DNA of 64,000 nucleotides from a virus. Made by a program: the position numbers and the translations under genes. The notes under the pieces are model-generated. The model was not told where the DNA came from. It searched no databases and saw only the letters and a list, made by a program, of their open reading frames with translations. Below are positions 1 to 64,000 of the stretch, piece after piece. Where the stretch lies: positions 25,200-89,199 of the IMG/VR virus record IMGVR_UViG_3300044979_000004. One strand, 5' to 3'. Every line of letters starts with the position of its first letter. Within the stretch, counting starts at the first letter, position 1.

Positions 1-362
1 GAGATGAAAGATTGTACTTTCTCAACTCCTGTGAAGGATTAGAAGAAATCTACAGTGAAATGGAAAAATTTACTGGAACCAGCGACGATGCTCACGATGA
101 TATCATCTCTGCCATCTCTCTTCTGGTAGAACAGTTCGGAGGCTACGCTGACACCGATTCTAGAGTCAACTCTGTCAATCAAGACTACGTGAGTAACTTA
201 CAAGCTCAGGATTTGCATAACCGACTTTATTGCCTAGGTAAATATGCTAGTTTGAATCAGACCGATGACAACCCAGTAACCCAGTTTCAGGTAAATCAGG
301 CCGCAAATGCATTTCCTATTCAAGAGCCTTATGTTGATGTTTTAGGAGATTTGATGTCCTAG
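1..362 (+). CDS. terL: Terminase large subunit, C-terminal end (partial)
   Basis: The frame enters from the left edge (codon phase begins at base 3), so only about the last 120 residues are present. The stretch AHDDIISAISLLVEQF resembles the end of the RNase H-like nuclease domain of large terminases, where an Asp precedes a helix. The protein would be the packaging motor and nuclease that loads DNA through the portal encoded just downstream. The position directly before the portal fits the usual order. The ATPase domain lies outside the window, so the call rests on the C-terminal motif and on context. Confidence 0.75.
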   Translation, partial: DERLYFLNSCEGLEEIYSEMEKFTGTSDDAHDDIISAISLLVEQFGGYADTDSRVNSVNQDYVSNLQAQDLHNRLYCLGKYASLNQTDDNPVTQFQVNQAANAFPIQEPYVDVLGDLMS

Positions 363-371
363 GAGGCGGCT

Positions 372-542
372 ATGCCAGATAAGAGCGTTGAAGCTATCAA
401 GAAAGCCGTAATCGCAGATTTCGAAAAACTAGGAACCGGCGAGAAAGTGTACTCCAAAGTCTTCAGCTTGCATATTTTGACAAAGTATGCTACACTGTTG
501 TATAAGCTCTATCAGAAATCGGAGCAGAAAGGAAAGGAATAG
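372..542 (+). CDS. Small hypothetical protein (56 aa)
   Basis: ATG at 372 follows a perfect AGGAGG at 361-366, which overlaps the terminase stop region. The product begins MPDKSVEAIKKAVIADFEKL and looks like a charged helical protein without membrane segment. It sits between terminase and the GIY-YIG gene, whose ATG follows 3 bases after its stop. A TTGACA/TATAAG promoter for the next gene lies inside it. No family is recognised. Confidence 0.6.
   Translation: MPDKSVEAIKKAVIADFEKLGTGEKVYSKVFSLHILTKYATLLYKLYQKSEQKGKE
477..506 (+). promoter_or_regulatory. Predicted sigma-70 promoter for the GIY-YIG gene
   Basis: TTGACA at 477-482 and TATAAG at 501-506 are separated by 18 bases. The expected start near 513 gives a leader of about 33 bases to the ATG at 546. 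It lies inside the preceding small gene, so the nuclease gene appears to have its own expression signal. Confidence 0.45.
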
Positions 543-545
543 TCG

Positions 546-1127
546 ATGCATGTTTACTTGATTCAGAACATTGTGAATGGCAAGTGCTACGTCGGGCAAC
601 ACGCGGGCGATGATTTGGATAAGTATTGGAAACATAACGTCCGAGCCGCACTGGCAGGTCGGGGAAATAAGCTATTTCTATACCGAGCCATCCGTAAATA
701 CGGACCTGAAAATTTCACTATAAGAACGATCCATACCCCTGTAGATGCAGAGGACATGACGCGGGCTGAAATAGCGTATATAAAGTTTTTCGGGACTCAG
801 GATGACGAACTGGGATACAACATTACAGCAGGCGGTCCGGGAAGGCTCGGCACTACAAGCATCTGCTCTTCAGAGACCCGAAAGAAAATGTCTGACACGC
901 GAAAAGGCGTTCCAAAAACAGAAGAATGGGCTAAAGCTATTGGCGATTCTCAAAGAGGCCGCAGTTTAACACCCGAGCACATCGCCGCATTAAAAGCCGG
1001 TCAGAAAGGCTGTAAAAAACCTCCGAGAACGGAAGAGCATAAGAAAAGGCTAAGAGAAAGCAGGGAACGTAACCGACTGGCTAAATTGACGCAGCGGGAG
1101 GAGTATAATGGCAGTGATTCAGCCTGA
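546..1127 (+). CDS. GIY-YIG homing endonuclease with NUMOD3-type repeats
   Basis: The N-terminus has the GIY-YIG signature: VYLIQ at residues 3-7, then GKCYVGQ, followed by the Arg (RAIRKYG, about residue 60) and Glu-bearing core of this nuclease family. The C-terminal half carries repeated short motifs of the form SSETRKKMSDTRKG and TEEHKKRLRESRERN, typical of NUMOD3 DNA-binding segments of phage homing endonucleases. It is free-standing and overlaps the portal start by 20 bases. Because the portal gene is interrupted by an intron without an ORF, this nuclease is a candidate for mobilising that intron in trans. That link is inference; the nuclease identity is well supported. Confidence 0.88.
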   Translation: MHVYLIQNIVNGKCYVGQHAGDDLDKYWKHNVRAALAGRGNKLFLYRAIRKYGPENFTIRTIHTPVDAEDMTRAEIAYIKFFGTQDDELGYNITAGGPGRLGTTSICSSETRKKMSDTRKGVPKTEEWAKAIGDSQRGRSLTPEHIAALKAGQKGCKKPPRTEEHKKRLRESRERNRLAKLTQREEYNGSDSA

Positions 1128-1341
1128 CGGCAATAATCAAAATAGGGATTTAACTCCTCTTGATTATAATACAAATGGTGATATCAAAACAGTAGATGCA
1201 ACTACTGCATTAGTAGTAGGATCAGCTACTAGAGCTGAATCATACATCTCATCGAAACAATACTCACTAATGTGGAGAGACTCGGATTTACTCTATCAAT
1301 CACCCCGTCCAATTTCGGTCTTCGAAAACACATATATCCTT
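1108..1341 (+). CDS. Portal protein, exon 1
   Basis: ATG at 1108 has the ribosome site GGAGGAG at about 1098-1104. The exon codes 78 residues ending FENTYIL. The in-frame TAG right after base 1341 belongs to a group I intron. Joined to 1573-3462 it gives a continuous protein of about 707 residues (FENTYIL then PNVQRFTVAKVVN). Read without splicing, a 78-residue peptide results and the portal lacks its N-terminus. The portal forms the dodecameric ring at the packaging vertex. Confidence 0.82.
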
Positions 1342-1572
1342 TAGAATGAATGACTTGGGGATATTAAAACCTTTTTTAATTGACTTGAACGCTGAAATGC
1401 CAACAAGGCGGAAGCAGGCGAAAGCCGGGCACCGTGAGAGACTAAACAAAGAGGCGCTTTAGAAATAAAGTGATGCGATAGTCCGTTCTCATGGGAACAA
1501 CAACCATGAGAGTTAGACAGAAATGATCTAACTCAATTAGTGATAAAACTAGTTGATAACACATAAAGAGAG
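1342..1572 (+). other. Group I intron (231 nt) in the portal gene, no ORF
   Basis: P1 forms between the exon end ATATCCTT (1334-1341) and GGGGATAT (1357-1364), giving the required U-G wobble at 1341/1357. P7 is visible as GACTA (1440-1444) with TAGTC (1479-1483). A GGC-GAAA-GCC tetraloop hairpin is at 1417-1426, and P9-like hairpins are CTCATGG/CCATGAG (1488-1494/1504-1510) and AGTTAGA/TCTAACT (1511-1517/1527-1533). The last intron base is G1572, and splicing restores the frame. Several in-frame stops make it incompatible with coding. The sub-class was not determined. Confidence 0.88.
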
Positions 1573-3462
1573 CCTAATGTACAAAGATTTACTGTTGCCA
1601 AGGTAGTGAATGCAATCGTCCCACAACTTTACAAGGGATTATTTTACCAAGACCCACCAATGGTACTCCGTCCGCGTCCAGGTACATCACAAAATGTAAC
1701 CGATGCAAAGACGGCGATGATTTCTTATCTACTAGATGAATGCAATTTTCGAGAAGAGACTAAAATTGGTTTGGAACAAATGGCATTTCTTGGTACGGGA
1801 CTTTGGAAGTGGGGAATTACCTACAAGAAGGTAATTACCAAAAAGCGCCAAGCTAGCACCACCAGCATTACATCTTCGACAACGACACCCAATGCTGAAT
1901 CTGCGAATCTGACTATTCCGACGAATGCGCCGCCCAGTATTACCGTATCGGAAAGGTATGTTCCTCGACCTTACCTAGAAAGTAGAGAAATTAGTAAAGT
2001 ACTAGTTGATCCTCATTGCCCGGTCGGTGACATTCGTAGGGCAGATTGGGCAATTGACGTACGATACATGGACTTCTATCAGCTACAAGAGTTGATTAGG
2101 GGAATAGCAACGCTACCAGAGGACCATCCGGATAAGAAAGGATGGATTCTACCTAGCGAGATAGAGTTGAAGGCATGGTTTATGCCTCCTTCTAACGCGG
2201 GGACTCCTGCTCAGTTAGTGTCAGATCAAGCAGCATTGATTCGGGGAGTAGTAAACCACTCAGAAGAGATCAATGTTCAAACTTCTCCAGATTTGCTGTT
2301 TAAGAAACTAGAAGTTCTAGAGTACTGGGATAAGAAGAGAAAAATTCTAGTTATTGATCGTAAAAAGACAATCTATAAAGGAGATAATACTTTCGGAGTT
2401 ATTCCCTTCCTGTCGGCTAATTGGTGGAATCGCCCACGAGCTTTCTATGGCATGGGACTTGGACTTATTGTTGGACAGAACCAAAGAGTAGATCAAGGCA
2501 TAGTAAACGCGTTGCTAAAGATTCTATCTTTCGGAGTGAACCCCATCTATCTCCGGCGCAGAGATGCCAACACACCAACCCAGATGATTCGGACAGGTCT
2601 TGGAAAGATTCTATCTGTTGATGGTGAAGTTGACAAGGCTTACAAACTTCTGGAAACCCCAAAGGTTCCACCCGATGTTTGGAGCGCACTGGCCGAATCA
2701 GAGAAGGCTACCGAAAGTAGCTCAGGCGCAGATGCTCAACTCGTACAAGGATCATCAGCCGGTCCACGAAGTTCTATGGGTCGAACAGCAGGCGGTGCTG
2801 CGCAATTAGGGCAGGCTTCTGCTACAAGGTTAGACGGGCCGCTTGACAATTTTATTGAACAGGTTTTCAAACCCTGGATGTACATTCTAGATGGTCTTGT
2901 ATTTGAGTATTTCTCAGATCAAGAAATCTTCACCATCCTTGGTGAGGAGATGGGCAAGGACTTCGAAGTCGATCTACAGGCTTACCATGACTCTGTAATT
3001 GAGTATGAAACGCTGGCAGGCGCAAGTCTAGCAGCGAAGAGAACCATGAGCCAATCAATGACCTTGATTACTCAGATTTTCGAAAACCCAAACATTCAAG
3101 AGAACCTAGCTGACATCAACGAAGAGTATGTTGACTTCAAGCGCATCCTCAAGATGTGGATGGAATCAACCGAGTGGAAGGACTTCAACGATATCGTCAA
3201 GCCAATGACGCAACAGATGAAGGACAAGCGACAAGCCAAGTCGCAAGCCGCTCAGCAACAATCAAAACTAGCATCGCAACAGCAAATCAGCCAACAGAAC
3301 TTCGGACAGAAGCAGCAGCTACAACAAGAAGCCGCTCAGCAACGAATTCAGAAGGACTTGATTGTTGGGTCGTTCTTGAACTCCTCTAAATCAGAGGCAG
3401 AGACAGGAACACCAAATGCAACCGGCGAGGGTGGAGCAGATCAACAGCCCGCTGAACTATAG
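1573..3462 (+). CDS. Portal protein, exon 2
   Basis: The exon is open from 1573 (PNVQRFTVAKVVNAIVPQLYKG) to 3462, 629 codons. A GTG at 1606 is an internal codon and not a likely start, because the coding match extends upstream to the splice site. The sequence has features of podovirus-type portals: LRPRPGTSQN near the start, a long central body with GMGLGLIVGQNQRVDQG, and a Gln-rich, coiled-coil C-terminus (QSKLASQQQISQQ). It is followed by a 13-bp hairpin. Family identity comes from overall pattern and from its place between terminase and scaffold or capsid. Confidence 0.8.
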   Translation, partial: PNVQRFTVAKVVNAIVPQLYKGLFYQDPPMVLRPRPGTSQNVTDAKTAMISYLLDECNFREETKIGLEQMAFLGTGLWKWGITYKKVITKKRQASTTSITSSTTTPNAESANLTIPTNAPPSITVSERYVPRPYLESREISKVLVDPHCPVGDIRRADWAIDVRYMDFYQLQELIRGIATLPEDHPDKKGWILPSEIELKAWFMPPSNAGTPAQLVSDQAALIRGVVNHSEEINVQTSPDLLFKKLEVLEYWDKKRKILVIDRKKTIYKGDNTFGVIPFLSANWWNRPRAFYGMGLGLIVGQNQRVDQGIVNALLKILSFGVNPIYLRRRDANTPTQMIRTGLGKILSVDGEVDKAYKLLETPKVPPDVWSALAESEKATESSSGADAQLVQGSSAGPRSSMGRTAGGAAQLGQASATRLDGPLDNFIEQVFKPWMYILDGLVFEYFSDQEIFTILGEEMGKDFEVDLQAYHDSVIEYETLAGASLAAKRTMSQSMTLITQIFENPNIQENLADINEEYVDFKRILKMWMESTEWKDFNDIVKPMTQQMKDKRQAKSQAAQQQSKLASQQQISQQNFGQKQQLQQEAAQQRIQKDLIVGSFLNSSKSEAETGTPNATGEGGADQQPAEL

Positions 3463-3469
3463 AAAAGTA

Positions 3470-3505
3470 ACCGAACGGTTACAAATTAGAAAGTAACCGT
3501 TCGGT
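3470..3505 (+). other. 13-bp perfect inverted repeat after the portal gene
   Basis: ACCGAACGGTTAC (3470-3482) pairs exactly with GTAACCGTTCGGT (3493-3505) around a 10-base loop. No T-tract follows, so a classical terminator is unlikely. It may be an mRNA processing or stability hairpin between the portal and the following genes. Confidence 0.6.
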
Positions 3506-3527
3506 ATCATCTCACTTAGGAGGATAA

Positions 3528-3899
3528 GTGGATATCGAAAAAAAGTATGAACCTGAGATGGAACTGAAGCCAAAGGAGATTGCGGATCTAGCAGCCATCG
3601 TCAGGCATCCTGGTTTCGCGGTAATCCAAAAGATTTCACGCTGTATGGTGGATCATTTTGTTCTAGCCTGGATCAATGCCAAGTCGGATACAGAAGTCCT
3701 CATAGCACACAAGAAAGCACAAGTGGCTGCACAATTTTACGAAGGACAGATCGCACGCATCAGCGAAGAAATTGCTAATTACGGAATGTTGGTAAACACC
3801 GACAATCAAACACCACTGGATGTAACAGAAGTACTGGAGATGGGAGAGTCTGTAGATTACAGCAACCAACTTGGTATAGCGGAAGAGGAGCCGTTTTAA
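3528..3899 (+). CDS. Hypothetical protein (123 aa) between portal and scaffold
   Basis: GTG start at 3528 with AGGAGG-like site at 3520. The product is acidic, predicted helical, with MELKPKEIADLAAIVRHPGF near the N-terminus and an acidic tail ending EEEPF. It lies 3 bases before the scaffold-like gene and probably shares its mRNA. A head-assembly role is suggested only by position; no family is recognised. Confidence 0.75.
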   Translation: MDIEKKYEPEMELKPKEIADLAAIVRHPGFAVIQKISRCMVDHFVLAWINAKSDTEVLIAHKKAQVAAQFYEGQIARISEEIANYGMLVNTDNQTPLDVTEVLEMGESVDYSNQLGIAEEEPF

Positions 3900-3902
3900 C
3901 CC

Positions 3903-4949
3903 ATGAGTGAAAATGCCATTGAAGAAGTAACAGTTCAGGAAATTATTCCTGTTGAACTACCAGAGCAGAGATACGAATTTCAGCCTGTTGATGATGAGGG
4001 AAGGCCCATCGGCGGACGCCAAGTAATCAAATACAGAACAAATGACGAGCTACGTGATCAACTTGTTAATCAGAACACCCTTCTGATTCGCAAGCTTCGC
4101 AAAGAGACTCGCAACAATCGCCTAGGCATTTCAGCAAAGGATGAGATTCCTGAAGATGCGCCAAAGTATACCGGGCCTATCGAATTCAAGCCGCGTGTAA
4201 TTGGCGACGATGAGCGCTATGACATTTCTAGACGCCTCCTCGATCCTAGCACCGCAATGGACGCAACAGCACAACTTCTAGAAGCTCAGCTTGGTGCTCC
4301 CCTATCCACGTTGGGACAGACTCTATCTGATATCCAGACCGAGAACCTGAAGCTACGCGCTAGAGTAGAAGTCAATGCATTTATGCAAGACAACCCAGAC
4401 TATTATAAGTGTGGAGAGAACTTCGAAGCAATTACATCATGGATGCTACGCTACGATCTAGCTCCAGTGAAGGCTAACTTTCAGAAGGCATACGACACTT
4501 TGAAGAGTGTTGGAGCACTAGTTGAAGGTCCGAGAGTGGAAATTCAAGCACCCGTACAGGCCCCACAGACCGTACAGGCGCTTCAGCCTGTAGTCGAGGA
4601 GATTGAGAGACAGGAGATTCCGGTAGAGCCTGTTGCAGCTCCGCCAGTGACGCCTGTAGTGCGCGTCCCCTCTGGTCTGACTCGTGACAATAGTTCTGAA
4701 ATTGGACCCGTACAAGCACCTGGAAGTGATATCGTCTACGAGGCGACGTTTGGCGGAGAGATTAAGAAAGTCAACGGAGTCGAGACGGTAGTTGGCGGTC
4801 AAAAGAGAGTATTCACAGGCGCGGCTGCTATTGATGCTATGCCTGGAGAGGAATACAAGAGACGCCTGCTGCATGAGCCGGGATTTGCCAAAAAGGTACA
4901 AGCCCTAGACGAAGCTGCTCTGGCCGCAAGACGCGCCAAGAGGCAGTAA
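3903..4949 (+). CDS. Scaffold-like head assembly protein (348 aa)
   Basis: It begins MSENAIEEVTVQEIIPVEL and is rich in charged helices and Pro/Val/Gln linkers (residues about 200-260). It ends in a basic helix AALAARRAKRQ, as many phage scaffolding proteins do. It lies between portal and major capsid, separated from the latter only by the acetyltransferase gene, the usual place of a scaffold. Its stop overlaps the next ATG. No enzymatic motif is seen. The call is by composition and order, not by a diagnostic motif. Confidence 0.55.
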   Translation: MSENAIEEVTVQEIIPVELPEQRYEFQPVDDEGRPIGGRQVIKYRTNDELRDQLVNQNTLLIRKLRKETRNNRLGISAKDEIPEDAPKYTGPIEFKPRVIGDDERYDISRRLLDPSTAMDATAQLLEAQLGAPLSTLGQTLSDIQTENLKLRARVEVNAFMQDNPDYYKCGENFEAITSWMLRYDLAPVKANFQKAYDTLKSVGALVEGPRVEIQAPVQAPQTVQALQPVVEEIERQEIPVEPVAAPPVTPVVRVPSGLTRDNSSEIGPVQAPGSDIVYEATFGGEIKKVNGVETVVGGQKRVFTGAAAIDAMPGEEYKRRLLHEPGFAKKVQALDEAALAARRAKRQ

Positions 4950-5377
4950 TGGTTATCTTGCGCAAAGCTGTAGATGATGATATTCAGGGCATTTGGGATT
5001 TGAATGCTCTGATCAGGCCGAGAGAGCCTATAACCACTTTGAAAGCGGTGTTTTCACAGCCTGAAACTGTTGCGTGGGTTATGATCGACAATTTTAGAGT
5101 TGTTGGGGCTTTAGTGGGAAAAACAAAATTTTCCCTACCGTACATTCATTCCATCGCCGTTGAGCCTTCATATAGGAGACAAAGATGGGCGTCCAAGTTA
5201 GTAAATGAGTTTGAACTACACTTTAGCCGAAAAGGTAAAGGAAATTATTGGCTTCAAGTAAGACACGACAATCCGGCACAAAAGCTGTACTTCGATTTAG
5301 GGTACAGAGTCGAGAGTGTTGATGAGAATTTTTATGGTCCGGAGTTGCATGGTTTATGCATGTACAAAAGGCCATAG
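4949..5377 (+). CDS. GNAT-family N-acetyltransferase
   Basis: The 142-residue product has the GNAT layout: VILRKAVDDDIQGIWDLN at the start, beta-strand VAWVMIDNFRVVGALVG, then IHSIAVEPSYRRQRWASKLV, the motif A region where a R/Q-x-x-G/A segment binds the acetyl-CoA pyrophosphate. The motif here reads RRQRWAS, so the usual Gly is replaced. DNPAQKLYFDLGYR is the family's C-terminal signature. Start ATG overlaps the scaffold stop (1 base). Its stop codon is the first base of a GCGTAT-N3-ATACGC palindrome. The substrate is unknown; modification of a virion or host protein is possible. Confidence 0.85.
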   Translation: MVILRKAVDDDIQGIWDLNALIRPREPITTLKAVFSQPETVAWVMIDNFRVVGALVGKTKFSLPYIHSIAVEPSYRRQRWASKLVNEFELHFSRKGKGNYWLQVRHDNPAQKLYFDLGYRVESVDENFYGPELHGLCMYKRP

Positions 5378-5391
5378 CGTATTAAATACGC
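5377..5391. repeat. Palindrome GCGTAT-N3-ATACGC, copy 1 (exact)
   Basis: GCGTATTAAATACGC directly after the acetyltransferase stop and upstream of the capsid promoter candidate. One of six exact copies in the window. Confidence 0.85.
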
Positions 5392-5400
5392 GCCTTTAGT

Positions 5401-5430
5401 TTGGCCGCGTATTGTTTACGCATGTACTAT
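5401..5430 (+). promoter_or_regulatory. Candidate promoter of the capsid gene with operator-like palindrome
   Basis: TTGGCC (5401-5406) and TACTAT (5425-5430) are 18 bases apart. The spacer holds GCGTATTGTTTACGC (5407-5421), a one-mismatch copy of the window-wide palindrome, and an exact copy lies just upstream. A protein bound there would block polymerase. The -35 box is only partly consensus. Confidence 0.4.
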
Positions 5431-5440
5431 TTGGCATTCG

Positions 5441-5532
5441 CAGTCGGATTACTGTAGAGCCACCAACTAGCGTGAGGCAACTTCGGTTGAAGTCTTAACT
5501 GAAGTCAGAGAAACCACAGTCGGATTACTGTG
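5441..5532 (+). promoter_or_regulatory. Capsid mRNA leader with two hairpins sharing loop CGGATT
   Basis: CAGT-CGGATT-ACTG at 5441-5454 and CACAGT-CGGATT-ACTGTG at 5515-5532 present the same six-base loop on the same stem core. A third hairpin ACTTC-GGTT-GAAGT lies between (5480-5493). The whole leader from 5378 to 5615 is non-coding. It may control translation or stability of the capsid message; no known riboswitch is recognised. Confidence 0.55.
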
Positions 5533-5615
5533 TGAGTAGCTGACGCATAAGGACAGGAATTTCTAGGCATTGGAGGATGCAATAGAAGCTTCCCTAATCA
5601 ATAAGGATAACTACT

Positions 5616-6650
5616 ATGGCTGGCTACAGTCCGTCTAGCAATCAACAGTCTAATTTGCCTCAGTCAACGGTTCGTTACTACGACAAAAAGTTTCGTGAGA
5701 ACCTTAAGGCACAGACCCCATTCGTGGCATGTTCAGAGCGTCTTGACCTGCCTATGAAGTCAGGTAACCAGTACGAGATGTTCATGTACGTTCCTCTTGC
5801 GGCTAACACCGTACAGACTTTGGAAGGTACAGTAGGTTCGGGTATTTCAGTACAGGTTCTAACCACAACTGCAACCATCGGTGAATACGCTGATTACGCA
5901 AACTTCTCAAGTCTGTCACTTGCTACCGCAATTGACAACACTGTCGAGAACGTTGCGCGTGAGCTTGCTTACCGCCTTGGTGAGTCTCTAAGCGCCCTTG
6001 TCCGTGCAACCGCTGACGGTGCAAACGCTGTTGACTCAAGCGTGCTGACACAGCTTGGCGCTTCAAGCTTGACTTCATTCACAACTTTGAGTCTTAACCA
6101 GATTCGTAACTCTGTCCAGAGTCTTGCTGGCCGTTCGGTTCGTCCGTTCGACGAAGCTTCAAAGACATTCTGCGGAGTTATTCACCCATTTGCGCTAGGC
6201 GACGTTCTTGCAGATCAGAGCAACGACTCACCTATCGACATTCTGAAGCACACCCCAGTGGGTCTTGCTCGTATGGAAGACTTGCTATCAACCGATCTAG
6301 CAGAAATGATCGAGCTTCCAAGCTCCGGTGTACGTTTCTTCCAGACAAACCAGGTTACTCAGACTACCAACTACAAGGGCGTAACGGGTCTAACGGCTCT
6401 ACGTACCTACATCTTTGGTCGTGACGGCATCTTCAGCATTAAGCTTGGTGCGCAGGGTGACACTGGCTTCGGTGACGGAGAGTGGCAGAACATCAAGTGC
6501 AACATTGTTCAGAATGCTGAGCCAACTGTTGCTGATCCTGAAGGTCTAATCCCCGGATGGACTAGCTACAAGGTTCACTTCACAACTTCGCTTGGACCTG
6601 ATACTACCATCCGTATCCGCGAAATCGACGCTGCATCTGCGATTAGCTAA
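5616..6650 (+). CDS. Major capsid protein (344 aa)
   Basis: The product resembles the N4 gp56-like branch of HK97-fold capsid proteins: a short N-terminal arm, GNQYEMFMYVPLAANTVQTL, then IGEYADYANFSSLS, where a long strand pairs with the spine helix ENVARELAYRLGESL, and a C-terminal domain with TYIFGRDGIFSIKLG. It is read from its own leader with ATAAGGATAACT before the ATG and is followed by a hairpin. Its codon choice is visibly more uniform than that of neighbours, as expected of the most abundant protein. Family name is from memory of motif pattern. Confidence 0.88.
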   Translation: MAGYSPSSNQQSNLPQSTVRYYDKKFRENLKAQTPFVACSERLDLPMKSGNQYEMFMYVPLAANTVQTLEGTVGSGISVQVLTTTATIGEYADYANFSSLSLATAIDNTVENVARELAYRLGESLSALVRATADGANAVDSSVLTQLGASSLTSFTTLSLNQIRNSVQSLAGRSVRPFDEASKTFCGVIHPFALGDVLADQSNDSPIDILKHTPVGLARMEDLLSTDLAEMIELPSSGVRFFQTNQVTQTTNYKGVTGLTALRTYIFGRDGIFSIKLGAQGDTGFGDGEWQNIKCNIVQNAEPTVADPEGLIPGWTSYKVHFTTSLGPDTTIRIREIDAASAIS

Positions 6651-6663
6651 GATGCGCTAGCAT

Positions 6664-6692
6664 AGGGGAGCCTAAAAACTCCCCTAATTTAG
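6664..6692 (+). terminator. Hairpin after the capsid gene, weak terminator or attenuator
   Basis: AGGGGAG (6664-6670) pairs with CTCCCCT (6679-6685) around loop CCTAAAAA, followed by AATTT. The T-run is short, so partial termination that lowers downstream expression is more likely than a full stop. Confidence 0.55.
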
Positions 6693-6712
6693 CTAATTAA
6701 GGAGAAAACAGA

Positions 6713-7198
6713 ATGTCTCAATTTAATTACGTTGGATCAGGTAACCCCACCAATGTGCCAGCACCGGGTTCAGAAGTCGCTAACTATTTGGACACTCTGA
6801 ATGATGCGTTGTGGTTCAGCACTGGAAGCGGTTGGGTTCCAAATTCACTGGCAGCGACGAAAAGTGCGCTACTATCTCAGACGGCTGCAACACAGGCCAA
6901 TGTTCTAACCTTCTCGGCCCCTAAGACGGGTATGTACCGCATCGACACTTATGCGGTGCAGATCGGAGCAACAGGCGGAACCCTTCCGTCAACCGCAGTA
7001 GCATACACTGAGGGTGATTCGGGTGCAACCGAGACTGGGCTTGCTGTTCAGACAACTGGGACCGGAACCAACAACGGCGACAACAAGAGTGGTTCAGTTA
7101 TCATCAACGCTAAAGGAGGAACCAACATCGTTGTCTCATCGGCCTCTGCCGCTACACTTACCTACACACTTAAAGCGCGTGTAGAATTCTTGGGATAA
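6713..7198 (+). CDS. Virion structural protein (161 aa), decoration-like
   Basis: Starts MSQFNYVGSGNPTNVPAPG after a strong AAGGAG. The rest is Thr/Ala/Ser-rich beta-type sequence with a segment GMYRIDTYAVQIGATGG resembling jelly-roll or C1q-like strands of capsid decoration and receptor-binding proteins. It follows the capsid gene with a 62-base gap. A head decoration role is inferred from place and composition. Confidence 0.6.
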   Translation: MSQFNYVGSGNPTNVPAPGSEVANYLDTLNDALWFSTGSGWVPNSLAATKSALLSQTAATQANVLTFSAPKTGMYRIDTYAVQIGATGGTLPSTAVAYTEGDSGATETGLAVQTTGTGTNNGDNKSGSVIINAKGGTNIVVSSASAATLTYTLKARVEFLG

Positions 7199-7225
7199 TA
7201 CCCAAACTAATAGGAGAAATCAAAC

Positions 7226-8380
7226 ATGGCTTATCAAGCTACTACGGGTTTGGGAGTTGCCGCTAAGATCGTATCTCCGGGTAATGTGTCTGCAAAGACC
7301 GTTAACGGATATAACGAGATTGTGCTTTCACTTAGCGGAGCAAACGGACCTACAACATTTCAGCTAATCCCGCAACTTCAGGATGTCGCTGGAAATGAAA
7401 TCATTGCTGGTACTGCGTTTACCTTGTCGGCAGTTGCGGCCTCGTCTCCTGGTGCCCTCACCCTTACAGGTGTAGCTGCATCAGCCAATGGGACGGCGGT
7501 ATATAGCGGAACCATCACAGGCGGTGGATCGAATGCATACGTGGGGTACTCATTCACGATTGCTGGATTTACTAATTCTGTGAACAACGGCGTATTCATT
7601 TGCACAGCAAGCACTGGAAGCGCACTGACACTTGAGAACCTTGTAGCTGTTGCGGAAACGCACGCTGCTACAGCGACCCCCCTAGAGGGCACTGCTGTAT
7701 ATACAGGCACAATCACTGGCGCTGGTACCGCTCTAACCCTAACGGGAGTGGCAGCATCATCTGGTGGGAATGCAGTTTACAGCGGAACCATCACAGGTGG
7801 TGCAAGCAACGGTCTAGTAAATCAGATTTTTGCTGTCACTGGCTTTACGAATTCTGCTAACAACGGAACATTCGTTGCGGTTGCAAGTTCTGCAAGCACA
7901 CTGACACTTAACAACGTGGCTGCGGTTGCTGAGACTCACGCAGGCACGGCCACTACAACATACGCTGGTCTAACTTTCACGGTTACCGGGTTTGCTGCTG
8001 CCAATAACAATGGAACATTCATTGCTACTGCGTCAACATCAACTACCCTGACTCTTGAGAATCCAGCAGCTACCGCTGTGACAGCAGCCGGTACTGCTAC
8101 GACTCAGGAAATCGAGGGTGGTAACGATTTGACCTACGTTGAGTATGGGTTCAAGACACTGACTGGGAACACCTATCAGCCTTCTGGAACACCTACACAG
8201 ATCGTCACAGTGTCCCCAACGGGTCTTGTGACTGCCGTGGCAAAGGGTGAAGGTCAAGTTGAGACTTCGTATCCTACATTCGATAACTCGATTGGGGACG
8301 TGGTTTCACCGGGCAACATCATGAATGGGCTGCCAATCAACAAGATTTACGCAGAAAATCGCGTTGTCGTGCTGATCTAA
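7226..8380 (+). CDS. Repeat-containing structural protein with Ig-like (BIG2-type) end
   Basis: The centre has three imperfect repeats of the pattern GF-x-N-NNGTF-AxAS-TLTLEN-AA-AETHAGTAT (about residues 110-300), a head-fibre or decoration type of beta module. Near the C-terminus VSPTGLVTAVAKGEGQV matches the BIG2 bacterial Ig-like motif. It is preceded by AGGAGA and probably co-transcribed with the preceding structural gene. Such proteins usually sit on the capsid surface and bind weakly to carbohydrates; that role is inference. Confidence 0.65.
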   Translation: MAYQATTGLGVAAKIVSPGNVSAKTVNGYNEIVLSLSGANGPTTFQLIPQLQDVAGNEIIAGTAFTLSAVAASSPGALTLTGVAASANGTAVYSGTITGGGSNAYVGYSFTIAGFTNSVNNGVFICTASTGSALTLENLVAVAETHAATATPLEGTAVYTGTITGAGTALTLTGVAASSGGNAVYSGTITGGASNGLVNQIFAVTGFTNSANNGTFVAVASSASTLTLNNVAAVAETHAGTATTTYAGLTFTVTGFAAANNNGTFIATASTSTTLTLENPAATAVTAAGTATTQEIEGGNDLTYVEYGFKTLTGNTYQPSGTPTQIVTVSPTGLVTAVAKGEGQVETSYPTFDNSIGDVVSPGNIMNGLPINKIYAENRVVVLI

Positions 8381-8394
8381 CACAAGGAGAACCA

Positions 8395-8688
8395 ATGGAA
8401 CACGAGGAAGAGGAGCTTCTGGTTTCAGTTCTACGTAGGAACAATCGAGTACGGCGCGGAGTTGAACGTAAACTGCGCCGTATTCTAGAAGATCAACGCA
8501 ATCGTCTGGACTTGATGTTTACAGCCCTCTGCGATGCGGATACAACAGCACAGGATGCGATTCAAGAAATCTGGGAGCGCGGTGGTTTAAATTGCAGCCC
8601 AGATGATGTTCAATCGATCATCGACTTGACAGTAGAGGCCCTACACGCTCTTAAGTCAAACACCCGCAATGCAGAATCGCAATCTTAA
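8395..8688 (+). CDS. Hypothetical protein (97 aa)
   Basis: The product begins MEHEEEELLVSVLRRNNRVRRG, an acidic head followed by a basic helix, and is helical throughout. AAGGAGAACC lies before the ATG, 14 bases after the preceding stop. It lies among head genes, so a small head or completion protein is possible. No family is recognised. Confidence 0.7.
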   Translation: MEHEEEELLVSVLRRNNRVRRGVERKLRRILEDQRNRLDLMFTALCDADTTAQDAIQEIWERGGLNCSPDDVQSIIDLTVEALHALKSNTRNAESQS

Positions 8689-8859
8689 AAGTTTCTCTTC
8701 ATATGGATTCCGTGAATGGTGGATTACTGGAAACGGAAGAAATATGGAGTACTTGTAATCAGTTAGGCAGGCCAGCCGCTTGATTACACCCCTACCGATT
8801 GAGAGTCATGGACTTCGGCGGGATGGGGACACGTTATTAGCATTCGTTAGAGGAGAACG
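8689..8859 (+). other. Non-coding interval with two consecutive RNA stem-loops
   Basis: TGTAATCA (8754-8761) pairs with TGATTACA (8781-8788). Immediately after, CCCC (8789-8792) pairs with GGGG (8825-8828), enclosing CCG/CGG and a GAGTC-ATG-GACTT hairpin. There is no T-tract. The nonamer GGATTACTG at 8721-8729 also occurs in both capsid-leader hairpins. A 26-codon ORF (8704-8784) has no ribosome site and is not called. Confidence 0.5.
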
Positions 8860-9516
8860 ATGCCTACAGCACAGGAAATACAAGCAACTCAGGGAACACG
8901 CCTAAGTGAGACTAACCCATGGGACAGCTACGGCGACGAACTCGGAGTGAAGATGACGCCGGAACTCGCATCAGCAGTCGATGCCTACTCGCAGAAACGT
9001 TGGCAGAAAGACAAGGTTGGCTCTGAAACTCAGGAAGTCCTTGCCGAACAGAGAGAAATGAATGATGAGTTGGCTCAGCAATATCAATGGTTGACCAAAG
9101 AGGAATACGCTAACCAAGAAGCCAGAGTGGGGACCGTACTAGACTACGCATCTTTCATACAGAAACTACGCAGTATAGGGCTAGTGTGCCATTACCGTCA
9201 GCATCCGCACCATGACAAGGCGATTTTGTACATCTCTAGAAATGGACTGTCCGAGCCTGAACTTGCCTGTTGGGCGCAGATAAATGGACCTATGCCTGAG
9301 CTTTCTATGTTTAATTTTGATGACCACGGCGTTCCTTTGGCCGAGAAAAGACGCGGCTGGAGAACATGCTTACTTCAAATAATCCTAAAAGGGTTCATAA
9401 CTGAGGAAGTAGCAAACAAGTTGTTTGGGAAGCCTCGACTGACCAAAGAATTTGACAGATATAACTCAACGTTGTACGGGTTTAGAAATCGCGGAAAGGG
9501 ATGGGATGCCGAGTAA
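8860..9516 (+). CDS. Hypothetical protein (218 aa)
   Basis: Start ATG at 8860 with AGAGGAGAACG. The N-terminal half is charged and helical (EVLAEQREMNDELAQQYQWL). The C-terminal half contains HYRQHPHHDKAILYISRNG and a basic end (GFRNRGKGWDAE). The last 11 bases overlap the following HNH gene. No family is recognised; place among structural genes is the only functional hint. Confidence 0.7.
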   Translation: MPTAQEIQATQGTRLSETNPWDSYGDELGVKMTPELASAVDAYSQKRWQKDKVGSETQEVLAEQREMNDELAQQYQWLTKEEYANQEARVGTVLDYASFIQKLRSIGLVCHYRQHPHHDKAILYISRNGLSEPELACWAQINGPMPELSMFNFDDHGVPLAEKRRGWRTCLLQIILKGFITEEVANKLFGKPRLTKEFDRYNSTLYGFRNRGKGWDAE

Positions 9517-9835
9517 AGACCCGGATTACTTCAAAAGATACTACCGACTTAACAAAGACAAGAGACAGGCTAATGATCGCTTCAGACGTTATGGAATCAC
9601 TCAGGAACAATATGATGAACTGCTAAAAAATCAGGATTACAAATGTAGAATTTGCAAAATCGATAAAGCAGACAATAGAGGCGGTAGCTGGCACACAGAC
9701 CATGACCATAAAACAGGAATTGTTCGATCACTTTTGTGTTCTTGCTGTAACAGTATGTTGGGCCACGCAAAAGATGATCCAGAGATTCTGAAACAAGCAG
9801 CAACATACCTTGAATTGCAGTATGTTGCTTATTAA
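9506..9835 (+). CDS. HNH endonuclease, recombination endonuclease VII type
   Basis: The preferred start is ATG 9506, preceded by GGAAAGGG, which overlaps the upstream stop. Longer in-frame reading back to 9452 lies inside the upstream gene. Zn ligands CRIC and CSCC flank the catalytic HTDHDHKTG, the endonuclease VII pattern (Cys-pairs with D-H-D-H), and GHAKDDPEILKQAATYL is its usual C-terminal helix. About 109 residues, a minimal free-standing homing-type nuclease inserted between head genes. Confidence 0.88.
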   Translation: MPSKDPDYFKRYYRLNKDKRQANDRFRRYGITQEQYDELLKNQDYKCRICKIDKADNRGGSWHTDHDHKTGIVRSLLCSCCNSMLGHAKDDPEILKQAATYLELQYVAY

Positions 9836-9858
9836 GGCTAGAGGAGAGCCTAAGACTA

Positions 9859-10488
9859 ATGGGTAATTTGAATGACATCGTAGGCAAGACAGATGCGCCT
9901 ACTCAGACTGCTGAAACACCATCAACCAAGACCAAGATTTCGAAGGAAGTTGAAGCACTAGAACTTGAGAACCTTAGACTGGATGCAGAGACTAAGAAAT
10001 TAGCTCTTGAAGCAGCACAGCTTGAAATTCGTGCTAAGAAGGCGCAGATTCAGGATTTGGAAGAAAGCCTAGCAGAGCGTGAACTGAAACGTGAGAATAA
10101 GCGCCAGCGCAGCCTTACAAACGGGGAAACCCTTAAGAGCCTTGACCGTGATGACAAAGCAGCGCAGAAGCGTTGTAACCACAAGAAAGGCGGAAACGGT
10201 ATTGTCGGAGTTAAGGGCGGACGAGGCGATGCTCCACAGCACGCCATCCTTCTACACACCTTTGCAAACGGTGATACGTGGGTTCGTTGCCTACGCTGCG
10301 GTAAGACGTGGAAGCCACCTGTAGAACGCGCTTACAAGTCACGCGAAGACTATCTTACTGCCTACGCAGAGTATCAGGCAGCATTGAATTTCCAGACCAA
10401 CAACTCACCATCCAGTTCGTACATGTTCAAGTATTCTGACAACGGAGAGTACTACCGTCAGGTCACAGAACACACCACGCTCCGCTGA
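9859..10488 (+). CDS. Coiled-coil protein with Cys/His metal-site candidate (209 aa)
   Basis: Residues about 30-85 form a strong charged coiled coil (EVEALELENLRLDAETKKL). Then CNHKKGG with CLRCGKTW about 40 residues later could bind zinc. The C-terminus is Tyr/Asn/Ser-rich. Start has GAGGAGAGCC upstream. It lies between two nuclease genes among head and tail genes. A head-tail or packaging accessory role is possible but unproven. Confidence 0.65.
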   Translation: MGNLNDIVGKTDAPTQTAETPSTKTKISKEVEALELENLRLDAETKKLALEAAQLEIRAKKAQIQDLEESLAERELKRENKRQRSLTNGETLKSLDRDDKAAQKRCNHKKGGNGIVGVKGGRGDAPQHAILLHTFANGDTWVRCLRCGKTWKPPVERAYKSREDYLTAYAEYQAALNFQTNNSPSSSYMFKYSDNGEYYRQVTEHTTLR

Positions 10489-10494
10489 GTGCCT

Positions 10495-10995
10495 ATGAAG
10501 ATATGCTCTGAATGTAGTGAAAAACAACTAGCCAAAGGCTTGTGTAGAAGGCACTATTACGCTGCAAAGCGTGCTAGTGCCAGCCCACACGACATCGAGG
10601 TTTACAAAAACAAACCACTCGCTAGGGCTGCTCAAAAGTGGGCCAATCAGACGGACGAGGAACGAATCGCGTACTCTGCAAAGTATAAAGAGGGTATCCG
10701 TAAGCGCAGGGAAAAATTATTTGATTACGTTCCTAACAAGTGTGCTTTATCAAAGTTGTCCAAGTGTACAATAAGCAACAAAGCTCTACATCGTGACCAT
10801 GATCATACATGCCCATGCGGAAGACCTAGAGGCTGTAATGATTGTTTCCGTGGCTTACTGTGCAATTATCACAACGCAGTAGTTCTGCCGGTCTTGGAGT
10901 CTTTAGAACTTGAATATATTCCTGAACTGGTCAAAGCATATTTAAAAGGCAGGCCACTTAAACAAGCTGACTTTTCTTTGCCAACAGTGGGATAA
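10495..10995 (+). CDS. HNH endonuclease VII-type with N-terminal Cys/His finger
   Basis: ATG 10495 (MKICSECSEKQLAKG) is preferred; a GTG at 10489 is also in frame and overlaps the upstream stop. The N-terminal C-x2-C...GLCRRHY finger recurs in the nuclease at 37129. The catalytic part is ALHRDHDHTCPC with CNDC and GLLCNYHN, a variant endonuclease VII site with additional Cys residues. It is 11 bases from the next structural gene, so it is an insertion in the head-tail operon. Confidence 0.82.
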   Translation: MKICSECSEKQLAKGLCRRHYYAAKRASASPHDIEVYKNKPLARAAQKWANQTDEERIAYSAKYKEGIRKRREKLFDYVPNKCALSKLSKCTISNKALHRDHDHTCPCGRPRGCNDCFRGLLCNYHNAVVLPVLESLELEYIPELVKAYLKGRPLKQADFSLPTVG

Positions 10996-11005
10996 GAGGA
11001 ATTTT

Positions 11006-11242
11006 ATGGCACCAGGAGCAAGCGTAACTATCCCATTTACTACCAGTGCGCCAGGGCCTTTCACCTTGGCGCACAATTTGGGCTATATACCTTCAACGGT
11101 AATTTTTGAGATGACCAACTCCAATGCCGGAACCGTTTGGTTTCAAAGTCAGAGATATGATTCAGAGAATCTTTATCTAGAAGCGTCTGATGCTGGTGTT
11201 AGTGGATACGCCATTGTTTACGGCAGTTGCAGCGGTTGTTAG
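11006..11242 (+). CDS. Small structural protein (78 aa), duplicate of the next gene's N-terminus
   Basis: The entire protein aligns by eye with residues 1-72 of the 449-residue product starting at 11256: FTTSAPGPFTLAHNLGYIP against FTTSAPGNFTLPHNLGVIP, then WFQSQRYDSENLYLEASDAG against WFQNTRYDAENLYLVASDAG. It is a beta-sandwich-like module, probably surface exposed. AGAGGAATTTT precedes the ATG. The duplication is seen directly; its role is unknown. Confidence 0.75.
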   Translation: MAPGASVTIPFTTSAPGPFTLAHNLGYIPSTVIFEMTNSNAGTVWFQSQRYDSENLYLEASDAGVSGYAIVYGSCSGC

Positions 11243-11255
11243 GAGAGCATAGATA

Positions 11256-12605
11256 ATGCCAGCACAGACCCAAGTAGCCTTCACCACTTCCGCCCCCGGT
11301 AACTTTACCCTACCACACAATCTAGGAGTCATACCAGGATCGGTAATTTTTGAGTTCACATCTGGTGGAGTTGTATGGTTTCAAAATACCCGCTATGATG
11401 CGGAAAATCTATATCTAGTAGCATCTGATGCTGGCGTGACTGGGTTCGCAATTGTGTTCGCAAGTACAACACCGTCTTGCAACATGCAGAACCTAAACTC
11501 CACTATTAGATTACAAGAAGTGGTAGACGATGCTTCAACACTCGGAGATGTGGCTCCAGCCTTGGCAACAGGCGGCGCAAGCATGGCACCGGCCCTAAGT
11601 ATTGCTAATGATGTGATGCAAGCACTTATCAACGGCGGTCCAGCGGGACAACCGTTCAATTGGAAGTGGAATCGATATAATCTTCCGCCATTCGCCACGA
11701 TAAGTTTGCAACAAGACTATTTCATCCCTAACCTAGTCAATCTTGGATGGATTGAAAGTGCGTGGGCAGTGAATATCAATCAGACATCAATTCCTAAGCA
11801 GAAGACCTTTCTAGAGGTTCGCAAGGATTTAGAAGTCTCATATGACCAGACCACGTACCCAGGAAAGGTTTGCTGGCTTCCCAACAAGATGCTAACAGTT
11901 GGCACATGGGGACAAGCTCCACTAGGGCCTCAACCCGGTTACCCAAGCGGTCAGACGACCGTTGCTGGACCTGGATTGACGGGACAACAGAACCCCGGCC
12001 CAGGCGTGATTTACACCAACCCAATCGGAACACTGATTACTCCGATGAATGCAACTACGGCTATTGCTGATCCCTATGGTAATCTATGGTGCCTGACAAC
12101 ATTTGGTCAGTGTGGCGATACCGAACCGACATGGCCCACTAACCCAACGTTCCCAACCCTTCGCAACCCGAACATTCTGCCGACAACGGTAGTTGACGGG
12201 TCATGCGTGTGGACAGCTATTAACCCGAACGGACAAGGTATAAGACTCGATCCAATTCCTCCTCAAACAGGGGTTGTTTGGATGATTCAGATTGTTGGGC
12301 AGATGAGGGCACCAAGGTTCTTTAACCTTAGTCAGTATATCAATCCGATTCCAGACGATTTTGAATGGGCCTTCAAACAGGGCTTCTTTGCTCAGTGTTA
12401 TCGAAGAAATCCGGACCCTAGAGTACGTGCTAAGTTCCAACAAGAACAGCAACTCTGGTTGGATGCTCTTGATAAGGCTGTCAAGCAAGTTGACCGTGAG
12501 ATGGACGATTTCGGATTCTACCCTACCTCCATGATCCTCGACACAGGTTGGGGCGTGAACCCGATTAATCCCGCGCAACCCTTCGGTCCCTGGACCGGAT
12601 GGTAA
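11256..12605 (+). CDS. Head-tail connector / tail adaptor protein (449 aa)
   Basis: Residues 1-72 repeat the previous small protein. The following part (DVMQALINGGPAGQPFNWKWNRYNLPPF) matches the start of the product at 13399 (ANTILQTIVGAPFAWRWNRAVIGF), so the two are paralogues. A module around residues 252-325 has the GN-x-T-x-P-x-W...VDGSCVWT pattern also found in the 13399 and 18145 proteins. The C-terminus (FEWAFKQGFFAQCYRRNPDP) resembles adaptor or tail tubular A-type proteins. Start has GGAGAGCATAGATA upstream. Confidence 0.6.
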   Translation: MPAQTQVAFTTSAPGNFTLPHNLGVIPGSVIFEFTSGGVVWFQNTRYDAENLYLVASDAGVTGFAIVFASTTPSCNMQNLNSTIRLQEVVDDASTLGDVAPALATGGASMAPALSIANDVMQALINGGPAGQPFNWKWNRYNLPPFATISLQQDYFIPNLVNLGWIESAWAVNINQTSIPKQKTFLEVRKDLEVSYDQTTYPGKVCWLPNKMLTVGTWGQAPLGPQPGYPSGQTTVAGPGLTGQQNPGPGVIYTNPIGTLITPMNATTAIADPYGNLWCLTTFGQCGDTEPTWPTNPTFPTLRNPNILPTTVVDGSCVWTAINPNGQGIRLDPIPPQTGVVWMIQIVGQMRAPRFFNLSQYINPIPDDFEWAFKQGFFAQCYRRNPDPRVRAKFQQEQQLWLDALDKAVKQVDREMDDFGFYPTSMILDTGWGVNPINPAQPFGPWTGW

Positions 12606-12651
12606 TGATTCTAAATGACTTATTGTAATCCGGTATCTAGATAGAAAATGT

Positions 12652-12680
12652 TTGACAAATGTCTAGTGCCGTGTTATAAT
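12652..12680 (+). promoter_or_regulatory. Consensus sigma-70 promoter of the HNH gene
   Basis: TTGACA (12652-12657) and TATAAT (12675-12680) with exactly 17 bases between, both boxes perfect. The ATG at 12687 begins 6 bases after the -10 box, about where transcription should start, so the mRNA is predicted to be leaderless. Confidence 0.85.
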
Positions 12681-12686
12681 AGGTGT

Positions 12687-13322
12687 ATGAATGATAAAAG
12701 ACATACTCATTGTAAGCAAGGACACGAGCTTACTGATGAAAATACTTACCAAGTCTACAATAAGAACGGGACCAAGAATGGAAGACGGTGCCGACTTTGC
12801 ACTAAAACACCTGCCGCTTTAGCATATAAGAATGCCAAAGCTAAAGAGTATTACGCAAACGATCCTGAGAAATTCAAAGCCGTTCAGAGGGATTATCGGT
12901 CTAGAACATACGTTCCAAAAGTAAAGCTGCCTAAGACGCATTGCAAACGGGGCCATGAATGGATACATGAAAATATCTACACATGGACTACCAAACAGAA
13001 CCACGTTTTAACGTGTTGTAAACTCTGCGCTAAAGAGAAATACTCTAGAAGAGCACTTCAAGTTAGAGAAAACCACTTGCAAAGAGCGTTTGGTCTAACG
13101 TTGCAACAATTTGGAACCATGCTAGAGGAGCAAGGTGGGACTTGTTATCTTTGTAAGACTACTGTACCGGGCGGCAACGGTGATTTTCACGTTGACCATT
13201 GTCACAAGTCAGGTAAAATAAGGAAACTACTTTGTATGGAGTGCAACCGGGCGTTAGGAGCGGTAAAGGACGATCCAGTTCTTCTCAGGCGAATGGCTGA
13301 CTACCTAGAACAGCATCAGTAA
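12687..13322 (+). CDS. HNH endonuclease VII-type with two GHE zinc repeats
   Basis: Start is placed at ATG 12687 because the -10 box ends at 12680; the in-frame codon at 12648 lies before the promoter. Two repeats of HCK-x-GHE-x-EN-x-Y...C-x2-C (about residues 5-40 and 86-120) are DNA-binding zinc modules seen in phage nucleases. The catalytic part has CYLC, HVDHCHKSG and CMEC, the endonuclease VII layout. It has its own promoter and terminator, an autonomous cassette between two paralogous connector genes. Confidence 0.87.
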   Translation: MNDKRHTHCKQGHELTDENTYQVYNKNGTKNGRRCRLCTKTPAALAYKNAKAKEYYANDPEKFKAVQRDYRSRTYVPKVKLPKTHCKRGHEWIHENIYTWTTKQNHVLTCCKLCAKEKYSRRALQVRENHLQRAFGLTLQQFGTMLEEQGGTCYLCKTTVPGGNGDFHVDHCHKSGKIRKLLCMECNRALGAVKDDPVLLRRMADYLEQHQ

Positions 13323-13339
13323 AAACACAAACACCACTT

Positions 13340-13390
13340 ATACCCCTAGATATAGGCGCTAAAGCCGTCTAGGGGTATTTTTCTTTTTGG
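13340..13390 (+). terminator. Intrinsic terminator after the HNH gene
   Basis: ATACCCCTAGA (13340-13350) pairs perfectly with TCTAGGGGTAT (13368-13378), followed by TTTTTCTTTTT. This closes the nuclease cassette. The next gene starts only 9 bases beyond the T-run and must be fed by read-through or by a promoter not recognised here. Confidence 0.85.
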
Positions 13391-13398
13391 AGATATAA

Positions 13399-14319
13399 AT
13401 GCCCGCATCAACAATCACAATTGCACAAACGGCGAACTGGGCAAGACGTTTCGTGTTCCTTCGCAACCTACAGCAGGGAAATTTTAACGAGCCTGCCATT
13501 ACGAGCGCCAATACAATTCTACAGACGATTGTGGGTGCGCCTTTTGCGTGGCGTTGGAACCGAGCGGTCATCGGATTCGTCACAGTCCCAGGACAACAGG
13601 ACTATACTATCTTCAATTGGCAACCCGATGAAGACCTAAGTTTAGGATATGTGTTGGTGGACAGCAATGGATACTCTCAGCAGGTTACAACTCCTGGTGA
13701 AACTGGGTCTACGATTCCCACATTCAATCCAACAGTGGGACAGACTACTTCTGATGGATCAGTTGTGTGGACCAATATGGGATCGATTGGGGTTGGTAAT
13801 ACATCGACTGAGTACAACTTCGACTGGATCGAAACAGCATCGGTACAAGAGACTACCAATCAGTGTACTAAGTCGTGGAAAGAAATATCAGTAAAACTGA
13901 ATCTTGCTCTTGAGTCAGCGCAAAGTCGCCCGCACGATGTATCGGCGCAGTATCAGGATGCTAACGGAAATATCACGTTCCGTTTAATGCCTACTCCAGA
14001 CAAAGCGTACCCGGTGGTGCTATCGATTCAGCAGAAACCTCCGGTCATTAACAGCATGGGAGACACTTGGGGACCGATTCCTGATGAATACAGTCGTCTT
14101 TACAATTGGGGGTTTCTAGCCCTAGCGTATCTGTATGCTGATGATGCGAGATTCACTGCCGCTAACCAGAAGTTTATAGCGGCCCTTCTAAGCACATCTC
14201 AAGGTCTATCACAGACTGAGCGCAATATTTGGCTCAACAACTGGCAGGCCCTTACCGGCGTGCCTCTTGAGAATGCTAGCAAGGTTCAACAAGGATTCAC
14301 TGGACGGAGTAACCTATAA
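13399..14319 (+). CDS. Head-tail connector / tail adaptor paralogue (306 aa)
   Basis: The N-terminal helical part and WRWNRAVIGF match the 11256 product. Residues about 88-128 carry the module DSNGYSQQVTTPG...PTFNPTVGQTTSDGSVVW. The C-terminus has IPDEYSRLYNWGFLALAYLY and a helical tail, as in tail tubular A-type proteins that join portal and tail. GGAG at 13389 precedes the ATG. The two paralogues may form two stacked rings or alternative adaptors; that is inference. Confidence 0.62.
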   Translation: MPASTITIAQTANWARRFVFLRNLQQGNFNEPAITSANTILQTIVGAPFAWRWNRAVIGFVTVPGQQDYTIFNWQPDEDLSLGYVLVDSNGYSQQVTTPGETGSTIPTFNPTVGQTTSDGSVVWTNMGSIGVGNTSTEYNFDWIETASVQETTNQCTKSWKEISVKLNLALESAQSRPHDVSAQYQDANGNITFRLMPTPDKAYPVVLSIQQKPPVINSMGDTWGPIPDEYSRLYNWGFLALAYLYADDARFTAANQKFIAALLSTSQGLSQTERNIWLNNWQALTGVPLENASKVQQGFTGRSNL

Positions 14320-14603
14320 TGCCATCAAAAGTAGCCCTACCAATCAACACCTTTCAGCTAGCTAACGGCGCTCCAGTGGCGAACGGAAACCTTCTAATCA
14401 GGTTGAGCCAGCCGGGATCGGTTGATGATGCGCAAATCAACGCTAACTTCACCAGCATATCCCTTAACTCTAGCGGGCAGATTGAGGGTAGTCCTACGTT
14501 TTGGCCGAATGCTGATATTCTTCCGGCTGGAACCTACTACATTTTGTTGGTATTTTCATCATCAGGACAGAGAGTGGCCGGTGCTAACAAGTTAACGGTA
14601 TAG
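14319..14603 (+). CDS. Small beta-rich structural protein (94 aa)
   Basis: It overlaps the previous stop by one base. The pattern LANGAPVANGNLLIRLSQPG...FWPNADILPAGTYY is shared with the 17797 product (VLANGYLVFRLNQDA...FWPNDQLTPSNTFY), so the two are paralogues flanking the fibre-like gene. Such small domains are found near tail-fibre genes; fibre attachment or chaperone function is possible. Confidence 0.65.
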   Translation: MPSKVALPINTFQLANGAPVANGNLLIRLSQPGSVDDAQINANFTSISLNSSGQIEGSPTFWPNADILPAGTYYILLVFSSSGQRVAGANKLTV

Positions 14604-14611
14604 GAGAGACG

Positions 14612-17509
14612 ATGAACATTTTTAAGAAGCTATTAGGACTGGCCGTTATTGCGCTAGCAGTTGTAACTCCTAACTACGCGCAACAGTATCAGTCACAAAC
14701 CGCTCCAATTTACGCGACGAACGCCAAGTACGCCAATGGAGTATCACCTGGATTTGCTCTGACAGCGGGAACAGGGTTGAACATTTTGGTAGGACAGGGT
14801 ACGAGTTTTTGCAATACGGTGATTCAGGAAAGAACTACTACTGCCGCTGACACGCCTTTGGCACTTACTGCCAGTACGACAAATTATGTCTACCTTGATA
14901 CCACAGCTAATTGCGCTCCTGCGGTGAGCACTTCTGTATTTACAGCGACACAAATCCCATTGGCGAGAGTTGTAACAGGTACATCGTCTATTACCTCAAT
15001 TGATGACGTGCGCGGGTACTTCTTTAACTCAGCAGGCACCCCTGGAGATGGAACGGTTACCAACTTGGTTGTTGGAAATCTGTCACCACTATTCACGTCA
15101 GGAGTGACTAATCCGACCAGCACGCCAAGCGTATCGTATACACTATCTACAACGGCCAATGACACTGTATTCGCTAACTTTAGCGGATCAACAGGTGCCC
15201 CTTCATGGTGGACACTGGCAGCGGGAGCAAACATCACGTTTACCCCTTCTGGTAGCACGCTAATCATTGCAGCGACAGGCGGTGGAGGCGGAAGTCTCAC
15301 TCTTGAGCACAATGGCGTGGCACTTACGGACCAATCACTTCTTAATTTCAGTGACACTACTCCTTCGGCACCGGCTGGCAATGAGAATGTGACGTTTCAA
15401 TCGAACTCAGGTGGTGCGCTGTCCGGATACATTCCGACCACAGCCTCGCAACTTCAATTTACCCCTACCCCGCCAATATCAGGACAGTACGTGGTTGTGT
15501 ATGCCACAGCGGTAACCCCAATCGCAGGAGGTCTTGGACCGGGTTGCGGCATGACTTCAGTGCCAACAGGGTCCACTTTTTCTACCATAAATTCGCTTAT
15601 AGCCGGAAACAACTCTTGCGGCAACGGTCTAACCTCTAACCAATGGGGAGCACTTTGGAGCAACTACACACTGCCTTCATATGTGGTGCCTGCCAATGTA
15701 ACGGCAATTTACGCGTTTGCGGTTAACAGTTTCGGACCCTGGTATCCTGGTACTTCAACTGTCGCGGTGACTTGTACGCCAGTTGGATCAGGTGCAGTTA
15801 ATTTGTACACTGCCAGTCAAGCGTACAATCTAACTCAGTTTACACAGCTTCTTTCAACTGCAACGGGAAGCAATATTGGGTCCACGACTTGTACGGGATA
15901 TGTGAACTATTCAAACCCTCCGCCATCAGGCGCGGTTACTACTTTGAACATGCCGAGCATTGGCTTGATTGTCTATTACACAGGTTCGGCTCCGCCCGCT
16001 ACGAACACTATCAATGTTGGTTCACCATTGTTCTACAATGCTGCGGATAACACTCTTGGAATCGACCCTAACGCGGAATTCCCTGCAAGCAGACTAGTAG
16101 GTGTGACAGTAAGTACACTACCTGCTGCTGCGGTAACCGTTGGAACTGTGACTCTGATCAAGGACGGAACTACATCCACTGATTGTACAACAGGTGGAGG
16201 TTCTAACCCTGTAGTTTGTTACTCTAACGGAACTGCCTACTCAGCATATGGAGGAGGCGGTGGAAGCGGAATCACAGCTTTAACTGGAGACGTAACGGCT
16301 ACGGGACCGGGTTCTGTTGCAGCTACAGTTGTGGACATCCCTCCTCACGTAGCACTAACCGGAACACCATCACCAGGGCAAGTTCCAACAGCAACAGGAG
16401 GCACTTCTGCCACATGGCAGACTCCTTCGGCTGCATCGAACAGTCCTCAGACAGTTCTTTTACCTAACGATACCACTACGGGAACAACTGTCGGACTAAT
16501 GGCTTGCTGGAATACGTCAGCCATTCACCAACAGGAAGTTGTAAATTGTCCTGCTGGTACAGCTTCAAATGGCACGGACAATAACCCTCCTATTGTCGGT
16601 GTGTGTGTAGCCGGTTGCGGAACAAGCGGACTAGCAACTATCCAATTTGCCGGTCAGGTAAGTTGGAACTGCGACATGCAACTTGTGACTCCAACTGTCG
16701 GCAACGGCTATTGGGTTCAGGTGTCGGCAACTACTGCTGGTGAATGTACGCAACCAACAGGGTCATTTGCACCATCACCAAATGAGAACCCTGAAGGTAA
16801 CACAGTACTAGGACGTGTACTAGCTCTCAACTCCGGAGTGGGAACGGCTGGAACAATTGAATTGCTGCCGTTCGGCTCATACGGACTTGGTAACGGTACG
16901 GGACCAGCAGTAACTAATTTTGCGTTGCTGTTCAACGGTTCACCTTTTGGGGCAATGTCGTATTCGGGTCAGGAACCATCTACATTCACCGTTCCATATG
17001 CAATCGCCACAAACGGCTTGTTTATACACCAACCAGGCTCCAACGCGGGTGCGGTGATTGGCAACGCCGGATTGGGAGTAAGCGGAACGGACATCTCTTT
17101 TGATATGTTTGTTCACGGTTCTGGAAGTCCGCCTCAATCGATGTTCCGATTCGATGGCTCTCAGTATCAACCGCCATCGGCTTGCGGCTCTGGAGGGTTC
17201 GCGGCTTGCAGTTCAGCTACCGGAACTATCACACTTGGCGGACACAACGGAAACTTCGATCCTGGCAACAGTACAGGAGTCTTTATCATCAAGCTAGCAG
17301 GAAATGCCACAACGTTTACTCCGGTAACGGATGACAACCCTGGTCATATTCTGACGTTTGAATTTGAAGCTCCTGCCAGCGGAGGACCGTTTACTTGGGC
17401 ATGGCCAAGTGGCTTTGTGAACGCACCAACTATATCACTTTCATCAGGGGCAAATGCAATTGTAGCTCAGTTCCTATTCGATGGCACTAACTATAATTAC
17501 ATCCCATAG
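14612..17509 (+). CDS. Large tail fibre / spike-like protein with signal-peptide-like start (965 aa)
   Basis: The body is Thr/Ser/Gly/Asn-rich beta sequence with linkers GGGGGS (about residue 225) and GGGGGSG, as in tail fibres. Near the end SSGANAIVAQFLFDGTNYNYI resembles fibre C-termini. Unusually, residues 1-24 (MNIFKKLLGLAVIALAVVTP, then NYAQQ) look exactly like a Sec signal peptide with a cleavage site after NYA. It is flanked by paralogous small genes and a holin-like gene. A host-derived exported beta protein is the alternative. Confidence 0.6.
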   Translation: MNIFKKLLGLAVIALAVVTPNYAQQYQSQTAPIYATNAKYANGVSPGFALTAGTGLNILVGQGTSFCNTVIQERTTTAADTPLALTASTTNYVYLDTTANCAPAVSTSVFTATQIPLARVVTGTSSITSIDDVRGYFFNSAGTPGDGTVTNLVVGNLSPLFTSGVTNPTSTPSVSYTLSTTANDTVFANFSGSTGAPSWWTLAAGANITFTPSGSTLIIAATGGGGGSLTLEHNGVALTDQSLLNFSDTTPSAPAGNENVTFQSNSGGALSGYIPTTASQLQFTPTPPISGQYVVVYATAVTPIAGGLGPGCGMTSVPTGSTFSTINSLIAGNNSCGNGLTSNQWGALWSNYTLPSYVVPANVTAIYAFAVNSFGPWYPGTSTVAVTCTPVGSGAVNLYTASQAYNLTQFTQLLSTATGSNIGSTTCTGYVNYSNPPPSGAVTTLNMPSIGLIVYYTGSAPPATNTINVGSPLFYNAADNTLGIDPNAEFPASRLVGVTVSTLPAAAVTVGTVTLIKDGTTSTDCTTGGGSNPVVCYSNGTAYSAYGGGGGSGITALTGDVTATGPGSVAATVVDIPPHVALTGTPSPGQVPTATGGTSATWQTPSAASNSPQTVLLPNDTTTGTTVGLMACWNTSAIHQQEVVNCPAGTASNGTDNNPPIVGVCVAGCGTSGLATIQFAGQVSWNCDMQLVTPTVGNGYWVQVSATTAGECTQPTGSFAPSPNENPEGNTVLGRVLALNSGVGTAGTIELLPFGSYGLGNGTGPAVTNFALLFNGSPFGAMSYSGQEPSTFTVPYAIATNGLFIHQPGSNAGAVIGNAGLGVSGTDISFDMFVHGSGSPPQSMFRFDGSQYQPPSACGSGGFAACSSATGTITLGGHNGNFDPGNSTGVFIIKLAGNATTFTPVTDDNPGHILTFEFEAPASGGPFTWAWPSGFVNAPTISLSSGANAIVAQFLFDGTNYNYIP

Positions 17510-17518
17510 GAGAACGAC

Positions 17519-17794
17519 ATGAAGATAGACTTCATTAGATCAGCATTCAGTGAGCCAGACGGCAACGGATCGTCTTCACGAATATTGATTGCCATTCTTA
17601 TTGCATTTACACTAGGGGTAGGGATCGCATTCTCTACCCTAGTGTTTTCCAAGAGAGTAACAATCGATCAGTTCGAAGGGTACATGTCTTCTGGAGCAAA
17701 CTTTATCATAACTACATGCGGCCCACTGTACGGTATCAACAAAGTGTCGGACGCTTATAAGAACAGACCTGGGCAAAACAACCAAGGACAATAA
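17519..17794 (+). CDS. Small one-TM membrane protein, holin candidate (91 aa)
   Basis: After a basic/Ser-rich start, residues about 22-45 (ILIAILIAFTLGVGIAFSTL) form a clear membrane segment; a second weaker hydrophobic stretch FIITTCGPLYGI follows. The tail is polar (KNRPGQNNQGQ). Preceded by AGGAGAACGAC. Size and layout fit holins or tail-region membrane proteins, but the gene is far from the endolysin at 34782. Confidence 0.55.
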   Translation: MKIDFIRSAFSEPDGNGSSSRILIAILIAFTLGVGIAFSTLVFSKRVTIDQFEGYMSSGANFIITTCGPLYGINKVSDAYKNRPGQNNQGQ

Positions 17795-17796
17795 GC

Positions 17797-18132
17797 ATGG
17801 CAATAAACCAAATTTCGGGCGGAGCATTTCAAGATTCTGTCGGTAACGTGTTAGCTAACGGCTATCTTGTATTCCGATTAAATCAAGATGCAACCGTGAC
17901 TACCAATCCGCAAATCTGCTCAGACTATGAGGTAACAGTCCCGTTGGATGAGAATGGCAATGTAGTCCTATCGCCTGCTTATTCCTTCTGGCCAAATGAT
18001 CAGCTAACACCAAGCAACACATTTTACACGGTAACAGCTTACTCGGCAAGTGGCCAGTTAGTTTGGGGACCATCTTACAATCGTGTACTCTCATCACCAT
18101 CCCCATTTGATATTGGCGCATGGACGCCTTAA
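17797..18132 (+). CDS. Small beta-rich structural protein (111 aa), paralogue of 14319 product
   Basis: It shares the NGYLVFRLNQDA and FWPNDQLTPSNTFY pattern with the protein at 14319. It starts 2 bases after the membrane protein stop and ends 12 bases before the large tail gene. A role in fibre or tail-tip assembly is inferred from place only. Confidence 0.65.
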   Translation: MAINQISGGAFQDSVGNVLANGYLVFRLNQDATVTTNPQICSDYEVTVPLDENGNVVLSPAYSFWPNDQLTPSNTFYTVTAYSASGQLVWGPSYNRVLSSPSPFDIGAWTP

Positions 18133-18144
18133 AGGAGAACTACA

Positions 18145-20889
18145 GTGCCCAATAATTTAGGCCTAGCAGGGTCGAGCGCCCAGAAACAAACCAGATTTGC
18201 TCCCATCTTTACGAGCCGATTCTTTTCCGGACTTTGGACAAACCGCTCTCCTTTGCGCGATGCCACTACGTCTCGCATTGTTGAGAAATTTTATGGTCAA
18301 GCCGGGGATGCCTTGATCGCCGGAACGAATGTAGAGATTACAACGAAGCTTACTTTGGCCCGTAGACCCGGACTATCACTATATGACAGCTTCGACACCT
18401 TTACTGGAACAGACAGGTTCTACGAGTTTAAGCTGTTCAACACAACTACTGAACAGATCAATGTCATGATCGACACCGCCAATACCTTGTACTCACTCTT
18501 CGCCAGCGTGCGCAAGACTGTTTTCACAAAGAGCACAGGTGCCGGACAATCGTTCATGCAGTCAGTGGGAAATATCCTGTACTTTGGGGATGGGGTTGAT
18601 AACAAGAAGTGGCTACAAACTCTATTCGCTTGGACTGCAAACACCCCATTGGGGACAGGAACCACACCGTTTTTCACTACCTATTATACTGATTTTGTTG
18701 GCAACATACAGCAGCTTGTTGGCACCAATGTGCCAATTACCGGAACCGTTCTTACAGCGCCAAGCCCCGGCGTTGGTCCTGTACTAACTATCAACTCTAG
18801 CGTAGCTCTAAATTCTATCGTTGCTGTTGGAGATGAGATTACGTTTCCAAATGTCATGGTTGCAACGTGGCTGGAAAATCAAACATCAACGATTCTGAGT
18901 ATTACCGGCACATCAATGGTTGTGACGTATCCGCTGCAATGGCTTCAAGCAGCAGGAACTACCGCAGAGACAGTTAGTGGTATTGTGTATAATGGAGGCA
19001 CACCTACAACCGGCTCAGTCGAACCTAGTAACACAGGCGGATTAAACCAAACTGCCAGCGTAGTTACGCCTGGAGCCAGCGGCTATACATATGTCACTGC
19101 AACCATCGGAACATTGACAATTGATGGCTCAGCAGTGTGGGCAAATAGAGGCAATCCGGTAGAGAATTGGGGACTGTCTAATATCAATAATGCCCCGATG
19201 GTGCCGTTGCCCACAGCAACAACACATATTGGGCGAGGCGGGCAGATTCCTTTCTATGTAGCGGACAGCACCGTTTATTCAGTTGGGGAATTTGTAATTG
19301 ATACTAACAACAATATTCAGAAATGCACAACGGCTGGAACTACTGGCCTAGCAGGACCAACCTTTAATACAGTGTTGGGACAAACCACAGCGGATGGCTC
19401 AGTAGTATGGACGTTAGAATACACTGGAGCAACGAGCGCAACTAACGGTGGCTGGAGATACTGCGTAGCTCTGGTCAACACTTTAGACAACACCGTGTCC
19501 AATTGCTCACCCTTGTCTTTGACTGTTGGTAATTTCACTGGAGCACAAGGAGTATTCATTCCACCGGGCGCAGGATTGCCAGCAAACTCCTCAGGTGCAG
19601 TAAGTATAGACACTCAAGCGGATTACGTAGCAATTTTCAGGACCACAGATGGGCAATCGGTTCCATTTTTGATTCCATCTACAAGTGGAGTCTTGAGCGC
19701 TACATTACCACTTGCTGAATACTTACAACTCGGATTTATTGACACCGTGCCAGATTCACAGTTGAATAACCTTGTGTCCGGTGCTATTGCAGGAGAGAAC
19801 ACCCCTCCTGCACCAGGAGCAATCAACCTTGCCTACCATTTGGGATGTATTTGGTACAGTATTGGAAATGTGGTATACTACACTTCTGGACCAGCGACAC
19901 CAGTAGGCAACGGACTGAACGGCACTAATCCGTTAAATACAGATAGTATGCCTTCTCTAGTCAAGCGCCTTGTACCTACGGCAACTGGCATGTTGGTGTT
20001 TACTGTATCGGATGTTTATCTGATTCAAGGAAGCAACACCGCCAATAGCCCAATTCTACCAGCACTGCCAATTCTTCCCGGTATTGGACTTCTTAGTTAC
20101 AATGCTTTGGACCTGAACGGGTCACTGATTGGTCTGTTTACTACAGACAACCAATTCTTGATTCTAGACCCTTCGAACGGAACTACATACGCAGGTCTGC
20201 CAATTGGGGATCAGTTGCTCATGAACAATGGCAACCCAGGCCAGAGTTGGAATCCGGCTACTGCCTATGTTGCATGGCACGTACAAGGTATGGATCAGGG
20301 CTGGTATCTTTGTGATGGTGTAAATGGATGGTATAAACTAATTCCGACGCCTTCACCAGAAGGACCGGGTTATACATGGTCACCTTTTGCCACGATCACA
20401 GGCGGAGCGGGAGCAGTTCAAAGCGTTGAAATTACACCGGGCGTACACAGGCTACTTGTTGCTCCCGTTGGAACTGGCTACATTCTACAGAGAAATCTAA
20501 ATGTGTGGACGGATAATGGAACACCGTATCCTGCGAACGCAACAGTCGGCTCAGCCGTACTGACGCAGCCCGGACAGGTTGCAACGGTTGCTCACATCGT
20601 AACAGATTGTGTGAAGATCGGTTCTCCGCTTTCTCTTGGAGTCTTGGTGGACGAAGCGCTGCCTTATTATACCGGGCCTATTGACATCTTGAAACGTTGG
20701 GTGTCTGATCCACCAGGATTGAAAGAAAGTAGATCATTCTGGAGTCAACGATTCTATCTCTCGGAATTAGAAGATGAATCTGCCACAATGCGGCACATGC
20801 AAATTGTGATAATTTTCGACCCTAGCGACACGGTGGCCAACGAAATTCAGACATTGACCATATTTGGAGCCTTTTTGCAGGAGCAATAG
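18145..20889 (+). CDS. Large tail protein, tail tubular B-like (914 aa)
   Basis: GTG start at 18145 after AAAGGAGAACTACA. The N-terminus FSGLWTNRSPLRDATTSRIVEKFYG and the strand-rich body with SMPSLVKRLVPTATGMLVFT resemble nozzle or tail tubular B proteins of podoviruses. Two copies of the DGS-VW module occur, about residues 278-336 and 372-428 (TTADGSVVWT). It precedes the ejection-protein block, as gp12 does in T7. Assignment rests on size, order and pattern. Confidence 0.62.
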   Translation: MPNNLGLAGSSAQKQTRFAPIFTSRFFSGLWTNRSPLRDATTSRIVEKFYGQAGDALIAGTNVEITTKLTLARRPGLSLYDSFDTFTGTDRFYEFKLFNTTTEQINVMIDTANTLYSLFASVRKTVFTKSTGAGQSFMQSVGNILYFGDGVDNKKWLQTLFAWTANTPLGTGTTPFFTTYYTDFVGNIQQLVGTNVPITGTVLTAPSPGVGPVLTINSSVALNSIVAVGDEITFPNVMVATWLENQTSTILSITGTSMVVTYPLQWLQAAGTTAETVSGIVYNGGTPTTGSVEPSNTGGLNQTASVVTPGASGYTYVTATIGTLTIDGSAVWANRGNPVENWGLSNINNAPMVPLPTATTHIGRGGQIPFYVADSTVYSVGEFVIDTNNNIQKCTTAGTTGLAGPTFNTVLGQTTADGSVVWTLEYTGATSATNGGWRYCVALVNTLDNTVSNCSPLSLTVGNFTGAQGVFIPPGAGLPANSSGAVSIDTQADYVAIFRTTDGQSVPFLIPSTSGVLSATLPLAEYLQLGFIDTVPDSQLNNLVSGAIAGENTPPAPGAINLAYHLGCIWYSIGNVVYYTSGPATPVGNGLNGTNPLNTDSMPSLVKRLVPTATGMLVFTVSDVYLIQGSNTANSPILPALPILPGIGLLSYNALDLNGSLIGLFTTDNQFLILDPSNGTTYAGLPIGDQLLMNNGNPGQSWNPATAYVAWHVQGMDQGWYLCDGVNGWYKLIPTPSPEGPGYTWSPFATITGGAGAVQSVEITPGVHRLLVAPVGTGYILQRNLNVWTDNGTPYPANATVGSAVLTQPGQVATVAHIVTDCVKIGSPLSLGVLVDEALPYYTGPIDILKRWVSDPPGLKESRSFWSQRFYLSELEDESATMRHMQIVIIFDPSDTVANEIQTLTIFGAFLQEQ

Positions 20890-20912
20890 AATCAACAACT
20901 TACAAGGAAACG

Positions 20913-20960
20913 ATGAACAAGGGAAATAGAACAAATCATCCGATCCACAGGGAGATTTAA
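20913..20960 (+). CDS. Possible 15-residue ORF before the 20962 gene
   Basis: ATG at 20913 follows AAGGAAACG and reads MNKGNRTNHPIHREI, with its stop 1 base before the next ATG. The next gene's ribosome site (AGGGAG) lies inside it, so it could couple translation. It is too short to be sure that it is a gene. Confidence 0.3.
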   Translation: MNKGNRTNHPIHREI

Positions 20961-20961
20961 A

Positions 20962-21198
20962 ATGCCAGCATTAAGTGATGCAATCGGGCAGGATTTGAGT
21001 AACTATGTTGGTGTAGAGCCAATAAGTGCCCAATCTAATCCCACAACAGCCAATGGGGGCACCGTAAGTCTATTGCCGGTAGGCACTGGATTTATTAGAT
21101 GCCCTCTACCAATCCTGTCCCAAGCATCGGATCAGCTTAGATCATTTTATCTAGGCAACCGTGCAACACAGAATAGAATCTACGTAGCCCAGAGCTAA
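20962..21198 (+). CDS. Hypothetical small protein (78 aa)
   Basis: The product begins MPALSDAIGQDLSNYVGVEP and has mixed polar sequence with no membrane segment. CAGGGAGATTTAAA precedes the ATG. It lies between the tail gene and the gp13-position gene. No family is recognised; a tail or ejection accessory is possible. Confidence 0.6.
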   Translation: MPALSDAIGQDLSNYVGVEPISAQSNPTTANGGTVSLLPVGTGFIRCPLPILSQASDQLRSFYLGNRATQNRIYVAQS

Positions 21199-21205
21199 GG
21201 AATAA

Positions 21206-21649
21206 ATGATCACGAGTCGATACATAACTGCGGAAGACTACCCGTTATTGGAAACAAGTTTAGCTGCTGATCCCTACCATAAAGGAACGTCAATAGATTT
21301 CTTCAAAGAGCAGAACACCGTTACAAGTGTGTATTCATTTGATGATGAGTTGATCTTGTTCACGAGAGGAAAAGTAGTATCAACCAGTGGACCGGCGTTC
21401 ATACAACTTGACATTCAATTTATCAACAACGAAAGTCGGGCTAAAAACCTGATAGTCATGTTGACAGGATTTTATGAATTGGAGAAGAAATCCAGACAAG
21501 AAGGATTTGCCGGATTCATATTCCACAGCGATGTACCTTTACTCCGGAAGTTTTGCATTCGCAGGCTAGGATTCAGCGAATGGGGAGACTTCTTGGTGAA
21601 AGTTTTTGAACAAGCGCCCCTTGACACGGGCCTAGGAGTTGAGGTATAA
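21206..21649 (+). CDS. GNAT-fold-like protein at the internal virion protein position (147 aa)
   Basis: The start ITSRYITAEDYPLLETSLAAD and the end FHSDVPLLRKFCIRRLGFSEW have the strand-helix pattern of acetyltransferase-fold proteins, but no R/Q-x-x-G-x-G/A loop is visible, so it is probably catalytically dead. T7 gp13 is likewise small and lies in the same place, between tail and ejection proteins. The stop overlaps the next ATG by one base. Confidence 0.5.
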   Translation: MITSRYITAEDYPLLETSLAADPYHKGTSIDFFKEQNTVTSVYSFDDELILFTRGKVVSTSGPAFIQLDIQFINNESRAKNLIVMLTGFYELEKKSRQEGFAGFIFHSDVPLLRKFCIRRLGFSEWGDFLVKVFEQAPLDTGLGVEV

Positions 21650-22443
21650 TGGCTTATACACATACACGGACCATCTTCGAATGGGACGAGAAGCGTATTA
21701 AATACGTCAAGGTTTATGATGAAGGCTACGAATGGGACGGACCAGTAGATCAAGCGTGCGGCTCGACTCCGCAACAGAACCAGATTGAAGGTGCGCAGCA
21801 AAACTTTATGACCCAAGCGCAGTCTCAGGCGTCAACGGTATTTGGGGGAGCATCACAGGCGTTTAACAGTCTGATGAGCGCGTTTGCACCAATCGTCGCA
21901 GCCGGTCCAAGTCAACAAGGCTTCTCACAGCAACAGCTTTCGAATCTCAATTCCCAGGCTATCACACAGACGGGCATTTCTTACAAGAACGCTAAAGAAG
22001 CAGTCGGAGAGGCACAATCATCCGTTGGTGGCGGCAACGTATCTCTACCAAGTGGAACCCAAACTGGAGAGGATTTGGGACTGGCCGAAAGTGCCGCTAA
22101 CCAAACTTCCAGCGAACTTGGGCAGATTACACAAGCCAATTATGAAAAAGGTAATGCAAATTATAATGCCGCCGTATCTGGAGAGCTAGCAGCGCCGGGT
22201 GTTTTTTCGGCTTCAACCGGAGCAACCGGGGCGGCTACAAGCGCAGGATCAGCAGCCGCAAGCACGGCCAATCAAATCGCGTCGCAGAATAATTCATGGG
22301 TAGGAGCCGTTACCGGCCTAGCCGGGGCGTTGGGCGGTGCAGCATTAGGTGACCCGGCTCTGTTTGCAGGAAGTAGCAGTTCACAGGGCGCACAAGATGC
22401 CCAACAGGTATCGAACTATCAATCAGATGGAAATGGATTCTAG
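21649..22443 (+). CDS. Ejection-type internal virion protein (264 aa)
   Basis: Ala/Gln/Ser/Gly-rich with helical repeats (QAQSQASTVFGGASQAFNSL) and a hydrophobic Gly/Ala segment WVGAVTGLAGALGGAALGDP (about residues 222-241), which could insert in a membrane. This matches the gp14-like class of ejection proteins that line the DNA channel. A one-mismatch copy of the window's palindrome is in its codons 15-20. Place before two very large internal proteins supports the call. Confidence 0.6.
   Translation: MAYTHTRTIFEWDEKRIKYVKVYDEGYEWDGPVDQACGSTPQQNQIEGAQQNFMTQAQSQASTVFGGASQAFNSLMSAFAPIVAAGPSQQGFSQQQLSNLNSQAITQTGISYKNAKEAVGEAQSSVGGGNVSLPSGTQTGEDLGLAESAANQTSSELGQITQANYEKGNANYNAAVSGELAAPGVFSASTGATGAATSAGSAAASTANQIASQNNSWVGAVTGLAGALGGAALGDPALFAGSSSSQGAQDAQQVSNYQSDGNGF
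21693..21707. repeat. Palindrome variant GCGTATTAAATACGT
   Basis: One mismatch from GCGTAT-N3-ATACGC. It lies inside the ejection-protein gene, in a reading phase that encodes RIKYV. Confidence 0.5.
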
Positions 22444-22452
22444 GAGCGTTAA

Positions 22453-25344
22453 ATGGATAACACATCACAGCCACAAGATCAGAGCACAAGTAGTAGCTCC
22501 TACGCAGGCCACATTTCTCTTCCGGATGACGGTCAGGTTTTAAGCACCGATCAGCCTGCTTCCGGGTCCGAGACTCTTACGCCTCCTACTCCTCCCACAC
22601 AGGGACAACCTGCTGGCGCTCCTACACAAGGACAACCTGCGCCCGGACAGCAGCCTCAACAAAGCGCTACAGGTGCCCAAGGACAGCCTGCGGGAAAAGG
22701 GCCTGATCTAAGTAAGCCCCAAGGCCAACAGACTCCTGGCGGTGCTCCACAGGCTCCTCCTGTTCCCCCTGCGGTGCAGAAGGCGTCTATATTCCACCAA
22801 GTCGCGGAAGCTCTTGCTGGCGGTCCCCGTTACAAATACGATGTTGATGCCAACGGTAACATGCAGAAGACCCCCGTTCCGGTCAGCAACGCGCATATTG
22901 GCATGGCAATCGCTCTTGAAGCTCTTCAGGGAACCTTGACTGGACTCAGCACACACGGCCCCCAAGCAGCCGCTCGCGGCGGACTAGAGGCTTTAGAACA
23001 GGGAAAGCAGCAAGTCCAACAGCGTGATCAGCAACAGCAGAAGATGGCAAGTGATGATTATGCTCGTAAAACTCAAATTGCTGAGACTAACATGCGTATG
23101 TACTCCATGGCACGTCAAGTCGGAAAAATGAATGAAGAGTCCACCGATGCTTATATCGGCCAGTATCACGACCTAGCAACAAAACTTCAGAGTGAGTTTC
23201 CTGGTCAAGTTAAAGGGCCTATCAAGTATAGCGATTTCGGAAAGTACAATGTGACCCAAGACAATGCTATTCCGTTCTCCAAGGTTCCTAGATTGGATGC
23301 AAATGGACAACAGGCATTGGATGCGCGTGGCGTTCCTCAATGGGATATTAACTATCTCATTGTTGATCCCAAGCTAAAGGCTAGTGGTCTGTTCGACAAA
23401 GATACGATTTCGACATTGAAGGAAATGGGCAAGCTTCCTGGCGACAGTGGAGACATGCTAACCAACACCCCTATGTCCCTGATGATGGCTCTTGGCTTAA
23501 AGTCTCAGGCCGCGCAATGGCAAGTTTCTAAGCAGACGTTCGGACACTTCTTTAATGATGTTGATGGAGCGGCAGCGAAGCCAGAAGCACCATCGACTTA
23601 CAAGCCAACTACATCACCAACGTTGCCAGCTAATATTCAGCCTCTTGCGGACACAGCAGCCAGCAAGTATGGCGTTCCTCCTGAATATATCAGAGGCTTG
23701 ATTTCTCAAGAGAGCGCAGGAAACCCCAACGCTGTAAGTCCTACTGGAGCTAAAGGTCTAATGCAGTTGACCAGTGGAACTGCAAAGGCCATGGGAGTAC
23801 AAGACCCTATGAATCCACAGCAAAATGTGGACGGAGGGACAAAGTATTTCTCACAACTCCTACATCAATACAACGATCCTAAACTGGCGTTCGCAGCTTA
23901 TTACTCTGGACCCGGCGCTATCGACAAGAACGGGAAGATTGTGGACACAGATCAACACACAGCAGCAGACACGCAAAAGTATGTTGATGGCGTTACGGCG
24001 AAGGTTGGATTACAATCTCAGCCCACAGCGGTTCCTCAAGCTAACCCAGATGCTAAACCGGGAACAGTAGAAGGACAAACAAATCCGTCTACACGTTTGA
24101 GTCAAGCTCAATGGTCCGCTAAGTTTCCTCAGAGTCCCTCCGATTTTGCCGCTTTCAATGGCGTACTTTCTCAGACGGAAGATAACTACGGACAAGCAAT
24201 TGCCCACATGAACGCAACTGGACAACAGAGTGCAGCCGCAAACGTAAGCGCATTCCTGGGTGGTCCTGATGCGATTGCACTTCATGATCGCAATAGAGCA
24301 GAGCAAATTCAACAGCACACGCTGGATGCACAAGCTGCCAAGACTGAAAAGTTGGCGGCAGACAAATCGGCCCTTGACATCCAAGCGCAGCAGAAGAAGC
24401 AAGCTGTTCTCGGAACTTTGGAATCGGCTCAGATTCCTGCCGACGCTTTGAAACAAGACCCGAAGGCTGTCATTCAGAATCTAAACGCACAGGGAGTCAC
24501 CTTGCCTCCCGAAGCGATTAGAGATGCTATGGCTATTGCTAAATACGAAGCTCCAATTAACATTGCTTCAAATAAGCTATGGTTCAAGGACGCATCGTTG
24601 AATCAGCAAGATTTGCTTGATGTGGTCAGGCAGTTCAACCCAACGTACGATGTCGGTAATTATGCCCCATTGCACGCATTTACTGCTCCTAATAGTCCGG
24701 CGTCCAAGACGTTCTCGGCTGCTGCCGGTATCGCCAATCACTTGAACCAGCTAGAACAAGCTGCTCAAGAGATTTCTAACAAGGGCAATGGCGCGGGACA
24801 ATATCCGGCCTTGAACGCTTTGAAGAATTACTACAACTATCAGAGTGGCCAAGCTGATTACGCAACTCTGCAAGCATTGACCAATGCAGTCAACGGTGAA
24901 ATTCCAAAGGTTCTGTCGGGTGGTTTTGCTCCTGATAAAGCTCAAGTCGATGCCGTCATGAAGAACATGACAGCAGATAATTCTCTACAACAGATTACAA
25001 AGCTAGTGGATATGTATACAGGTGTCATGCACGGCAAAGTTCAACCGTTTGATGAACAATATAATCAAATATCTGGATCAGCCGATAAGCATTTGCAGAA
25101 CATTCCTAAATCTTTGGATGCTTTATTTCAGAAACACGGCTACGACACGCCATGGGCACAGCAGAATCAGCAACTAAATAACGGACAACAGACGAGACAG
25201 CAACAGCCACAACCACAACAGGCTAATACTGTACCCGCTGGAGCTTTTGCGGTTCGCAATACTCAAGGTCAAATTGCTGGCTACAAAGATGCTCAAGGTA
25301 AGATCACACTATTTAATCAGACTCAGCAGCAACCAACACAATAA
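22453..25344 (+). CDS. Internal virion protein with lytic transglycosylase domain (963 aa)
   Basis: Residues about 395-520 form an SLT-type transglycosylase domain: ASKYGVPPEYIRGLISQES, with catalytic Glu near residue 420, then GAKGLMQLTSGTAKAMG and FAAYYSGPGAI. The N-terminus is Pro/Gln-rich and low complexity; the rest is long helical sequence. Such proteins are ejected with the genome and locally open the cell wall. It lies in the three-gene ejection block. Confidence 0.85.
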   Translation: MDNTSQPQDQSTSSSSYAGHISLPDDGQVLSTDQPASGSETLTPPTPPTQGQPAGAPTQGQPAPGQQPQQSATGAQGQPAGKGPDLSKPQGQQTPGGAPQAPPVPPAVQKASIFHQVAEALAGGPRYKYDVDANGNMQKTPVPVSNAHIGMAIALEALQGTLTGLSTHGPQAAARGGLEALEQGKQQVQQRDQQQQKMASDDYARKTQIAETNMRMYSMARQVGKMNEESTDAYIGQYHDLATKLQSEFPGQVKGPIKYSDFGKYNVTQDNAIPFSKVPRLDANGQQALDARGVPQWDINYLIVDPKLKASGLFDKDTISTLKEMGKLPGDSGDMLTNTPMSLMMALGLKSQAAQWQVSKQTFGHFFNDVDGAAAKPEAPSTYKPTTSPTLPANIQPLADTAASKYGVPPEYIRGLISQESAGNPNAVSPTGAKGLMQLTSGTAKAMGVQDPMNPQQNVDGGTKYFSQLLHQYNDPKLAFAAYYSGPGAIDKNGKIVDTDQHTAADTQKYVDGVTAKVGLQSQPTAVPQANPDAKPGTVEGQTNPSTRLSQAQWSAKFPQSPSDFAAFNGVLSQTEDNYGQAIAHMNATGQQSAAANVSAFLGGPDAIALHDRNRAEQIQQHTLDAQAAKTEKLAADKSALDIQAQQKKQAVLGTLESAQIPADALKQDPKAVIQNLNAQGVTLPPEAIRDAMAIAKYEAPINIASNKLWFKDASLNQQDLLDVVRQFNPTYDVGNYAPLHAFTAPNSPASKTFSAAAGIANHLNQLEQAAQEISNKGNGAGQYPALNALKNYYNYQSGQADYATLQALTNAVNGEIPKVLSGGFAPDKAQVDAVMKNMTADNSLQQITKLVDMYTGVMHGKVQPFDEQYNQISGSADKHLQNIPKSLDALFQKHGYDTPWAQQNQQLNNGQQTRQQQPQPQQANTVPAGAFAVRNTQGQIAGYKDAQGKITLFNQTQQQPTQ

Positions 25345-25353
25345 GGTGGACTA

Positions 25354-28020
25354 ATGGATCAGCAACAAGTACAAACCGGAACACCACAGGCAGGAGGTTC
25401 AACGCAGCTTCCTGCCGGATTTACTGTAGACTCGACACCATATCAGCCTCAACCTTCAGCCGGACAACCGGCTTCAGGACTACCGGCTGGATATACAGTA
25501 GATTCTACCCCGCAACCGGCTCCTCATCAGACAGCCATACAGAAAGTTACATCGGGACTGGAAGGTGACAAAGGATCGGATTGGGAAAGTCCTGTCCTGG
25601 GGCAAGGTATTTCTGGTGCCATTAAATCGGGTGCGGGAGGTTTGGGTAATATTCTTGACATGCTTAATCACCCAAGCCGTACAGCTATTTCGGTTGGTAA
25701 CGAAAAGCCTGAAGATGAAGTCATGGTAAGAAACGCAGCCAACTCTTACCGAAAGGCGCACCCCGACGCAACCCATGAGCAGGTACAGGCATTTATTCAG
25801 CAGTACGTTCAAGCTCCTGTATCGAGTCACATCCAAGATGCGGCTAACTGGCTACGTTCTGGTGGAGAGCCTACAGGCTTTTGGCAGAAGGTTGGCGCTG
25901 TTGGAGAACAGGCCCTAGAGTGGATCGGAACAGACGGAATATCTAAGATGGCATCGGCTCCTGCTAAAGCAGCCGAAGTCGGAAAAGCGGTTGAAGCTGT
26001 TGACACGGTTGGGCACGCTAAGCAGACATCAATGATCGCTCAAGTGTTGAAGTCAAATCCAAAGCTAGCCGGTTTGGTGGCGATGGGATTGAAAGCTGGA
26101 AAAGATGCTCTGACAATGGGAACTGGGAATGCTGTACAAACCCTGGTCCACACTGAAGACCCAAATCAGGCAGCTAGCGCTGGAATTACTGGCGGATTGA
26201 CTGCCGGAGTGTTGAGTGGAGTTGGAAGTGGAATTTCAGCACTTGCATCCAAAGGCGGCTCAGCGGCCAGTGATATTGCGGAACTAGGGCAAACTGCCGC
26301 TAACGCTCCTACCGGAGCGGAAGTCAACAATCAATTGGCGGACAGCGTAAATCAAACTGTTGCACCTGAGTTACAATCAGCACAATATGCCTTGACTGAG
26401 GCTGAAGGCGGTCTAGCCAATGCTGCTCAGTCCCCTCGTGATCTTGGAGTAGGCGCACCTGAAAGTGCGGCCATTACTGCTCAAGCTCAGAAGGCCGCAA
26501 AGGATGCTTACGAACAGCTTGGTACTAATTACGAGAAAGCTTCTAATGCAATTAAGACCAAATTAGCAGGGGTAAACAGAGACTTCAACGGCAGCGCATT
26601 ACAGAAGGCAGCGCAAGACATCATGGGTACAGCAGAGGCAACAAAAGACCCAATTGGTGAGACTCTAAGCATTGCCAACCCTGCCAGCGCCAAAGTAACG
26701 TCTCAGCTACAGAAGCTTGCTGATCCAGCAAGTGAGTTGGCAGTTGATGAAGACGGTAACTCACAGCAACTCACAGCCGATAAGTTGCTAGGTTACGCAA
26801 AGCAAATCAAAGAGAACCTGCGCGGAACTGGTTGGGCCACAGACGAGCAAAGGGCAGATAGAGATGTTTATCACAAACTTCTAGATGGCGTTCATGCTGA
26901 TCTGGAAGACCTTGCTAACAAGCACGTACAGGCGAACCCCACTGAGAACGCCCAAGCAGAACAAGGGGTACTTGGTGCTGTTCAGAAAATGAACTCTGAC
27001 TACAAAGCGGGTATCGCACGGTTCAAGAACACCGATGTTCAAGCCTTGTTGAAAGGCGGGGACAATGATGTAGCTGGAAGATTGATGCGAGGCGGTACAA
27101 GTGTAAGTGACATTAACACTGTACGAGATGCAATCGGAAAGCAGGCGTTTGGAAAGCTAGCAGATAGCTCACTACAACGAATGGCAGCGGACGCAGTTGA
27201 CGCAACTACGGGAGACTTCAGTTTCAAGAAATTCTTGAGTAATTGGAATCGTATTCCTCCCGCAACACGCTCTGCTATGTTCCAAGATTCCACAAAAAGC
27301 GGAGCCTTAGAGCAAGCACTTTATCAGACACAGGCTATTAACAAATCTGGTGTGATTCCTGAAATGACACAGAAGTTGAAAGATGTGAACACTACTGTAT
27401 CACAGTTGCTAGGTAATGGGGATGTTAGTACATTATTGAAAGACCCAGAACGTGTAACTAATCTTTCTCAGACTCTTGGGCCAGATGGAATGCAAAGCCT
27501 CGGAACCTCTATTCTTCAGAACCAACTTCGTGAAGCAAGCACCGATGTAGCCGGAAAGGTAAAAACTCCTGATACAGGTAAGGTTCTAGACTTCATCAAG
27601 TCGTTGAAGGATTCTCCGGAAGTTGTGGATGCATTATTTAAGCCAACACCGCAGGCTGAGCAAGCGTACACTAAACTGATTGGACAGCTACAAAACGTAC
27701 AATCAGTCAAGAACGCTATCAAGGCCGGAATCATTGCTCCTACCATTGCTGGAGCCATCGGGTCTGGTCCTATTGGGCACATCATCGGCGGAATTCTTAC
27801 AGCCGGGGAATTGGGCACAGCAACAGGCAGGGCAGTTCTTGAACATATCGCCAATAGTCCGAACAATTGGGCGACTCTCAGAGCCATCGACAACACTGTG
27901 AAAAGTCCCCTTGCCAAAACAGCCGGACGTGTGTTACAATACGGAGGTATGAAGGCGGCAAGTGGAAGCAGCCAGCAAGACGTACTTAACAGCACATCGG
28001 ATGTTTTGGGAGGAAGATGA
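25354..28020 (+). CDS. Large internal virion / ejection protein (888 aa)
   Basis: The N-terminus repeats LPAGFTVDSTP and LPAGYTVDSTP. The body is Ala-rich and helical with hydrophobic Gly-rich stretches (LVAMGLKAGKDALTMG, AGITGGLTAGVLSGVGSGIS, IAPTIAGAIGSGPIG), typical of large ejection proteins that form the trans-envelope channel. It overlaps the next gene by 4 bases. No enzymatic motif was found. Confidence 0.65.
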   Translation: MDQQQVQTGTPQAGGSTQLPAGFTVDSTPYQPQPSAGQPASGLPAGYTVDSTPQPAPHQTAIQKVTSGLEGDKGSDWESPVLGQGISGAIKSGAGGLGNILDMLNHPSRTAISVGNEKPEDEVMVRNAANSYRKAHPDATHEQVQAFIQQYVQAPVSSHIQDAANWLRSGGEPTGFWQKVGAVGEQALEWIGTDGISKMASAPAKAAEVGKAVEAVDTVGHAKQTSMIAQVLKSNPKLAGLVAMGLKAGKDALTMGTGNAVQTLVHTEDPNQAASAGITGGLTAGVLSGVGSGISALASKGGSAASDIAELGQTAANAPTGAEVNNQLADSVNQTVAPELQSAQYALTEAEGGLANAAQSPRDLGVGAPESAAITAQAQKAAKDAYEQLGTNYEKASNAIKTKLAGVNRDFNGSALQKAAQDIMGTAEATKDPIGETLSIANPASAKVTSQLQKLADPASELAVDEDGNSQQLTADKLLGYAKQIKENLRGTGWATDEQRADRDVYHKLLDGVHADLEDLANKHVQANPTENAQAEQGVLGAVQKMNSDYKAGIARFKNTDVQALLKGGDNDVAGRLMRGGTSVSDINTVRDAIGKQAFGKLADSSLQRMAADAVDATTGDFSFKKFLSNWNRIPPATRSAMFQDSTKSGALEQALYQTQAINKSGVIPEMTQKLKDVNTTVSQLLGNGDVSTLLKDPERVTNLSQTLGPDGMQSLGTSILQNQLREASTDVAGKVKTPDTGKVLDFIKSLKDSPEVVDALFKPTPQAEQAYTKLIGQLQNVQSVKNAIKAGIIAPTIAGAIGSGPIGHIIGGILTAGELGTATGRAVLEHIANSPNNWATLRAIDNTVKSPLAKTAGRVLQYGGMKAASGSSQQDVLNSTSDVLGGR

Positions 28021-28355
28021 GCGTCTTTAAAACCGTAGTAATCACACTGTCGGTATCTACTCTGTTGGTGTGGAACCTTGCGCTAACGCTAGGATTCTCT
28101 GGTGTGGCCGGACGATTGGAAGTTGTATCACAGCAGAACACACAATTGATCGCGCACTCACAAGAGCAGGATAGCACTATTGCAACCCTGATCGATGTGC
28201 AAGTCGAAGATCATAAGCAGCTACATAGTGACACTGCCACCGAAGATGCAATCATCAAGAAGTTGAACGAAGTGATCGTTGCTATTAACGAAGACAGAAC
28301 GCCATCTACGCCGTCTCCTTCTAAAGAAGACAATAGTATTGCAAGGGGGCGCTAG
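28017..28355 (+). CDS. Membrane-anchored coiled-coil protein (112 aa), spanin-like
   Basis: ATGA overlap with the upstream stop. Residues 4-28 (FKTVVITLSVSTLLVWNLAL) form an N-terminal membrane anchor, followed by a polar helical segment (QNTQLIAHSQEQDSTIATL) and a Pro/Ser tail. This is the layout of inner-membrane spanins and of some ejection accessories. A cell-wall hydrolase-like gene follows directly. No partner outer-membrane lipoprotein is adjacent, so the spanin call is weak. Confidence 0.5.
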   Translation: MSVFKTVVITLSVSTLLVWNLALTLGFSGVAGRLEVVSQQNTQLIAHSQEQDSTIATLIDVQVEDHKQLHSDTATEDAIIKKLNEVIVAINEDRTPSTPSPSKEDNSIARGR

Positions 28356-28762
28356 TGCTTAGGCAAGACGAAGTACAGAAGAGTCAGCTAGTATTGGCAG
28401 GCTGGCAGCACGGACATAGGTACGGCGGGTATCTAGCCGCCTCTATGGTAATGTCGTGTATTGCTAATAGACAAAGACTTGGGTGGGGATCGTGGATGGA
28501 AGTAATCGACGCAATCCCCTCTCGATCTGCTACAATCGAACAGCCCAAAGGCACTCCCTCTATATGGGAACCTCACTTCGTCAAGTTGCTACATGAAGTA
28601 GAAGCTATATTTGATGGAAGTAAGGACTATGCTAAAGGCGCACTATACTGGTTTGATTCAGCAGAACCAGTTACTAATCCATGGTTTCAGGAAAAGATAT
28701 TAGGAGATGGTATCTCTCATCCTGTTGTAGGAAATATGAATTCTTTGATGTTCTTGAGGTAA
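28355..28762 (+). CDS. SleB-like cell wall hydrolase (135 aa)
   Basis: GTG start at 28355 overlaps the previous stop by one base. The pattern ASMVMSCIANRQRLGWGSWMEVID followed by KGALYWFDSAEP resembles the SleB/CwlJ hydrolase fold (AxVV-NR-x-W-xVI, then GALYF). It lacks a signal peptide. With the flanking membrane proteins it may form a lysis or entry module. The similarity is from memory and partial. Confidence 0.5.
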   Translation: MLRQDEVQKSQLVLAGWQHGHRYGGYLAASMVMSCIANRQRLGWGSWMEVIDAIPSRSATIEQPKGTPSIWEPHFVKLLHEVEAIFDGSKDYAKGALYWFDSAEPVTNPWFQEKILGDGISHPVVGNMNSLMFLR

Positions 28763-29049
28763 TGATGATTGATCCTATCATATCACCTATAGTGTTGTAC
28801 GAAGCTATTAAATTCTGGCTACCTGTTAGTGCTTTCTTTTTCGGCATCTACAAAGGTTGGGACTGGGTAAAAAGCACGATTAACGAAATTAAAACCGATG
28901 TAAAGGAAATGAAGGCAAGCATCTTAGAGCAGCGACAAGACTTCAGATCATTCCTGCTCCCACTGTTTGCTGTCGCGCAAGGCCAAGCGGCTAAAGCTCA
29001 GCCTGTTAGAGCTAAGAGAACTAGAAAAACACCAATCAAGAAGAAGTAG
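28762..29049 (+). CDS. Small membrane protein with basic tail (95 aa)
   Basis: The start is ATG 28762, which overlaps the upstream TAA; a longer frame to 28681 lies inside the upstream gene. Residues about 8-28 (IVLYEAIKFWLPVSAFFFGIY) are hydrophobic, followed by a helical segment and a strongly basic tail RAKRTRKTPIKKK. One-TM holins and membrane chaperones share this layout. It ends just before the promoter of an HNH gene. Confidence 0.6.
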   Translation: MMIDPIISPIVLYEAIKFWLPVSAFFFGIYKGWDWVKSTINEIKTDVKEMKASILEQRQDFRSFLLPLFAVAQGQAAKAQPVRAKRTRKTPIKKK

Positions 29050-29052
29050 CCC

Positions 29053-29081
29053 TTGACAAATGGTTTGCCATTTGGTATAAT
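29053..29081 (+). promoter_or_regulatory. Consensus sigma-70 promoter of the 29090 HNH gene
   Basis: TTGACA (29053-29058) and TATAAT (29076-29081), spacer 17. ATG begins at 29090, 8 bases after the -10 box, so a leaderless or nearly leaderless mRNA is predicted. Same arrangement as at 12652 and 56340. Confidence 0.85.
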
Positions 29082-29089
29082 GGTTCCAT

Positions 29090-29791
29090 ATGGGACATAA
29101 GACAGGCCGTAAGGCTATAGACCTTGCTGGTCAATATTTTGAAAGATTGTGGGTGTTAAAGAGACACGGGACAAGAAATAACGGTAGACACGTTGTTTGG
29201 GAATGTTTGTGTCTATGTGGCAAGATTACCTACCAATATTCACAAAAGCTATTGCGTGGCAAGGTTAAAAGTTGCGGGTGCTTAAAAAAAGAAAAAGCAG
29301 CAGCAGGTATAAGCCCCAGGAAAAAAAGGCCATATGAACATCTATACAACAAGTTAGTGAAACGGGCTAAAGAGAGGGGTTACACGGTAAATTATTCCTA
29401 TTATTCGTACCTACAGCTAGTACACAGAAATAAATGGTGCCATTACTGCCACAAGAAACTACAGTTTAGTATAGTTAGTAGCAGTGGCGACAGACGCTTG
29501 AAGAACCAGGGCTACCAAGTTGACCGAAAGGATTCTAGTAGAGGCTATGAGGAGGGAAATTGCGTAGCGTGCTGCTTTAGGTGTAACTATGCAAAAGGTA
29601 ACACGTGTTCCCATGATGAGTGGCATGAAATGACTAGACCGTGGCGTGAAGGAATTTTGCCAATTGTGGAAGAGTCACTGGAACCGTCAGAGCCTCTAAA
29701 CGAAGCGACTGTCCGAGTCGGCAATTCGTTGATACATTCGTATGTGCCAGAAGATAAAGTCCGCAGAGACTATGAATACGAAGAAATCTAG
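29090..29791 (+). CDS. HNH endonuclease with N-terminal zinc domain (233 aa)
   Basis: The N-terminus LAGQYFERLWVLKRHG...WECLCLCGK...LLRGKVKSCGCL is the same zinc domain as in the nuclease at 45552. The catalytic part has CHYCHKKLQF, GYQVDRKDSSRGYEEGNCVACCFRCN, an HNH site with the first His replaced by VDR-type residues, and Cys pairs. It is transcribed from its own perfect promoter, and a short piece resembling its 3' end (DYEYEEI) recurs at 30087 as DYENEEM. Confidence 0.83.
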   Translation: MGHKTGRKAIDLAGQYFERLWVLKRHGTRNNGRHVVWECLCLCGKITYQYSQKLLRGKVKSCGCLKKEKAAAGISPRKKRPYEHLYNKLVKRAKERGYTVNYSYYSYLQLVHRNKWCHYCHKKLQFSIVSSSGDRRLKNQGYQVDRKDSSRGYEEGNCVACCFRCNYAKGNTCSHDEWHEMTRPWREGILPIVEESLEPSEPLNEATVRVGNSLIHSYVPEDKVRRDYEYEEI

Positions 29792-29805
29792 TGTAGGAGA
29801 AAATT

Positions 29806-30054
29806 ATGGATAAGGCAATACCATTCGCAGAGAGGCCCGCAATACAGTTCATGTGTCTGCCCAAAAAAGAAGGCATTGAGGGAAAAATTGTGTTAAACCC
29901 GGACCAGGCTGGATTCGGGACGGTCATTTTGGAATTTGTTAATGTATCCGGGTGTGTGACGCCACAGAATAGAACTGTTTCTGTATATCCCACTCCCTCT
30001 GAGCTTTTTGAATTAAAAAAGACTCTTGATTTGTACTTCTCGGAAAAGACGTAA
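29806..30054 (+). CDS. Hypothetical protein (82 aa)
   Basis: ATG follows TGTAGGAGAAAATT. Product MDKAIPFAERPAIQFMCLPK has alternating hydrophobic strands (KIVLNPDQAGFGTVILEFVNV) and a helical end (SELFELKKTLDLYF). No family is recognised. It is downstream of the HNH promoter and may share its transcript. Confidence 0.6.
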   Translation: MDKAIPFAERPAIQFMCLPKKEGIEGKIVLNPDQAGFGTVILEFVNVSGCVTPQNRTVSVYPTPSELFELKKTLDLYFSEKT

Positions 30055-30122
30055 ACGAGTCAGGGCGAGAGAGGAACATGCTGTATGATTACGAAAACGA
30101 AGAAATGTAGTATAGGAGGAAA

Positions 30123-30230
30123 ATGGTAACAGTTACTTTAACGGCGGCTGTAGTGAAATGGCTCATCGTGCTGTACGGAGTCAATGTAGTTTTGCTAGCA
30201 GCCAATTTGTACCTCAAGTTCAAGAAATAG
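30123..30230 (+). CDS. 35-residue single-TM peptide
   Basis: ATG 30123 has a perfect AGGAGG 5 bases upstream. The product MVTVTLTAAVVKWLIVLYGV continues hydrophobic to NLYLKFKK, a single membrane helix with a basic C-terminus. Upstream, 30078-30110 encodes a 10-codon ORF resembling the end of the HNH gene at 29791, suggesting an old local duplication. Confidence 0.6.
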   Translation: MVTVTLTAAVVKWLIVLYGVNVVLLAANLYLKFKK

Positions 30231-30233
30231 CGC

Positions 30234-30262
30234 TTGACAGGCTCCTGCAATTCTGATACAAT
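30234..30262 (+). promoter_or_regulatory. Sigma-70 promoter ahead of the 30351 gene
   Basis: TTGACA (30234-30239), 17-base spacer, TACAAT (30257-30262). The predicted start at about 30269 is exactly the first base of a 13-bp stem, so the 5' end of this mRNA would be base-paired. Confidence 0.78.
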
Positions 30263-30268
30263 GGTTTT

Positions 30269-30340
30269 GTAGATTGAACCGTGGTCATTTGTGCAGCTTT
30301 CCGGTTGAACACAAAAGTGAGGATAGGCGGTTCAATCTAC
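30269..30340 (+). promoter_or_regulatory. 5' leader stem-loop beginning at the predicted transcription start
   Basis: GTAGATTGAACCG (30269-30281) pairs perfectly with CGGTTCAATCTAC (30328-30340). Inside, TTTGTG-CAGC pairs with GTTG-AA-CACAAA. The ribosome site AAGGAG follows at 30344-30349. Paired 5' ends protect phage mRNAs from decay; a regulatory RNA is an alternative. Confidence 0.7.
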
Positions 30341-30350
30341 ACGAAGGAGA

Positions 30351-30563
30351 ATGATGCTATTTGAGGATGATATTGGATACATGACGTTTCATTTCGACTC
30401 GGAAGGAGACCCTGTGGACTTGGAAATGTGTGCCAATGTGCCTGAGATTCTAAATGACCATCAAATGATGGAAAAAATTTCATCGTATCTAATCAGGAGA
30501 CTAAATGGAAATTCAGTACAGTCGCAAAACCAAGCTGATCGAAACAGCTTACCGTCTAGGTGA
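30351..30563 (+). CDS. Hypothetical acidic protein (70 aa)
   Basis: ATG at 30351 or 30354 follows GAAGGAGA. The product is acidic (LFEDDIGYMTFHFDSEGDPV), without membrane segment. It is the first gene behind a strong promoter and a structured leader, so it should be well expressed. No family is recognised. Confidence 0.65.
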   Translation: MMLFEDDIGYMTFHFDSEGDPVDLEMCANVPEILNDHQMMEKISSYLIRRLNGNSVQSQNQADRNSLPSR

Positions 30564-30645
30564 GTTTTTTACGACCAAGATTCAACACCTTCTAGTCACT
30601 TCTCAGTTACATGATTGGGACAAGGTAACAACTTCACAGAAGTAA
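30505..30645 (+). CDS. Small hypothetical protein (46 aa), overlapping
   Basis: ATG 30505 with AGGAGACTAA overlaps the end of the previous gene in another frame. The product MEIQYSRKTKLIETAYRLGE continues FFTTKIQHLL and fills the space to the phosphoesterase gene. Good ribosome site and tight spacing support it. Confidence 0.5.
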   Translation: MEIQYSRKTKLIETAYRLGEFFTTKIQHLLVTSQLHDWDKVTTSQK

Positions 30646-30655
30646 ATGGAGGCAG

Positions 30656-31960
30656 ATGGCAGACGTATCGTATACGCTGGAAGAAGTCATAAGCAATATG
30701 AAGTGGTTTATTGAGCATTACGGCAAAGCCACTCGAAAGGAATACAGAGCAGCCGAAGCCAAAGGCGCTCTCCCAGAAAGTGTCTGGGGAAAGCACTTCA
30801 AGAGTTTCACGGAATTTAAGGAAGCAGCCTCAGCGGAGATTCCAAAGGTGTCCTCCGAAGAAGAGAAGCACGAATTTAAGGACAATGTGTGGAACGTTCA
30901 TATTCCACAAACTTCGATTCGCACCCTTCCGGAACTGTTGGAACATTGTAAGGTAGACACATCGATCTGGCGCGTTGAGAGGTTCATCGTCAACAAGTGG
31001 GAGATGGGCGCTAAGAATGCAGACGGAGATGTAATTGTTACTCCTTTGTTTCAAGTGAAGGCTACGCTCGTTCAGAAGGATGAGGTCATAGCGGCTCGTA
31101 AAGAAATCGAAGACTTGAAGGAAGAGGCAAAGAAGTTCGCACATGAACCGTTTGATGTTGTGAAGCTAAGTCCTCTACAGTTCTCCGGCAATTCTTTAGA
31201 GATTCTTATACCTGACCTTCATGCCGGTAAGTTCGCCTGGGGCAAGGAAACAGGTCATCAGGATTATGATACACCCACAGCAATTCAAACGTATGAACGT
31301 GCGTTGGATAACATTTTATCGCAAGCTGCACACTATGTCATAGACGAGATTGTACTAGGTGTTGGCAACGATCTGTTGAACTCAGATGATTACAACAGTC
31401 AGACGACAAAGGGAACTCTAGTCAACAGTGACACGAGGTATCAGAAAACTTACAAAGCTGTGAGACAGATGATTGTACGTGCTGTTGAGAAGTGCCGCAC
31501 TTACACAAAGAAGGTAGTCGTAAAGGTAATCCCTGGTAACCATGATACACAGTCGATGTTTACCTTGGGAGATTCCTTGGAATGTTGGTTCCACAATTAC
31601 AAGGATGTGGAAATTGACAACGCCCCGACGCCTCACAAGTTCTACACATGGGGAAAAGTTCTTCTAGGCTTTACCCACGGGGACAAAGGAAAGAAGGCCG
31701 ATTACGGAATTTGGATGGCCACAGAGCGTCCAGAAGATTTCGGCAAGTCCAAGTTTCGTGAGATTCATATTGGGCATACACATGGGTTGAAGGTAGATGA
31801 AAAGTTCGGAGTTAGAGTGCGAACATTTGCAGCCCTCTGTCCGCCCGATGCTTGGCACTCTGCGGAACACTTTGTAGGAAACTTGAGACAGGCTGAGGCA
31901 ATTGTCTGGAACAAGGAAGCAGGACGAATTGCGGAGTTTATCCATACGGAGCTAGACTAA
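30656..31960 (+). CDS. Calcineurin-like metallophosphoesterase (434 aa)
   Basis: Metal-binding motifs in order: PDLHAG (about residue 187), GVGNDLLNSDDYN, VIPGNHDTQS, FTHGDKG, and IGHTHG. These are the five blocks of the calcineurin-like family. The N-terminal about 170 residues are extra and helical, with YTLEEVISNMKWFIEHYG at the start. Phage members are often of unknown substrate; nucleic acid end or nucleotide phosphates are candidates. A one-mismatch palindrome overlaps codons 3-8. Start is ATG 30656 behind GGAGGCAG. Confidence 0.85.
   Translation: MADVSYTLEEVISNMKWFIEHYGKATRKEYRAAEAKGALPESVWGKHFKSFTEFKEAASAEIPKVSSEEEKHEFKDNVWNVHIPQTSIRTLPELLEHCKVDTSIWRVERFIVNKWEMGAKNADGDVIVTPLFQVKATLVQKDEVIAARKEIEDLKEEAKKFAHEPFDVVKLSPLQFSGNSLEILIPDLHAGKFAWGKETGHQDYDTPTAIQTYERALDNILSQAAHYVIDEIVLGVGNDLLNSDDYNSQTTKGTLVNSDTRYQKTYKAVRQMIVRAVEKCRTYTKKVVVKVIPGNHDTQSMFTLGDSLECWFHNYKDVEIDNAPTPHKFYTWGKVLLGFTHGDKGKKADYGIWMATERPEDFGKSKFREIHIGHTHGLKVDEKFGVRVRTFAALCPPDAWHSAEHFVGNLRQAEAIVWNKEAGRIAEFIHTELD
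30663..30677. repeat. Palindrome variant ACGTATCGTATACGC
   Basis: One mismatch from GCGTAT-N3-ATACGC, located at codons 3-8 of the phosphoesterase gene, near its start. Confidence 0.4.
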
Positions 31961-32145
31961 TGAGCTACAGTTTCCATACAGAAGAGGATTTATTTCCTTT
32001 GCAATATGCACGTCAGGGTGATATAGTCAAATTAGATGGACTCTGGTATCGTATCGAACGCAAGACGACTACAGCCGTTTCGTTGAGCCGGTATTATTGG
32101 TATCACCGACTCTGGGACCGGCTGACGAAAGGAAAGGAAGTATAA
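31960..32145 (+). CDS. Small protein (61 aa), tandem paralogue
   Basis: Overlaps the phosphoesterase stop by one base. Product EEDLFPLQYARQGDIVKLDG...YYWYHRLWDRL is related to the next gene product (LDLFPLKVN...VGEVFSIG...RIYDWALAAIG). Function unknown; the pair is likely a local duplication. Confidence 0.65.
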   Translation: MSYSFHTEEDLFPLQYARQGDIVKLDGLWYRIERKTTTAVSLSRYYWYHRLWDRLTKGKEV

Positions 32146-32360
32146 TGTTTTCACCCTTGGATTTGTTTCCATTGAAAGTGAACGCTACATTCCCGTTTGC
32201 CGATGTGAATGTAGGTGAGGTTTTCAGCATTGGAACCGAGCGATACAAACTTCTTAGCAGGAATGCGTGCAGCGTTCGCCTGCTCCAATGGTTCAGAATT
32301 TATGATTGGGCATTAGCAGCAATCGGGAGGAAAGTTGTCGAATCGTCAAGAAAGATTTAA
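32145..32360 (+). CDS. Small protein (71 aa), tandem paralogue
   Basis: The start is ATG 32145 overlapping the previous stop, with GGAAAGGAAG upstream; the frame extends back to 32097 inside the previous gene. It shares the DLFPL...GEVFSIG...LLQWFRIYDWAL pattern with the 31960 product. No family is recognised. Confidence 0.65.
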   Translation: MFSPLDLFPLKVNATFPFADVNVGEVFSIGTERYKLLSRNACSVRLLQWFRIYDWALAAIGRKVVESSRKI

Positions 32361-32772
32361 CAGTCCATATCCAGACGGAGGCCCGCACGGTTTTGCGGTA
32401 GCTACCGGACAATTACAGTTGCAGCAACAGAAGCCGACAAAAGGCAAGTATCTGCCAACAGACCCGGCAGCAAGAAAGAAGATTCCATTGTTCTCTGGAC
32501 TCATGAAGTATTTTCCCGACGCGCTCGTAGCGGTAGCCAAGGTATCTCAGGCTGGAAATGATCAGCACAATCCGGGCGAAAAATTGCACTGGAGCAGAGA
32601 TAAATCTTCAGACCATGAAGACACTCTTATGCGTCATCTTTTGGAGTCCGGTGAAGTTGATGTGGACGGCCACAGGCATTCAGCTAAGATGGCGTGGCGT
32701 GCTCTAGCCACTCTTCAGTTAGAGATTGAAGCGGCGGAAGGTAAAGGAGAACAAAGTGCCAGCGAAAAGTAG
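32335..32772 (+). CDS. dATP/dGTP pyrophosphohydrolase-like protein (DUF5664 type)
   Basis: TTG start at 32335 with GGGAGG upstream, overlapping the previous gene. Motifs KKIPLFSGLMKYFPDALVAV, HNPGEKLHWSRD, and DTLMRHLLESGEVDVDGHRH then AWRALATLQLEIE match the all-alpha pyrophosphohydrolase family that includes MazZ, the dGTP-cleaving enzyme of 2-aminoadenine phages. No PurZ is visible here, so a general dNTP-pool role is as likely. The family call is from memory of motif order. Confidence 0.75.
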   Translation: MSNRQERFNSPYPDGGPHGFAVATGQLQLQQQKPTKGKYLPTDPAARKKIPLFSGLMKYFPDALVAVAKVSQAGNDQHNPGEKLHWSRDKSSDHEDTLMRHLLESGEVDVDGHRHSAKMAWRALATLQLEIEAAEGKGEQSASEK

Positions 32773-32902
32773 AGCACAGGTCGGTTTCATCATGAGTAAC
32801 CCTGAGAAGTTTGGCGGGAAGAAGAAAGCTCTTAACGAGTGGGTGAAGCCCACAAAAGGGAAGAAACTTCCCAAGAAGGTAAAAAGTGGAAAAGGCAAGT
32901 AG
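32756..32902 (+). CDS. Small basic protein (48 aa), MPAKSxAQ type
   Basis: GTG start at 32756 after AAAGGAGAACAAA, overlapping the previous stop. MPAKSRAQVGFIMSNPEKFG begins like a widespread family of tiny phage proteins (MPAKSKAQ...). The rest is Lys-rich (KKLPKKVKSGKGK), suggesting nucleic-acid binding. Confidence 0.65.
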   Translation: MPAKSRAQVGFIMSNPEKFGGKKKALNEWVKPTKGKKLPKKVKSGKGK

Positions 32903-33074
32903 TCAACCAAGAGCCAACAACGAGCAAGGTGGATGGTCGGTTTTTGAAAAGTGGGCAGGAATGAAGTGGTTCTCAAACGGACCCTTACTGCCGCCTTGTG
33001 AGGAGAAGGAAAATGTCCCAATCACCAACGGAACTAGCAAAACTGGAAGCAAGCGCCCAAAGCGTCGTAAGTAA
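32886..33074 (+). CDS. Possible small protein (62 aa)
   Basis: GTG start 32886 after AAGGTAAAAA. The product overlaps the next gene by 62 bases in another frame and ends in a basic run KRPKRRK. It would fill the 110-base gap at 32903-33012. The overlap makes it doubtful. Confidence 0.35.
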   Translation: MEKASSQPRANNEQGGWSVFEKWAGMKWFSNGPLLPPCEEKENVPITNGTSKTGSKRPKRRK

Positions 33075-33765
33075 CTCAACCTCGTGGATTTTGCAGCATG
33101 AGCGGTTGATCATCATTGTTTTAGTCCTGGCCTTGTTAGGATGGGGGACTGAGAAAGCGTTCGACCTTGTAGCGAGTCGCGATAAGCAGGCGGCTACACT
33201 GACCGCGCAGACCCTCGCGGCACAGCAACAGAAGGATCAGGAGTTGAGTCAAGCTGTAGCACAAACTACGGCCCAATATCAAGCCCTGGTACAGACGTTG
33301 ACACAACAGAACACACAGTTGGCTACGGCTGTATCCGCAAGAAACAAAGCGTTGACCGTTCAGCAAACTACTGACACCACGCTGACGCCATCGCAGCTAA
33401 CGGATAGATGGGCGAATTTAGCGAAAGTGGACTCCGGCAAAATCGCTGTGTCCGGAGATACGATTGTGGTTACCCCTGATGCGGCTTTGGATACAGTGCA
33501 GCAACTAGAACAAGTTCCAGTGTTGACGTTAAATCTTGAGGATGAAACTACTCAGCTAACCAACACCAAGAGTGAACTGGCAAGTGCAAATCAAGCTATC
33601 GGCCAACAGAAAGCAGATATCACCGGACTGACCGCGCAGATCGCAGATCAAAAGAAAGCTGACGCAACAGAGCTGGCTGCGGAAAAAGCGGCAGCTCGTA
33701 AGAGCAAGTTGAAGTGGTTTGGTGCAGGATTCGTAGCAGGATTCATTGCGGGGCACATATGGTAA
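33013..33765 (+). CDS. Membrane protein with long coiled coil (250 aa)
   Basis: ATG 33013 is preferred, with GAGGAGAAGG upstream; an in-frame GTG at 32998 lies on that ribosome site. A membrane segment at about residues 31-47 (LIIIVLVLALLGWG) is followed by Gln/Thr/Ala-rich coiled coil, and a second hydrophobic segment WFGAGFVAGFIAGHIW ends the protein. The layout, a rod between two membrane-active ends, fits a unimolecular spanin or envelope-spanning lysis protein; this is inference. Confidence 0.6.
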   Translation: MSQSPTELAKLEASAQSVVSNSTSWILQHERLIIIVLVLALLGWGTEKAFDLVASRDKQAATLTAQTLAAQQQKDQELSQAVAQTTAQYQALVQTLTQQNTQLATAVSARNKALTVQQTTDTTLTPSQLTDRWANLAKVDSGKIAVSGDTIVVTPDAALDTVQQLEQVPVLTLNLEDETTQLTNTKSELASANQAIGQQKADITGLTAQIADQKKADATELAAEKAAARKSKLKWFGAGFVAGFIAGHIW

Positions 33766-33917
33766 GTTCAAAACGCCATCTGTTTCCTTGGTATAAAATT
33801 GTTTGGAACCTCATTTGGGTTTTGCCTCTACTAATTAGCTTTAGCCTATTGTATATCTGTGTGCTATGTGCTCAGGGGCCTAGACGGGCAAATGAGGTAA
33901 AGAATTCAATATGGTAG
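33759..33917 (+). CDS. Single-TM small membrane protein (52 aa)
   Basis: ATG 33759 overlaps the end of the previous gene. Residues about 13-38 (IVWNLIWVLPLLISFSLLYI) are a membrane helix, with a basic C-terminal part. Close to the endolysin gene, so a holin or antiholin is possible. Confidence 0.55.
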   Translation: MVSSKRHLFPWYKIVWNLIWVLPLLISFSLLYICVLCAQGPRRANEVKNSIW

Positions 33918-34099
33918 AAATCAAGGCAACCATAGGACAATATGCCGATTATTTTGATACTGGAATGTGGTCTATGAAAGATGGGAACATGGTTGGACCA
34001 GAAGATTTGACTATGCGACAGTTAAGGGACTTTCTACTAGCAAGTGGTGGCTGTGTTTATCTTGGTAAGGATAATAGATTTCATTGGATACCAAAGTAG
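33911..34099 (+). CDS. Hypothetical protein (62 aa)
   Basis: Starts inside the end of the previous gene. MVEIKATIGQYADYFDTGMW and PEDLTMRQLRDFLLASGGCV show a small mixed alpha/beta protein. It is the last protein gene before the tRNA array. No family is recognised. Confidence 0.6.
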   Translation: MVEIKATIGQYADYFDTGMWSMKDGNMVGPEDLTMRQLRDFLLASGGCVYLGKDNRFHWIPK

Positions 34100-34107
34100 T
34101 TAAATGT

Positions 34108-34183
34108 GGGTTAGTAGCTCAATTGGGAGAGCATTCCCCTTGCACGGGAACGGTTGCAGGTTCGATGCCTGTCTGATCCACCA
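34108..34183 (+). tRNA. tRNA-Ala (anticodon TGC)
   Basis: Acceptor GGGTTAG/CTGATCC, D-arm GCTC...GAGC, anticodon arm TTCCC-CTTGCAC-GGGAA with TGC, T-arm GCAGG-TTCGATG-CCTGT, encoded CCA. Complete cloverleaf. Confidence 0.92.
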
Positions 34184-34308
34184 AAGTTACGAATGGTCGC
34201 CGCTGAGAGGGCACTCCGATGCGGCCTAAGACGAGCAAAGCGTCTGCCATTTCAGCGGCACGCCGGAACACTGTGATTTGCAGTCATAAGATTCGGCATG
34301 TCGTGTTT
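34184..34308 (+). ncRNA. Structured gap of 125 nt in the tRNA array
   Basis: GCCGCTGA (34199-34206) pairs with TCAGCGGC (34252-34259); inside, GGCA pairs with TGCC (34210-34213/34245-34248) and GACG with CGTC. A second element CACG-GCCGGA (34259-34267) pairs with TTCGGC...CGTG (34292-34305), holding an ACTG/CAGT hairpin. No tRNA cloverleaf fits on either strand. Tentatively a small RNA or a decayed tRNA. Confidence 0.45.
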
Positions 34309-34383
34309 AGTCGCCTAGCTCAGAGGCAGAGCATCGCACCTACACTGCGAGGGTCGAGATTTCGAAATTCTCGGTGACTACCA
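34309..34383 (+). tRNA. tRNA-Val (anticodon TAC)
   Basis: Acceptor AGTCGCC/GGTGACT, D-arm GCTC...GAGC, anticodon arm TCGCA-CCTACAC-TGCGA with TAC, encoded CCA. Position 33 is C and not the near-universal T, and one T-stem pair is mismatched. Confidence 0.82.
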
Positions 34384-34436
34384 ATTTGGAACATAAACGT
34401 TCCATAACAGCCGTTAACGTAACATTTATGTTACAC

Positions 34437-34510
34437 TCGCAGTTCGTCCAACGGCAGGACAGCGGACTTTGACTCCGTGAATCAAAGTTCGAATCTTTGA
34501 CTGCGGGCCA
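34437..34510 (+). tRNA. tRNA-Gln (anticodon TTG)
   Basis: Acceptor TCGCAGT/ACTGCGG, D-arm GTCC...GGAC, anticodon arm GCGGA-CTTTGAC-TCCGT with TTG, T-arm CAAAG-TTCGAAT-CTTTG, encoded CCA. Confidence 0.9.
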
Positions 34511-34518
34511 TGTTTTAA

Positions 34519-34593
34519 GCGGGATTAGTGTTAGTGGTAGCAAGCTAGTCTTCCAAACTAGAAGGGTCAGTCCGAGTCTGACATTCCGCTCCA
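34519..34593 (+). tRNA. tRNA-Gly (anticodon TCC)
   Basis: Acceptor GCGGGAT/ATTCCGC, anticodon arm CTAGT-CTTCCAA-ACTAG with TCC, T-arm GTCAG-TCCGAGT-CTGAC (TC in place of TT), encoded CCA. Confidence 0.9.
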
Positions 34594-34604
34594 ATTCAGA
34601 TTTC

Positions 34605-34680
34605 GCCTCTGTAGTTCAGTTGGTAGAGCATCGGTTTTGTAAACCGAATGTCGCCCGTTCGATCCGGGCCGGAGGCTCCA
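34605..34680 (+). tRNA. tRNA-Thr (anticodon TGT)
   Basis: Acceptor GCCTCTG/CGGAGGC, D-arm GTTC...GAGC, anticodon arm TCGGT-TTTGTAA-ACCGA with TGT, T-arm GCCCG-TTCGATC-CGGGC, encoded CCA. Confidence 0.93.
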
Positions 34681-34689
34681 GTTTCACAC

Positions 34690-34765
34690 AGGTTCATGGT
34701 CTAACGGCTATGATGCGCGTCTCCAAAACGCTGCGGTTACGGTTCGAATCCGTATGAGCCTGCCA
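34690..34765 (+). tRNA. tRNA-Trp (anticodon CCA)
   Basis: Acceptor AGGTTCA/TGAGCCT, anticodon loop CTCCAAA with CCA on a GCGT/ACGC stem, T-arm TACGG-TTCGAAT-CCGTA, encoded CCA. Confidence 0.9.
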
Positions 34766-34781
34766 AAAGATTAGGAGGAAC

Positions 34782-35402
34782 ATGCAACCAGTAATTATTG
34801 ATCTATCCCATTACAACGGAGTGGTAGACTTCAACAAGGTAAAAGCAGACGGAATCGAAGCTGTGATCCTCAAGGCAACCCAGGGAACGTCTATGACAGA
34901 TTCCAAGCTAGCCTCAAATGCTTTGGCGGCGAGAGCGGCTGGCTTGCTGATTGGAGCATATCACTACGGAGTGGCCGGTGACCCAGAAGCCCAGGCGGAA
35001 TACTTTTTGTCAGCTATCGCGCAAATTGATACAGTTGATACATTCCTTGCTGTCCTAGACTTTGAACGTGGTACATCTAATATGAGTCTAGCCGATGCCA
35101 AGACATTTCTCGACACGGTTCAGGGGAAGATGGGAGTTGTCCCAACTCTCTACACAGGCGAATACCTAAAGAGCTTCGGCAAGCAGTCAACCCTTCTCGG
35201 ATACCCCCTCTGGTTGTCAGAATACGGCCCTCAGGCTAAGCTGCCTGCCGGTTTTGACACTTGGACCTTCTGGCAGTTTACGAACGGCGTTGTAGGCCCT
35301 CTACCGCACACTATTAACGGCGTTACGGGCATTGTTGACATCAGTTATTTCAACGGCACGGTAGACGAACTCAAGGCGTTTTGGGCAGCACACTCTTCAT
35401 AG
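34782..35402 (+). CDS. GH25 muramidase endolysin (206 aa)
   Basis: VIIDLSHYNGVVDFNKVKADG at the N-terminus is the GH25 signature with Asp7; LAVLDFERG supplies the catalytic acid pair (Asp93, Glu95); YTGEYLKSFG and WTFWQFTNG complete the barrel. The length is a bare catalytic domain without binding module or signal peptide, so export would need a holin. It follows the tRNA array with AGGAGGAAC before the ATG and is closed by a terminator. Confidence 0.9.
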   Translation: MQPVIIDLSHYNGVVDFNKVKADGIEAVILKATQGTSMTDSKLASNALAARAAGLLIGAYHYGVAGDPEAQAEYFLSAIAQIDTVDTFLAVLDFERGTSNMSLADAKTFLDTVQGKMGVVPTLYTGEYLKSFGKQSTLLGYPLWLSEYGPQAKLPAGFDTWTFWQFTNGVVGPLPHTINGVTGIVDISYFNGTVDELKAFWAAHSS

Positions 35403-35425
35403 TCTCACTAGGCGGTAACATTTAA

Positions 35426-35468
35426 CCCCAGTCCTCTGATAAAGGATTGGGGTTTCTTGTCTTTTTGG
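35426..35468 (+). terminator. Intrinsic terminator after the endolysin
   Basis: CCCCAGTCCT (35426-35435) pairs with AGGATTGGGG (35443-35452), one G-T pair, followed by TTTCTTGTCTTTTT. Confidence 0.82.
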
Positions 35469-35498
35469 TAACACATAGTAAACAATACGGGGAAACAA

Positions 35499-37145
35499 TT
35501 GAAACATAAAATGTCAACGTTCGCAAGAACGATCACTGAACAAAAATACTCAGACACCAAGCCAGATGGAAGTAAAGAGACTTGGGCAGATATCGCACAC
35601 AGAGTTGCTACTAACGTACTGAAATCAATCAACGCACCACAGGAACAGATAGATATAACTGAAAGACTTATTTTAGAGAGGAAGTTTATCCCAGGAGGAC
35701 GGTATTTGTATGCGTCCGGCAGACCATTCCATCAGGTTCAGAATTGCTTGCTGATGAGAGCGGAGGATAGCAGGGAAGGATGGGCAGACCATCTCCACAA
35801 GTGCGCCATGGCTCTTATGACAGGCGCAGGCATCGGAATCACTTACGGCCTTGTACGGCCTCGTGGTGCGGTAATTAAACGCACAGGTGGACTAGCTACC
35901 GGGCCTATCGCCCTCATGCAGATTACAAACGAGTGTGGACGCGGGATCATGCAAGGCGGCAGTCGTCGCTCGGCAATCTGGGCCGGACTTCCCTGGTGGC
36001 ATAAAGACGTTATGGAGTTTATCGGACTGAAGAACTGGTCACCGGAAGTACGGGCACTTAAGGCTAAGGACTTCAATTTCCCGGCCACAATGGATATGAC
36101 GAACATATCGGTTCAGCTAGACGATGAGTTTTTCAAAGCGTATCACGATACGCAGCATGACAAGCATCAATGGGCCTCGGACGTGTACTGGGCTGTTGTC
36201 CAACAAATGCTTAAAACCGCAGAACCAGGATTCAGCATTGACTGCGGAAAGAATGCTGGTGAAGATTTAAGGAACGCTTGTACTGAGGTTACTAGTTATG
36301 ATGATTCCGATATTTGTAACCTTGGTAGTATTAATATGGCTAACATCTCGTCATTGGAGGAAATGAACGAGGCAACTAAGTATGGAACTGAATTCCTGCT
36401 AGCCGGTACATTGTACAGCGACATTCCATATGACAAGGTAGGGGAGATTCGGGAGAAGAACCGCCGCCTCGGATTAGGCTTGATGGGACTGCACGAATGG
36501 TTATTGAAGAAAGGATATGACTATGCCGGAAACGAAGAACTTGAGACGTATCTTAACGTCTATACGCAGAGCGGCATTATCGCGAATGCCCTGGCGGACA
36601 AACTTGGTATCAGCAGGCCAGTTAAAACACGAGCCATCGCTCCAACCGGAACAATTGGAATTATTGCGGAAACTACTACGGGAATGGAGCCGATCTTCTG
36701 CGTAGCTCTTAAGAGACGATATCTGGACGGGAACGTGTGGAAATATCAGTACGTCATCGACCCCACAGCCAAGCGCCTGATTGAGAGTGGTGTTGATCCG
36801 GACACTATTGAGGATGCCTACACCTTAGCCAAGAACGTTGAAAAGCGTGTAGCGTTCCAAGCATGGCTACAGAAATTCGTAGACCACTCGATTAGCAGTA
36901 CGATTAACTTACCGGCATGGGGAACCGAGTACAATAACGAAAGCACTGTGCAAAGTTTTGGGGACATGCTGATCAAATACCTGCCCGATCTTAGAGGGAT
37001 AACGTGCTACCCTGATGGCGCAAGAGGCGGACAGCCACTCACGCCGGTCAAGTACGCGACGGCAATGAAACACGAGGGAGAGATTTTTATAGAGGCAATG
37101 GATATTTGTGAATTAAGCAAGGGCGGGGGTGCATGTGGTTCGTGA
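35499..37145 (+). CDS. nrdJ: Class II (adenosylcobalamin-dependent) ribonucleotide reductase
   Basis: Active-site blocks: VQNCLL with Cys83, DLRNACTEV (Asn-x-Cys-x-Glu, Cys about residue 264), and the PTGTIG loop near residue 382 followed by AETTTGMEPIF. The end SKGGGACGS carries the terminal Cys used for re-reduction. No ATP-cone is present at the N-terminus and no small subunit gene is nearby, both as expected of the B12-dependent class. TTG start 35499 after GGGGAAACAA; ATG 35511 is the alternative. It makes dNTPs for replication. The 3' end overlaps an HNH gene. Confidence 0.85.
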   Translation: MKHKMSTFARTITEQKYSDTKPDGSKETWADIAHRVATNVLKSINAPQEQIDITERLILERKFIPGGRYLYASGRPFHQVQNCLLMRAEDSREGWADHLHKCAMALMTGAGIGITYGLVRPRGAVIKRTGGLATGPIALMQITNECGRGIMQGGSRRSAIWAGLPWWHKDVMEFIGLKNWSPEVRALKAKDFNFPATMDMTNISVQLDDEFFKAYHDTQHDKHQWASDVYWAVVQQMLKTAEPGFSIDCGKNAGEDLRNACTEVTSYDDSDICNLGSINMANISSLEEMNEATKYGTEFLLAGTLYSDIPYDKVGEIREKNRRLGLGLMGLHEWLLKKGYDYAGNEELETYLNVYTQSGIIANALADKLGISRPVKTRAIAPTGTIGIIAETTTGMEPIFCVALKRRYLDGNVWKYQYVIDPTAKRLIESGVDPDTIEDAYTLAKNVEKRVAFQAWLQKFVDHSISSTINLPAWGTEYNNESTVQSFGDMLIKYLPDLRGITCYPDGARGGQPLTPVKYATAMKHEGEIFIEAMDICELSKGGGACGS

Positions 37146-37707
37146 GTGCTTGGTACAAAATTGTGAAAAGGCACACAAATCTCGTGGGCTTTGTGCAACA
37201 CATTACGAGCACTGGTACAGACATGGAAGATACGTTCATTTAGTGCTTCCTAAGACCGTCCGTAAAGTATGTAGTATAGAAGGGTGCTATCAGCTAGCAG
37301 ACGCTAAAACCATGTGTCCACCACATTACCGAAGATGGAGGCGTGACCAAGGCCTAGATCAGAAACAGACTAAAGAGTATGCTGCTAAATTTCAACGAAC
37401 TTTACAAGGCAGGTGGACAGCACTTAAGCAAGCAGCAAAGAATAAAGATTTAGGATTCAACATCACAAAGGAGCAGCATCGATATTTGCTATCTCTTCCT
37501 TGCGAGTATTGTAAGGAATCTCTTAATGAAACAGGACACGCTTTAGATAGAAAAGATAGTACTGTTGGCTATCTTTTCACAAATGTAGTCCCGTGCTGCT
37601 ATAATTGCAATAAGATTAAAAATGACATACTAACTTACGAAGAAATGTTAGCCGCCATGGAAGCAGTTTTAGAAGTTAGAGCAAAGAATAACCCCTCCAA
37701 AACATAG
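37129..37707 (+). CDS. HNH endonuclease with two N-terminal Cys/His fingers (192 aa)
   Basis: GTG start at 37129 (37135 possible) overlaps the reductase end. Two fingers of the form C-x4-C...GLCATHY and C-x4-C...TMCPPHYRRW precede the nuclease part: CEYCKESL, HALDRKDSTVGY, CCYNCN. The finger type is shared with the 10495 nuclease. It is a homing-type insertion at the 3' end of the reductase gene. Its stop lies in the loop of a hairpin. Confidence 0.83.
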   Translation: MHVVRECLVQNCEKAHKSRGLCATHYEHWYRHGRYVHLVLPKTVRKVCSIEGCYQLADAKTMCPPHYRRWRRDQGLDQKQTKEYAAKFQRTLQGRWTALKQAAKNKDLGFNITKEQHRYLLSLPCEYCKESLNETGHALDRKDSTVGYLFTNVVPCCYNCNKIKNDILTYEEMLAAMEAVLEVRAKNNPSKT

Positions 37708-37720
37708 AAGGGGTATTTGA
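37691..37720 (+). terminator. Weak hairpin terminator at the end of the plus arm
   Basis: ACCCCT (37691-37696) pairs with AGGGGT (37709-37714), followed by ATTT. It overlaps the HNH stop codon. A stronger hairpin follows at 37744. Confidence 0.5.
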
Positions 37721-37743
37721 GAGTTGTGGAAGTTAGGAATAAG

Positions 37744-37776
37744 AGGCCGGGTTAAACCCCGGCCTTATCTTTCTTG
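37744..37776. terminator. Terminator between the convergent arms
   Basis: AGGCCGGG (37744-37751) and CCCGGCCT (37758-37765) form a GC-rich stem with loop TTAAAC, followed on the plus strand by TATCTTTCTT. The minus-strand DHH gene's stop codon (37752-37754) lies in the loop. It may stop transcription from both sides, though the minus side has only CTTATT. Confidence 0.75.
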
Positions 37777-38171
37777 GTGAGTACTCGATCCTCCACGTAG
37801 CCAATAATGCTAGGAACTAGTTTGGTCGGATGGAAGTAATCCCAGGACAGGTATGCGCCGGAGTGCGACATGTCGAATGTGCCGAAAACCTTACTGTCCC
37901 TATCCATAAGAAGCTCTTGCAGATCGGCTTCCGCTGTCTTGTGATGATCCAGCACTGTGATTTTAGTGGCCTTCGATGCCAGTTCCAACATGACCGGCTT
38001 CTTGTAACTGAAGTCCAACATGTATACTTCGCGCCCCGTAACGTCCGGTGGAGGGTTGCCGTGGATGGCCGGGTAGAATTCCCAGTCAGGGTGTGCCAGC
38101 CAACATGCCCAAGCTGCGGTAAACCCGTCCTGGCATGGGCTATGATAGATTACTAGCGGTTTGTTATTCAT
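37752..38171 (-). CDS. DHH-family phosphoesterase, apparently C-terminally short (139 aa)
   Basis: VIYHSPCQDGFTAAW at the N-terminus, VYMLDFSYK, ITVLDHHKTA (the DHH motif) and GAYLSWDYF are the N-terminal domain blocks of DHH phosphoesterases. The protein breaks off at GYVEDRVLT, where relatives continue with EDRDLW and a DHHA1 domain, so about half the usual length is missing. The stop is in the loop of the convergent terminator. It could be a truncated remnant or a minimal enzyme. Confidence 0.72.
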   Translation of the reverse strand: MNNKPLVIYHSPCQDGFTAAWACWLAHPDWEFYPAIHGNPPPDVTGREVYMLDFSYKKPVMLELASKATKITVLDHHKTAEADLQELLMDRDSKVFGTFDMSHSGAYLSWDYFHPTKLVPSIIGYVEDRVLTKKDKAGV

Positions 38172-38449
38172 TTGCCCTCATGTGAACACATTTTGTACTT
38201 ACCATTTACTTCTCCGTTGTTCATGTCGGTAACATGAAATACTTCTCCATGCTGCCCGTTGAATTTTCCGCACTCCGGACACTGGTTGTCCATAAACATT
38301 TTCACAATTCCGGCAGCAAGTGTACGACTTCCGTGCCCGTCAATTGTTATTACAGTGTTTGGATAGCACAAATTGCCCTCATGTTTCAGGACAACTACCG
38401 TTGAATCACTTAGTTCAACAATTTCAGCAGACTTCTTTACGCTTGACAT
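38168..38449 (-). CDS. Hypothetical protein with CPEC motif (93 aa)
   Basis: Overlaps the DHH gene by 4 bases. The product has a beta-rich start (TVVVLKHEGNLCYPNTVITI) and CPECGKFNGQHGEVFH, a possible half zinc site, with another Cys at the end (KMCSHEGK). No family is recognised. Confidence 0.65.
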   Translation of the reverse strand: MSSVKKSAEIVELSDSTVVVLKHEGNLCYPNTVITIDGHGSRTLAAGIVKMFMDNQCPECGKFNGQHGEVFHVTDMNNGEVNGKYKMCSHEGK

Positions 38450-38811
38450 GATTTAAATCCCCAATCTCTTACTTTCTTCGTTGTAAACACCAAGGACCAT
38501 GAGGTTCCGTAAGGTGTAATAATGCTGTGCGAGAACTCAGCCGGTCTATACAAAATTGACCCTGGCCTGCGTTTGTAGACCTTGTATTCGTCCTGATCGC
38601 CTACACGTTCCAAATACCCGTTCCACAGCAGAATGGTCAAGAAACTCCAGGGATGATCATGACAGGCCGGATGCCAACATGGAGCATCCAGCCGGTGCAA
38701 GTAAAGATTGCCCCAAGGAGTCTTGAGAAGGGTAAACCTGTAGAAGACTTCTCCCAATTCCTTCCAGCCAATTTCTTTGTACGGAAGAATCTTGCACAAC
38801 AGGGCTAGCAT
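38437..38811 (-). CDS. Cupin-like protein (124 aa)
   Basis: ATG 38811 after GGGGGTATTC is preferred to the upstream codon at 38832. LHRLDAPCWHPACHDHPW (His cluster), GYLERVGD, RRPGSILYRPAEFSHSI and SWSLVFTTKKVRDWGF form the double-strand pattern of the cupin fold with likely metal-binding His residues. Phage and bacterial relatives are mostly of unknown substrate. Confidence 0.6.
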   Translation of the reverse strand: MLALLCKILPYKEIGWKELGEVFYRFTLLKTPWGNLYLHRLDAPCWHPACHDHPWSFLTILLWNGYLERVGDQDEYKVYKRRPGSILYRPAEFSHSIITPYGTSWSLVFTTKKVRDWGFKSCQA

Positions 38812-38990
38812 GAATACCCCCTGAATCCCCACTTCTCACCGCACCTAACACAGCAGTGGTCATAATCCCCATCGTCATCTTCCACCCATTGTGACCATGA
38901 GTGTACGAAATAACATACACTACTGTCCAAAGTTTCGATCACAAATTGGATAAACAGTCTTGGAACCTGAAACAGCCAGCAGTATCTCAT
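38805..38990 (-). CDS. Small Cys/His protein (61 aa)
   Basis: Coupled to the upstream gene by an ATGA overlap, with GAGGGGCTACCAG before the ATG. HSWSQWVEDDDGDYDHCCVRCGEKW suggests a small zinc-binding knuckle. Function unknown. Confidence 0.55.
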   Translation of the reverse strand: MRYCWLFQVPRLFIQFVIETLDSSVCYFVHSWSQWVEDDDGDYDHCCVRCGEKWGFRGYSC

Positions 38991-39154
38991 TCTGGTAGCC
39001 CCTCGATCTGTTCCAGCAAGTTCGACAACGCTTCGGGAAAGTTCTGGCCATTGGCTTCTAGATCGTTGTAGCGTTGGTCCACTTTGGTGTCGGGGGACAG
39101 CCGAATTGTGTCCCCCTCGTCCTCATAAATATCAATTGATCCCAGGTATCTCAT
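38987..39154 (-). CDS. Small acidic protein (55 aa)
   Basis: Reads MRYLGSIDIYEDEGDTIRLS and ends NLLEQIEGLPE. Its ATG overlaps the stop of the upstream gene (ATGA) and its stop overlaps the next ATG, so it fits exactly in a chain of coupled genes. It is acidic with a C-terminal helix. Below the size usually listed, but well supported by spacing. Confidence 0.65.
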   Translation of the reverse strand: MRYLGSIDIYEDEGDTIRLSPDTKVDQRYNDLEANGQNFPEALSNLLEQIEGLPE

Positions 39155-39468
39155 GCGGAAACGTAGCCCTCCATGTTCTTAGCAACAGGAATCTGATCGA
39201 TGATACGAGCCATTTTATACGCCTGCATGTCATCTTTGTATTTAGCCAAAGTGTCTATTGTAAGATGAACCATCTCAAAAGTGATCATGGCTTTGATGAA
39301 CTTCTCTCGTTCTTGAACAGTCAGCCCTTGTTTCTGCATTTTCTCATTGAGCTGGTTAGCAACAGCTTCTACCAGTTCTCCAAATTCTTGAAGATGTGCA
39401 TAACGAGTGCCGATGTCGTCAAGATTAGGCGCTGGCCGGGGAGGTAGGATTTGCGGTGTCTGCTCCAT
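39151..39468 (-). CDS. Helical hypothetical protein (105 aa)
   Basis: ATG 39468 with AAGGAGACGA is the start; the longer frame to 39624 runs through the next gene upstream. After a Pro-rich head (TPQILPPRPAPNLDD) the rest is helical, LQEFGELVEAVANQLNEKMQ. No family is recognised. Confidence 0.65.
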   Translation of the reverse strand: MEQTPQILPPRPAPNLDDIGTRYAHLQEFGELVEAVANQLNEKMQKQGLTVQEREKFIKAMITFEMVHLTIDTLAKYKDDMQAYKMARIIDQIPVAKNMEGYVSA

Positions 39469-39706
39469 TCGTCTCCTTATCGGGGTTGATCTTGCTGCGC
39501 TTGACCTTGCACTTTTTATTGCATTTGCTGCAACGCCACGTTCCCAAGCCGCACTGACTGTACTCGTTAGCTGCCCGGTCTTCCTCGGACCGCTTGACGG
39601 GAGGCTTCTTACCAGGCTCTCCACAGCAAATGCTTGTGTAGTTGAATGTGATCCTAAGTGCTACCTTTGGGAGTTTCTTCTTTGATTTCAACTTCTTGTT
39701 CTTCAC
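39425..39706 (-). CDS. Basic Cys-rich protein (93 aa)
   Basis: GTG start 39706 after AAAGGAACAAA. A Lys-rich head (MKNKKLKSKKKLPK) precedes Cys clusters SICCGEPG, QCGLGTWRCSKCNKKCK, which look like a small zinc finger. Nucleic-acid binding is plausible. Overlaps the next gene by 44 bases. Confidence 0.6.
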   Translation of the reverse strand: MKNKKLKSKKKLPKVALRITFNYTSICCGEPGKKPPVKRSEEDRAANEYSQCGLGTWRCSKCNKKCKVKRSKINPDKETNGADTANPTSPASA

Positions 39707-39727
39707 TTTGTTCCTTTCGGTATTACA

Positions 39728-39991
39728 TTAGAACGTGAGTATTAACTCTGTTCCTTTTGGAAGTGGGACTACATCCCAGCACTCTCGTGCTGGGCCTAGC
39801 TGGTCTACAGCCTCGATCCCCACTTGTCCTCCGGGGGTTGAAGGCCAAATGATAAGCCATTTTGCTCCGTTTTCTTCTGTATGTACTACGAGCAGTGTAT
39901 CTTTCCCATCGACCTTGCCAATGGAACCGATGGGCAAGTCTTTGGCCTTGATGTAGCCCGGATTAGTGCTGTTATTGAGTCGTGCCTTCAT
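39728..39991 (-). CDS. Hypothetical protein (87 aa)
   Basis: ATG 39991 with AAAAGGAGACAA fixes the start; the frame extends upstream without need. Small beta-type protein (IGSIGKVDGKDTLLVVHTEE, KWLIIWPSTPG). Overlaps the upstream gene by 4 bases. No family is recognised. Confidence 0.65.
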   Translation of the reverse strand: MKARLNNSTNPGYIKAKDLPIGSIGKVDGKDTLLVVHTEENGAKWLIIWPSTPGGQVGIEAVDQLGPARECWDVVPLPKGTELILTF

Positions 39992-40179
39992 TTGTCTCCT
40001 TTTAGGTCTTTCGGCAGTTCTGTCCACGTTACGAACCAGATTGCATTATCGTAGCTATCGTTGATCTTCCGATGATGCAATCCGTACTTCTTGATCTTCT
40101 TTTTTACTAAGCCGTCGATGAAGTCTAGAGCATCCTCAATGGATGCCACGAACTCCTTAGTCTTTGGATTCGGCTTCAT
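39988..40179 (-). CDS. Hypothetical protein (63 aa)
   Basis: ATG 40179 after AAGGAGCAGA inside the end of recA. Helical start (FVASIEDALDFIDGLVKKKI) then AIWFVTWTELPKD. Translationally coupled to recA. No family is recognised. Confidence 0.65.
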   Translation of the reverse strand: MKPNPKTKEFVASIEDALDFIDGLVKKKIKKYGLHHRKINDSYDNAIWFVTWTELPKDLKGDK

Positions 40180-41269
40180 TCTGCTCCTTGCGTAAGCGTT
40201 CGACTTCGGATTTAACCTCCGAGAACAACCCTGAATTAACTCTAAGCTCGTTCACGGCATTTGTCAACCCCTGTCCGATATTTTTCTCTTTAAATTTTAC
40301 CCACGGTCCCGATTGCTTCAAAGCGCCAATTGTAACAGCATACGAAAGGAAGTCGGAGAGGGTGTCGATACCATCTTCATACATTAGATTGATAAACGTC
40401 TCTTTCATCGGCACCCCCATTTTATTCTTCACGGCCTTGACTTTCAAGGTATGTCCCGTAGGTGACTCTTTAGGGCCAATAACGTCTTTCCTTCTAACAT
40501 CTAGACGAAGAGATGCGTAGAACTTCAACGCCTTACCGCCTGTAGTAGTCTCAGGGGAGCCGAATATAACGCCAATCTTTTCCCTCAATTGGTTGATAAA
40601 AATAACGGTAACCTGATTTGCAGATGCCTTGCCAATTAACTTCCTACATGCTTGTGACATTAGCCTGGCTTGCAGCCCCATTGATGCGTCTCCCATTTCT
40701 CCATCTAGCTCAGCACGAGGTACAAGGGCTGCAACAGAGTCTACCACAATTAGACTAACTGCGCAGCTATCGATCAGAGCTTCCACAGTCTCTAAAGCAT
40801 CTTCGCCAGAGGAAGGCTGCGAAATCAACAATTCGTCCACATTTACCCCTAGTTTGGAGGCGTAGGACACATCAATTGCATGTTCGGCATCAACAATGGC
40901 GCACAGATTATTGGTATTCTTTTGCTCTTGTGCTATAATATGTAGGCACAAAGTTGTCTTGCCCGAACTTTCTGGTCCAAAAATTTCAATAATTCGTCCA
41001 CGAGGCATTCCTCCAGAGCCGATAACTCCGTAATCCAAAGTCGGCAAATTGGTTGCAATGCTCGGCACGGGTTTTCCAACCTTACTGCCTAATCTTACTA
41101 TAGAATTGGTAGTGTCCAGTTGTTTGTTAAGGGCCTTTTCTACTGCTTTGAGAGCAGCAAACTTATCTTCCTTCGTTTCAAGAACTTTAGACTTTGTATC
41201 CTTTTTTTCTTGAATAGGTTCTTCTTGTTGTAGAGATGCTGCTAGATCAGCTAGTATGTTTTTTCCCAT
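40157..41269 (-). CDS. recA: RecA-type recombinase (370 aa)
   Basis: Walker A GPESSGKTT at residues 98-106, Walker B LIVVDSVAAL, QARLMSQACRKL, and the loop and DNA-binding blocks VIFINQLREKIGVIFG and TTTGGKALKFYAS are those of bacterial RecA and not of the UvsX branch. The first 40 residues are a charged extension. The C-terminus is short and acidic. It pairs with the SSB-like protein, the RecB-like nuclease and the SF2 helicase for recombination-driven replication or repair. AP2-HNH nuclease overlaps its start by 23 bases. Confidence 0.95.
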   Translation of the reverse strand: MGKNILADLAASLQQEEPIQEKKDTKSKVLETKEDKFAALKAVEKALNKQLDTTNSIVRLGSKVGKPVPSIATNLPTLDYGVIGSGGMPRGRIIEIFGPESSGKTTLCLHIIAQEQKNTNNLCAIVDAEHAIDVSYASKLGVNVDELLISQPSSGEDALETVEALIDSCAVSLIVVDSVAALVPRAELDGEMGDASMGLQARLMSQACRKLIGKASANQVTVIFINQLREKIGVIFGSPETTTGGKALKFYASLRLDVRRKDVIGPKESPTGHTLKVKAVKNKMGVPMKETFINLMYEDGIDTLSDFLSYAVTIGALKQSGPWVKFKEKNIGQGLTNAVNELRVNSGLFSEVKSEVERLRKEQNEAESKD

Positions 41270-41699
41270 TTGCCTCCGTTAAAAGTTCCTGCAATTTTTC
41301 TTGGTATCTGCTCGCTGCTTCTATCTCGGTGTCGAAGACTCCATATTGTTTTCTCTTGCCAAAGAACATTATTCGTACTCGCCACTTACCTAGAGCTTTG
41401 CTAAAATCATAGCCCTTACCGTGACGATGAAGTTTGAAATAGCTGCGTTTGTTTTGATTTTGCTCGGTCTTTGTAGACCATTTGATATTTCCCGGCTCAT
41501 AATTGCCGTCATTGTTTATTCTGTCCAGTGAATGCTTGTCAGAAGGTCTAGTTCCTATTTCTTTTAGAAACTGCGAAAACGAAGCGAAGAGAAATTTGAT
41601 TCCCCTCGCTCCGTAGTCTTTATACCCGACATATTTTGGATTATTGCATCTGCGCCTGGCATCCTTAAATGCACAGTATTCAACTCGTGGCTTCCGCAT
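41247..41699 (-). CDS. HNH endonuclease with C-terminal AP2 domain (150 aa)
   Basis: The nuclease part (ARRRCNNPKYVGYKDYGARG, HSLDRINNDGNYEPGNIKWS) is closely like the C-terminal half of the 45552 product. The C-terminus KGYDFSKALGKWRVRIMFFG, then KRKQYGVFDTEIEAASRYQ, is an AP2 DNA-binding domain (GVYxT-EEAA pattern). A homing-type gene inserted directly before recA. Confidence 0.85.
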   Translation of the reverse strand: MRKPRVEYCAFKDARRRCNNPKYVGYKDYGARGIKFLFASFSQFLKEIGTRPSDKHSLDRINNDGNYEPGNIKWSTKTEQNQNKRSYFKLHRHGKGYDFSKALGKWRVRIMFFGKRKQYGVFDTEIEAASRYQEKLQELLTEANGKKHTS

Positions 41700-42120
41700 T
41701 ATTCCCCTGTGCTGCTTCCTGTTGTAGCTTGAAGTTAGCCACAGTACTCATGAACTGTAACCAACGCTTGAAGAACTTCGATCCCTGAAGTTGAATGATC
41801 ACATCATCCTGGCCGCTTGTGTGCATCTCGTCAAGCTGTTGGACGATTTCCCCATGGTTGTTGAACCAAGCCCACCAGCAATGCTCACAATTCCTATGCC
41901 GTGGCTGTCGGCTCAGATCGAGCCTGTGCTTGCAAGCGATGACCTTTGGCAGTTGGATGGTCACGTATTGTTTACGTAACTTCCTCATATCCGCTTCGGT
42001 CAGTTCTTTAGGTGCGAGGACTTCTGGAACCTCAGTAACCTCTGCTCCGTCTGCTGGAGCTTCGATTACCTCGTACTCCTTGTCGAGGAGGGCCTGTTCA
42101 GCGTTAGTCAATTCCTGCAT
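41680..42120 (-). CDS. Hypothetical protein with Cys/His cluster (146 aa)
   Basis: The N-terminus is acidic with Ala/Val/Pro repeats; the centre CKHRLDLSRQPRHRNCEHCWWAW could bind zinc; the C-terminus is helical and Gln-rich. GGGAGGCTAGTT precedes the ATG within the upstream small gene. It lies in the recA operon. No family is recognised. Confidence 0.68.
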   Translation of the reverse strand: MQELTNAEQALLDKEYEVIEAPADGAEVTEVPEVLAPKELTEADMRKLRKQYVTIQLPKVIACKHRLDLSRQPRHRNCEHCWWAWFNNHGEIVQQLDEMHTSGQDDVIIQLQGSKFFKRWLQFMSTVANFKLQQEAAQGNNAEATS

Positions 42121-42265
42121 AACTAGCCTCCCAGATAATCAATTTGCTCTCAGCTTCAGTTAGTTTAGGCTCTACAAGGCCGTACTTCTGGAGAACCATT
42201 TCTCTCTGAATTTTATTCTTGCAGTCCGCAAGTTCTTCTGTCATGCTATCTTTTACTTCCTTCAT
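42104..42265 (-). CDS. Small helical protein (53 aa)
   Basis: ATG 42265 after AAAAGGAAAC reads MKEVKDSMTEELADCKNKIQ and ends SKLIIWEASYAGID, overlapping the next start. Amphipathic helices, no known family. It closes a gap that would otherwise be empty. Confidence 0.6.
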   Translation of the reverse strand: MKEVKDSMTEELADCKNKIQREMVLQKYGLVEPKLTEAESKLIIWEASYAGID

Positions 42266-42274
42266 GTTTCCTTT

Positions 42275-42688
42275 TCATTTTCTAATTGCTGTAAAGTATT
42301 TAGATACCGGGCTGATTCCCCTCTTGCGGAATAGGCTCCCTATAATTTGTTCTACATTTGCTCGTTCCTGTTGAGTAAATCTTGGTTCTATCTCAAGGAA
42401 GTAAGTGTTAATAAATAGTTGTCCTAGACGTGATCCGATGTCATCCAGCCCATCGCTTACACAGGCATCGACATCAATGAAGAAGTCCAAGGCTGTTGGC
42501 CGAGCAGGGTTAGACGATCCAGGCATCTGATCAATCGTTGATGCCTTTACCCCGCTGCCGTTCTTGAGTCGGCTGTAATGTCCTTGGATGGTATCCGAAC
42601 CATCCTCTGTGTAACTATACGGGTCACCGATAATCTCATCAAATGCCCTCTTATTTCTTGCCTGTCTTTCGCTTTTTGTTAGACCCAC
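42275..42688 (-). CDS. Hypothetical protein (137 aa)
   Basis: GTG start at 42688, inside the end of the upstream nuclease gene, with GGGAAAAGG before it. Basic N-terminal helix (GLTKSERQARNKRAF), a Ser/Gly linker, then DALxFFIDVDACVSDGL-like acidic helix and a basic end. Could bind DNA; no family is recognised. Confidence 0.6.
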   Translation of the reverse strand: MGLTKSERQARNKRAFDEIIGDPYSYTEDGSDTIQGHYSRLKNGSGVKASTIDQMPGSSNPARPTALDFFIDVDACVSDGLDDIGSRLGQLFINTYFLEIEPRFTQQERANVEQIIGSLFRKRGISPVSKYFTAIRK

Positions 42689-43073
42689 CTTTTCCCCTAA
42701 GAGCGTTTATTGCTTTCGCTCTAATTTTTGTTCCAACTCTTCCCGGCACTGTGAACCTATCTTTGGACAGGACACAGCTAAATGGAGGAGCGATTAGATA
42801 GCTAGCGGCATTTCCTAGACTCTTGTAGCTGTCTTGGAAAACAGCTATACCTTTGTTGCATGGCCAGCAGATCAATCCACGAACTAGTCCTGTTGTGTGA
42901 CAGTGATCAACCGATAGTACTAGTCCTTGTCCCTTCTTTCCATGCTTCTTTTTGCAAATTGCACAACATCCTTCTTGGTATTGCAATACTTTGTTATACT
43001 CAGATAGAGTAATGTTGTACTCTCTTTGTAGTCGTAGGTCTTTTGCCCTTTCTCTTTTCTCTTTCAGTGTCAT
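42651..43073 (-). CDS. HNH endonuclease VII-type (140 aa)
   Basis: ATG 43073 overlaps the kinase-like gene's TGA and is preferred to the in-frame codon at 43091. CAICKKKHG, LSVDHCHTTGLVRGLICWPCN is the endonuclease VII active-site pattern, followed by FQDSYKSLGNAASYL. The C-terminal 50 residues are Lys/Arg-rich and extend beyond the core. Homing-type gene in the replication operon. Confidence 0.87.
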   Translation of the reverse strand: MTLKEKRERAKDLRLQREYNITLSEYNKVLQYQEGCCAICKKKHGKKGQGLVLSVDHCHTTGLVRGLICWPCNKGIAVFQDSYKSLGNAASYLIAPPFSCVLSKDRFTVPGRVGTKIRAKAINALRGKGGSNKKRKTGKK

Positions 43074-43585
43074 CAATTTTCCAAGAAGCAACCCAAATCG
43101 ATTAGCTTCAGTTGTGTTTGGTCTGTATCTGGATCAACATAAATTCCCACGTTGCCCGTACAAATATCTGTGCATTCGACTCCGGACCGTGACCCTGACC
43201 ACAGGCTGCTCACCAACGAGTCTAACACTCGGCATGTGTTGTTCGCAAGTACTGACCATTTTAGAGGCTTGCAGTAGTCCATAACAACTATTCCAGAGCG
43301 CCAACTGCAATAGTAAACAGTAGGAAGATAGGGGACCAATGCTGCATACTTCTTGAACGTATTGATCTTCCGGATTGCTTTTAGTTCAGCGATGGCATGG
43401 TCAATACCGTCCAGGCTGTTTTTAGGTATCTTGACCACCAAAGGCAATCCTCGTACTTTATAGACATCGCGGAACGCTCCTTCACCTTTGTCTATCTCTT
43501 TCATGCGGATTCCGAGAGACTGGATTTCTTCTAATGTCATCGGATCGTTGTCAATAAACAGGTCTACTAGATCGTCTACAGTCAT
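43073..43585 (-). CDS. Protein kinase-like fold protein (170 aa)
   Basis: The order of elements is that of a minimal kinase fold: GAFRDVYKVRGLPLVVKIPK (Gly-loop-like, then Lys52), HAIAELKAI (Glu67), hinge IVVMDYC, DICTGNVGI (Asp140 and Asn145 at the HRD-N position) and KLIDLGCF (Asp163 at the DFG position). The C-lobe is much shorter than in full kinases. It overlaps the primase-helicase stop by 4 bases. An RIO/aminoglycoside-kinase-like regulator is the best guess; activity is unproven. Confidence 0.55.
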   Translation of the reverse strand: MTVDDLVDLFIDNDPMTLEEIQSLGIRMKEIDKGEGAFRDVYKVRGLPLVVKIPKNSLDGIDHAIAELKAIRKINTFKKYAALVPYLPTVYYCSWRSGIVVMDYCKPLKWSVLANNTCRVLDSLVSSLWSGSRSGVECTDICTGNVGIYVDPDTDQTQLKLIDLGCFLEN

Positions 43586-45600
43586 ACATTGATTTCCCCG
43601 TCAGGCTCAGATGGTGCCGTTGCTTCTAGAGCCTGCTTTAGTGCTGTCAAAGGCATGTTAAGGGCTGTAAGCTGCTTTTCATAGCCGATGGTTGACTTTG
43701 CATCCATTGCAGCTATTTTGCCTTCAGTTAGTTTGTGGACCGTACTTGTGGCCCCATTGAAGTACAGCGTGGTACTGCCGCCCGCACTGTATCGTGATAG
43801 GCTGCAAGTCATTAGCATTTCCGGGGCAAACGATCCTTCAGTCTGAATGAATGCCCCTTGTGTAAGCATGTCCTTAGTTACTTCCCCAACCCTAGACCGA
43901 TTGATAGTCAAGAACACATCTGCGTCCTTCGCTACCTGACTAGCTCCGTCCACACTATCTGACGTTGCCAATCTGTTCTCTCCGATGCGGTGAGGCTGCA
44001 ACAGTATCACGATCTGCACCCCATAGTCCTTACCAATTTTAGTAAGTCTTTTACTGATCTGCGACAAATGTTCGGTTCGATTCTTACCTTTGATAGTGGT
44101 GTCACATAAAAGTTGCAGGTTATCAACCATTATCCATGTTGCCCCGTATCTACGGATGATATCAATGATCAACTTGTAGATGTCTTCTTCAGTAGAATAG
44201 TGAGGATAGCATAGGAGTAAATCCCCCGGTCTATTGGCTGCAATCTCCTTGACTTTAGGTATAGCATCTTTGAACTGCGCCGTCAACCCTTCGGCCTCTT
44301 CTAAGGTCTTTGGCAGGTTGTCTGATATTCCCGATTTGTGGCACACCCAACGACGAGCTTGTTTCGCCCTGGTCATTTCTAGACATACAATGGCCCCTAC
44401 TTCCTGATACTGATCCACCATGTATTCGATCAGGTTCATTCCTACCACACTCTTGCCAGACTTCTCCGGCCCTAGAAGCATGATGCAGTCGCCTTCGTCA
44501 AATTGCACTAGATCGCCAATCAAAGGCCAGATGTATTTCTGACCGGCCCCTTTACCGTCAATCTCCTCAGTAAGCTCATCTAGAGCGTCTACGATGTCCT
44601 TGGTGCCCTCTACATCAAACAGAACGGCATTGGCCTTCAACTCTTGGAACTTCTCCAGCGTCCCGGCTCCGGCAGTAAACCATTCGTTGATGTCCTTGCC
44701 GTTGCGAACCTTGCCATCTTCTGTTGTGACTTCAAACACGGGCAGGACAATCTTCCAGCATTTCTCAATTCCCACTCGGCACGCTAGTTCTTGTGCTGCC
44801 CTCTGTCCAACCTTGTCGTTGTCGTAGAGAATATATACCTTTTCTACCGCGTCCAATTTTGTAACCCATTCCGCCTTCTTTATGTTAGCGCCAGGAACTC
44901 CGCATGTGTTTGAAATGCCTTTATCCACTGCACAAATACAGTCCATCTCTCCCTCGACAAGGATAATCTCGGATACACCTTCCGTAAGTGCTTCGATGTT
45001 AAAAAGAGTTGCATCCCACCCATGCGGGGAATTAAAGTCCTTGGGAATCTTCTTTAGATCGCTAGGATCAGGAAGTGTTCTGTATTTAGCCCAGATACAA
45101 TTTCCGTTCAGGATGTAAGGGATAACAAGTGCTCTTACCTCTCCGGTTGACTTAAAGAAGTGTTTCTCCTTCAAGCCAAGTTTGAATTCTTTAATAGCCT
45201 CAATGGAAATGCCTCGCACGTTGATGAGATAATCCAATGCGTCTGTATCGGCTAGAAGTGCCGTGTGCAGAGCGTCTACATCCGGCAATTGATCTGCCTT
45301 CTTTTCAGAAGAGGCCCAGTCTTTTTGCGATTGAAAGTCTTTACTAACAAGACCTAAGTGCTGTTTCAGTCCGTATAAGTTGGAACTTTTTCCGCAGCGT
45401 TGGCATAAGTGAAGCCCGTCCCTAGCTTTCTGCTCACTGCTTGTGCCATGTATCTCGACATAACAGTGATCGGCTTTGGAACAATATGGACAGGCCCCTA
45501 ATATGATATTTGGTGCTGTTCCTAGTTTCCAAGTCCAGCCTTGTTGAATTATTAGCTGTAATGCTGCGCTTCCTTGCATTTGCTGTGGCACACCTGACAT
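43582..45600 (-). CDS. Primase-helicase, T7 gp4-like (672 aa)
   Basis: Zinc module CPYCSKADHC...LCQRCG (residues 37-69), TOPRIM primase core EIILVEGEMDCICAV and VYILYDNDKVGQRAAQ, and a DnaB/RecA-like helicase with Walker A GPEKSGKSVVG (about residue 377), Walker B-like WIMVDNLQLL and the motif QIVILLQPHR. ATG 45600 has TTGGAGAACTTTGA upstream, inside the end of an HNH gene. It is the replication-fork motor and primer synthase. The partner polymerase is not in the window. Confidence 0.92.
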   Translation of the reverse strand: MSGVPQQMQGSAALQLIIQQGWTWKLGTAPNIILGACPYCSKADHCYVEIHGTSSEQKARDGLHLCQRCGKSSNLYGLKQHLGLVSKDFQSQKDWASSEKKADQLPDVDALHTALLADTDALDYLINVRGISIEAIKEFKLGLKEKHFFKSTGEVRALVIPYILNGNCIWAKYRTLPDPSDLKKIPKDFNSPHGWDATLFNIEALTEGVSEIILVEGEMDCICAVDKGISNTCGVPGANIKKAEWVTKLDAVEKVYILYDNDKVGQRAAQELACRVGIEKCWKIVLPVFEVTTEDGKVRNGKDINEWFTAGAGTLEKFQELKANAVLFDVEGTKDIVDALDELTEEIDGKGAGQKYIWPLIGDLVQFDEGDCIMLLGPEKSGKSVVGMNLIEYMVDQYQEVGAIVCLEMTRAKQARRWVCHKSGISDNLPKTLEEAEGLTAQFKDAIPKVKEIAANRPGDLLLCYPHYSTEEDIYKLIIDIIRRYGATWIMVDNLQLLCDTTIKGKNRTEHLSQISKRLTKIGKDYGVQIVILLQPHRIGENRLATSDSVDGASQVAKDADVFLTINRSRVGEVTKDMLTQGAFIQTEGSFAPEMLMTCSLSRYSAGGSTTLYFNGATSTVHKLTEGKIAAMDAKSTIGYEKQLTALNMPLTALKQALEATAPSEPDGEINV

Positions 45601-46157
45601 TCAAAGTTCTCCAATTTACTTTTTAGGTCTGAATTTTCTTGTTGCAATTTTACTATCATAGCAGAAAGGTCATTACATCTGCGCTTATTAATGGATTGTT
45701 CTTTTCTAGTAGACCATTTTACATTCCCTATCTCATAGTTCTTGTCAGGGTCTACTCTATCCAAACTCATACCTTCTGGCCTGTTGCCTACTTCTGCTAT
45801 GAACTGCTCAAATGATTCAAATTTAAACTCTATTCCCCTGCCTCCATAATAATCATAACCTACGGATTTAGGATTAGTACACCTTTGTCTAGCATTGGCG
45901 TATGCTCTGTATTCAGGAGTGACACTATCACGCACGTTATACCCATGTATAGTATTCCTCTTTGTTACCATTTCAGAAGATAAACATCCACAGCTTTTAG
46001 TAAACTTACTTCGTAAAGTACTCCCACTTACAATACATTCTGTACCGCAATCGCACATGCAGTTCCATAACACATGTCTATCCGTTCCTCTTCCCGCTAT
46101 GGATATTACATGTAATCTACCAAACTTCTGTCCTGTTAATTCTTTTACTTTGCTCAA
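45552..46157 (-). CDS. HNH endonuclease with N-terminal zinc domain (201 aa)
   Basis: TTG start 46157. N-terminus LTGQKFGRLHVISIAG...WNCMCDCGTEC...SCGCL matches the zinc domain of the 29090 nuclease, while the catalytic part YRAYANARQRCTNPKSVGYD...MSLDRVDPDKNYEIGNVKW matches the 41247 nuclease: a visible domain exchange. Its 3' end runs 49 bases into the primase-helicase gene. It has its own promoter (46170-46198). Confidence 0.85.
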   Translation of the reverse strand: MSKVKELTGQKFGRLHVISIAGRGTDRHVLWNCMCDCGTECIVSGSTLRSKFTKSCGCLSSEMVTKRNTIHGYNVRDSVTPEYRAYANARQRCTNPKSVGYDYYGGRGIEFKFESFEQFIAEVGNRPEGMSLDRVDPDKNYEIGNVKWSTRKEQSINKRRCNDLSAMIVKLQQENSDLKSKLENFECQVCHSKCKEAQHYS

Positions 46158-46169
46158 TTAGTTAACTCC

Positions 46170-46198
46170 ATTGTACATCATCTGGCCTAAAAAGTCAA
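46170..46198 (-). promoter_or_regulatory. Sigma-70 promoter of the 45552 HNH gene
   Basis: TTGACT (46198-46193), 17-base spacer, TACAAT (46175-46170). The start codon at 46157 lies 12 bases after the -10 box, leaving a leader of about 6 bases. The -35 box overlaps the T-run of the preceding terminator. Confidence 0.75.
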
Positions 46199-46219
46199 GG
46201 GCCAACTGTCGTCGGCCCT
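46184..46219 (-). terminator. Terminator of the RNA ligase gene, overlapping the next promoter
   Basis: AGGGCC (46219-46214) pairs with GGCCCT (46203-46198) around a 10-base loop, followed by TGACTTTTT. The same bases form the -35 box of the HNH promoter. Confidence 0.65.
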
Positions 46220-46295
46220 ATTTTGCCTCACACTATATTAGATGCACCAAGAATGAAAAAGTTGGCTATTTATTTTGGGGCTTACGGTACTTTAG

Positions 46296-47495
46296 TTACG
46301 TATTGTCCTTCAACAGGAACGCATTGCTCACTATCTTCATTTGCTTACGGCCAATGCCTCTCGCGTGTCCTTCGATTGCCGTCTTCACAACGACTCCCTC
46401 CCGGATGTTTTTGGCTCCCGGCACTTTAGAGATTCCATCCACATGTTTCTGAACCGCTTCCAAGCTATATGGACCTACAAAGAGCACAGGAACGCTATGA
46501 TCCCAAATGTGGATCACTTCAGGATCAGACTCATCGGCCCATGTTCCATCTGACTTACGAATGTCGAATACAAAGAACTGAGGCTCTTTGCTGCCGTACT
46601 CATACCCAGCTTGAGTGGGACAAACTTCCCCCCACAAGACGTAACCGGGATTAGCCTCGCACCATTTACCGATCCACGGCTGCGTATTTAATACGCGCCT
46701 GAATATGCAGTTCGAATCAGGTGACTTCCACAAGTTCCTACTGCCCGCATACTGCTTCCCATCGAGGTAAATGAAGCGTGCGTTGGACCCGTGAATCTTC
46801 TCCGTGACGATTACCCTCTCGCCTTCCGTGAACGTGTTCGGATGATTCTTCAAAGCCTCTACGTCATAGATCGGGATACCGAGAGCCACAGATTCAGACT
46901 TACCGTCAGTCATGGCTTCTAGTCTGAAGAACTGTCTGACCAGGCGCGTGATGTAATTTACCCATCCACGTAGGCTCTTGGGATAGCCTTTAACCTTGGC
47001 CTTTGGAGCGTGTTCGTTTGAGCCACCAGCTTCGAACTTGACCGCATCGGGGTCATAATGCGTGATGCCTAACAGGTCTGATACGTCTGTTCCTTCAGGA
47101 AAGTCGGACTCAAGTTGTGTAGAATGGTTTCCAGACAACGATCTAAGTTCGAAAAAATCAGTGACAGGAAGTAACAACCCTTCTGACCACTCGCCACGGA
47201 ACTTACGAACGGTAATTCTCCTGCGCTTTTCAGGCACTTGAAAGGTTGTCCCAGGTTCGGTCGGCTCACACATATACTGCGACCAGATAAAAGAGAATGG
47301 CTCAGTCTGAGGAACAACCGAGTCGGGTTGAATGTAAACGCCTAAGTCTCCGACCTTAAACTGACCTTTACGAGATACCACCTGATATTCCCCTACGGGA
47401 ATAATCTCTAGGCTGTCGGCATTGTTATGGGGTAAAACTTCCCGTACGGTAACAATGTTCGCTTGGTGATTAGCTTTCTTGATTGTATTTGTCAT
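46296..47495 (-). CDS. RNA ligase, DraRnl-like (399 aa)
   Basis: Nucleotidyltransferase motif I is EKIHGSN, with the AMP-accepting Lys at about residue 232; KQYAGSRNLWK follows, then YVLWGEVC and a late EGVVVKTAIEG (motif IV/V). The N-terminal about 180 residues form a separate domain (ANIVTVREVLPHNNADSLEI, an OB-type fold) as in the Deinococcus DRB0094 RNA ligase branch. It seals nicked or cleaved RNA, probably tRNA. An exact copy of the palindrome lies in codons near its middle. Family call from motif order. Confidence 0.85.
   Translation of the reverse strand: MTNTIKKANHQANIVTVREVLPHNNADSLEIIPVGEYQVVSRKGQFKVGDLGVYIQPDSVVPQTEPFSFIWSQYMCEPTEPGTTFQVPEKRRRITVRKFRGEWSEGLLLPVTDFFELRSLSGNHSTQLESDFPEGTDVSDLLGITHYDPDAVKFEAGGSNEHAPKAKVKGYPKSLRGWVNYITRLVRQFFRLEAMTDGKSESVALGIPIYDVEALKNHPNTFTEGERVIVTEKIHGSNARFIYLDGKQYAGSRNLWKSPDSNCIFRRVLNTQPWIGKWCEANPGYVLWGEVCPTQAGYEYGSKEPQFFVFDIRKSDGTWADESDPEVIHIWDHSVPVLFVGPYSLEAVQKHVDGISKVPGAKNIREGVVVKTAIEGHARGIGRKQMKIVSNAFLLKDNT
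46682..46696. repeat. Palindrome GCGTATTTAATACGC (exact)
   Basis: Inside the DraRnl-like RNA ligase gene, in the reading phase that encodes RVLNT. Exact copy of GCGTAT-N3-ATACGC. Confidence 0.85.
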
Positions 47496-47829
47496 ATCTC
47501 TCTTTCAGTAACTTGTATCGTCTTGCAACATGACTGTTACGTAACAGCTTTTTTCTATCAGCATTGTACACTGTCAGCAGTCCATCCGTATAATCTTTTG
47601 GCCAGAACTGATCGCTCGTTAGGTCAACTATCTTATGATCGATGACATTGTAGAAGTGCCTAGCCTTACCAACAAAACATCCCTTTAACTCGCCACCGAG
47701 GATATCTTGCACAAGAAGGGCAGTTGGAACGCACTGCCCGAACGATTTGTTATCCCGATGCGTCTGTCCTTTGTATGCCGTGTCCATGCACCAGGCATTA
47801 TGGAGCGCTGTTTTATTGAGGTTATCCAT
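47470..47829 (-). CDS. YunG-like protein with Cys-His-Asp triad candidate (119 aa)
   Basis: SFGQCVPTALLVQDILGGEL (Cys33), ARHFYNVID (His58) and KIVDLTSDQF (Asp69) match the small YunG family, which has a papain- or transglutaminase-like arrangement. It overlaps the RNA ligase start by 26 bases. Activity of the family is not established. A second protein with a GQC-NH-VDI pattern is encoded at 60499. Confidence 0.65.
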   Translation of the reverse strand: MDNLNKTALHNAWCMDTAYKGQTHRDNKSFGQCVPTALLVQDILGGELKGCFVGKARHFYNVIDHKIVDLTSDQFWPKDYTDGLLTVYNADRKKLLRNSHVARRYKLLKERYDKYNQES

Positions 47830-48016
47830 TCTTTCCTTCCCAATAAAAGGTATCTTGATCTATTTGATACGCGGACCCCGACATAACCGCTACTGACTTC
47901 CCAGTTAATATGGCAGGTTGGCCGCTCCAATTTCTAAGGGCTTGCCAGAACCTTTCATGAGGATGGTTAATACAGTATCTCACGAATGATGCTAGTACAG
48001 GATCAGATTTAATCAT
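47822..48016 (-). CDS. Hypothetical protein (64 aa)
   Basis: ATG 48016 with GGAAGGAAGT; a codon further upstream at 48028 lies within the previous gene. Product MIKSDPVLASFVRYCINHPH has a helical start and a C-terminal TGKSVAVMSGSAYQIDQDTF. No family is recognised. Confidence 0.6.
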   Translation of the reverse strand: MIKSDPVLASFVRYCINHPHERFWQALRNWSGQPAILTGKSVAVMSGSAYQIDQDTFYWEGKNG

Positions 48017-48207
48017 ACTTCCTTCCAAATTTCATGCTTACAGATTGGACACGACACTATCAAAAAGGAGTCGTTTATACAACATGCAGTTTGTCCTGTG
48101 AATATCCTCGCTTCGCCCACTGAAAACTCTACTTCTGTGCGGCATAAAGTACACGCTGCCACGTGCTTAATTGTCTCAGGAAGTTTACCTACTTTGATAA
48201 CTCTCAT
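48013..48207 (-). CDS. Zinc-ribbon-like small protein (64 aa)
   Basis: Two Cys pairs, ACTLCRTEVEF and VSCPICKHEIW, 35 residues apart with two more Cys between. Typical small phage zinc ribbon that could bind host transcription or nucleic acid. Start ATG 48207, AGGTAATAC upstream. Confidence 0.65.
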   Translation of the reverse strand: MRVIKVGKLPETIKHVAACTLCRTEVEFSVGEARIFTGQTACCINDSFLIVSCPICKHEIWKEV

Positions 48208-48210
48208 GTA

Positions 48211-48450
48211 TTACCTATCTCCCTCGTGAAGTGCGCTTTGCCCCAAGTCCTTGTTTAACTTGTCGCAAAGAACTGTAGCCTCGGCCAACGGCTCTGACTT
48301 GCTTATCTGTGTGGGAGAGCCTGTATAGTCGTTAACATACACAGCATAGCCAATATTAGTTGATTTAATGTAGAAGTAGCCCCTAGCCGGATCAACTCCA
48401 CATCCTGTCAGCATGATTACCAAAATGATTGCTGCGATTAGTTTCTTCAT
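48211..48450 (-). CDS. Lipoprotein with lipobox LTGC (79 aa)
   Basis: The N-terminus MKKLIAAIILVIMLTGCGVD is a textbook lipoprotein signal peptide: basic start, hydrophobic core, lipobox LTG-Cys at residue 17. The mature part is about 62 residues. Located in the replication arm, away from the lysis genes, it may be a superinfection-exclusion or cell-surface-modifying protein. AAGGGATAACGAC precedes the ATG. Confidence 0.8.
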   Translation of the reverse strand: MKKLIAAIILVIMLTGCGVDPARGYFYIKSTNIGYAVYVNDYTGSPTQISKSEPLAEATVLCDKLNKDLGQSALHEGDR

Positions 48451-48454
48451 GTCG

Positions 48455-50083
48455 TTATCCCTTCTGTGCCTTACCTGCGCCGATCAGCTTACTGGCCCAA
48501 CCCCTCGTCATGTTATGAGGTATAGGCTTCTTTTTGTAGATGCGCTTCAACATCCTCAACTGTCCGGGTGTCGGCTCTAGTTTGTGCCAGGGTGCATCTC
48601 TCTGCACTAATTTTAGCACATCCGGAGCAAATGTCTTAACCATGTTGTCGGCTGCTGCGAATGCTGAATCAAGTGAGTCACGCTCACCTTTGTATCTCTT
48701 GCCTTTTAGCTTACCACGTACTTCCCATTTGTCAAGTAAATTCTGCGTTACCCTGATTTCATCTTTGTCGGGCAGCAACATGACGTAGCCGCCAGTCGGC
48801 GCAGGGTGCCAGATCATCTCAGTATGAGCGTCAATCTCAGCCGGTATCTTCGGCTCCCACAAGTTGACTTCCTCAATAAATGCTTTAAGTTCGTTTATGT
48901 CTTTCAACGAAGTAAAGTCGATATGTGGGAATAGTTCTTGTTCCGCCTCAATAAGTTTTACAGCTTCTACCAAACCTTTTCCCTGCAAGTCCAGTTGGGA
49001 TGGCATTCCCAAGAGTGATGGCAGCATGATGAGGTTGTGTCTAGACGTGCTATCAACAACGTCGATCACAAGGCAATCAATCTTGCCAACGTACAGCCTT
49101 GTTCCTCTCCCAATGCACTGCGTAAACAGAACGCTTGACTTGGTAGGACGTGCTAGAATAATACAGGAGATTGCCGGGTCATCGTAGCCTTCCGTCAATA
49201 CTCCACAATTGGTCAGAACGTCTATCTTGCCTGCTTTGTGGTCTGCAATCTTTTGTGCTCTGTCCGGATCATCTCCCCAAACCGCCTCGGCTTTAACTCC
49301 GGCATCTTGAAACGCCTTGGCCAAGTCCTGCGCGTGCTGAATATCAACGGTAAAGGCGATGGTACGTCTGCCTTTTGCCTTCTCAATCCATGTCTTGACA
49401 ATGAGCTTGTTACGCGCTGGAGTGTTCACAGTCTGAGCTAGCTCTGATTGATTGAAGTCTCCAGCTTGTGTACTTACTTCGTCTAACGAAGTTTGAGTAT
49501 GAACTCTTATGCCTTTAACATCTACGAGCCACTTGTCTTCAATGGCTCTCCTGATATCATATGTATATACAATCTTGTCGTAGATTTCCGACAGCCCTTT
49601 ATTATCCGATCTTTGGGGAGTGGCAGTAAAGCCAACATGCAGCCTGCCGGAATCGGGCCGCATTACATCGGCCATCTCGTAGATGTTTTTATAGGAAGTA
49701 GAAGTAGAATGGTGGCACTCGTCCGTGATGATCGTCCTGATATTGTCCCACGGGAAGCGCTTAGCCCGGTCTGTGTTCTTTCTACCTATGGTTGCTACGC
49801 TTGCCACGATGATGTCTGACTCACCATCTGCCCAGTTTCCGGCCATCTCCTTCGAGATTTTGACGTGTGGATTAGACGTGTGCAGCTTGTCGATAGCCTG
49901 ATCAATCAGTTCTTCTCTATGCGCAAGCACAAGAGTCTGCCCAGGGATGTAATCTGGCAGATGAGCGAAGCACTGTGTCTTGCCGGTGCCTGTCGCCATG
50001 GCTACAACCTGACGGCTGATGCCTTTCTCGTGATTTGTCTTGATAGCGGCTAGCGCATCATTCTGGTAGTTTCTTAGTGGCAT
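48455..50083 (-). CDS. SF2 DNA helicase, DECH type (542 aa)
   Basis: Walker A ATGTGKT (residues 30-36), ITDECHHS (motif II), VGFTATPQRSD (motif III), and ILTEGYDDP-like LTEGYDDPAISCIILARPT with QCIGRGTR (motifs V and VI). RecG/UvsW/RAD25-type translocase, likely for branch migration or replication restart with RecA. ATG 50083 after GAAGGAAATACCCG. An HNH gene precedes it. Confidence 0.92.
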   Translation of the reverse strand: MPLRNYQNDALAAIKTNHEKGISRQVVAMATGTGKTQCFAHLPDYIPGQTLVLAHREELIDQAIDKLHTSNPHVKISKEMAGNWADGESDIIVASVATIGRKNTDRAKRFPWDNIRTIITDECHHSTSTSYKNIYEMADVMRPDSGRLHVGFTATPQRSDNKGLSEIYDKIVYTYDIRRAIEDKWLVDVKGIRVHTQTSLDEVSTQAGDFNQSELAQTVNTPARNKLIVKTWIEKAKGRRTIAFTVDIQHAQDLAKAFQDAGVKAEAVWGDDPDRAQKIADHKAGKIDVLTNCGVLTEGYDDPAISCIILARPTKSSVLFTQCIGRGTRLYVGKIDCLVIDVVDSTSRHNLIMLPSLLGMPSQLDLQGKGLVEAVKLIEAEQELFPHIDFTSLKDINELKAFIEEVNLWEPKIPAEIDAHTEMIWHPAPTGGYVMLLPDKDEIRVTQNLLDKWEVRGKLKGKRYKGERDSLDSAFAAADNMVKTFAPDVLKLVQRDAPWHKLEPTPGQLRMLKRIYKKKPIPHNMTRGWASKLIGAGKAQKG

Positions 50084-50095
50084 CGGGTATTTCCT

Positions 50096-50365
50096 TCATT
50101 TCGGCCTCCATCCCTTCACTCTAGTAAATCGTACTACTAGGTTGTCTTCCGTTGTTGATAGAACTTCTATCTTAAGTTTGCCATCATGTACGGCCCGGTG
50201 ACACTGCGCACAAAGAGTCAGAATGTTGTTCATGTCATTTGTGCCCTGCTGTGATCTAAAAATGACATGATGCGGATGGAGATTTGACCTGTCGCTACAA
50301 TGGCGGCACTTCCAGTCATCTCTCCAATAGACCATGGTTGGATAGCGTTTAGTTGCTGCTGTCAT
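50096..50365 (-). CDS. Small HNH endonuclease (89 aa)
   Basis: The core WKCRHCSDRSNLHPHHVIFRSQQ-type site (CRHC, LHPHHV), MNNILTLCAQCHRAVHDG is a classical HNH with two Cys pairs. ATG 50365 is the likeliest start, although a GTG at 50410 is in frame; neither has a good ribosome site. It is compact, like HNH proteins associated with packaging or homing. Confidence 0.85.
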   Translation of the reverse strand: MTAATKRYPTMVYWRDDWKCRHCSDRSNLHPHHVIFRSQQGTNDMNNILTLCAQCHRAVHDGKLKIEVLSTTEDNLVVRFTRVKGWRPK

Positions 50366-50438
50366 TTGAACCAAATGGGAAAATACGCCCCGTAGTTCAG
50401 GCAGAACCACTGAGCGTTAATGATGAAAAGTCTGAACG

Positions 50439-50864
50439 TCACTTTGTCCTCACACAGTACGGCTTGAATACATTCTTGCTTTCGTCAGGAACAGTGTTAG
50501 ATTCTCCGTCCGTGATTTCGGTCTTTGTTGTCTTCTCTTCAATCACGAACCAGCTTACCACATAATCCTTGATTGCGCAAGTCGCTTTGCCGTCTACGTA
50601 CAACGGCTCAACCTTCAGGGTCGGATCGCCGTAAAGCTCGTACTTGAGTTGTGTATTCTCCGCAGCAAGCTTAGTGTTGCTGGTTTGCAGCCGGACAATT
50701 TCCTCCTCAAGTGTCTTGAACCTCGCCTGCCACTCGTCAATCTGTTTCTCGCTGATGCGGTAAAAAGATTCGGGTGCATCCTGTGCTAGGGCAAATCCGG
50801 TACAAGCAAGAGTCGAAATTAACAACAATGAACAGATGGCAGAGAACCCGATAGCTTTAAACAT
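50439..50864 (-). CDS. Exported coiled-coil protein (141 aa)
   Basis: Residues 1-28 are a Sec signal peptide (FSAICSLLLISTLACTGFAL, then AQDAP), with ALA-Q as cleavage site. The mature part begins with a coiled coil EEEIVRLQTSNTKLAAENTQ and ends with two Cys. A periplasmic protein, perhaps acting on superinfection or on the envelope; in this arm it is unlikely to be a virion part. Confidence 0.72.
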   Translation of the reverse strand: MFKAIGFSAICSLLLISTLACTGFALAQDAPESFYRISEKQIDEWQARFKTLEEEIVRLQTSNTKLAAENTQLKYELYGDPTLKVEPLYVDGKATCAIKDYVVSWFVIEEKTTKTEITDGESNTVPDESKNVFKPYCVRTK

Positions 50865-51052
50865 TATCCGGCCACCCTTCTTTCAAGTTCTTTCGTGAAG
50901 TTAATGAGAACATCCGGTTCTAAGATAATCTCATCGGCTACAGTCATCCCGTTGTAGGTGTACAGCGCGACTCCTAGGAACCCGTTGGGATTCTTTTGGA
51001 GGTACACGCTGTCACCAAGATAGACATCGCCTTTAGTCGGGTGAATGAACAT
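50864..51052 (-). CDS. Hypothetical protein (62 aa)
   Basis: Overlaps both neighbours by a base, with AGGAGAGTA before the ATG. MFIHPTKGDVYLGDSVYLQK and EIILEPDVLINFTKELERR show a small mixed protein. No family is recognised. Confidence 0.6.
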   Translation of the reverse strand: MFIHPTKGDVYLGDSVYLQKNPNGFLGVALYTYNGMTVADEIILEPDVLINFTKELERRVAG

Positions 51053-51738
51053 TACTCTCCTCCTAGAACTTCGTTTGCTGGATCAGATAGCCAGTCAGCA
51101 AAAATCATCTCTGCTGCGGACCCATCCGAGTAGTCTTGGCTGATCCCCTCGTCATCCTTTTTGGCACTTCCGAGGACTTTCTTAGCCAATTGTAGCGCAG
51201 GCTTGATCGTGTTGTCAAGGGCAGACTGCTTGACGTAGAGATGAATAAAGGACATGGCTTCTGAGCCGATCAACCCCTTTAGTGTCTTAACGTGATTTTT
51301 GATTTCTTCTAGGGACATTTCTGATCCCTTGTCCACAAATCCTACTACAAATGACTTAATAGGAATAGGGACGGATTCCGTTCCCTCTTCTGTATTGGGA
51401 TTAGTCCATGTACCGTTGATATCTAGACTGGCAATCTCCCTGAGCTTTGCAATTCCTAAGGGTTGATACTTGTCACGAGGAATTCCTATCTCACTCATTA
51501 CTTCCACGATGCGGGTTAGATATTGAGCCTTCCTTTGTTTGATATCTAGGCTCTTAGTAAATTCAGCGAATGTATTGAAGTCGTTGTAATAACCGTTCTT
51601 TTTAACGGTATACAATAGTTCCCCAATATCAAATGCCGATGAGTTAACACTAGCAATTAACTGTTCAAGTTGCTTACGGACCTTTGCTGACTGTCCGGCA
51701 ACTGCTTCACCCACCAAAACTGATTTGCTCGTCTCCAC
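51052..51738 (-). CDS. Hypothetical helical protein (228 aa)
   Basis: GTG 51738 with AGGAGAAAG is preferred; the frame runs back to 51771 inside the upstream gene. Helical sequence with SSAFDIGELLYTVKKNGYYN, FAEFTKSLDIKQRKAQYLTR (resembling a helix-turn-helix of plasmid or phage regulators) and DWLSDPANEVLGGE at the end. A DNA-binding role is possible, not shown. Confidence 0.65.
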   Translation of the reverse strand: METSKSVLVGEAVAGQSAKVRKQLEQLIASVNSSAFDIGELLYTVKKNGYYNDFNTFAEFTKSLDIKQRKAQYLTRIVEVMSEIGIPRDKYQPLGIAKLREIASLDINGTWTNPNTEEGTESVPIPIKSFVVGFVDKGSEMSLEEIKNHVKTLKGLIGSEAMSFIHLYVKQSALDNTIKPALQLAKKVLGSAKKDDEGISQDYSDGSAAEMIFADWLSDPANEVLGGE

Positions 51739-52258
51739 CTTTCTCCTGTAAACTTTCGATAACTGGCACATCCGTTAACCACTCGGCCCCCAGTTTCTTC
51801 TTTGAAATTCTCATGGCATCTTCACCGTACTGCTGCCGGACAAGTCCCAGGATAAACTGCATCTGTTCCTTGTACGTCTGAACGTAGTGATCTACACTGT
51901 AGAAGTTAGCAACTTTGGGAGTGTAGTGAAACACGTTCTCACGAGGGCCTATTACGCATATGGTCTTTCCAAGAGCCAATGCGTAGCCGAACTCAACATG
52001 CCGTCCGCCGCGCTTCCAGCCTTGCAGCGGGTCTTCAGAAAAGAAGATGACTACATCGGCAGCAGCCACATCCTCTAGGTCGATCTGGGCAGTTGCTTCG
52101 TAGAACTCTTTTGAATGATCGCCCATATCGCTGTTCACATCTTCCGTCTCATTCAGCCAGCGGGAAGTAGTCTCAATGCCTACCTCCTTGCGCAGCCTTT
52201 CAGCTACTTCTTTAAATTCTTCCCTTCGCGCGTAGCGCCCTGCCAAATAAGCCTTCAA
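51707..52258 (-). CDS. Nucleoside 2-deoxyribosyltransferase-like protein (183 aa)
   Basis: KAYLAGRYARR at the start, DVVIFFSEDPLQGWKRGGRH, then VEFGYALALGKTICVIGP and the conserved C-terminal part are the blocks of the nucleoside 2-deoxyribosyltransferase fold. The VEFGYALA Glu corresponds to the catalytic position. It would feed base or nucleotide salvage for replication. TTG start 52258, AGGAGGACATCAA upstream; overlaps the RNA ligase stop. Confidence 0.8.
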   Translation of the reverse strand: MKAYLAGRYARREEFKEVAERLRKEVGIETTSRWLNETEDVNSDMGDHSKEFYEATAQIDLEDVAAADVVIFFSEDPLQGWKRGGRHVEFGYALALGKTICVIGPRENVFHYTPKVANFYSVDHYVQTYKEQMQFILGLVRQQYGEDAMRISKKKLGAEWLTDVPVIESLQEKGGDEQISFGG

Positions 52259-53277
52259 TTGATGTCCTCCTTGTTGATCATCTTCCAGATTGCCTTCTTG
52301 TAGTCTCCTTCATCAATTAGAGCGAAGCAGACACTTGAGTATTTAATACGCGTCTCCTCTTTGAAGAACTCAGCGAACTCTTTGCGAGTAGTACACACCT
52401 TCAAAGCCTCTTCTACGATGGACGTTACCGCTTTAAAGATTTGGTCGTATTCGGTTGTGCGCGTATTTAATACGCTTTCCTGCTTCTTAGCTTCCTGCTC
52501 CTCGTAGAACTTCTTTCTGTTCTCCAGATAGGTAGGAAATTTGATCTTCAACTTGAAAGGCGTTTTGCCGGGAATGTGGTATGTCACCACATAGCCCTCA
52601 AAGTGATTTCCCCAATCATCTCCGGTTAGTGCATCGCGCAAGCTTAGACCGTGCCATACAGGCGCTCTCAGATTGTTCTTTTTGGCATAGTTAAAAACGT
52701 CAAAAGGAGGCAACTCTTCTCCTGTTTCGTTATTGATAATAGCCAGTAAAAACAGTCCGTCCTTTTTGTATTTGATCACGTGTTCCTGAACGGTTTGGCA
52801 GATGATTTCGAACACTGGTGTATAGCCTTCGGGGAAAACAAGTTTACCGTGCTCCTCGATATGATCTTCAAGCCATTTGGTCGCCCACTTAGCATGGTCG
52901 GATGTGAAAGACCCTTTGGTGGCAATTCCCCAGTGAATACCGTAGCGCCAGAAGATACCTAATGAACCGTTGACCTTCTCTTGAATCACAGGAGGGCCAT
53001 ACACGTCATCTATAGTCTCCAGGCGTTCGTCGGTTTCTACGTCCTGTCCTTTGGAAAAGAATTTCTCGAAAGGACGAGCGATGATTTCAGTGGTATTTGT
53101 ATCTACAATCAGCCCACGGCACTTCCGCGTGACATCATCCCAAACGTGATCGAACAAACACTTCCGGCTGTAATGATAAAGAGCTAAGGGCAGAGTTGGG
53201 TGAAAATTTACCTGCACAATTCCACGTTGAATGTGATCCAACAACTTCTTTGTATCAAGATATTCAGCTAACTTCAT
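52255..53277 (-). CDS. RNA ligase, T4 Rnl1-like (340 aa)
   Basis: Motif I QEKVNGSLG with nucleophilic Lys101, preceded by RKCRGLIVDT and FEKFFSKGQ and followed by GIHWGIATKGSF, then FEIICQTVQ and HFEGYVVTYH (motif IV) and FKLKIKFPTYL (motif V). This is the order in T4 RNA ligase 1, which repairs cleaved tRNA anticodon loops. It carries one exact and one near palindrome. The window thus has two unrelated RNA ligases and six tRNAs. Confidence 0.87.
   Translation of the reverse strand: MKLAEYLDTKKLLDHIQRGIVQVNFHPTLPLALYHYSRKCLFDHVWDDVTRKCRGLIVDTNTTEIIARPFEKFFSKGQDVETDERLETIDDVYGPPVIQEKVNGSLGIFWRYGIHWGIATKGSFTSDHAKWATKWLEDHIEEHGKLVFPEGYTPVFEIICQTVQEHVIKYKKDGLFLLAIINNETGEELPPFDVFNYAKKNNLRAPVWHGLSLRDALTGDDWGNHFEGYVVTYHIPGKTPFKLKIKFPTYLENRKKFYEEQEAKKQESVLNTRTTEYDQIFKAVTSIVEEALKVCTTRKEFAEFFKEETRIKYSSVCFALIDEGDYKKAIWKMINKEDIN
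52337..52351. repeat. Palindrome variant GAGTATTTAATACGC
   Basis: One mismatch from the consensus. In the Rnl1-like gene, 110 bases from an exact copy, in a different reading phase (RIKYS). Confidence 0.55.
52461..52475. repeat. Palindrome GCGTATTTAATACGC (exact)
   Basis: Exact copy in the Rnl1-like gene, in the phase encoding VLNTR. Second site in the same gene. Confidence 0.85.
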
Positions 53278-53307
53278 GCCCTCTCCTTGGCGTGTGCTTA
53301 GTGCGTT

Positions 53308-53613
53308 TTACTTCTTTGTTGCCGGTGCCGTTGCTGGCTTTGCCGGTATAGGTGCGGTTGCTGGCTTGGATTCAACAAGGGTACCATTAGGCCCCAAGAT
53401 ATATCCAGGGTGATTCTTAGCAATGTCAATTGACAGTGCCTTCAAATCTGCCTGTGCCTGTGAGAATTCGGAGGCAACTTTCTGCAATCCGGCTCTCTCG
53501 CTAAATGAGAGGTCTGGAACCGCAGGAACAGAATCAATGGCTTGTGCCACGGCTACCCCAATCATCAGTCCCAGAAGTGCTGTTCCGATCAAATTAAAAC
53601 GGGATTTCGTCAT
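53308..53613 (-). CDS. Membrane-anchored Pro/Ala-rich protein (101 aa)
   Basis: ATG 53613 with GGAGGGTTGG is the start; longer readings lie in the SSB-like gene. Residues 6-24 (FNLIGTALLGLMIGVAVAQA) form a signal or anchor. The middle is helical (FSQAQADLKALSIDI) and the end is a PATAPIPAKPATAPATKK tail. Possibly an envelope-associated early protein. Overlaps the previous gene by 20 bases. Confidence 0.6.
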   Translation of the reverse strand: MTKSRFNLIGTALLGLMIGVAVAQAIDSVPAVPDLSFSERAGLQKVASEFSQAQADLKALSIDIAKNHPGYILGPNGTLVESKPATAPIPAKPATAPATKK

Positions 53614-54454
53614 CCAACCCTCCAACGTATTCTCCATCAATTGCGGCGTTGACTTCTGCTTCTTGCTGAGCCACGCTTTCCTGTTCGGCTTCAAGCTGTT
53701 TCTGCGCGGGCTTCTTGAGGCTGTCAATATAAGACAGGTAGATCGCCCCAAATTTCTCGCGCTCGTCCTCTGTGATCATCTTAAAGTCAGAGAACCGAGG
53801 TACGAAACTCTTGAACTTGCCACTGGTGATTTCTTTTACAGACAACTTGAACTTCACATCAAAGAGATTGGGATTCTTCCCCTGCGCCTTTGCCATGGCA
53901 ATAACCCTTGAGAGGTTCTGCATACCAGATTCAAACTCCGGCTTAGCCTTAGAACGGATGTACATGCGAACCGGCAACTGATACACCGTGTCCAAAAGTG
54001 TAACCTGGTAGTGAGCATCACACGGCGGGATTAGCGCCTTGTTAGTTGACCCACCATTTGCCTCTTTGTACTCTCTCCACGGTCCCCAGTCTTGTTTAGG
54101 ACAGTTCGCACACGTTACAGCTTGAGGGATTTTCGCCTTAGGATCAGGCTTAATCAGATCATTACTGTAACACATCAAATTCTCAAAAGTTCTATTCAAT
54201 TCTCCTGCATTGCCAATATGATACTGGCGTTGCTCGTGCGGCATAACAAGAAGGGTAGCCCAGATTTCATCGAACATATCCCCGGTTTCGCTGATTCGCA
54301 GTTTGCCTTTAATAGCTCCTTCAATTTGACTATTAGGTTGCACAATAGTCAAAGTTCCGGGCTTCACGGCGAACAATTTGTTCCCAAAATCTATTCCCAA
54401 TCCACCTTGTTCAATCGCTTCGGTGTTGTTAAGTACGGTAAGTTCAGTTCCCAT
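53594..54454 (-). CDS. Single-stranded DNA-binding-like protein (286 aa)
   Basis: ATG 54454 after AAGGAGAAGA, with a structured leader. The protein ends GGLDDEIPF, the same acidic tip as bacterial SSB (DDDIPF) used to recruit partner proteins. The middle has TCANCPKQDWGPW and QLPVRMYIRSKAKPEF, an OB-type layout with a Cys-pair seen in phage SSB-like proteins. A long linker EAEQESVAQQEAEV precedes the tip. Its own promoter suggests high expression, as for an SSB. Confidence 0.65.
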   Translation of the reverse strand: MGTELTVLNNTEAIEQGGLGIDFGNKLFAVKPGTLTIVQPNSQIEGAIKGKLRISETGDMFDEIWATLLVMPHEQRQYHIGNAGELNRTFENLMCYSNDLIKPDPKAKIPQAVTCANCPKQDWGPWREYKEANGGSTNKALIPPCDAHYQVTLLDTVYQLPVRMYIRSKAKPEFESGMQNLSRVIAMAKAQGKNPNLFDVKFKLSVKEITSGKFKSFVPRFSDFKMITEDEREKFGAIYLSYIDSLKKPAQKQLEAEQESVAQQEAEVNAAIDGEYVGGLDDEIPF

Positions 54455-54478
54455 TCTTCTCCTTAAGTTTCCCTCGGA

Positions 54479-54518
54479 GGGGCAGCAGTCATTAACCTCT
54501 GGAGGGAACCGCTGCCCC
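54479..54518 (-). promoter_or_regulatory. Leader hairpin of the SSB-like gene
   Basis: GGGGCAGC and GCTGCCCC (54511-54518 and 54479-54486) form an 8-bp perfect stem between the promoter and the start codon. It is similar in placement to the hairpin at 30269. Confidence 0.6.
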
Positions 54519-54545
54519 ATTGCCGATAAATCTCAATCAATACAT

Positions 54546-55721
54546 CTATTCTAACACAGGTCCAAGCGACTTGTCAATACTTTTTTCTACAATTCCCAAC
54601 AATCTTTTCGCCTGAGTTTCCTCATACTTCTTCGCACAAGCTTGGCACGGCTCTTGAGTACCATTGCACTTCGTTGGCCTGACTCCCTTATAAGTACCAG
54701 ACTTCGGGCAGGCAACCTTGTGGATTTCTGCCTTTTCGTTGTCCTTCTGCCGCTTTTTCCACACCCGGTGTTCTTCCTTTTGTTCCATCATGCGTTCGTC
54801 CACAATTTGCATGGTTCTTGTGAGTACCAAAGCAGCTTCGAATGCGGCCCAATCGTCTTCAATGGTCTCCGGCCCCAGGTGCCATGCGTCGAAGTCGGCT
54901 GTGTCTTTACTCAACCTGATTATCCAACGATCTTTTACGTGTTCCCCGGTTTCCTCCTCATACGCTTTCAAATATGCAGCCGTCTGTAATAGGAACTCAT
55001 TGTACAGGTAGTTGGAAGTCTTCCAATCACAAATTGTCAGATGGTCTTTATATTTGGTCTTGCAGCAATCAGGATTATCACAAGAATCGGTAAGACACAA
55101 GCCGTCCATCGTCCCGGCATACCTAAATTTTCGGCTGTAGATTTTGCGCTCAGTAGAAATAAAACGGACATTGTGTTGAACCATCCAGTCAAGCGCAGCA
55201 ATGCAGGCACTCTTGGCCCGCATATCCTCTGGAGTATTGTCCAGTACCAACGCAGTCTGAGCTTCGTCACCTGCTAGAAGGGTTTTGATATAAACCTCAA
55301 TCCAAGAATGAGCTACGTGTCCAACTTCTCCGGCGTCCTCTAGCTTTTCCTTGTGGGCAGTCTTGCTAAGTTTGATAATCTCATCAAAGGTTGCCTTGCT
55401 CATACTCATGCTGGCATCTGACCCGGTGCCTACTACAAATGTAGATGCCAGTTTGTCAATCTTCTGAGCCATCATTTTGCAAGCCCAGGGAATCAGGATT
55501 TTTGATTTGTCAACGCTGTGAGACACTGAACTTACGCCCGGAATTTCTTCTAGGCCGTGTTTAGTCGGGAGTAAATAGCAATGTTGAGCAGGGTCGTACC
55601 TAATCTCAATGGTATGATTGTAGAACCAATAACTTTCAGTTAGCCCACCAAACCTCTGAATGAACTGTTCGATGTTTACCTGATCTTGTTGATTCTGTTG
55701 CTGTGCTTCTTGGTTTTCCAT
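54546..55721 (-). CDS. RecB-like PD-(D/E)XK nuclease (391 aa)
   Basis: Core blocks: FISTERKIYSRKFRYAGTMD (Glu and Asp, about residues 190-210), LTICDWKTS (D-x-K) and LQTAAYLKAYEEETG, the QxxxY motif of RecB/AddB-type nucleases. The N-terminal part is helical with SHSVDKSKIL; the C-terminus has Cys clusters CNGTQEPCQACAKK. It would process DNA ends for RecA or degrade host DNA. ATG 55721, AAGGATCGG upstream. Confidence 0.82.
   Translation of the reverse strand: MENQEAQQQNQQDQVNIEQFIQRFGGLTESYWFYNHTIEIRYDPAQHCYLLPTKHGLEEIPGVSSVSHSVDKSKILIPWACKMMAQKIDKLASTFVVGTGSDASMSMSKATFDEIIKLSKTAHKEKLEDAGEVGHVAHSWIEVYIKTLLAGDEAQTALVLDNTPEDMRAKSACIAALDWMVQHNVRFISTERKIYSRKFRYAGTMDGLCLTDSCDNPDCCKTKYKDHLTICDWKTSNYLYNEFLLQTAAYLKAYEEETGEHVKDRWIIRLSKDTADFDAWHLGPETIEDDWAAFEAALVLTRTMQIVDERMMEQKEEHRVWKKRQKDNEKAEIHKVACPKSGTYKGVRPTKCNGTQEPCQACAKKYEETQAKRLLGIVEKSIDKSLGPVLE
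54548..54577 (-). promoter_or_regulatory. Sigma-70 promoter of the SSB-like gene
   Basis: TTGACA (54577-54572), 18-base spacer, TAGAAT (54553-54548), located at the end of the RecB-like nuclease gene. The start is near 54541, 87 bases ahead of ATG 54454. Confidence 0.65.
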
Positions 55722-55873
55722 CCGATCCTTAAAATTCCATTAAGCTGCTTCTTTTCCATGCAGCGTCCACAGTACTGATTCTTCCGGCCCCAACGTCCGT
55801 AGATTGTCCACATGGCACAACCTACGAACCAACAAGCAAGGCGTCTAAGCTTCCATTTAATCCAGTCAGTCAA
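55676..55873 (-). CDS. Small basic protein (65 aa)
   Basis: TTG start 55873 overlapping the previous stop. LACWFVGCAMWTIYGRWGRK and YCGRCMEKK: hydrophobic, aromatic segment plus a Cys pair, basic overall. It overlaps the nuclease start by 46 bases. Weak ribosome site. Confidence 0.45.
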   Translation of the reverse strand: MTDWIKWKLRRLACWFVGCAMWTIYGRWGRKNQYCGRCMEKKQLNGILRIGWKTKKHSNRINKIR

Positions 55874-56073
55874 GATGCCATGATCCTCTCTATCGGTTCA
55901 ATGTTAGCTTCCGATACCTTGACGTGCCTGCCTTTACCAACAGGCATAATCTCGGCCAGACCGTTGACCCACGCATCAAACCGGCCAATGTACCAGCCAG
56001 ATTTGTAGTACCTTACCAATGTTCCCAGTACCAAACCTTCTGGTACTGGGATGACAACCTTACGCTTCGGCAT
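55870..56073 (-). CDS. Hypothetical protein (67 aa)
   Basis: ATG 56073 after GAGGCGTAAAA. Beta-rich (KVVIPVPEGLVLGTLVRYYK, GWYIGRFDAWVNGLAEIM), resembling small KOW- or SH3-like barrels. No family assigned. Confidence 0.6.
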   Translation of the reverse strand: MPKRKVVIPVPEGLVLGTLVRYYKSGWYIGRFDAWVNGLAEIMPVGKGRHVKVSEANIEPIERIMAS

Positions 56074-56075
56074 TT

Positions 56076-56333
56076 TTACGCCTCTACCATCTCAAAGTCG
56101 ATGGTTTCTTGCACTCGTTGGCTGCGCTGCTCTCGTTCGAAGAACTCACGCTCGGCCCTCTTGAACCCCCTGATCCACCAGGATCGCTGCGGCTGATTGT
56201 TAAAAGGGCAGTTGTAGAAAGGAATTCTAATCCCAAATGCCGATGCTCCGGCCTTAGTTACGTTTTCTTCTCGGTTCTGAATCTTAGCAGGCTGCGCTAG
56301 AACTGTACGGCTAAATACTTTACGTCTCATCAT
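56076..56333 (-). CDS. Ribosome modulation factor-like protein (85 aa)
   Basis: ATG 56333 lies 6 bases after the -10 box, predicted leaderless; a second ATG follows at once. The core NCPFNNQPQRSWWIRGFKRA matches the RMF/CrpP pattern (CP-x-R-x-WL-x-GW-xA), in which the helix pair binds the ribosome and causes dimerisation in RMF. N-terminal 35 residues are basic, with TVLAQPAKIQNREEN. Ribosome binding is inferred from this motif only. Confidence 0.6.
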   Translation of the reverse strand: MMRRKVFSRTVLAQPAKIQNREENVTKAGASAFGIRIPFYNCPFNNQPQRSWWIRGFKRAEREFFEREQRSQRVQETIDFEMVEA

Positions 56334-56339
56334 ATACCC

Positions 56340-56368
56340 ATTATACACAATTTCGTAGAAAAAAGCAA
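56340..56368 (-). promoter_or_regulatory. Sigma-70 promoter of the RMF-like gene
   Basis: TTGCTT (56368-56363), 17-base spacer, TATAAT (56345-56340). The ATG begins at 56333, 6 bases on. The -35 overlaps the T-run of the terminator. Confidence 0.72.
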
Positions 56369-56395
56369 GCCCGTATTATTGGCGCTACGGGCTTG
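56359..56395 (-). terminator. Intrinsic terminator fused to the next promoter
   Basis: CAAGCCCGTA (56395-56386) pairs perfectly with TACGGGCTTG (56375-56366), followed by CTTTTTT. The T-run forms part of the -35 box of the RMF-like gene. Confidence 0.82.
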
Positions 56396-56412
56396 AGGTT
56401 AGGATGTTACAG

Positions 56413-56793
56413 CTATTGAAACAGTTCTTCTTTGAAGAGTTTCTTGCTATTGGTCTTGAGTTGCTGCTCAATAAACCGGGCAATCTGCTTGAAGGTTTTC
56501 CGCTTCCGAATAGATGTACCGTCATTTAAATCTGCCAAGGAATACAGGCTGGTAGGATCGTCACCCACGTACTCTCCAAGAGTATCGTTAAGGCCCGACA
56601 GGGCTAGGGCTTTTCTTCCAAGGGCCATATCAGTGCCATCATAATAAAACCTACAATTTCTTTGCGCAGGCTTTTTGATTAGCTTCTTGTCTGCCAACAT
56701 CTTATCAAAAACTCCCAAACAGCAAAACTTGTGGGTTTCGGTGATCTGGTTGACCGTATGCAGACTTCCGTTGCCCTCTCGGTTAGATTCCAT
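56413..56793 (-). CDS. CCLGVF-type phage protein (126 aa)
   Basis: FCCLGVFDKML near the start and SLADLNDGTSI-type motifs with ARFIEQQL are those of a widespread phage protein of unknown function (CCLGVL, LNDxxxxF, IA-x-IE). The frame begins within the end of the phosphoribosyltransferase gene. It ends at a strong terminator. Confidence 0.62.
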   Translation of the reverse strand: MESNREGNGSLHTVNQITETHKFCCLGVFDKMLADKKLIKKPAQRNCRFYYDGTDMALGRKALALSGLNDTLGEYVGDDPTSLYSLADLNDGTSIRKRKTFKQIARFIEQQLKTNSKKLFKEELFQ

Positions 56794-57215
56794 TCAGTCG
56801 AGTACACTTCCGTATCGAACATTTCGTCATCTAACTCCTGCACAGAAACGACCCCTAGGCATTTTGCCTTTGGTGCGAATACGTGCATCTTCCTTTGTAT
56901 TCTTTTGACCGTTGCTCCGCTATCTACAAAGTCATCTACTATAATGTACTTCTTAGTACCATCAAATCCCTCTACGTTATTTCCTGAATGGTTTTCGTCG
57001 TCCTCTTTGCGAACGAGTACCATTTCCTTTTCCAGGCGCAATGCAAGAATTGGACCGATAAGAGTACCAGATGATCCACTAAAAACTATCGTATCGTACG
57101 GTGCCGATATGGTTCGCATGGCCCTGGCTGCGTCTTGTGCGTGCTTCTTGAGGGATGCCGTACACACGAACTTTGTTATCCAACTCGATCCCCTATATCT
57201 CTCTCGCTTTACCAT
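56679..57215 (-). CDS. Phosphoribosyltransferase (178 aa)
   Basis: ATG 57215 with AGGAGTGGC; longer readings lie in the recombinase gene. The PRPP-binding loop is YIIVDDFVDSGATVKR, preceded by TIVFSGSSGTLIG (the first loop) and LEKEMVLVRKEDD. Type I phosphoribosyltransferase. With the deoxyribosyltransferase at 51707 it points to base salvage, unless its product acts on host nucleotides. Substrate base is not determinable. Confidence 0.82.
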   Translation of the reverse strand: MVKRERYRGSSWITKFVCTASLKKHAQDAARAMRTISAPYDTIVFSGSSGTLIGPILALRLEKEMVLVRKEDDENHSGNNVEGFDGTKKYIIVDDFVDSGATVKRIQRKMHVFAPKAKCLGVVSVQELDDEMFDTEVYSTEWNLTERATEVCIRSTRSPKPTSFAVWEFLIRCWQTRS

Positions 57216-57222
57216 GCCACTC

Positions 57223-57744
57223 CTATGACATTGCTGCTGCAAAGGCTTTGCTGGCGGATTCATCCGATTCTTTCAGATACTCGCCCGTGCTTTGGATCGA
57301 GCGATGGCCCAAATATTGACGAACCCGCTGAATTCCGATCTTATCAATCGTCTCCATAGCACAGGCGTGCTTTAGAGCGTGTGGGTGAAGTTTGTGCGCC
57401 GGAATGCCTGCCCTCTTGCCAGCCCGCTGCATGAGCTTTAGGACGCCGTTGCGGGTCATGGGAAACAATCGCTCGTGTTGTTTTAGTGTCTGTGCAAGCT
57501 CTGTCAGCCTGTCCGCCTCATTAAGCTCCGGCTCCGGGTGCCTAACGAATGGCTGCGTGGTCTTCATGGACCCTTTCAACCTTTGGACAGTAACGTAGCC
57601 GTCTCGGATGTTAGCCTTGGTCAAACTGATCAATTCACTCACCCTCAATGCATGTAAAAATCCCACGGCTATCATCAACTTTTGGCGCTCGTTTGGTATC
57701 TCTCGTATTAACTTAACGATTTCATCCTTGGTTAAGTATTGCAT
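57223..57744 (-). CDS. Tyrosine recombinase, catalytic domain only (173 aa)
   Basis: Catalytic residues: Arg34 (HALRVSEL), Lys57 (QRLKGSM), His122 in PHALKH, His147 (YLGHRS) and Tyr156 (STGEYLK). Position 125, normally Arg in HxxR, is Lys. The N-terminal core-binding domain is missing, so it is a single-domain recombinase like Fim-type or small XerC-like enzymes. No attachment site or repressor is recognised. Role may be dimer resolution, inversion of a segment or integration. Confidence 0.82.
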   Translation of the reverse strand: MQYLTKDEIVKLIREIPNERQKLMIAVGFLHALRVSELISLTKANIRDGYVTVQRLKGSMKTTQPFVRHPEPELNEADRLTELAQTLKQHERLFPMTRNGVLKLMQRAGKRAGIPAHKLHPHALKHACAMETIDKIGIQRVRQYLGHRSIQSTGEYLKESDESASKAFAAAMS

Positions 57745-58009
57745 CGACTTCTACCTTTCTGGTTGTCTCTTCGAAAATGCCCTCAATCGTGTCAACGAAT
57801 CCATATATGCCATGGTTGCGTTCTAACCATCGTCCAGTATGACCACTCTCCCCACGACACGGTAATCCATTGTCCGTGTTAAGAGTTTGGAGTCGCTTCA
57901 TCAAGTGTCTAGCGTGTTCCACGTTCTGACATATGTGTTTGATTCGGTGGTGTCGAGGGGAGCGGCCATAGTTGTACACAATGAGTGATATATAAATCAC
58001 AGTCTTCAT
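57722..58009 (-). CDS. Hypothetical protein (95 aa)
   Basis: ATG 58009 overlaps a -10 box (TACTATG). Strand-rich start (KTVIYISLIVYNYG), then basic helical part (HHRIKHICQNVEHARHLMKR), and an acidic end. The predicted transcript may start inside the gene, so the start is uncertain; GTG 58000 is the alternative. No family is recognised. Confidence 0.5.
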   Translation of the reverse strand: MKTVIYISLIVYNYGRSPRHHRIKHICQNVEHARHLMKRLQTLNTDNGLPCRGESGHTGRWLERNHGIYGFVDTIEGIFEETTRKVEVDAILNQG

Positions 58010-58036
58010 AGTACCAAAACCTCTCTAGGCTGTCAA
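58008..58036 (-). promoter_or_regulatory. Sigma-70 promoter at the start of the 57722 gene
   Basis: TTGACA (58036-58031), 17-base spacer, TACTAT (58013-58008). The -35 box sits in the loop of AGGCT-TGAC-AGCCT, a 5-bp hairpin. Confidence 0.6.
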
Positions 58037-58240
58037 GCCTTCGGCTTCGGCCTTCGCATGACTCCAGCCGTCTTGCCACACACGCACCGTTGTCGGCTTC
58101 TTAGGATCGCGCCTGATCGATGCAATCGAGTAGGGCGGGATGTTCTTCCACCCTCTCTTAAACGCAAACTTCCCGGCTTCGTAAATGTCCGCGTCAGTGA
58201 CTTCGGGCGGAGGGAGATAGATGCACACTATGCCCTCCAT
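58025..58240 (-). CDS. RMF/CrpP-like small protein (71 aa)
   Basis: ATG 58240 is preferred to 58285, which lies inside the upstream gene. EAGKFAFKRGWKNIPPY followed by VRVWQDGWSHAKAEAEG fits the pattern of the RMF/CrpP family (G-x-A-x-G-x-NPP, then W-x-DGW-x-A). A second family member in this arm besides the 56076 product. Function is inferred only. Confidence 0.52.
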   Translation of the reverse strand: MEGIVCIYLPPPEVTDADIYEAGKFAFKRGWKNIPPYSIASIRRDPKKPTTVRVWQDGWSHAKAEAEGLTA

Positions 58241-58449
58241 TCCTTCGCTGTGTTGAACGCTTCCTCTTGAGAGCAAATCACACATTGCATGTGGGGCGGA
58301 AAACTGCCGACACCGTTGGCAATATGTACCACGTTGACGTGGTCCCCGACAGGGGTAAAGCTTAGTGAAGACACGGCTAGTACAGCCATATTCTCAGTCG
58401 TGACAGCGTACTGGCCCTCTTCAAGTTGTCCCAATGTAGTGAATTTCAT
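58228..58449 (-). CDS. Hypothetical protein (73 aa)
   Basis: ATG after GAGGAAAGGTAGC. Beta-rich (FTTLGQLEEGQYAVTTENMA), ending CVICSQEEAFNTAKEW. Overlaps both neighbours by a few bases. No family is recognised. Confidence 0.6.
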   Translation of the reverse strand: MKFTTLGQLEEGQYAVTTENMAVLAVSSLSFTPVGDHVNVVHIANGVGSFPPHMQCVICSQEEAFNTAKEWRA

Positions 58450-58631
58450 GCTACCTTTCCTCTTAGTGAGGCCACAGCCTGATCCCAGGTGTCGCCAATT
58501 GCTAAAACGAGTTTGCCGTTCTTCTTACAGCCCACTCGTTTGTAGTTAATGTGGTCTTCAGTGAGGAAGCTTCCACCAAACTCTTTACGTCCAGCGTTGA
58601 GTACCTGTTCTTGTGCTGTCAAACGTGCCAT
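58446..58631 (-). CDS. Hypothetical protein (61 aa)
   Basis: ATG 58631 with AGGAGCAGGAGATTC. ARLTAQEQVLNAGRKEFGGS, then GKLVLAIGDTWDQAVASLRG. Small, mixed. The frame continues upstream to 58715 but inside the preceding gene. Confidence 0.6.
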   Translation of the reverse strand: MARLTAQEQVLNAGRKEFGGSFLTEDHINYKRVGCKKNGKLVLAIGDTWDQAVASLRGKVA

Positions 58632-58644
58632 GAATCTCCTGCTC

Positions 58645-58830
58645 CTAGTAGCTTTGTCCAGTACCATTCTGATCCCGTGCTTCGGCATCGGCCAGATGTT
58701 GACGGGCAGCGGCAAGCCGTGCTTGTAGCAGCACGCGCTCCTCGTTGCTGATCCCTTGGGTTAGTGCCAGTGTGTCGCGCTCAATCTCGGCGCGAAAGAA
58801 TGCTGCATTGTACTGCCGTGTGTCGTTCAT
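58645..58830 (-). CDS. Helical hypothetical protein (61 aa)
   Basis: AAGGAGAAC before the ATG. The product MNDTRQYNAAFFRAEIERDT and VLLQARLAAARQHLADAEAR is a two-helix coil. No family is recognised. Confidence 0.6.
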   Translation of the reverse strand: MNDTRQYNAAFFRAEIERDTLALTQGISNEERVLLQARLAAARQHLADAEARDQNGTGQSY

Positions 58831-58854
58831 GTTCTCCTTGTGTACTTTAGTTAC

Positions 58855-59265
58855 TTAGAAGCTCTCGACAGTAACCTTGACGGTCCTGCCGTGGAGCTTG
58901 TTGTTGATCGCACGGATTTGCTGGCGAACTGTTTCCAGTTTCTCCTGCACGTCGCTCTCTCCGCCCAGGAATACAACAGGCACCCAGGTTCCATCTGCCT
59001 TGATAGCCACTTCACGGCCTTCTACCAGGGTCTTTCCGGCCAGTACCAAATCAGGATACTTGTCGGCCAGTGAGAACACGCGAAGATTGACAAGCAGAAT
59101 CGATCCGGCTAGCCCTGCGCGTTCGGTGTCCCGGTCAGTTACGAGGATGAAGTTGACGTGTGGCTTGGCTTCTGCAATGACCCGTTCAAGGTATGCATCG
59201 TCGTTAGTTGTGGTGAAACTGTATACATCAGGCGTATTTGATACGCGGCTCAATTTAGAACTCAT
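58855..59265 (-). CDS. Hypothetical protein (136 aa)
   Basis: ATG 59265 with TAAGGAGAAGTCAC is the start; the frame extends to 59346. VNFILVTDRDTERAGLAGSILL and EKLETVRQQIRAINNKLHG suggest a small alpha/beta domain with a helical end. An exact palindrome lies in codons 7-11 region. No family is recognised. Confidence 0.65.
   Translation of the reverse strand: MSSKLSRVSNTPDVYSFTTTNDDAYLERVIAEAKPHVNFILVTDRDTERAGLAGSILLVNLRVFSLADKYPDLVLAGKTLVEGREVAIKADGTWVPVVFLGGESDVQEKLETVRQQIRAINNKLHGRTVKVTVESF
59232..59246. repeat. Palindrome GCGTATTTGATACGC (exact arms)
   Basis: Exact arms with spacer TTG, 20 bases inside the start of the 58855 gene (encodes RVSNT). Near a gene start, an operator-like place. 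Confidence 0.82.
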
Positions 59266-59276
59266 GTGACTTCTCC

Positions 59277-59432
59277 TTAATCTTTTATTACCATTGTGGG
59301 GGACGCTCGGAGTCTTCTCGCGGTAATGGTCCGATATGAACTCCACTGCCTTACATGTGGATACCTACACGCACACCCACAATCTTTTGTCACAAACCTG
59401 CCATCCCTCTTATGTCCAAAGGACATCACCAT
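59277..59432 (-). CDS. Possible small protein (51 aa)
   Basis: ATG 59432 reads MVMSFGHKRDGRFVTKDCGC and ends just before the ribosome site of the next gene. It fills a 230-base gap. No clear ribosome site is present, and a TGTCC-TTT-GGACA hairpin covers its start. Doubtful. Confidence 0.3.
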   Translation of the reverse strand: MVMSFGHKRDGRFVTKDCGCACRYPHVRQWSSYRTITARRLRASPTMVIKD

Positions 59433-59497
59433 GTTCATTCATGGTCTGTGCGGCGATTTCCTTTTCAGGTTCAGTTGGTCCGCACCGGAATGAGAGT

Positions 59498-59902
59498 TTA
59501 CTTCGTTGCGGTCTTTGTGGCCTTCTCAGCCTTCCGCCACACTCGCACCGCACCAGGAACCTCTCGCAGGATCACGGCAAGCCCGTTGCGGTATGCAAAC
59601 GTCCGGATGCTGGTAGAGACTGACTTCACCTTGTCCGCCGCAGCAGGCACATCGAAGAACTGGTCAGAATCGGCCTTAAGCTGATCGATGGGATATTTCA
59701 GACCGGCTGTACGTCCGCGCTTAGTCGGTACAGGTGCAGTACCAAAAGTGAATCCACTCCGGATTGTCTCCAACACGTTGCCAAGAACCTCTTCGTATGA
59801 AGGGATTTCAGGCTGAGATTCCACGTCTGCCGGTTCTTCCGGAACACGGGGAACGATTGCAATGTCCCTATCGGTTAATACAGAACTCTTTTTCTTAGAC
59901 AT
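59498..59902 (-). CDS. Hypothetical protein (134 aa)
   Basis: ATG 59902 after CGGAAAGCAACCTG. Acidic/Pro-rich head (SKKKSSVLTDRDIAIVPRVP), a Ser/Phe/Asp middle and a Lys/Ala/Thr-rich tail (AEKATKTATK). First gene behind a promoter with an operator-like palindrome. No family is recognised. Confidence 0.65.
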   Translation of the reverse strand: MSKKKSSVLTDRDIAIVPRVPEEPADVESQPEIPSYEEVLGNVLETIRSGFTFGTAPVPTKRGRTAGLKYPIDQLKADSDQFFDVPAAADKVKSVSTSIRTFAYRNGLAVILREVPGAVRVWRKAEKATKTATK

Positions 59903-59928
59903 CAGGTTGCTTTCCGCGCCTTAGCGCT

Positions 59929-59943
59929 GCGTATTTAATACGC
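59929..59943. repeat. Palindrome GCGTATTTAATACGC (exact) just after a promoter
   Basis: Lies at about +7 to +21 of the transcript predicted from 59956-59984, between promoter and start codon. This is the clearest operator-like copy. Confidence 0.88.
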
Positions 59944-59955
59944 AATTACAAGTCC

Positions 59956-59984
59956 ATGGTACCACAACACAATCCGATTGTCAA
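59956..59984 (-). promoter_or_regulatory. Sigma-70 promoter of the 59498 gene
   Basis: TTGACA (59984-59979), 17-base spacer, TACCAT (59961-59956). The -10 is 4 of 6. ACCACAAC and GTTGTGGT repeats plus GTCAAG/CTTGAC frame the promoter and could fold in read-through RNA. Confidence 0.6.
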
Positions 59985-59987
59985 GGT

Positions 59988-60221
59988 TTATTTACTTGAC
60001 GTTGTGGTAGATGTGCTCTTAAACAGAGTACCACAGATGAAATTCAGCCAGAATGCCTTCCAAAACGTTAGCTGGCTAACCCCAAATACGGCCTTCAATG
60101 CTGCTGGCGCAACCAGATAATTGATTACCCACAACGTAGGCCATGCAAACAACAGTGATAACCCAATGACAAGAGCTACCACCCCGATTACCACTCCAGT
60201 TCCTAGTAAAACCTTTACCAT
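59988..60221 (-). CDS. Membrane protein, two hydrophobic segments (77 aa)
   Basis: ATG 60221 with AAAAGGAGAACT. Residues 2-28 (LLGTGVVIGVVALVIGLSLL) and about 34-60 (WVINYLVAPAALKAVFG) are hydrophobic; a Ser/Thr tail follows. Small early membrane protein, unknown role. Confidence 0.68.
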   Translation of the reverse strand: MVKVLLGTGVVIGVVALVIGLSLLFAWPTLWVINYLVAPAALKAVFGVSQLTFWKAFWLNFICGTLFKSTSTTTSSK

Positions 60222-60247
60222 AGTTCTCCTTTTACTTACGCTCTTAC

Positions 60248-60415
60248 TTACTCCGGCTCGTAACCTCTTTCTCTTTGCTCCCGGTCCCAATCGGCGCTGC
60301 TTGTGTACGTCCGCAAGCGCTTTCTAGTTACCACTTTGGCAGCAACTAGAATCAAACCAATTGATAGCAGCAAGCTAAGCGCCATCAGTCCCAATCCCAT
60401 TAGCAGATGTGGCAT
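60248..60415 (-). CDS. Small one-TM protein (55 aa)
   Basis: ATG 60415 with GGAGACAACA; the in-frame ATG at 60439 lies within the -10 region. MPHLLMGLGLMALSLLLSIG and LILVAAKVV form the membrane helix, followed by a charged tail. Unknown role. Confidence 0.65.
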   Translation of the reverse strand: MPHLLMGLGLMALSLLLSIGLILVAAKVVTRKRLRTYTSSADWDREQRERGYEPE

Positions 60416-60437
60416 TGTTGTCTCCAATCTCAGTACC

Positions 60438-60466
60438 ATTATACCTCAGTACCATTTGTATGTCAA
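60438..60466 (-). promoter_or_regulatory. Consensus sigma-70 promoter
   Basis: TTGACA (60466-60461), 17-base spacer, TATAAT (60443-60438), both perfect. Drives the two membrane-protein genes downstream. Confidence 0.83.
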
Positions 60467-60498
60467 GAGGTACTTAATCCTCTAAACATTTCCTCTAG

Positions 60499-61071
60499 TC
60501 AGGCCCAACTCGTATCCTCATCTTCCGGCATGATGGCTGCGTCCTTGTAGCCCTTGATTGCTTTGTTGCCGTTCATCCATGCTTTTTTGATGGGAGTGTT
60601 TACCGTTGCTGGCAACTTTTTAATACGATTGAGTAAAGACTTTGCAAACGGGGTAGCGGCCTTGACATTCATCGGCAAGTACAGCGGTAGTCCGGCTTCA
60701 AGCTCGCCCAGGGGGAACTCTCTGATCATCTCCATAGCCCACTCGCCGTGAGAACCGCGCTTCAAGGCTCCGGGTCCGCTTATGTCTACGTAATCGTCAA
60801 TCCCAGGATGGTAAACGACACAATGATTCGGGGAATCATCGGCGTCACCTACTCCGAGAATGGGCCATCCCGTTTCCTTGCTGATCACGTAGGCGAGACT
60901 GTGACACTGACCCGTGTTCAATGCGCGGCGGGCATTGTCGTTGATAACCCCTAAGTGCTTCTTAGGGGTTATCTCTAGAGGAATCTTCTTCTGGAACCCA
61001 TACGGCCCAGAGTAAGTGTCCACGGTGACGATCTGATTGCGGCGATTGTTGGTCGAATTATTTGTCTGCAC
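60499..61071 (-). CDS. Protein with Cys-His-Asp triad candidate (190 aa)
   Basis: GTG 61071 after GGAGGCGTAAC is preferred; the longer frame lies in the next gene. GQCHSLAYVISKETGWPILG (Cys56), SPNHCVVYHPG (His83) and DDYVDISGPG (Asp96) give the order Cys, His, Asp with the same spacing logic as the YunG-like 47470 product. Possible papain-like hydrolase or transglutaminase fold acting on host. Unproven. Confidence 0.55.
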   Translation of the reverse strand: MQTNNSTNNRRNQIVTVDTYSGPYGFQKKIPLEITPKKHLGVINDNARRALNTGQCHSLAYVISKETGWPILGVGDADDSPNHCVVYHPGIDDYVDISGPGALKRGSHGEWAMEMIREFPLGELEAGLPLYLPMNVKAATPFAKSLLNRIKKLPATVNTPIKKAWMNGNKAIKGYKDAAIMPEDEDTSWA

Positions 61072-61072
61072 G

Positions 61073-61411
61073 TTACGCCTCCGCTCCGGTGATAAACAAC
61101 TTCTCACCCAGAACTTCATTCCACTCGGCAAACATCGCCGTAACAAAGCCGGTGTCGTAAGCTTCCACATCTCCAATAATGGTATCGTAGATGGTCAGCC
61201 CGCGTTCTTTCAGCCCCTCGTTCTGATCCCCATTGAGGAGATGCTTCTCGGCAACGATAGCCAGCTTCCGGTTATCGTTCTGGTAGAACGCATTGAGGAA
61301 TTGCAGGCACACCCCAACAGGAAAGCGTGAGTGTAGGTGCATCCGGTCTGCCCGGTATTGCTTCGACAATGCTACATGCGTCGGTGAGTGCTTCAATGAC
61401 ATGATTCCCAT
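61073..61411 (-). CDS. Hypothetical protein (112 aa)
   Basis: ATG 61411 with AAAGGAGATTTACCGA. Helical start (SLKHSPTHVALSKQYRADRM) and RKLAIVAEKHLLNGDQNEGL, FVTAMFAEWNEVLGEKLF. No family is recognised. Confidence 0.65.
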   Translation of the reverse strand: MGIMSLKHSPTHVALSKQYRADRMHLHSRFPVGVCLQFLNAFYQNDNRKLAIVAEKHLLNGDQNEGLKERGLTIYDTIIGDVEAYDTGFVTAMFAEWNEVLGEKLFITGAEA

Positions 61412-61452
61412 TCGGTAAATCTCCTTTGTCCGTGTTGGCTGTTGTACTGCGA

Positions 61453-61629
61453 TTAGTGGTGATTGAGGCAAACCAAACCTGCGTCAATTAAAGCTTTTGC
61501 TTGCCGTCCGTAGGCTCCCTGTAAACTCCAAGCAAGCCCGGAATATACAAGCTCTTGGAACAGTTCGATGGTGCCTTGCTCATCTAGGTCACCATTCTCC
61601 CAGGCCATCATTTTATCCAATTGATCCAT
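61453..61629 (-). CDS. Small conserved phage protein (58 aa), LFQELVxSGLAWSLQG type
   Basis: ATG 61629 with GGAGGATCAAGCCG. DQLDKMMAWENGDLDEQGTI, then LFQELVYSGLAWSLQGAYGR is the pattern of a very common small phage protein (annotated as DUF7417 from memory), of unknown function. Confidence 0.75.
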   Translation of the reverse strand: MDQLDKMMAWENGDLDEQGTIELFQELVYSGLAWSLQGAYGRQAKALIDAGLVCLNHH

Positions 61630-61954
61630 CGGCTTGATCCTCCGGCGCACCATCGCGCTCCACAAGTACCACAGTCGCCGCCAGTTCTGCAATCGCCACG
61701 CTTTCCTGATTGGTTGCGCGTCTGATCTTCTCGGCCAATCGAGTTGCTATAAACTCGTCAATACCGAAAATCTCGATGATCAGAGACTTCTCCTTGACTC
61801 CTTTATAGTATCCGGTTCCTTCGATCAAAGTGTAGCCGTCTACGTCTTTGTCTCCGGTAAGAATGTCGATAATCAGTGACCGATAGTTTGCCCGGTCTTC
61901 GCAGTAAATCCGATAGACGTTGGGTGTATCTTGAAGCGGTACTAAATGGGACAT
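61613..61954 (-). CDS. Hypothetical protein (113 aa)
   Basis: CAGGAGATTGAACC before the ATG. VYRIYCEDRANYRSLIIDIL, YYKGVKEKSLIIEIFG, LVERDGAPEDQADGSIG: small alpha/beta protein, no known family. Overlaps the next gene by 17 bases. Confidence 0.65.
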   Translation of the reverse strand: MSHLVPLQDTPNVYRIYCEDRANYRSLIIDILTGDKDVDGYTLIEGTGYYKGVKEKSLIIEIFGIDEFIATRLAEKIRRATNQESVAIAELAATVVLVERDGAPEDQADGSIG

Positions 61955-62193
61955 GGTTCAATCTCCTGATATCCGATGTGCATGGAGCCTTTCAGCATTA
62001 GCTGCTCCCACTCATCCGTTAATTGTTCGTTATAGTCGCTGAACTGATGTTCTCGATCATCCTGGCACGTCCTCAGATAGAACTCAGCACTAAATTCTAT
62101 GCCATTGAGTTGATAAGAAAACGTACCCATGTGAATGTCGCAGTTCTCGGCAGGCTCCTCGGCCTGAATGCGCGAGATATGCAGAGTCGCCAT
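61942..62193 (-). CDS. Hypothetical protein (83 aa)
   Basis: GAGGAGTCTTAATC before the ATG. TFSYQLNGIEFSAEFYLRTC strands, then QFSDYNEQLTDEWEQLMLKG. No family is recognised. Confidence 0.65.
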   Translation of the reverse strand: MATLHISRIQAEEPAENCDIHMGTFSYQLNGIEFSAEFYLRTCQDDREHQFSDYNEQLTDEWEQLMLKGSMHIGYQEIEPCPI

Positions 62194-62195
62194 GA

Positions 62196-62450
62196 TTAAG
62201 ACTCCTCTACAATCTCGACAACCTTTTCGCCCGTCCGCTCCAGCAAAGGAATTTCAAAGGCGAGATGTTCGAAAACCGATCCGATAAGGATTTCCCCACC
62301 CTTAGCGAACCACCAGATGTGTAGGTAATGCTCGACAACCATTCCAACACATCCGAATGCGGCCAGTACGACTACCTTGCGGGTAAGGTAGCGCTGCCAG
62401 TGAATGTGACGGACATCACGTAAATGTATGTCCTTCAAAGATTTGCTCAT
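62196..62450 (-). CDS. Membrane-associated small protein (84 aa)
   Basis: Basic, His-rich head (HLRDVRHIHWQRYLTRKVVV) then VLAAFGCVGMVVEHYLHIWW as hydrophobic segment. Unknown role. ATG 62450. Confidence 0.6.
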   Translation of the reverse strand: MSKSLKDIHLRDVRHIHWQRYLTRKVVVLAAFGCVGMVVEHYLHIWWFAKGGEILIGSVFEHLAFEIPLLERTGEKVVEIVEES

Positions 62451-62472
62451 GCATAAGTACCATCCTCTCTTG

Positions 62473-62592
62473 TTAAAATGTTATTGTTGAGATGATAGCG
62501 ATTAGTACCACTGCCATCAGGATAGCTGCATCTCCGAGTGTGAACTCCTCTTCAGGATATTCTTCAGCTTCGGTTTGAACTAACTTGATCAT
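62473..62592 (-). CDS. 39-residue TM peptide
   Basis: ATG 62592 reads MIKLVQTEAEEYPEEEFTLG and ends in a hydrophobic helix DAAILMAVVLIAIISTITF. The ATG lies within a -10 box candidate, so it must be translated from an upstream transcript or the promoter is not used. GAGG is 10 bases upstream. Confidence 0.5.
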   Translation of the reverse strand: MIKLVQTEAEEYPEEEFTLGDAAILMAVVLIAIISTITF

Positions 62593-62616
62593 ATCAGAGT
62601 TACCTCAATTCGTCAA
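62588..62616 (-). promoter_or_regulatory. Candidate promoter at 62600
   Basis: TTGACG (62616-62611), 17-base spacer, TATGAT (62593-62588). It lies at the end of the 62600 gene and overlaps the small peptide start; activity uncertain. Confidence 0.45.
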
Positions 62617-63109
62617 GAGATTTGTTTCTGATTGTCCACAAGTAATGCTCAACAAATGCATACTGCTCTTGCGGGAAGTGTCCAGTTTTGGCATACTCGT
62701 CAAACTGCCCGATCACTTCGGCGTATACGATACGCTTGAACCACTCCCGATGTGTTACTCCTAAGACTGTGTTATACCCCATCATCGGCCAGAATGTATT
62801 GTCCAGCCCAGGGTACTCGTCGATCTGTCGCCACATCTCCAGCATGGCCTTGTATTCACCCTCTCGGCTGAAGTCACCATCCGTGATGAGATGACAAGCA
62901 TCGTGCCACGCACGGAATAGCCAGTTGATCGTAGGATCACCAAAGACAGTACCAGTCGAGTAGTCTACGTTGATCTTGATGGAACCTCTCGCCCGATAGT
63001 CGGCCTTCATCGCAGCAAAGTCCGGGTAGCTGGTTCCTGACAACGTGTGCGGTACAAGGCTACCAAAGAATCGAACCAAACCATTAAACTCGTGATTAAG
63101 AACTGGCAT
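62600..63109 (-). CDS. Hypothetical protein (169 aa)
   Basis: GAAAGGATAAC before the ATG. NWLFRAWHDACHLITDGDFS and YNTVLGVTHREWFKRIVYAE, EQYAFVEHYLWTIRN: helical with His/Glu pairs that could bind metal, typical of conserved phage proteins of unknown function. Contains an exact palindrome. Confidence 0.65.
   Translation of the reverse strand: MPVLNHEFNGLVRFFGSLVPHTLSGTSYPDFAAMKADYRARGSIKINVDYSTGTVFGDPTINWLFRAWHDACHLITDGDFSREGEYKAMLEMWRQIDEYPGLDNTFWPMMGYNTVLGVTHREWFKRIVYAEVIGQFDEYAKTGHFPQEQYAFVEHYLWTIRNKSLDELR
62721..62735. repeat. Palindrome GCGTATACGATACGC (exact arms)
   Basis: Exact arms with spacer ACG. Inside the 62600 gene, encoding RIVYA. A self-complementary 15-mer apart from the central base. 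Confidence 0.8.
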
Positions 63110-63110
63110 G

Positions 63111-63269
63111 TTATCCTTTCTTCACCTTAACAGGTGGCTGATATCCGTTAGGTGGCCGATAGCCACAGTTTAGGCAGTGTCCGCCGAATGTCATATGCCA
63201 CGCTGCGCAAGGCGGATTCGGTTTCTTTTTAAGAGTCCATTCGTGATGGGTCATGTTGTGCTGAGCCAT
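63111..63269 (-). CDS. Small Cys/His protein (52 aa)
   Basis: ATG 63269 with GGAGTTTTAACC. Product MAQHNMTHHEWTLKKKPNPP then CAAWHMTFGGHCLNCGYRPP: a likely zinc knuckle (C-x3-H...HC-x2-C). It fills the gap between the 62600 and 63281 genes. Confidence 0.6.
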   Translation of the reverse strand: MAQHNMTHHEWTLKKKPNPPCAAWHMTFGGHCLNCGYRPPNGYQPPVKVKKG

Positions 63270-63280
63270 GGTTAAAACTC

Positions 63281-63469
63281 CTACACTCTCACTACATCGA
63301 CGGATTCTGTACTGTTCACGTCCCAGGTTTCTACAGTTACCGATCCGTAGTTGAGTCGATGAGGAGCGATTTCTTCCTCAGTAGGGTAATGATCTAGAAC
63401 ACTCGCAACGTCTGAGCTTTCATGGCTCCACGTCCCTACAATCAAGTAAACGCGTCGTTTCTTAGGCAT
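63281..63469 (-). CDS. Hypothetical protein (62 aa)
   Basis: ATG 63469 after GAGAGGATAACAAC. Strand-rich (RVYLIVGTWSHESSDVASVL) with an acidic end. Its ATG is 6 bases after a weak -10-like GAGGAT. No family is recognised. Confidence 0.6.
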   Translation of the reverse strand: MPKKRRVYLIVGTWSHESSDVASVLDHYPTEEEIAPHRLNYGSVTVETWDVNSTESVDVVRV

Positions 63470-63475
63470 GTTGTT

Positions 63476-63504
63476 ATCCTCTCACAGTTCGGATGTTTTG
63501 TCAA
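63476..63504 (-). promoter_or_regulatory. Weak promoter candidate with leaderless spacing
   Basis: TTGACA (63504-63499), 17-base spacer, GAGGAT (63481-63476), then ATG after 6 bases. The -10 box also serves as ribosome site, so one of the two readings is probably wrong. Confidence 0.35.
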
Positions 63505-63536
63505 GTGAAAAAGTACCAGTAGTACCAGTATATTTT

Positions 63537-63743
63537 TCACACCATCGGGTAGACTATGATCTGCTTCCACCCGTTCCGGATTAGCTCTTGCGCCTCTTGA
63601 GTACCATTGGCAAACTCACCGGCAGTATCGCAATCACACGCATCTACAGCACGGATGAGCAGGCTTTTAAGCTTGTAGCCGCGTCGATAGATTGCTGCCC
63701 ATCCAGTGCGAGTTGTTACTAAACAATCCATGACAAACCTCAT
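63537..63743 (-). CDS. Hypothetical protein (68 aa) coupled to the repeat gene
   Basis: ATG 63743 overlaps the stop of the upstream EAAS-repeat gene (ATGA), which fixes the start; longer readings run into the repeat in the wrong frame. TTRTGWAAIYRRGYKLKSLL and QEAQELIRNGWKQIIVYPMV. No family is recognised. Confidence 0.6.
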   Translation of the reverse strand: MRFVMDCLVTTRTGWAAIYRRGYKLKSLLIRAVDACDCDTAGEFANGTQEAQELIRNGWKQIIVYPMV

Positions 63744-64000
63744 CCTTTTGAATTCTTGCGCATGTATTTGAGAAATATTTTCTCTTGCGCAGCCCGACTC
63801 GCAGCCCAACTCGCAGCCCAACTCGCAGCCTCACTCGCAGCCTCACTCGCCCGACTCGCAGCCCAACTCGCAGCCCGACTCGCAGCCCGACTCGCAGCCC
63901 GACTCGCCCAACTCGCAGCCTCACTCGCAGCCTCACTCGCCCAACTCGCAGCCTCACTCGCCCAACTCGCAGCCTCACTCGCAGCCTCACTCGCAGCCTC
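63740..64000 (-). CDS. Ala-rich EAAS/WAS/RAAS-repeat protein, C-terminal part (partial)
   Basis: In the frame starting at base 64000 the minus strand reads EAASEAASEAASWASEAASW and so on, through RAASRAAS, to the unique end RAAQEKIFLKYMRKNSKG and a TGA that overlaps the next ATG. No stop interrupts the 86 codons. Ala-rich helical repeats of this kind with a short charged end occur in hypothetical phage proteins. The start lies beyond the window. Confidence 0.72.
   Translation of the reverse strand, partial: EAASEAASEAASWASEAASWASEAASEAASWASRAASRAASRAASWAASRASEAASEAASWAASWAASRAAQEKIFLKYMRKNSKG
63788..64000. repeat. Tandem 12/9-base minisatellite
   Basis: Plus-strand units GCAGCCCRACTC and GCAGCCTCACTC (12 bases) alternate with shortened 9-base units lacking GCA, all multiples of 3. 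About 18 units are visible and the array continues beyond the edge. Confidence 0.9.

Follow-up and report, generated by a model that had tools for sequence, protein, structure and literature searches.

The DNA analyzed here (the window) covers the final 64 kb of an IMG/VR virus record 89.2 kb long. Near one end, on the plus strand like the other features of this locus, a free-standing GIY-YIG/NUMOD3 endonuclease gene (546–1127; 193 aa) lies at the terL–portal junction; its last 20 nt overlap the beginning of the portal gene. The portal gene itself is interrupted. Its first exon (1108–1340) matches residues 10–83 of the portal of Tunturi_3 (PP885686), which was isolated on Tunturiibacter and has an uninterrupted portal gene. 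The exon ends in ATC CT and its frame remains open into a TAG at 1342–1344; the portal frame picks up again at 1569, the start of the second exon (1569–3462). Comparison with uninterrupted portal relatives gives U1340|1341...G1568|A1569 as the best boundaries and thus an insert of 228 nt (1341–1568) with no gene of its own. The spliced junction would read CT|A GAG CCT, for ...FENTYI-L-E-PNVQRF..., and the predicted product is a 708-aa SU10-type portal protein (PF23899) in which ...FENTYILEPNVQRF... is the sequence found in the intronless portals of Tunturi_3, L002 and L010. A cut one base later, after U1341, would yield the identical protein but make A the last intron base instead of G; we prefer the boundary after U1340 because of the intron-terminal G rule. 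A preliminary description of this DNA had reported an ORF-less group I intron splitting the portal gene within 1334–1572. That interval does contain the element, and both the interruption and the lack of an internal ORF hold up, but the boundaries were off: a length of 231 bases was given, and the splice proposed as restoring the frame exactly, from FENTYIL to PNVQRF, drops a Glu that uninterrupted relatives keep. The description had also stated that a relative in which these bases are coding would speak against an intron; we searched for such a relative and found none.

The assignment of the element to group I is supported by a P1 helix with a U·G wobble, a terminal G, a P3–P9 core with compensatory changes and exons that are continuous in dozens of intronless relatives; its splicing is predicted from these same features. 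In P1, identified in the sequence and by an automatic search, the 5′ exon strand AUAUCCU (1334–1340) pairs with the internal guide GGGAUAU (1358–1364) over 7 bp, with U1340·G1358 at the splice site and six more pairs. P3 (1370–1376 with 1448–1454) has two-sided changes in 6 of 7 pairs. P4–P5 spans 1384–1407 (1384–1387/1404–1407 and 1390–1392/1399–1401), with two-sided changes in 3 of 7 pairs and weak outer pairs: that of P5 is mostly unpaired and that of P4 is broken in four of the aligned sequences. P6–P6a (1408–1435; 1408–1411/1432–1435 and 1414–1415/1429–1430) is 100% paired, with two-sided changes in 5 of 6 pairs. P7, whose 5′ strand is 1438–1444, forms a pseudoknot with P3 through pairing of 1438 and 1440–1444 with 1479–1484; its pairs are nearly invariant, A1439 is bulged and G1440–C1483 occupies the guanosine-binding position. 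The P8 (1455–1472) and P9 (1488–1510) hairpins show two-sided changes in 4 of 5 and 4 of 7 pairs, respectively, and are followed by P9.1 (1511–1533) and P9.2 (1534–1555), both missing from the shortest relatives. Pairing with the 3′ exon (P10) amounts to at most 2 bp, as read by eye.

Several analyses bear on this structure. Counted on an alignment of 12 related portal introns, which was read by hand for this structure and so favors it somewhat, the P3–P9 core had 96.0% of cells paired versus 79.9% in shuffled alignments. Two-sided changes were present in 23 of 38 pairs, none of 500 shuffles reached the observed percent paired or covariation score, and sliding the partners by 1–3 columns collapsed pairing to 34–44%. 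The single-sequence fold of the window intron has a z of −4.1. In all 12 portal introns an exon-end U precedes the intron and a G closes it, with the portal restored by splicing, and each located portal intron has an exon T just before it and a guide match of 3–6 bp. The U and the terminal G are required by our automatic splice finder and are not independent evidence there; manually set boundaries came from the exons with neither imposed, and the terminal G, G1568 in the window, is present in 13 of 13 introns bounded in this way. P1 with its wobble, P7 and P9, the pairings noted in the preliminary description, are all part of this structure.

Covariance models gave a divided answer to the search that the description had proposed. 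A model built from nine introns (R2), with those of the window and of its two closest relatives, L006 and L042, left out, recovered the window intron at 139.6 bits (E = 2.7e-26) as the sole match in 64 kb; on 24 intronless control loci it found nothing inside the portal gene and matched in the capsid region only. The standard Rfam model, RF00028, did not report the window intron at gathering or permissive thresholds, even at E 5. We do not regard this miss as decisive, because RF00028 gives the T4 nrdB intron, a proven one, 35.7 bits against its own cut-off of 50, and because it does detect other introns in related loci. These are other group I introns, in L250, L123 and L236, and more than one intron type is therefore present. 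With the model R1, the T4 nrdB intron produced a match that was local and weak (18.2 bits, E = 0.005). At the DNA level, the matches between the intron and isolated phages are weak and partial and mainly involve Lak phages. Prevotella phage Lak-B1 (L374, ~161 kb) carries an R1-type intron (82.6 bits) that adjoins an ORF resembling, by eye, anaerobic ribonucleotide reductase. A scan of genome contigs returned mostly chance matches, together with one weak match in L271 and two strong R1 matches (126.7 and 93.9 bits) beside a capsid-like ORF, identified by eye, in L295. The latter is labelled as an uncultured archaeon and is probably a phage contig binned with one.

The window intron is one of many in this part of the portal gene. 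We examined about 100 portal loci from two portal scans, with further intron loci from pattern scans of the intron core, using a splice finder in which the score is the agreement of the spliced protein with portals that have no intron. Counted from the P of PNVQRF, introns of related phages occupy nine sites, at −83, −76, −66, −57, −55, −33, −11, −4 (the window) and +3, all within 87 nt of the portal gene, and all matches in portal genes fall inside the first ~260 coding nt. The −83 site is based on L113 and L119; L078 and L095, which may share it, and L184 were low-scoring and were excluded from site support. Securely placed introns measure 183–247 nt. Two introns each are present in L012, L013, L067, L074, L113, L322 and L360, and only the +3 intron was seen in L147. 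Introns in portal genes had been described as uncommon at the outset; in this phage group, however, the N-terminal region of the portal gene is a recurrent target. The open-licence papers that we searched contained no portal-gene group I intron.

This distribution also bears on whether the insert is an intron at all. Unspliced, the gene consists of a 78-aa and a 618-aa ORF, as would be expected of a decayed or split portal gene whose second exon is translated alone from a GTG at 1606. Such a reading is almost certainly wrong: exon 1 still codes for the N-terminus, which is conserved, a ribozyme core that covaries is present in the insert, and inserts of the same type lie at eight other sites, where the frame is restored as well. 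Translational bypass was rejected for two of these reasons, the covariation of the core and the number of other sites.

The neighboring GIY-YIG gene is the second component of the locus. The window protein matches PF01541 (E = 0.005) and PF07460 (E = 0.004), both under the curated cut-off; for the Pfam GIY-YIG domain it reaches 17.5 bits versus a cut-off of 22.6, which the homologue in L360 passes with 35.4 bits. The nearest solved structure is the I-TevI catalytic domain (1ln0, E = 0.0035). The GIY-YIG motif and the E/N positions are present, but the position of the catalytic Arg27 of I-TevI aligns to Tyr, so that activity of the window enzyme is only putative. In three relatives the gene survives as a remnant: L006, L042 and L052 keep only its ends in the terL–portal gap, with different internal deletions, and the L006 copy has in addition a stop and a frameshift. 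Fragments of this kind are to be expected if fixation of the introns is followed by decay of the gene.

To ask whether gene and intron travel together, we grouped the portals of the portal-based scans, together with those of the window and Tunturi_3, at 93% identity and scored the resulting 61 lineages. A GIY-YIG gene, either intact or as a remnant, accompanies 11 of 15 intron-bearing but only 1 of 46 intronless lineages (Fisher p = 3.6e-8; two clusters with both states were scored as intron-bearing). Because the lineages are related, a test on the portal tree is safer than this count: it yields 6–7 independent informative pairs in one direction and none in the opposite (median p 0.03). Intron presence on the same tree requires at least 10 forced gains or losses on well-supported branches. 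The exceptions, four intron-bearing lineages with no GIY-YIG trace and the intronless L009 with an intact gene, fit a reading in which the intron is genuine but the GIY-YIG gene is an unrelated neighbor that homes by itself into the terL–portal gap, by intronless homing like that of SegF of T4, with the introns arriving otherwise and hitchhiking. Free-standing homing endonuclease genes are indeed common in phage gene junctions (PMC2988022, PMC6083498). We nevertheless consider a chance neighbor unlikely, given the strength of the association, the agreement in direction of the independent pairs and the confinement of the introns to the ~87 nt that adjoin the GIY-YIG gene. The GIY-YIG clades moreover match clusters of sites, with relatives of the window gene at −4/−11 and another clade at −66 to −55, in a sample that is small and was partly collected via introns.

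Comparison of close relatives, read from metagenome contigs in which mis-assembly is possible, points in the same direction as the association. L360 contains the GIY-YIG gene along with two introns; the near-identical L337 has neither. The two are ~97–100% identical over most of terL and nearly 100% identical over most of the portal after nt 360, but identity drops to 44–87% over portal nt 1–360; elsewhere they differ in a few short patches of terL and the later portal. Between the intronless sisters L333 and L337 there is no such drop, with 92–100% identity across the same 360 nt. The GIY-YIG gene, both introns and the flanking exon of L360 differ from L337 as one replaced block, the footprint expected of donor-templated DNA repair. 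L012 and L013, whose intron sites differ, show a similar divergent block at the portal start and L344 and L349 a broader one; pairwise comparison of the older pairs L006/L007 and L039/L038 revealed no clear replaced tract. The suggestion in the preliminary description that the neighboring GIY-YIG gene could mobilize the intron in trans gains support from both the association and the replaced tract in relatives, and we regard such mobilization as probable on this comparative evidence.

How introns reach new sites within the portal gene is addressed by the introns themselves. L360 has introns at −55 and +3 with 58 bases of exon between them. These two copies are 88% identical and differ mainly in P1/P2, in the loop of P6a and at the 3′ end; the −55 introns of L360 and L012 are 61% identical. 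The identity of the two L360 copies points to hopping between sites. In the intron tree, which is weakly resolved (11 of 45 branches starred) and was used for its well-supported joins only, sites and genes are mixed and portal and capsid introns intermingle. One could read this intermingling, the kind of differences between the L360 copies and the occurrence of a common core with differing guide sequences at nine sites as the outcome of movement mainly via RNA, by reverse splicing into the portal mRNA followed by reverse transcription and recombination. We think this rather improbable as the main route, since reverse splicing alone brings neither the GIY-YIG gene nor replacement of the flanking exon, and since direct evidence for it is lacking according to a review (PMC3984707).

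Copies of this compact ORF-less family are also present in major capsid genes, at several positions in Tunturi_3-like phages. Among 102 loci from the pattern scans, the intron lies beside capsid homologues in 38 and beside portal homologues in 20, and 4 of 9 unassigned flanking proteins tested matched PHROG major head families. In some capsid copies the P8 region contains an ORF of the Endonuclease VII type; this composite form of intron plus endonuclease is seen in the capsid genes of L355 (7739–8191; PF02945 match of the ORF, E = 2e-16), L337 (8489–8854), L019 and L032. Several R1-type matches lie within a few kb of one another in L198, L204, L140, L106 and L226, with five or six each, some of them weak, in L198 and L204. 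Among the head genes of the window lie two free-standing genes that resemble Endonuclease VII (9452–9835 and 10489–10995) and may encode homing endonucleases similar to F-CphI; a search beside them found no intron. Elsewhere in the window, a GNAT acetyltransferase gene (4949–5377), shared with Tunturi_3, lies directly upstream of the major capsid gene, and six tRNA genes are clustered at 34108–34762.

Altogether, we infer that the element is very probably a self-splicing, ORF-less group I intron that spreads by collaborative homing with the GIY-YIG gene at 546–1127, a model in which splicing, cleavage and its target, and hopping are all predicted from sequence. We envision that the intron is excised from the portal mRNA by two transesterifications, with a 5′ cut after U1340, at a position set by the P1 U·G wobble, and exon ligation at G1568, leaving the portal protein intact. 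Spread between phages would occur at the DNA level: the GIY-YIG enzyme would cut a co-infecting phage that lacks the intron at the start of its portal gene, and repair from the donor would copy in the endonuclease gene along with the 5′ exon of the portal and its intron or introns. After fixation the endonuclease gene would decay. Less often, a copy of an intron would move to another site nearby within this short region, perhaps by relaxed DNA targeting or by reverse splicing. A more tentative extension, which we offer as possible rather than probable, is that this one portal region is a shared landing pad, with the terL–portal GIY-YIG family carrying interchangeable ORF-less introns that also copy themselves between sites within 87 bp, so that position would turn over as the endonuclease gene and cassette persist.

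These findings matter because collaborative homing has so far been based on very few worked phage examples and reverse splicing, as a way for introns to reach new sites, still awaits direct evidence according to a review (PMC3984707). One conserved 87-nt stretch here combines nine sites, near-identical pairs with and without the cassette, sister introns at different sites of one gene and a graded series of endonuclease decay, so that all stages of the cycle can be tested in a single compact system. The intron family is widespread in phage portal and capsid genes, and the standard Rfam model leaves it unreported here.

Elements of this system have counterparts in other phages. The portal introns have a group I core in common with the T4 td and nrdB introns, but the latter carry an internal ORF, GIY-YIG (td) or HNH (nrdB), whereas the portal introns are ORF-less at 183–247 nt. 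Many group I introns per phage group have likewise been found in Bastillevirinae, where RF00028 was also called incomplete (PMC11878797); the terms "portal" and "major capsid" are absent from the text of that paper. Cluster J mycobacteriophages similarly have group I introns in virion structural genes, for capsid and tail, one with and one without a homing endonuclease and with splicing shown by RT-PCR, but these introns are few and at single sites, with no portal intron and no multi-site cluster (PMC3706429). A parallel for collaborative homing is the psbA intron of cyanophage S-PM2 and F-CphI, where a conserved phage gene likewise contains a group I intron lacking an ORF and a free-standing homing endonuclease gene adjoins it (PMC6083498, PMC3984707). 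There the enzyme is of the Endonuclease VII type and cleavage at the site was shown; here homing is deduced by comparison of sequences, the enzyme is a GIY-YIG protein, and the target is a portal gene with nine sites in 87 nt. The single element is ordinary in kind but unusual in its setting, and what is new is the clustering of nine portal sites in association with a GIY-YIG gene, a variant of collaborative homing.
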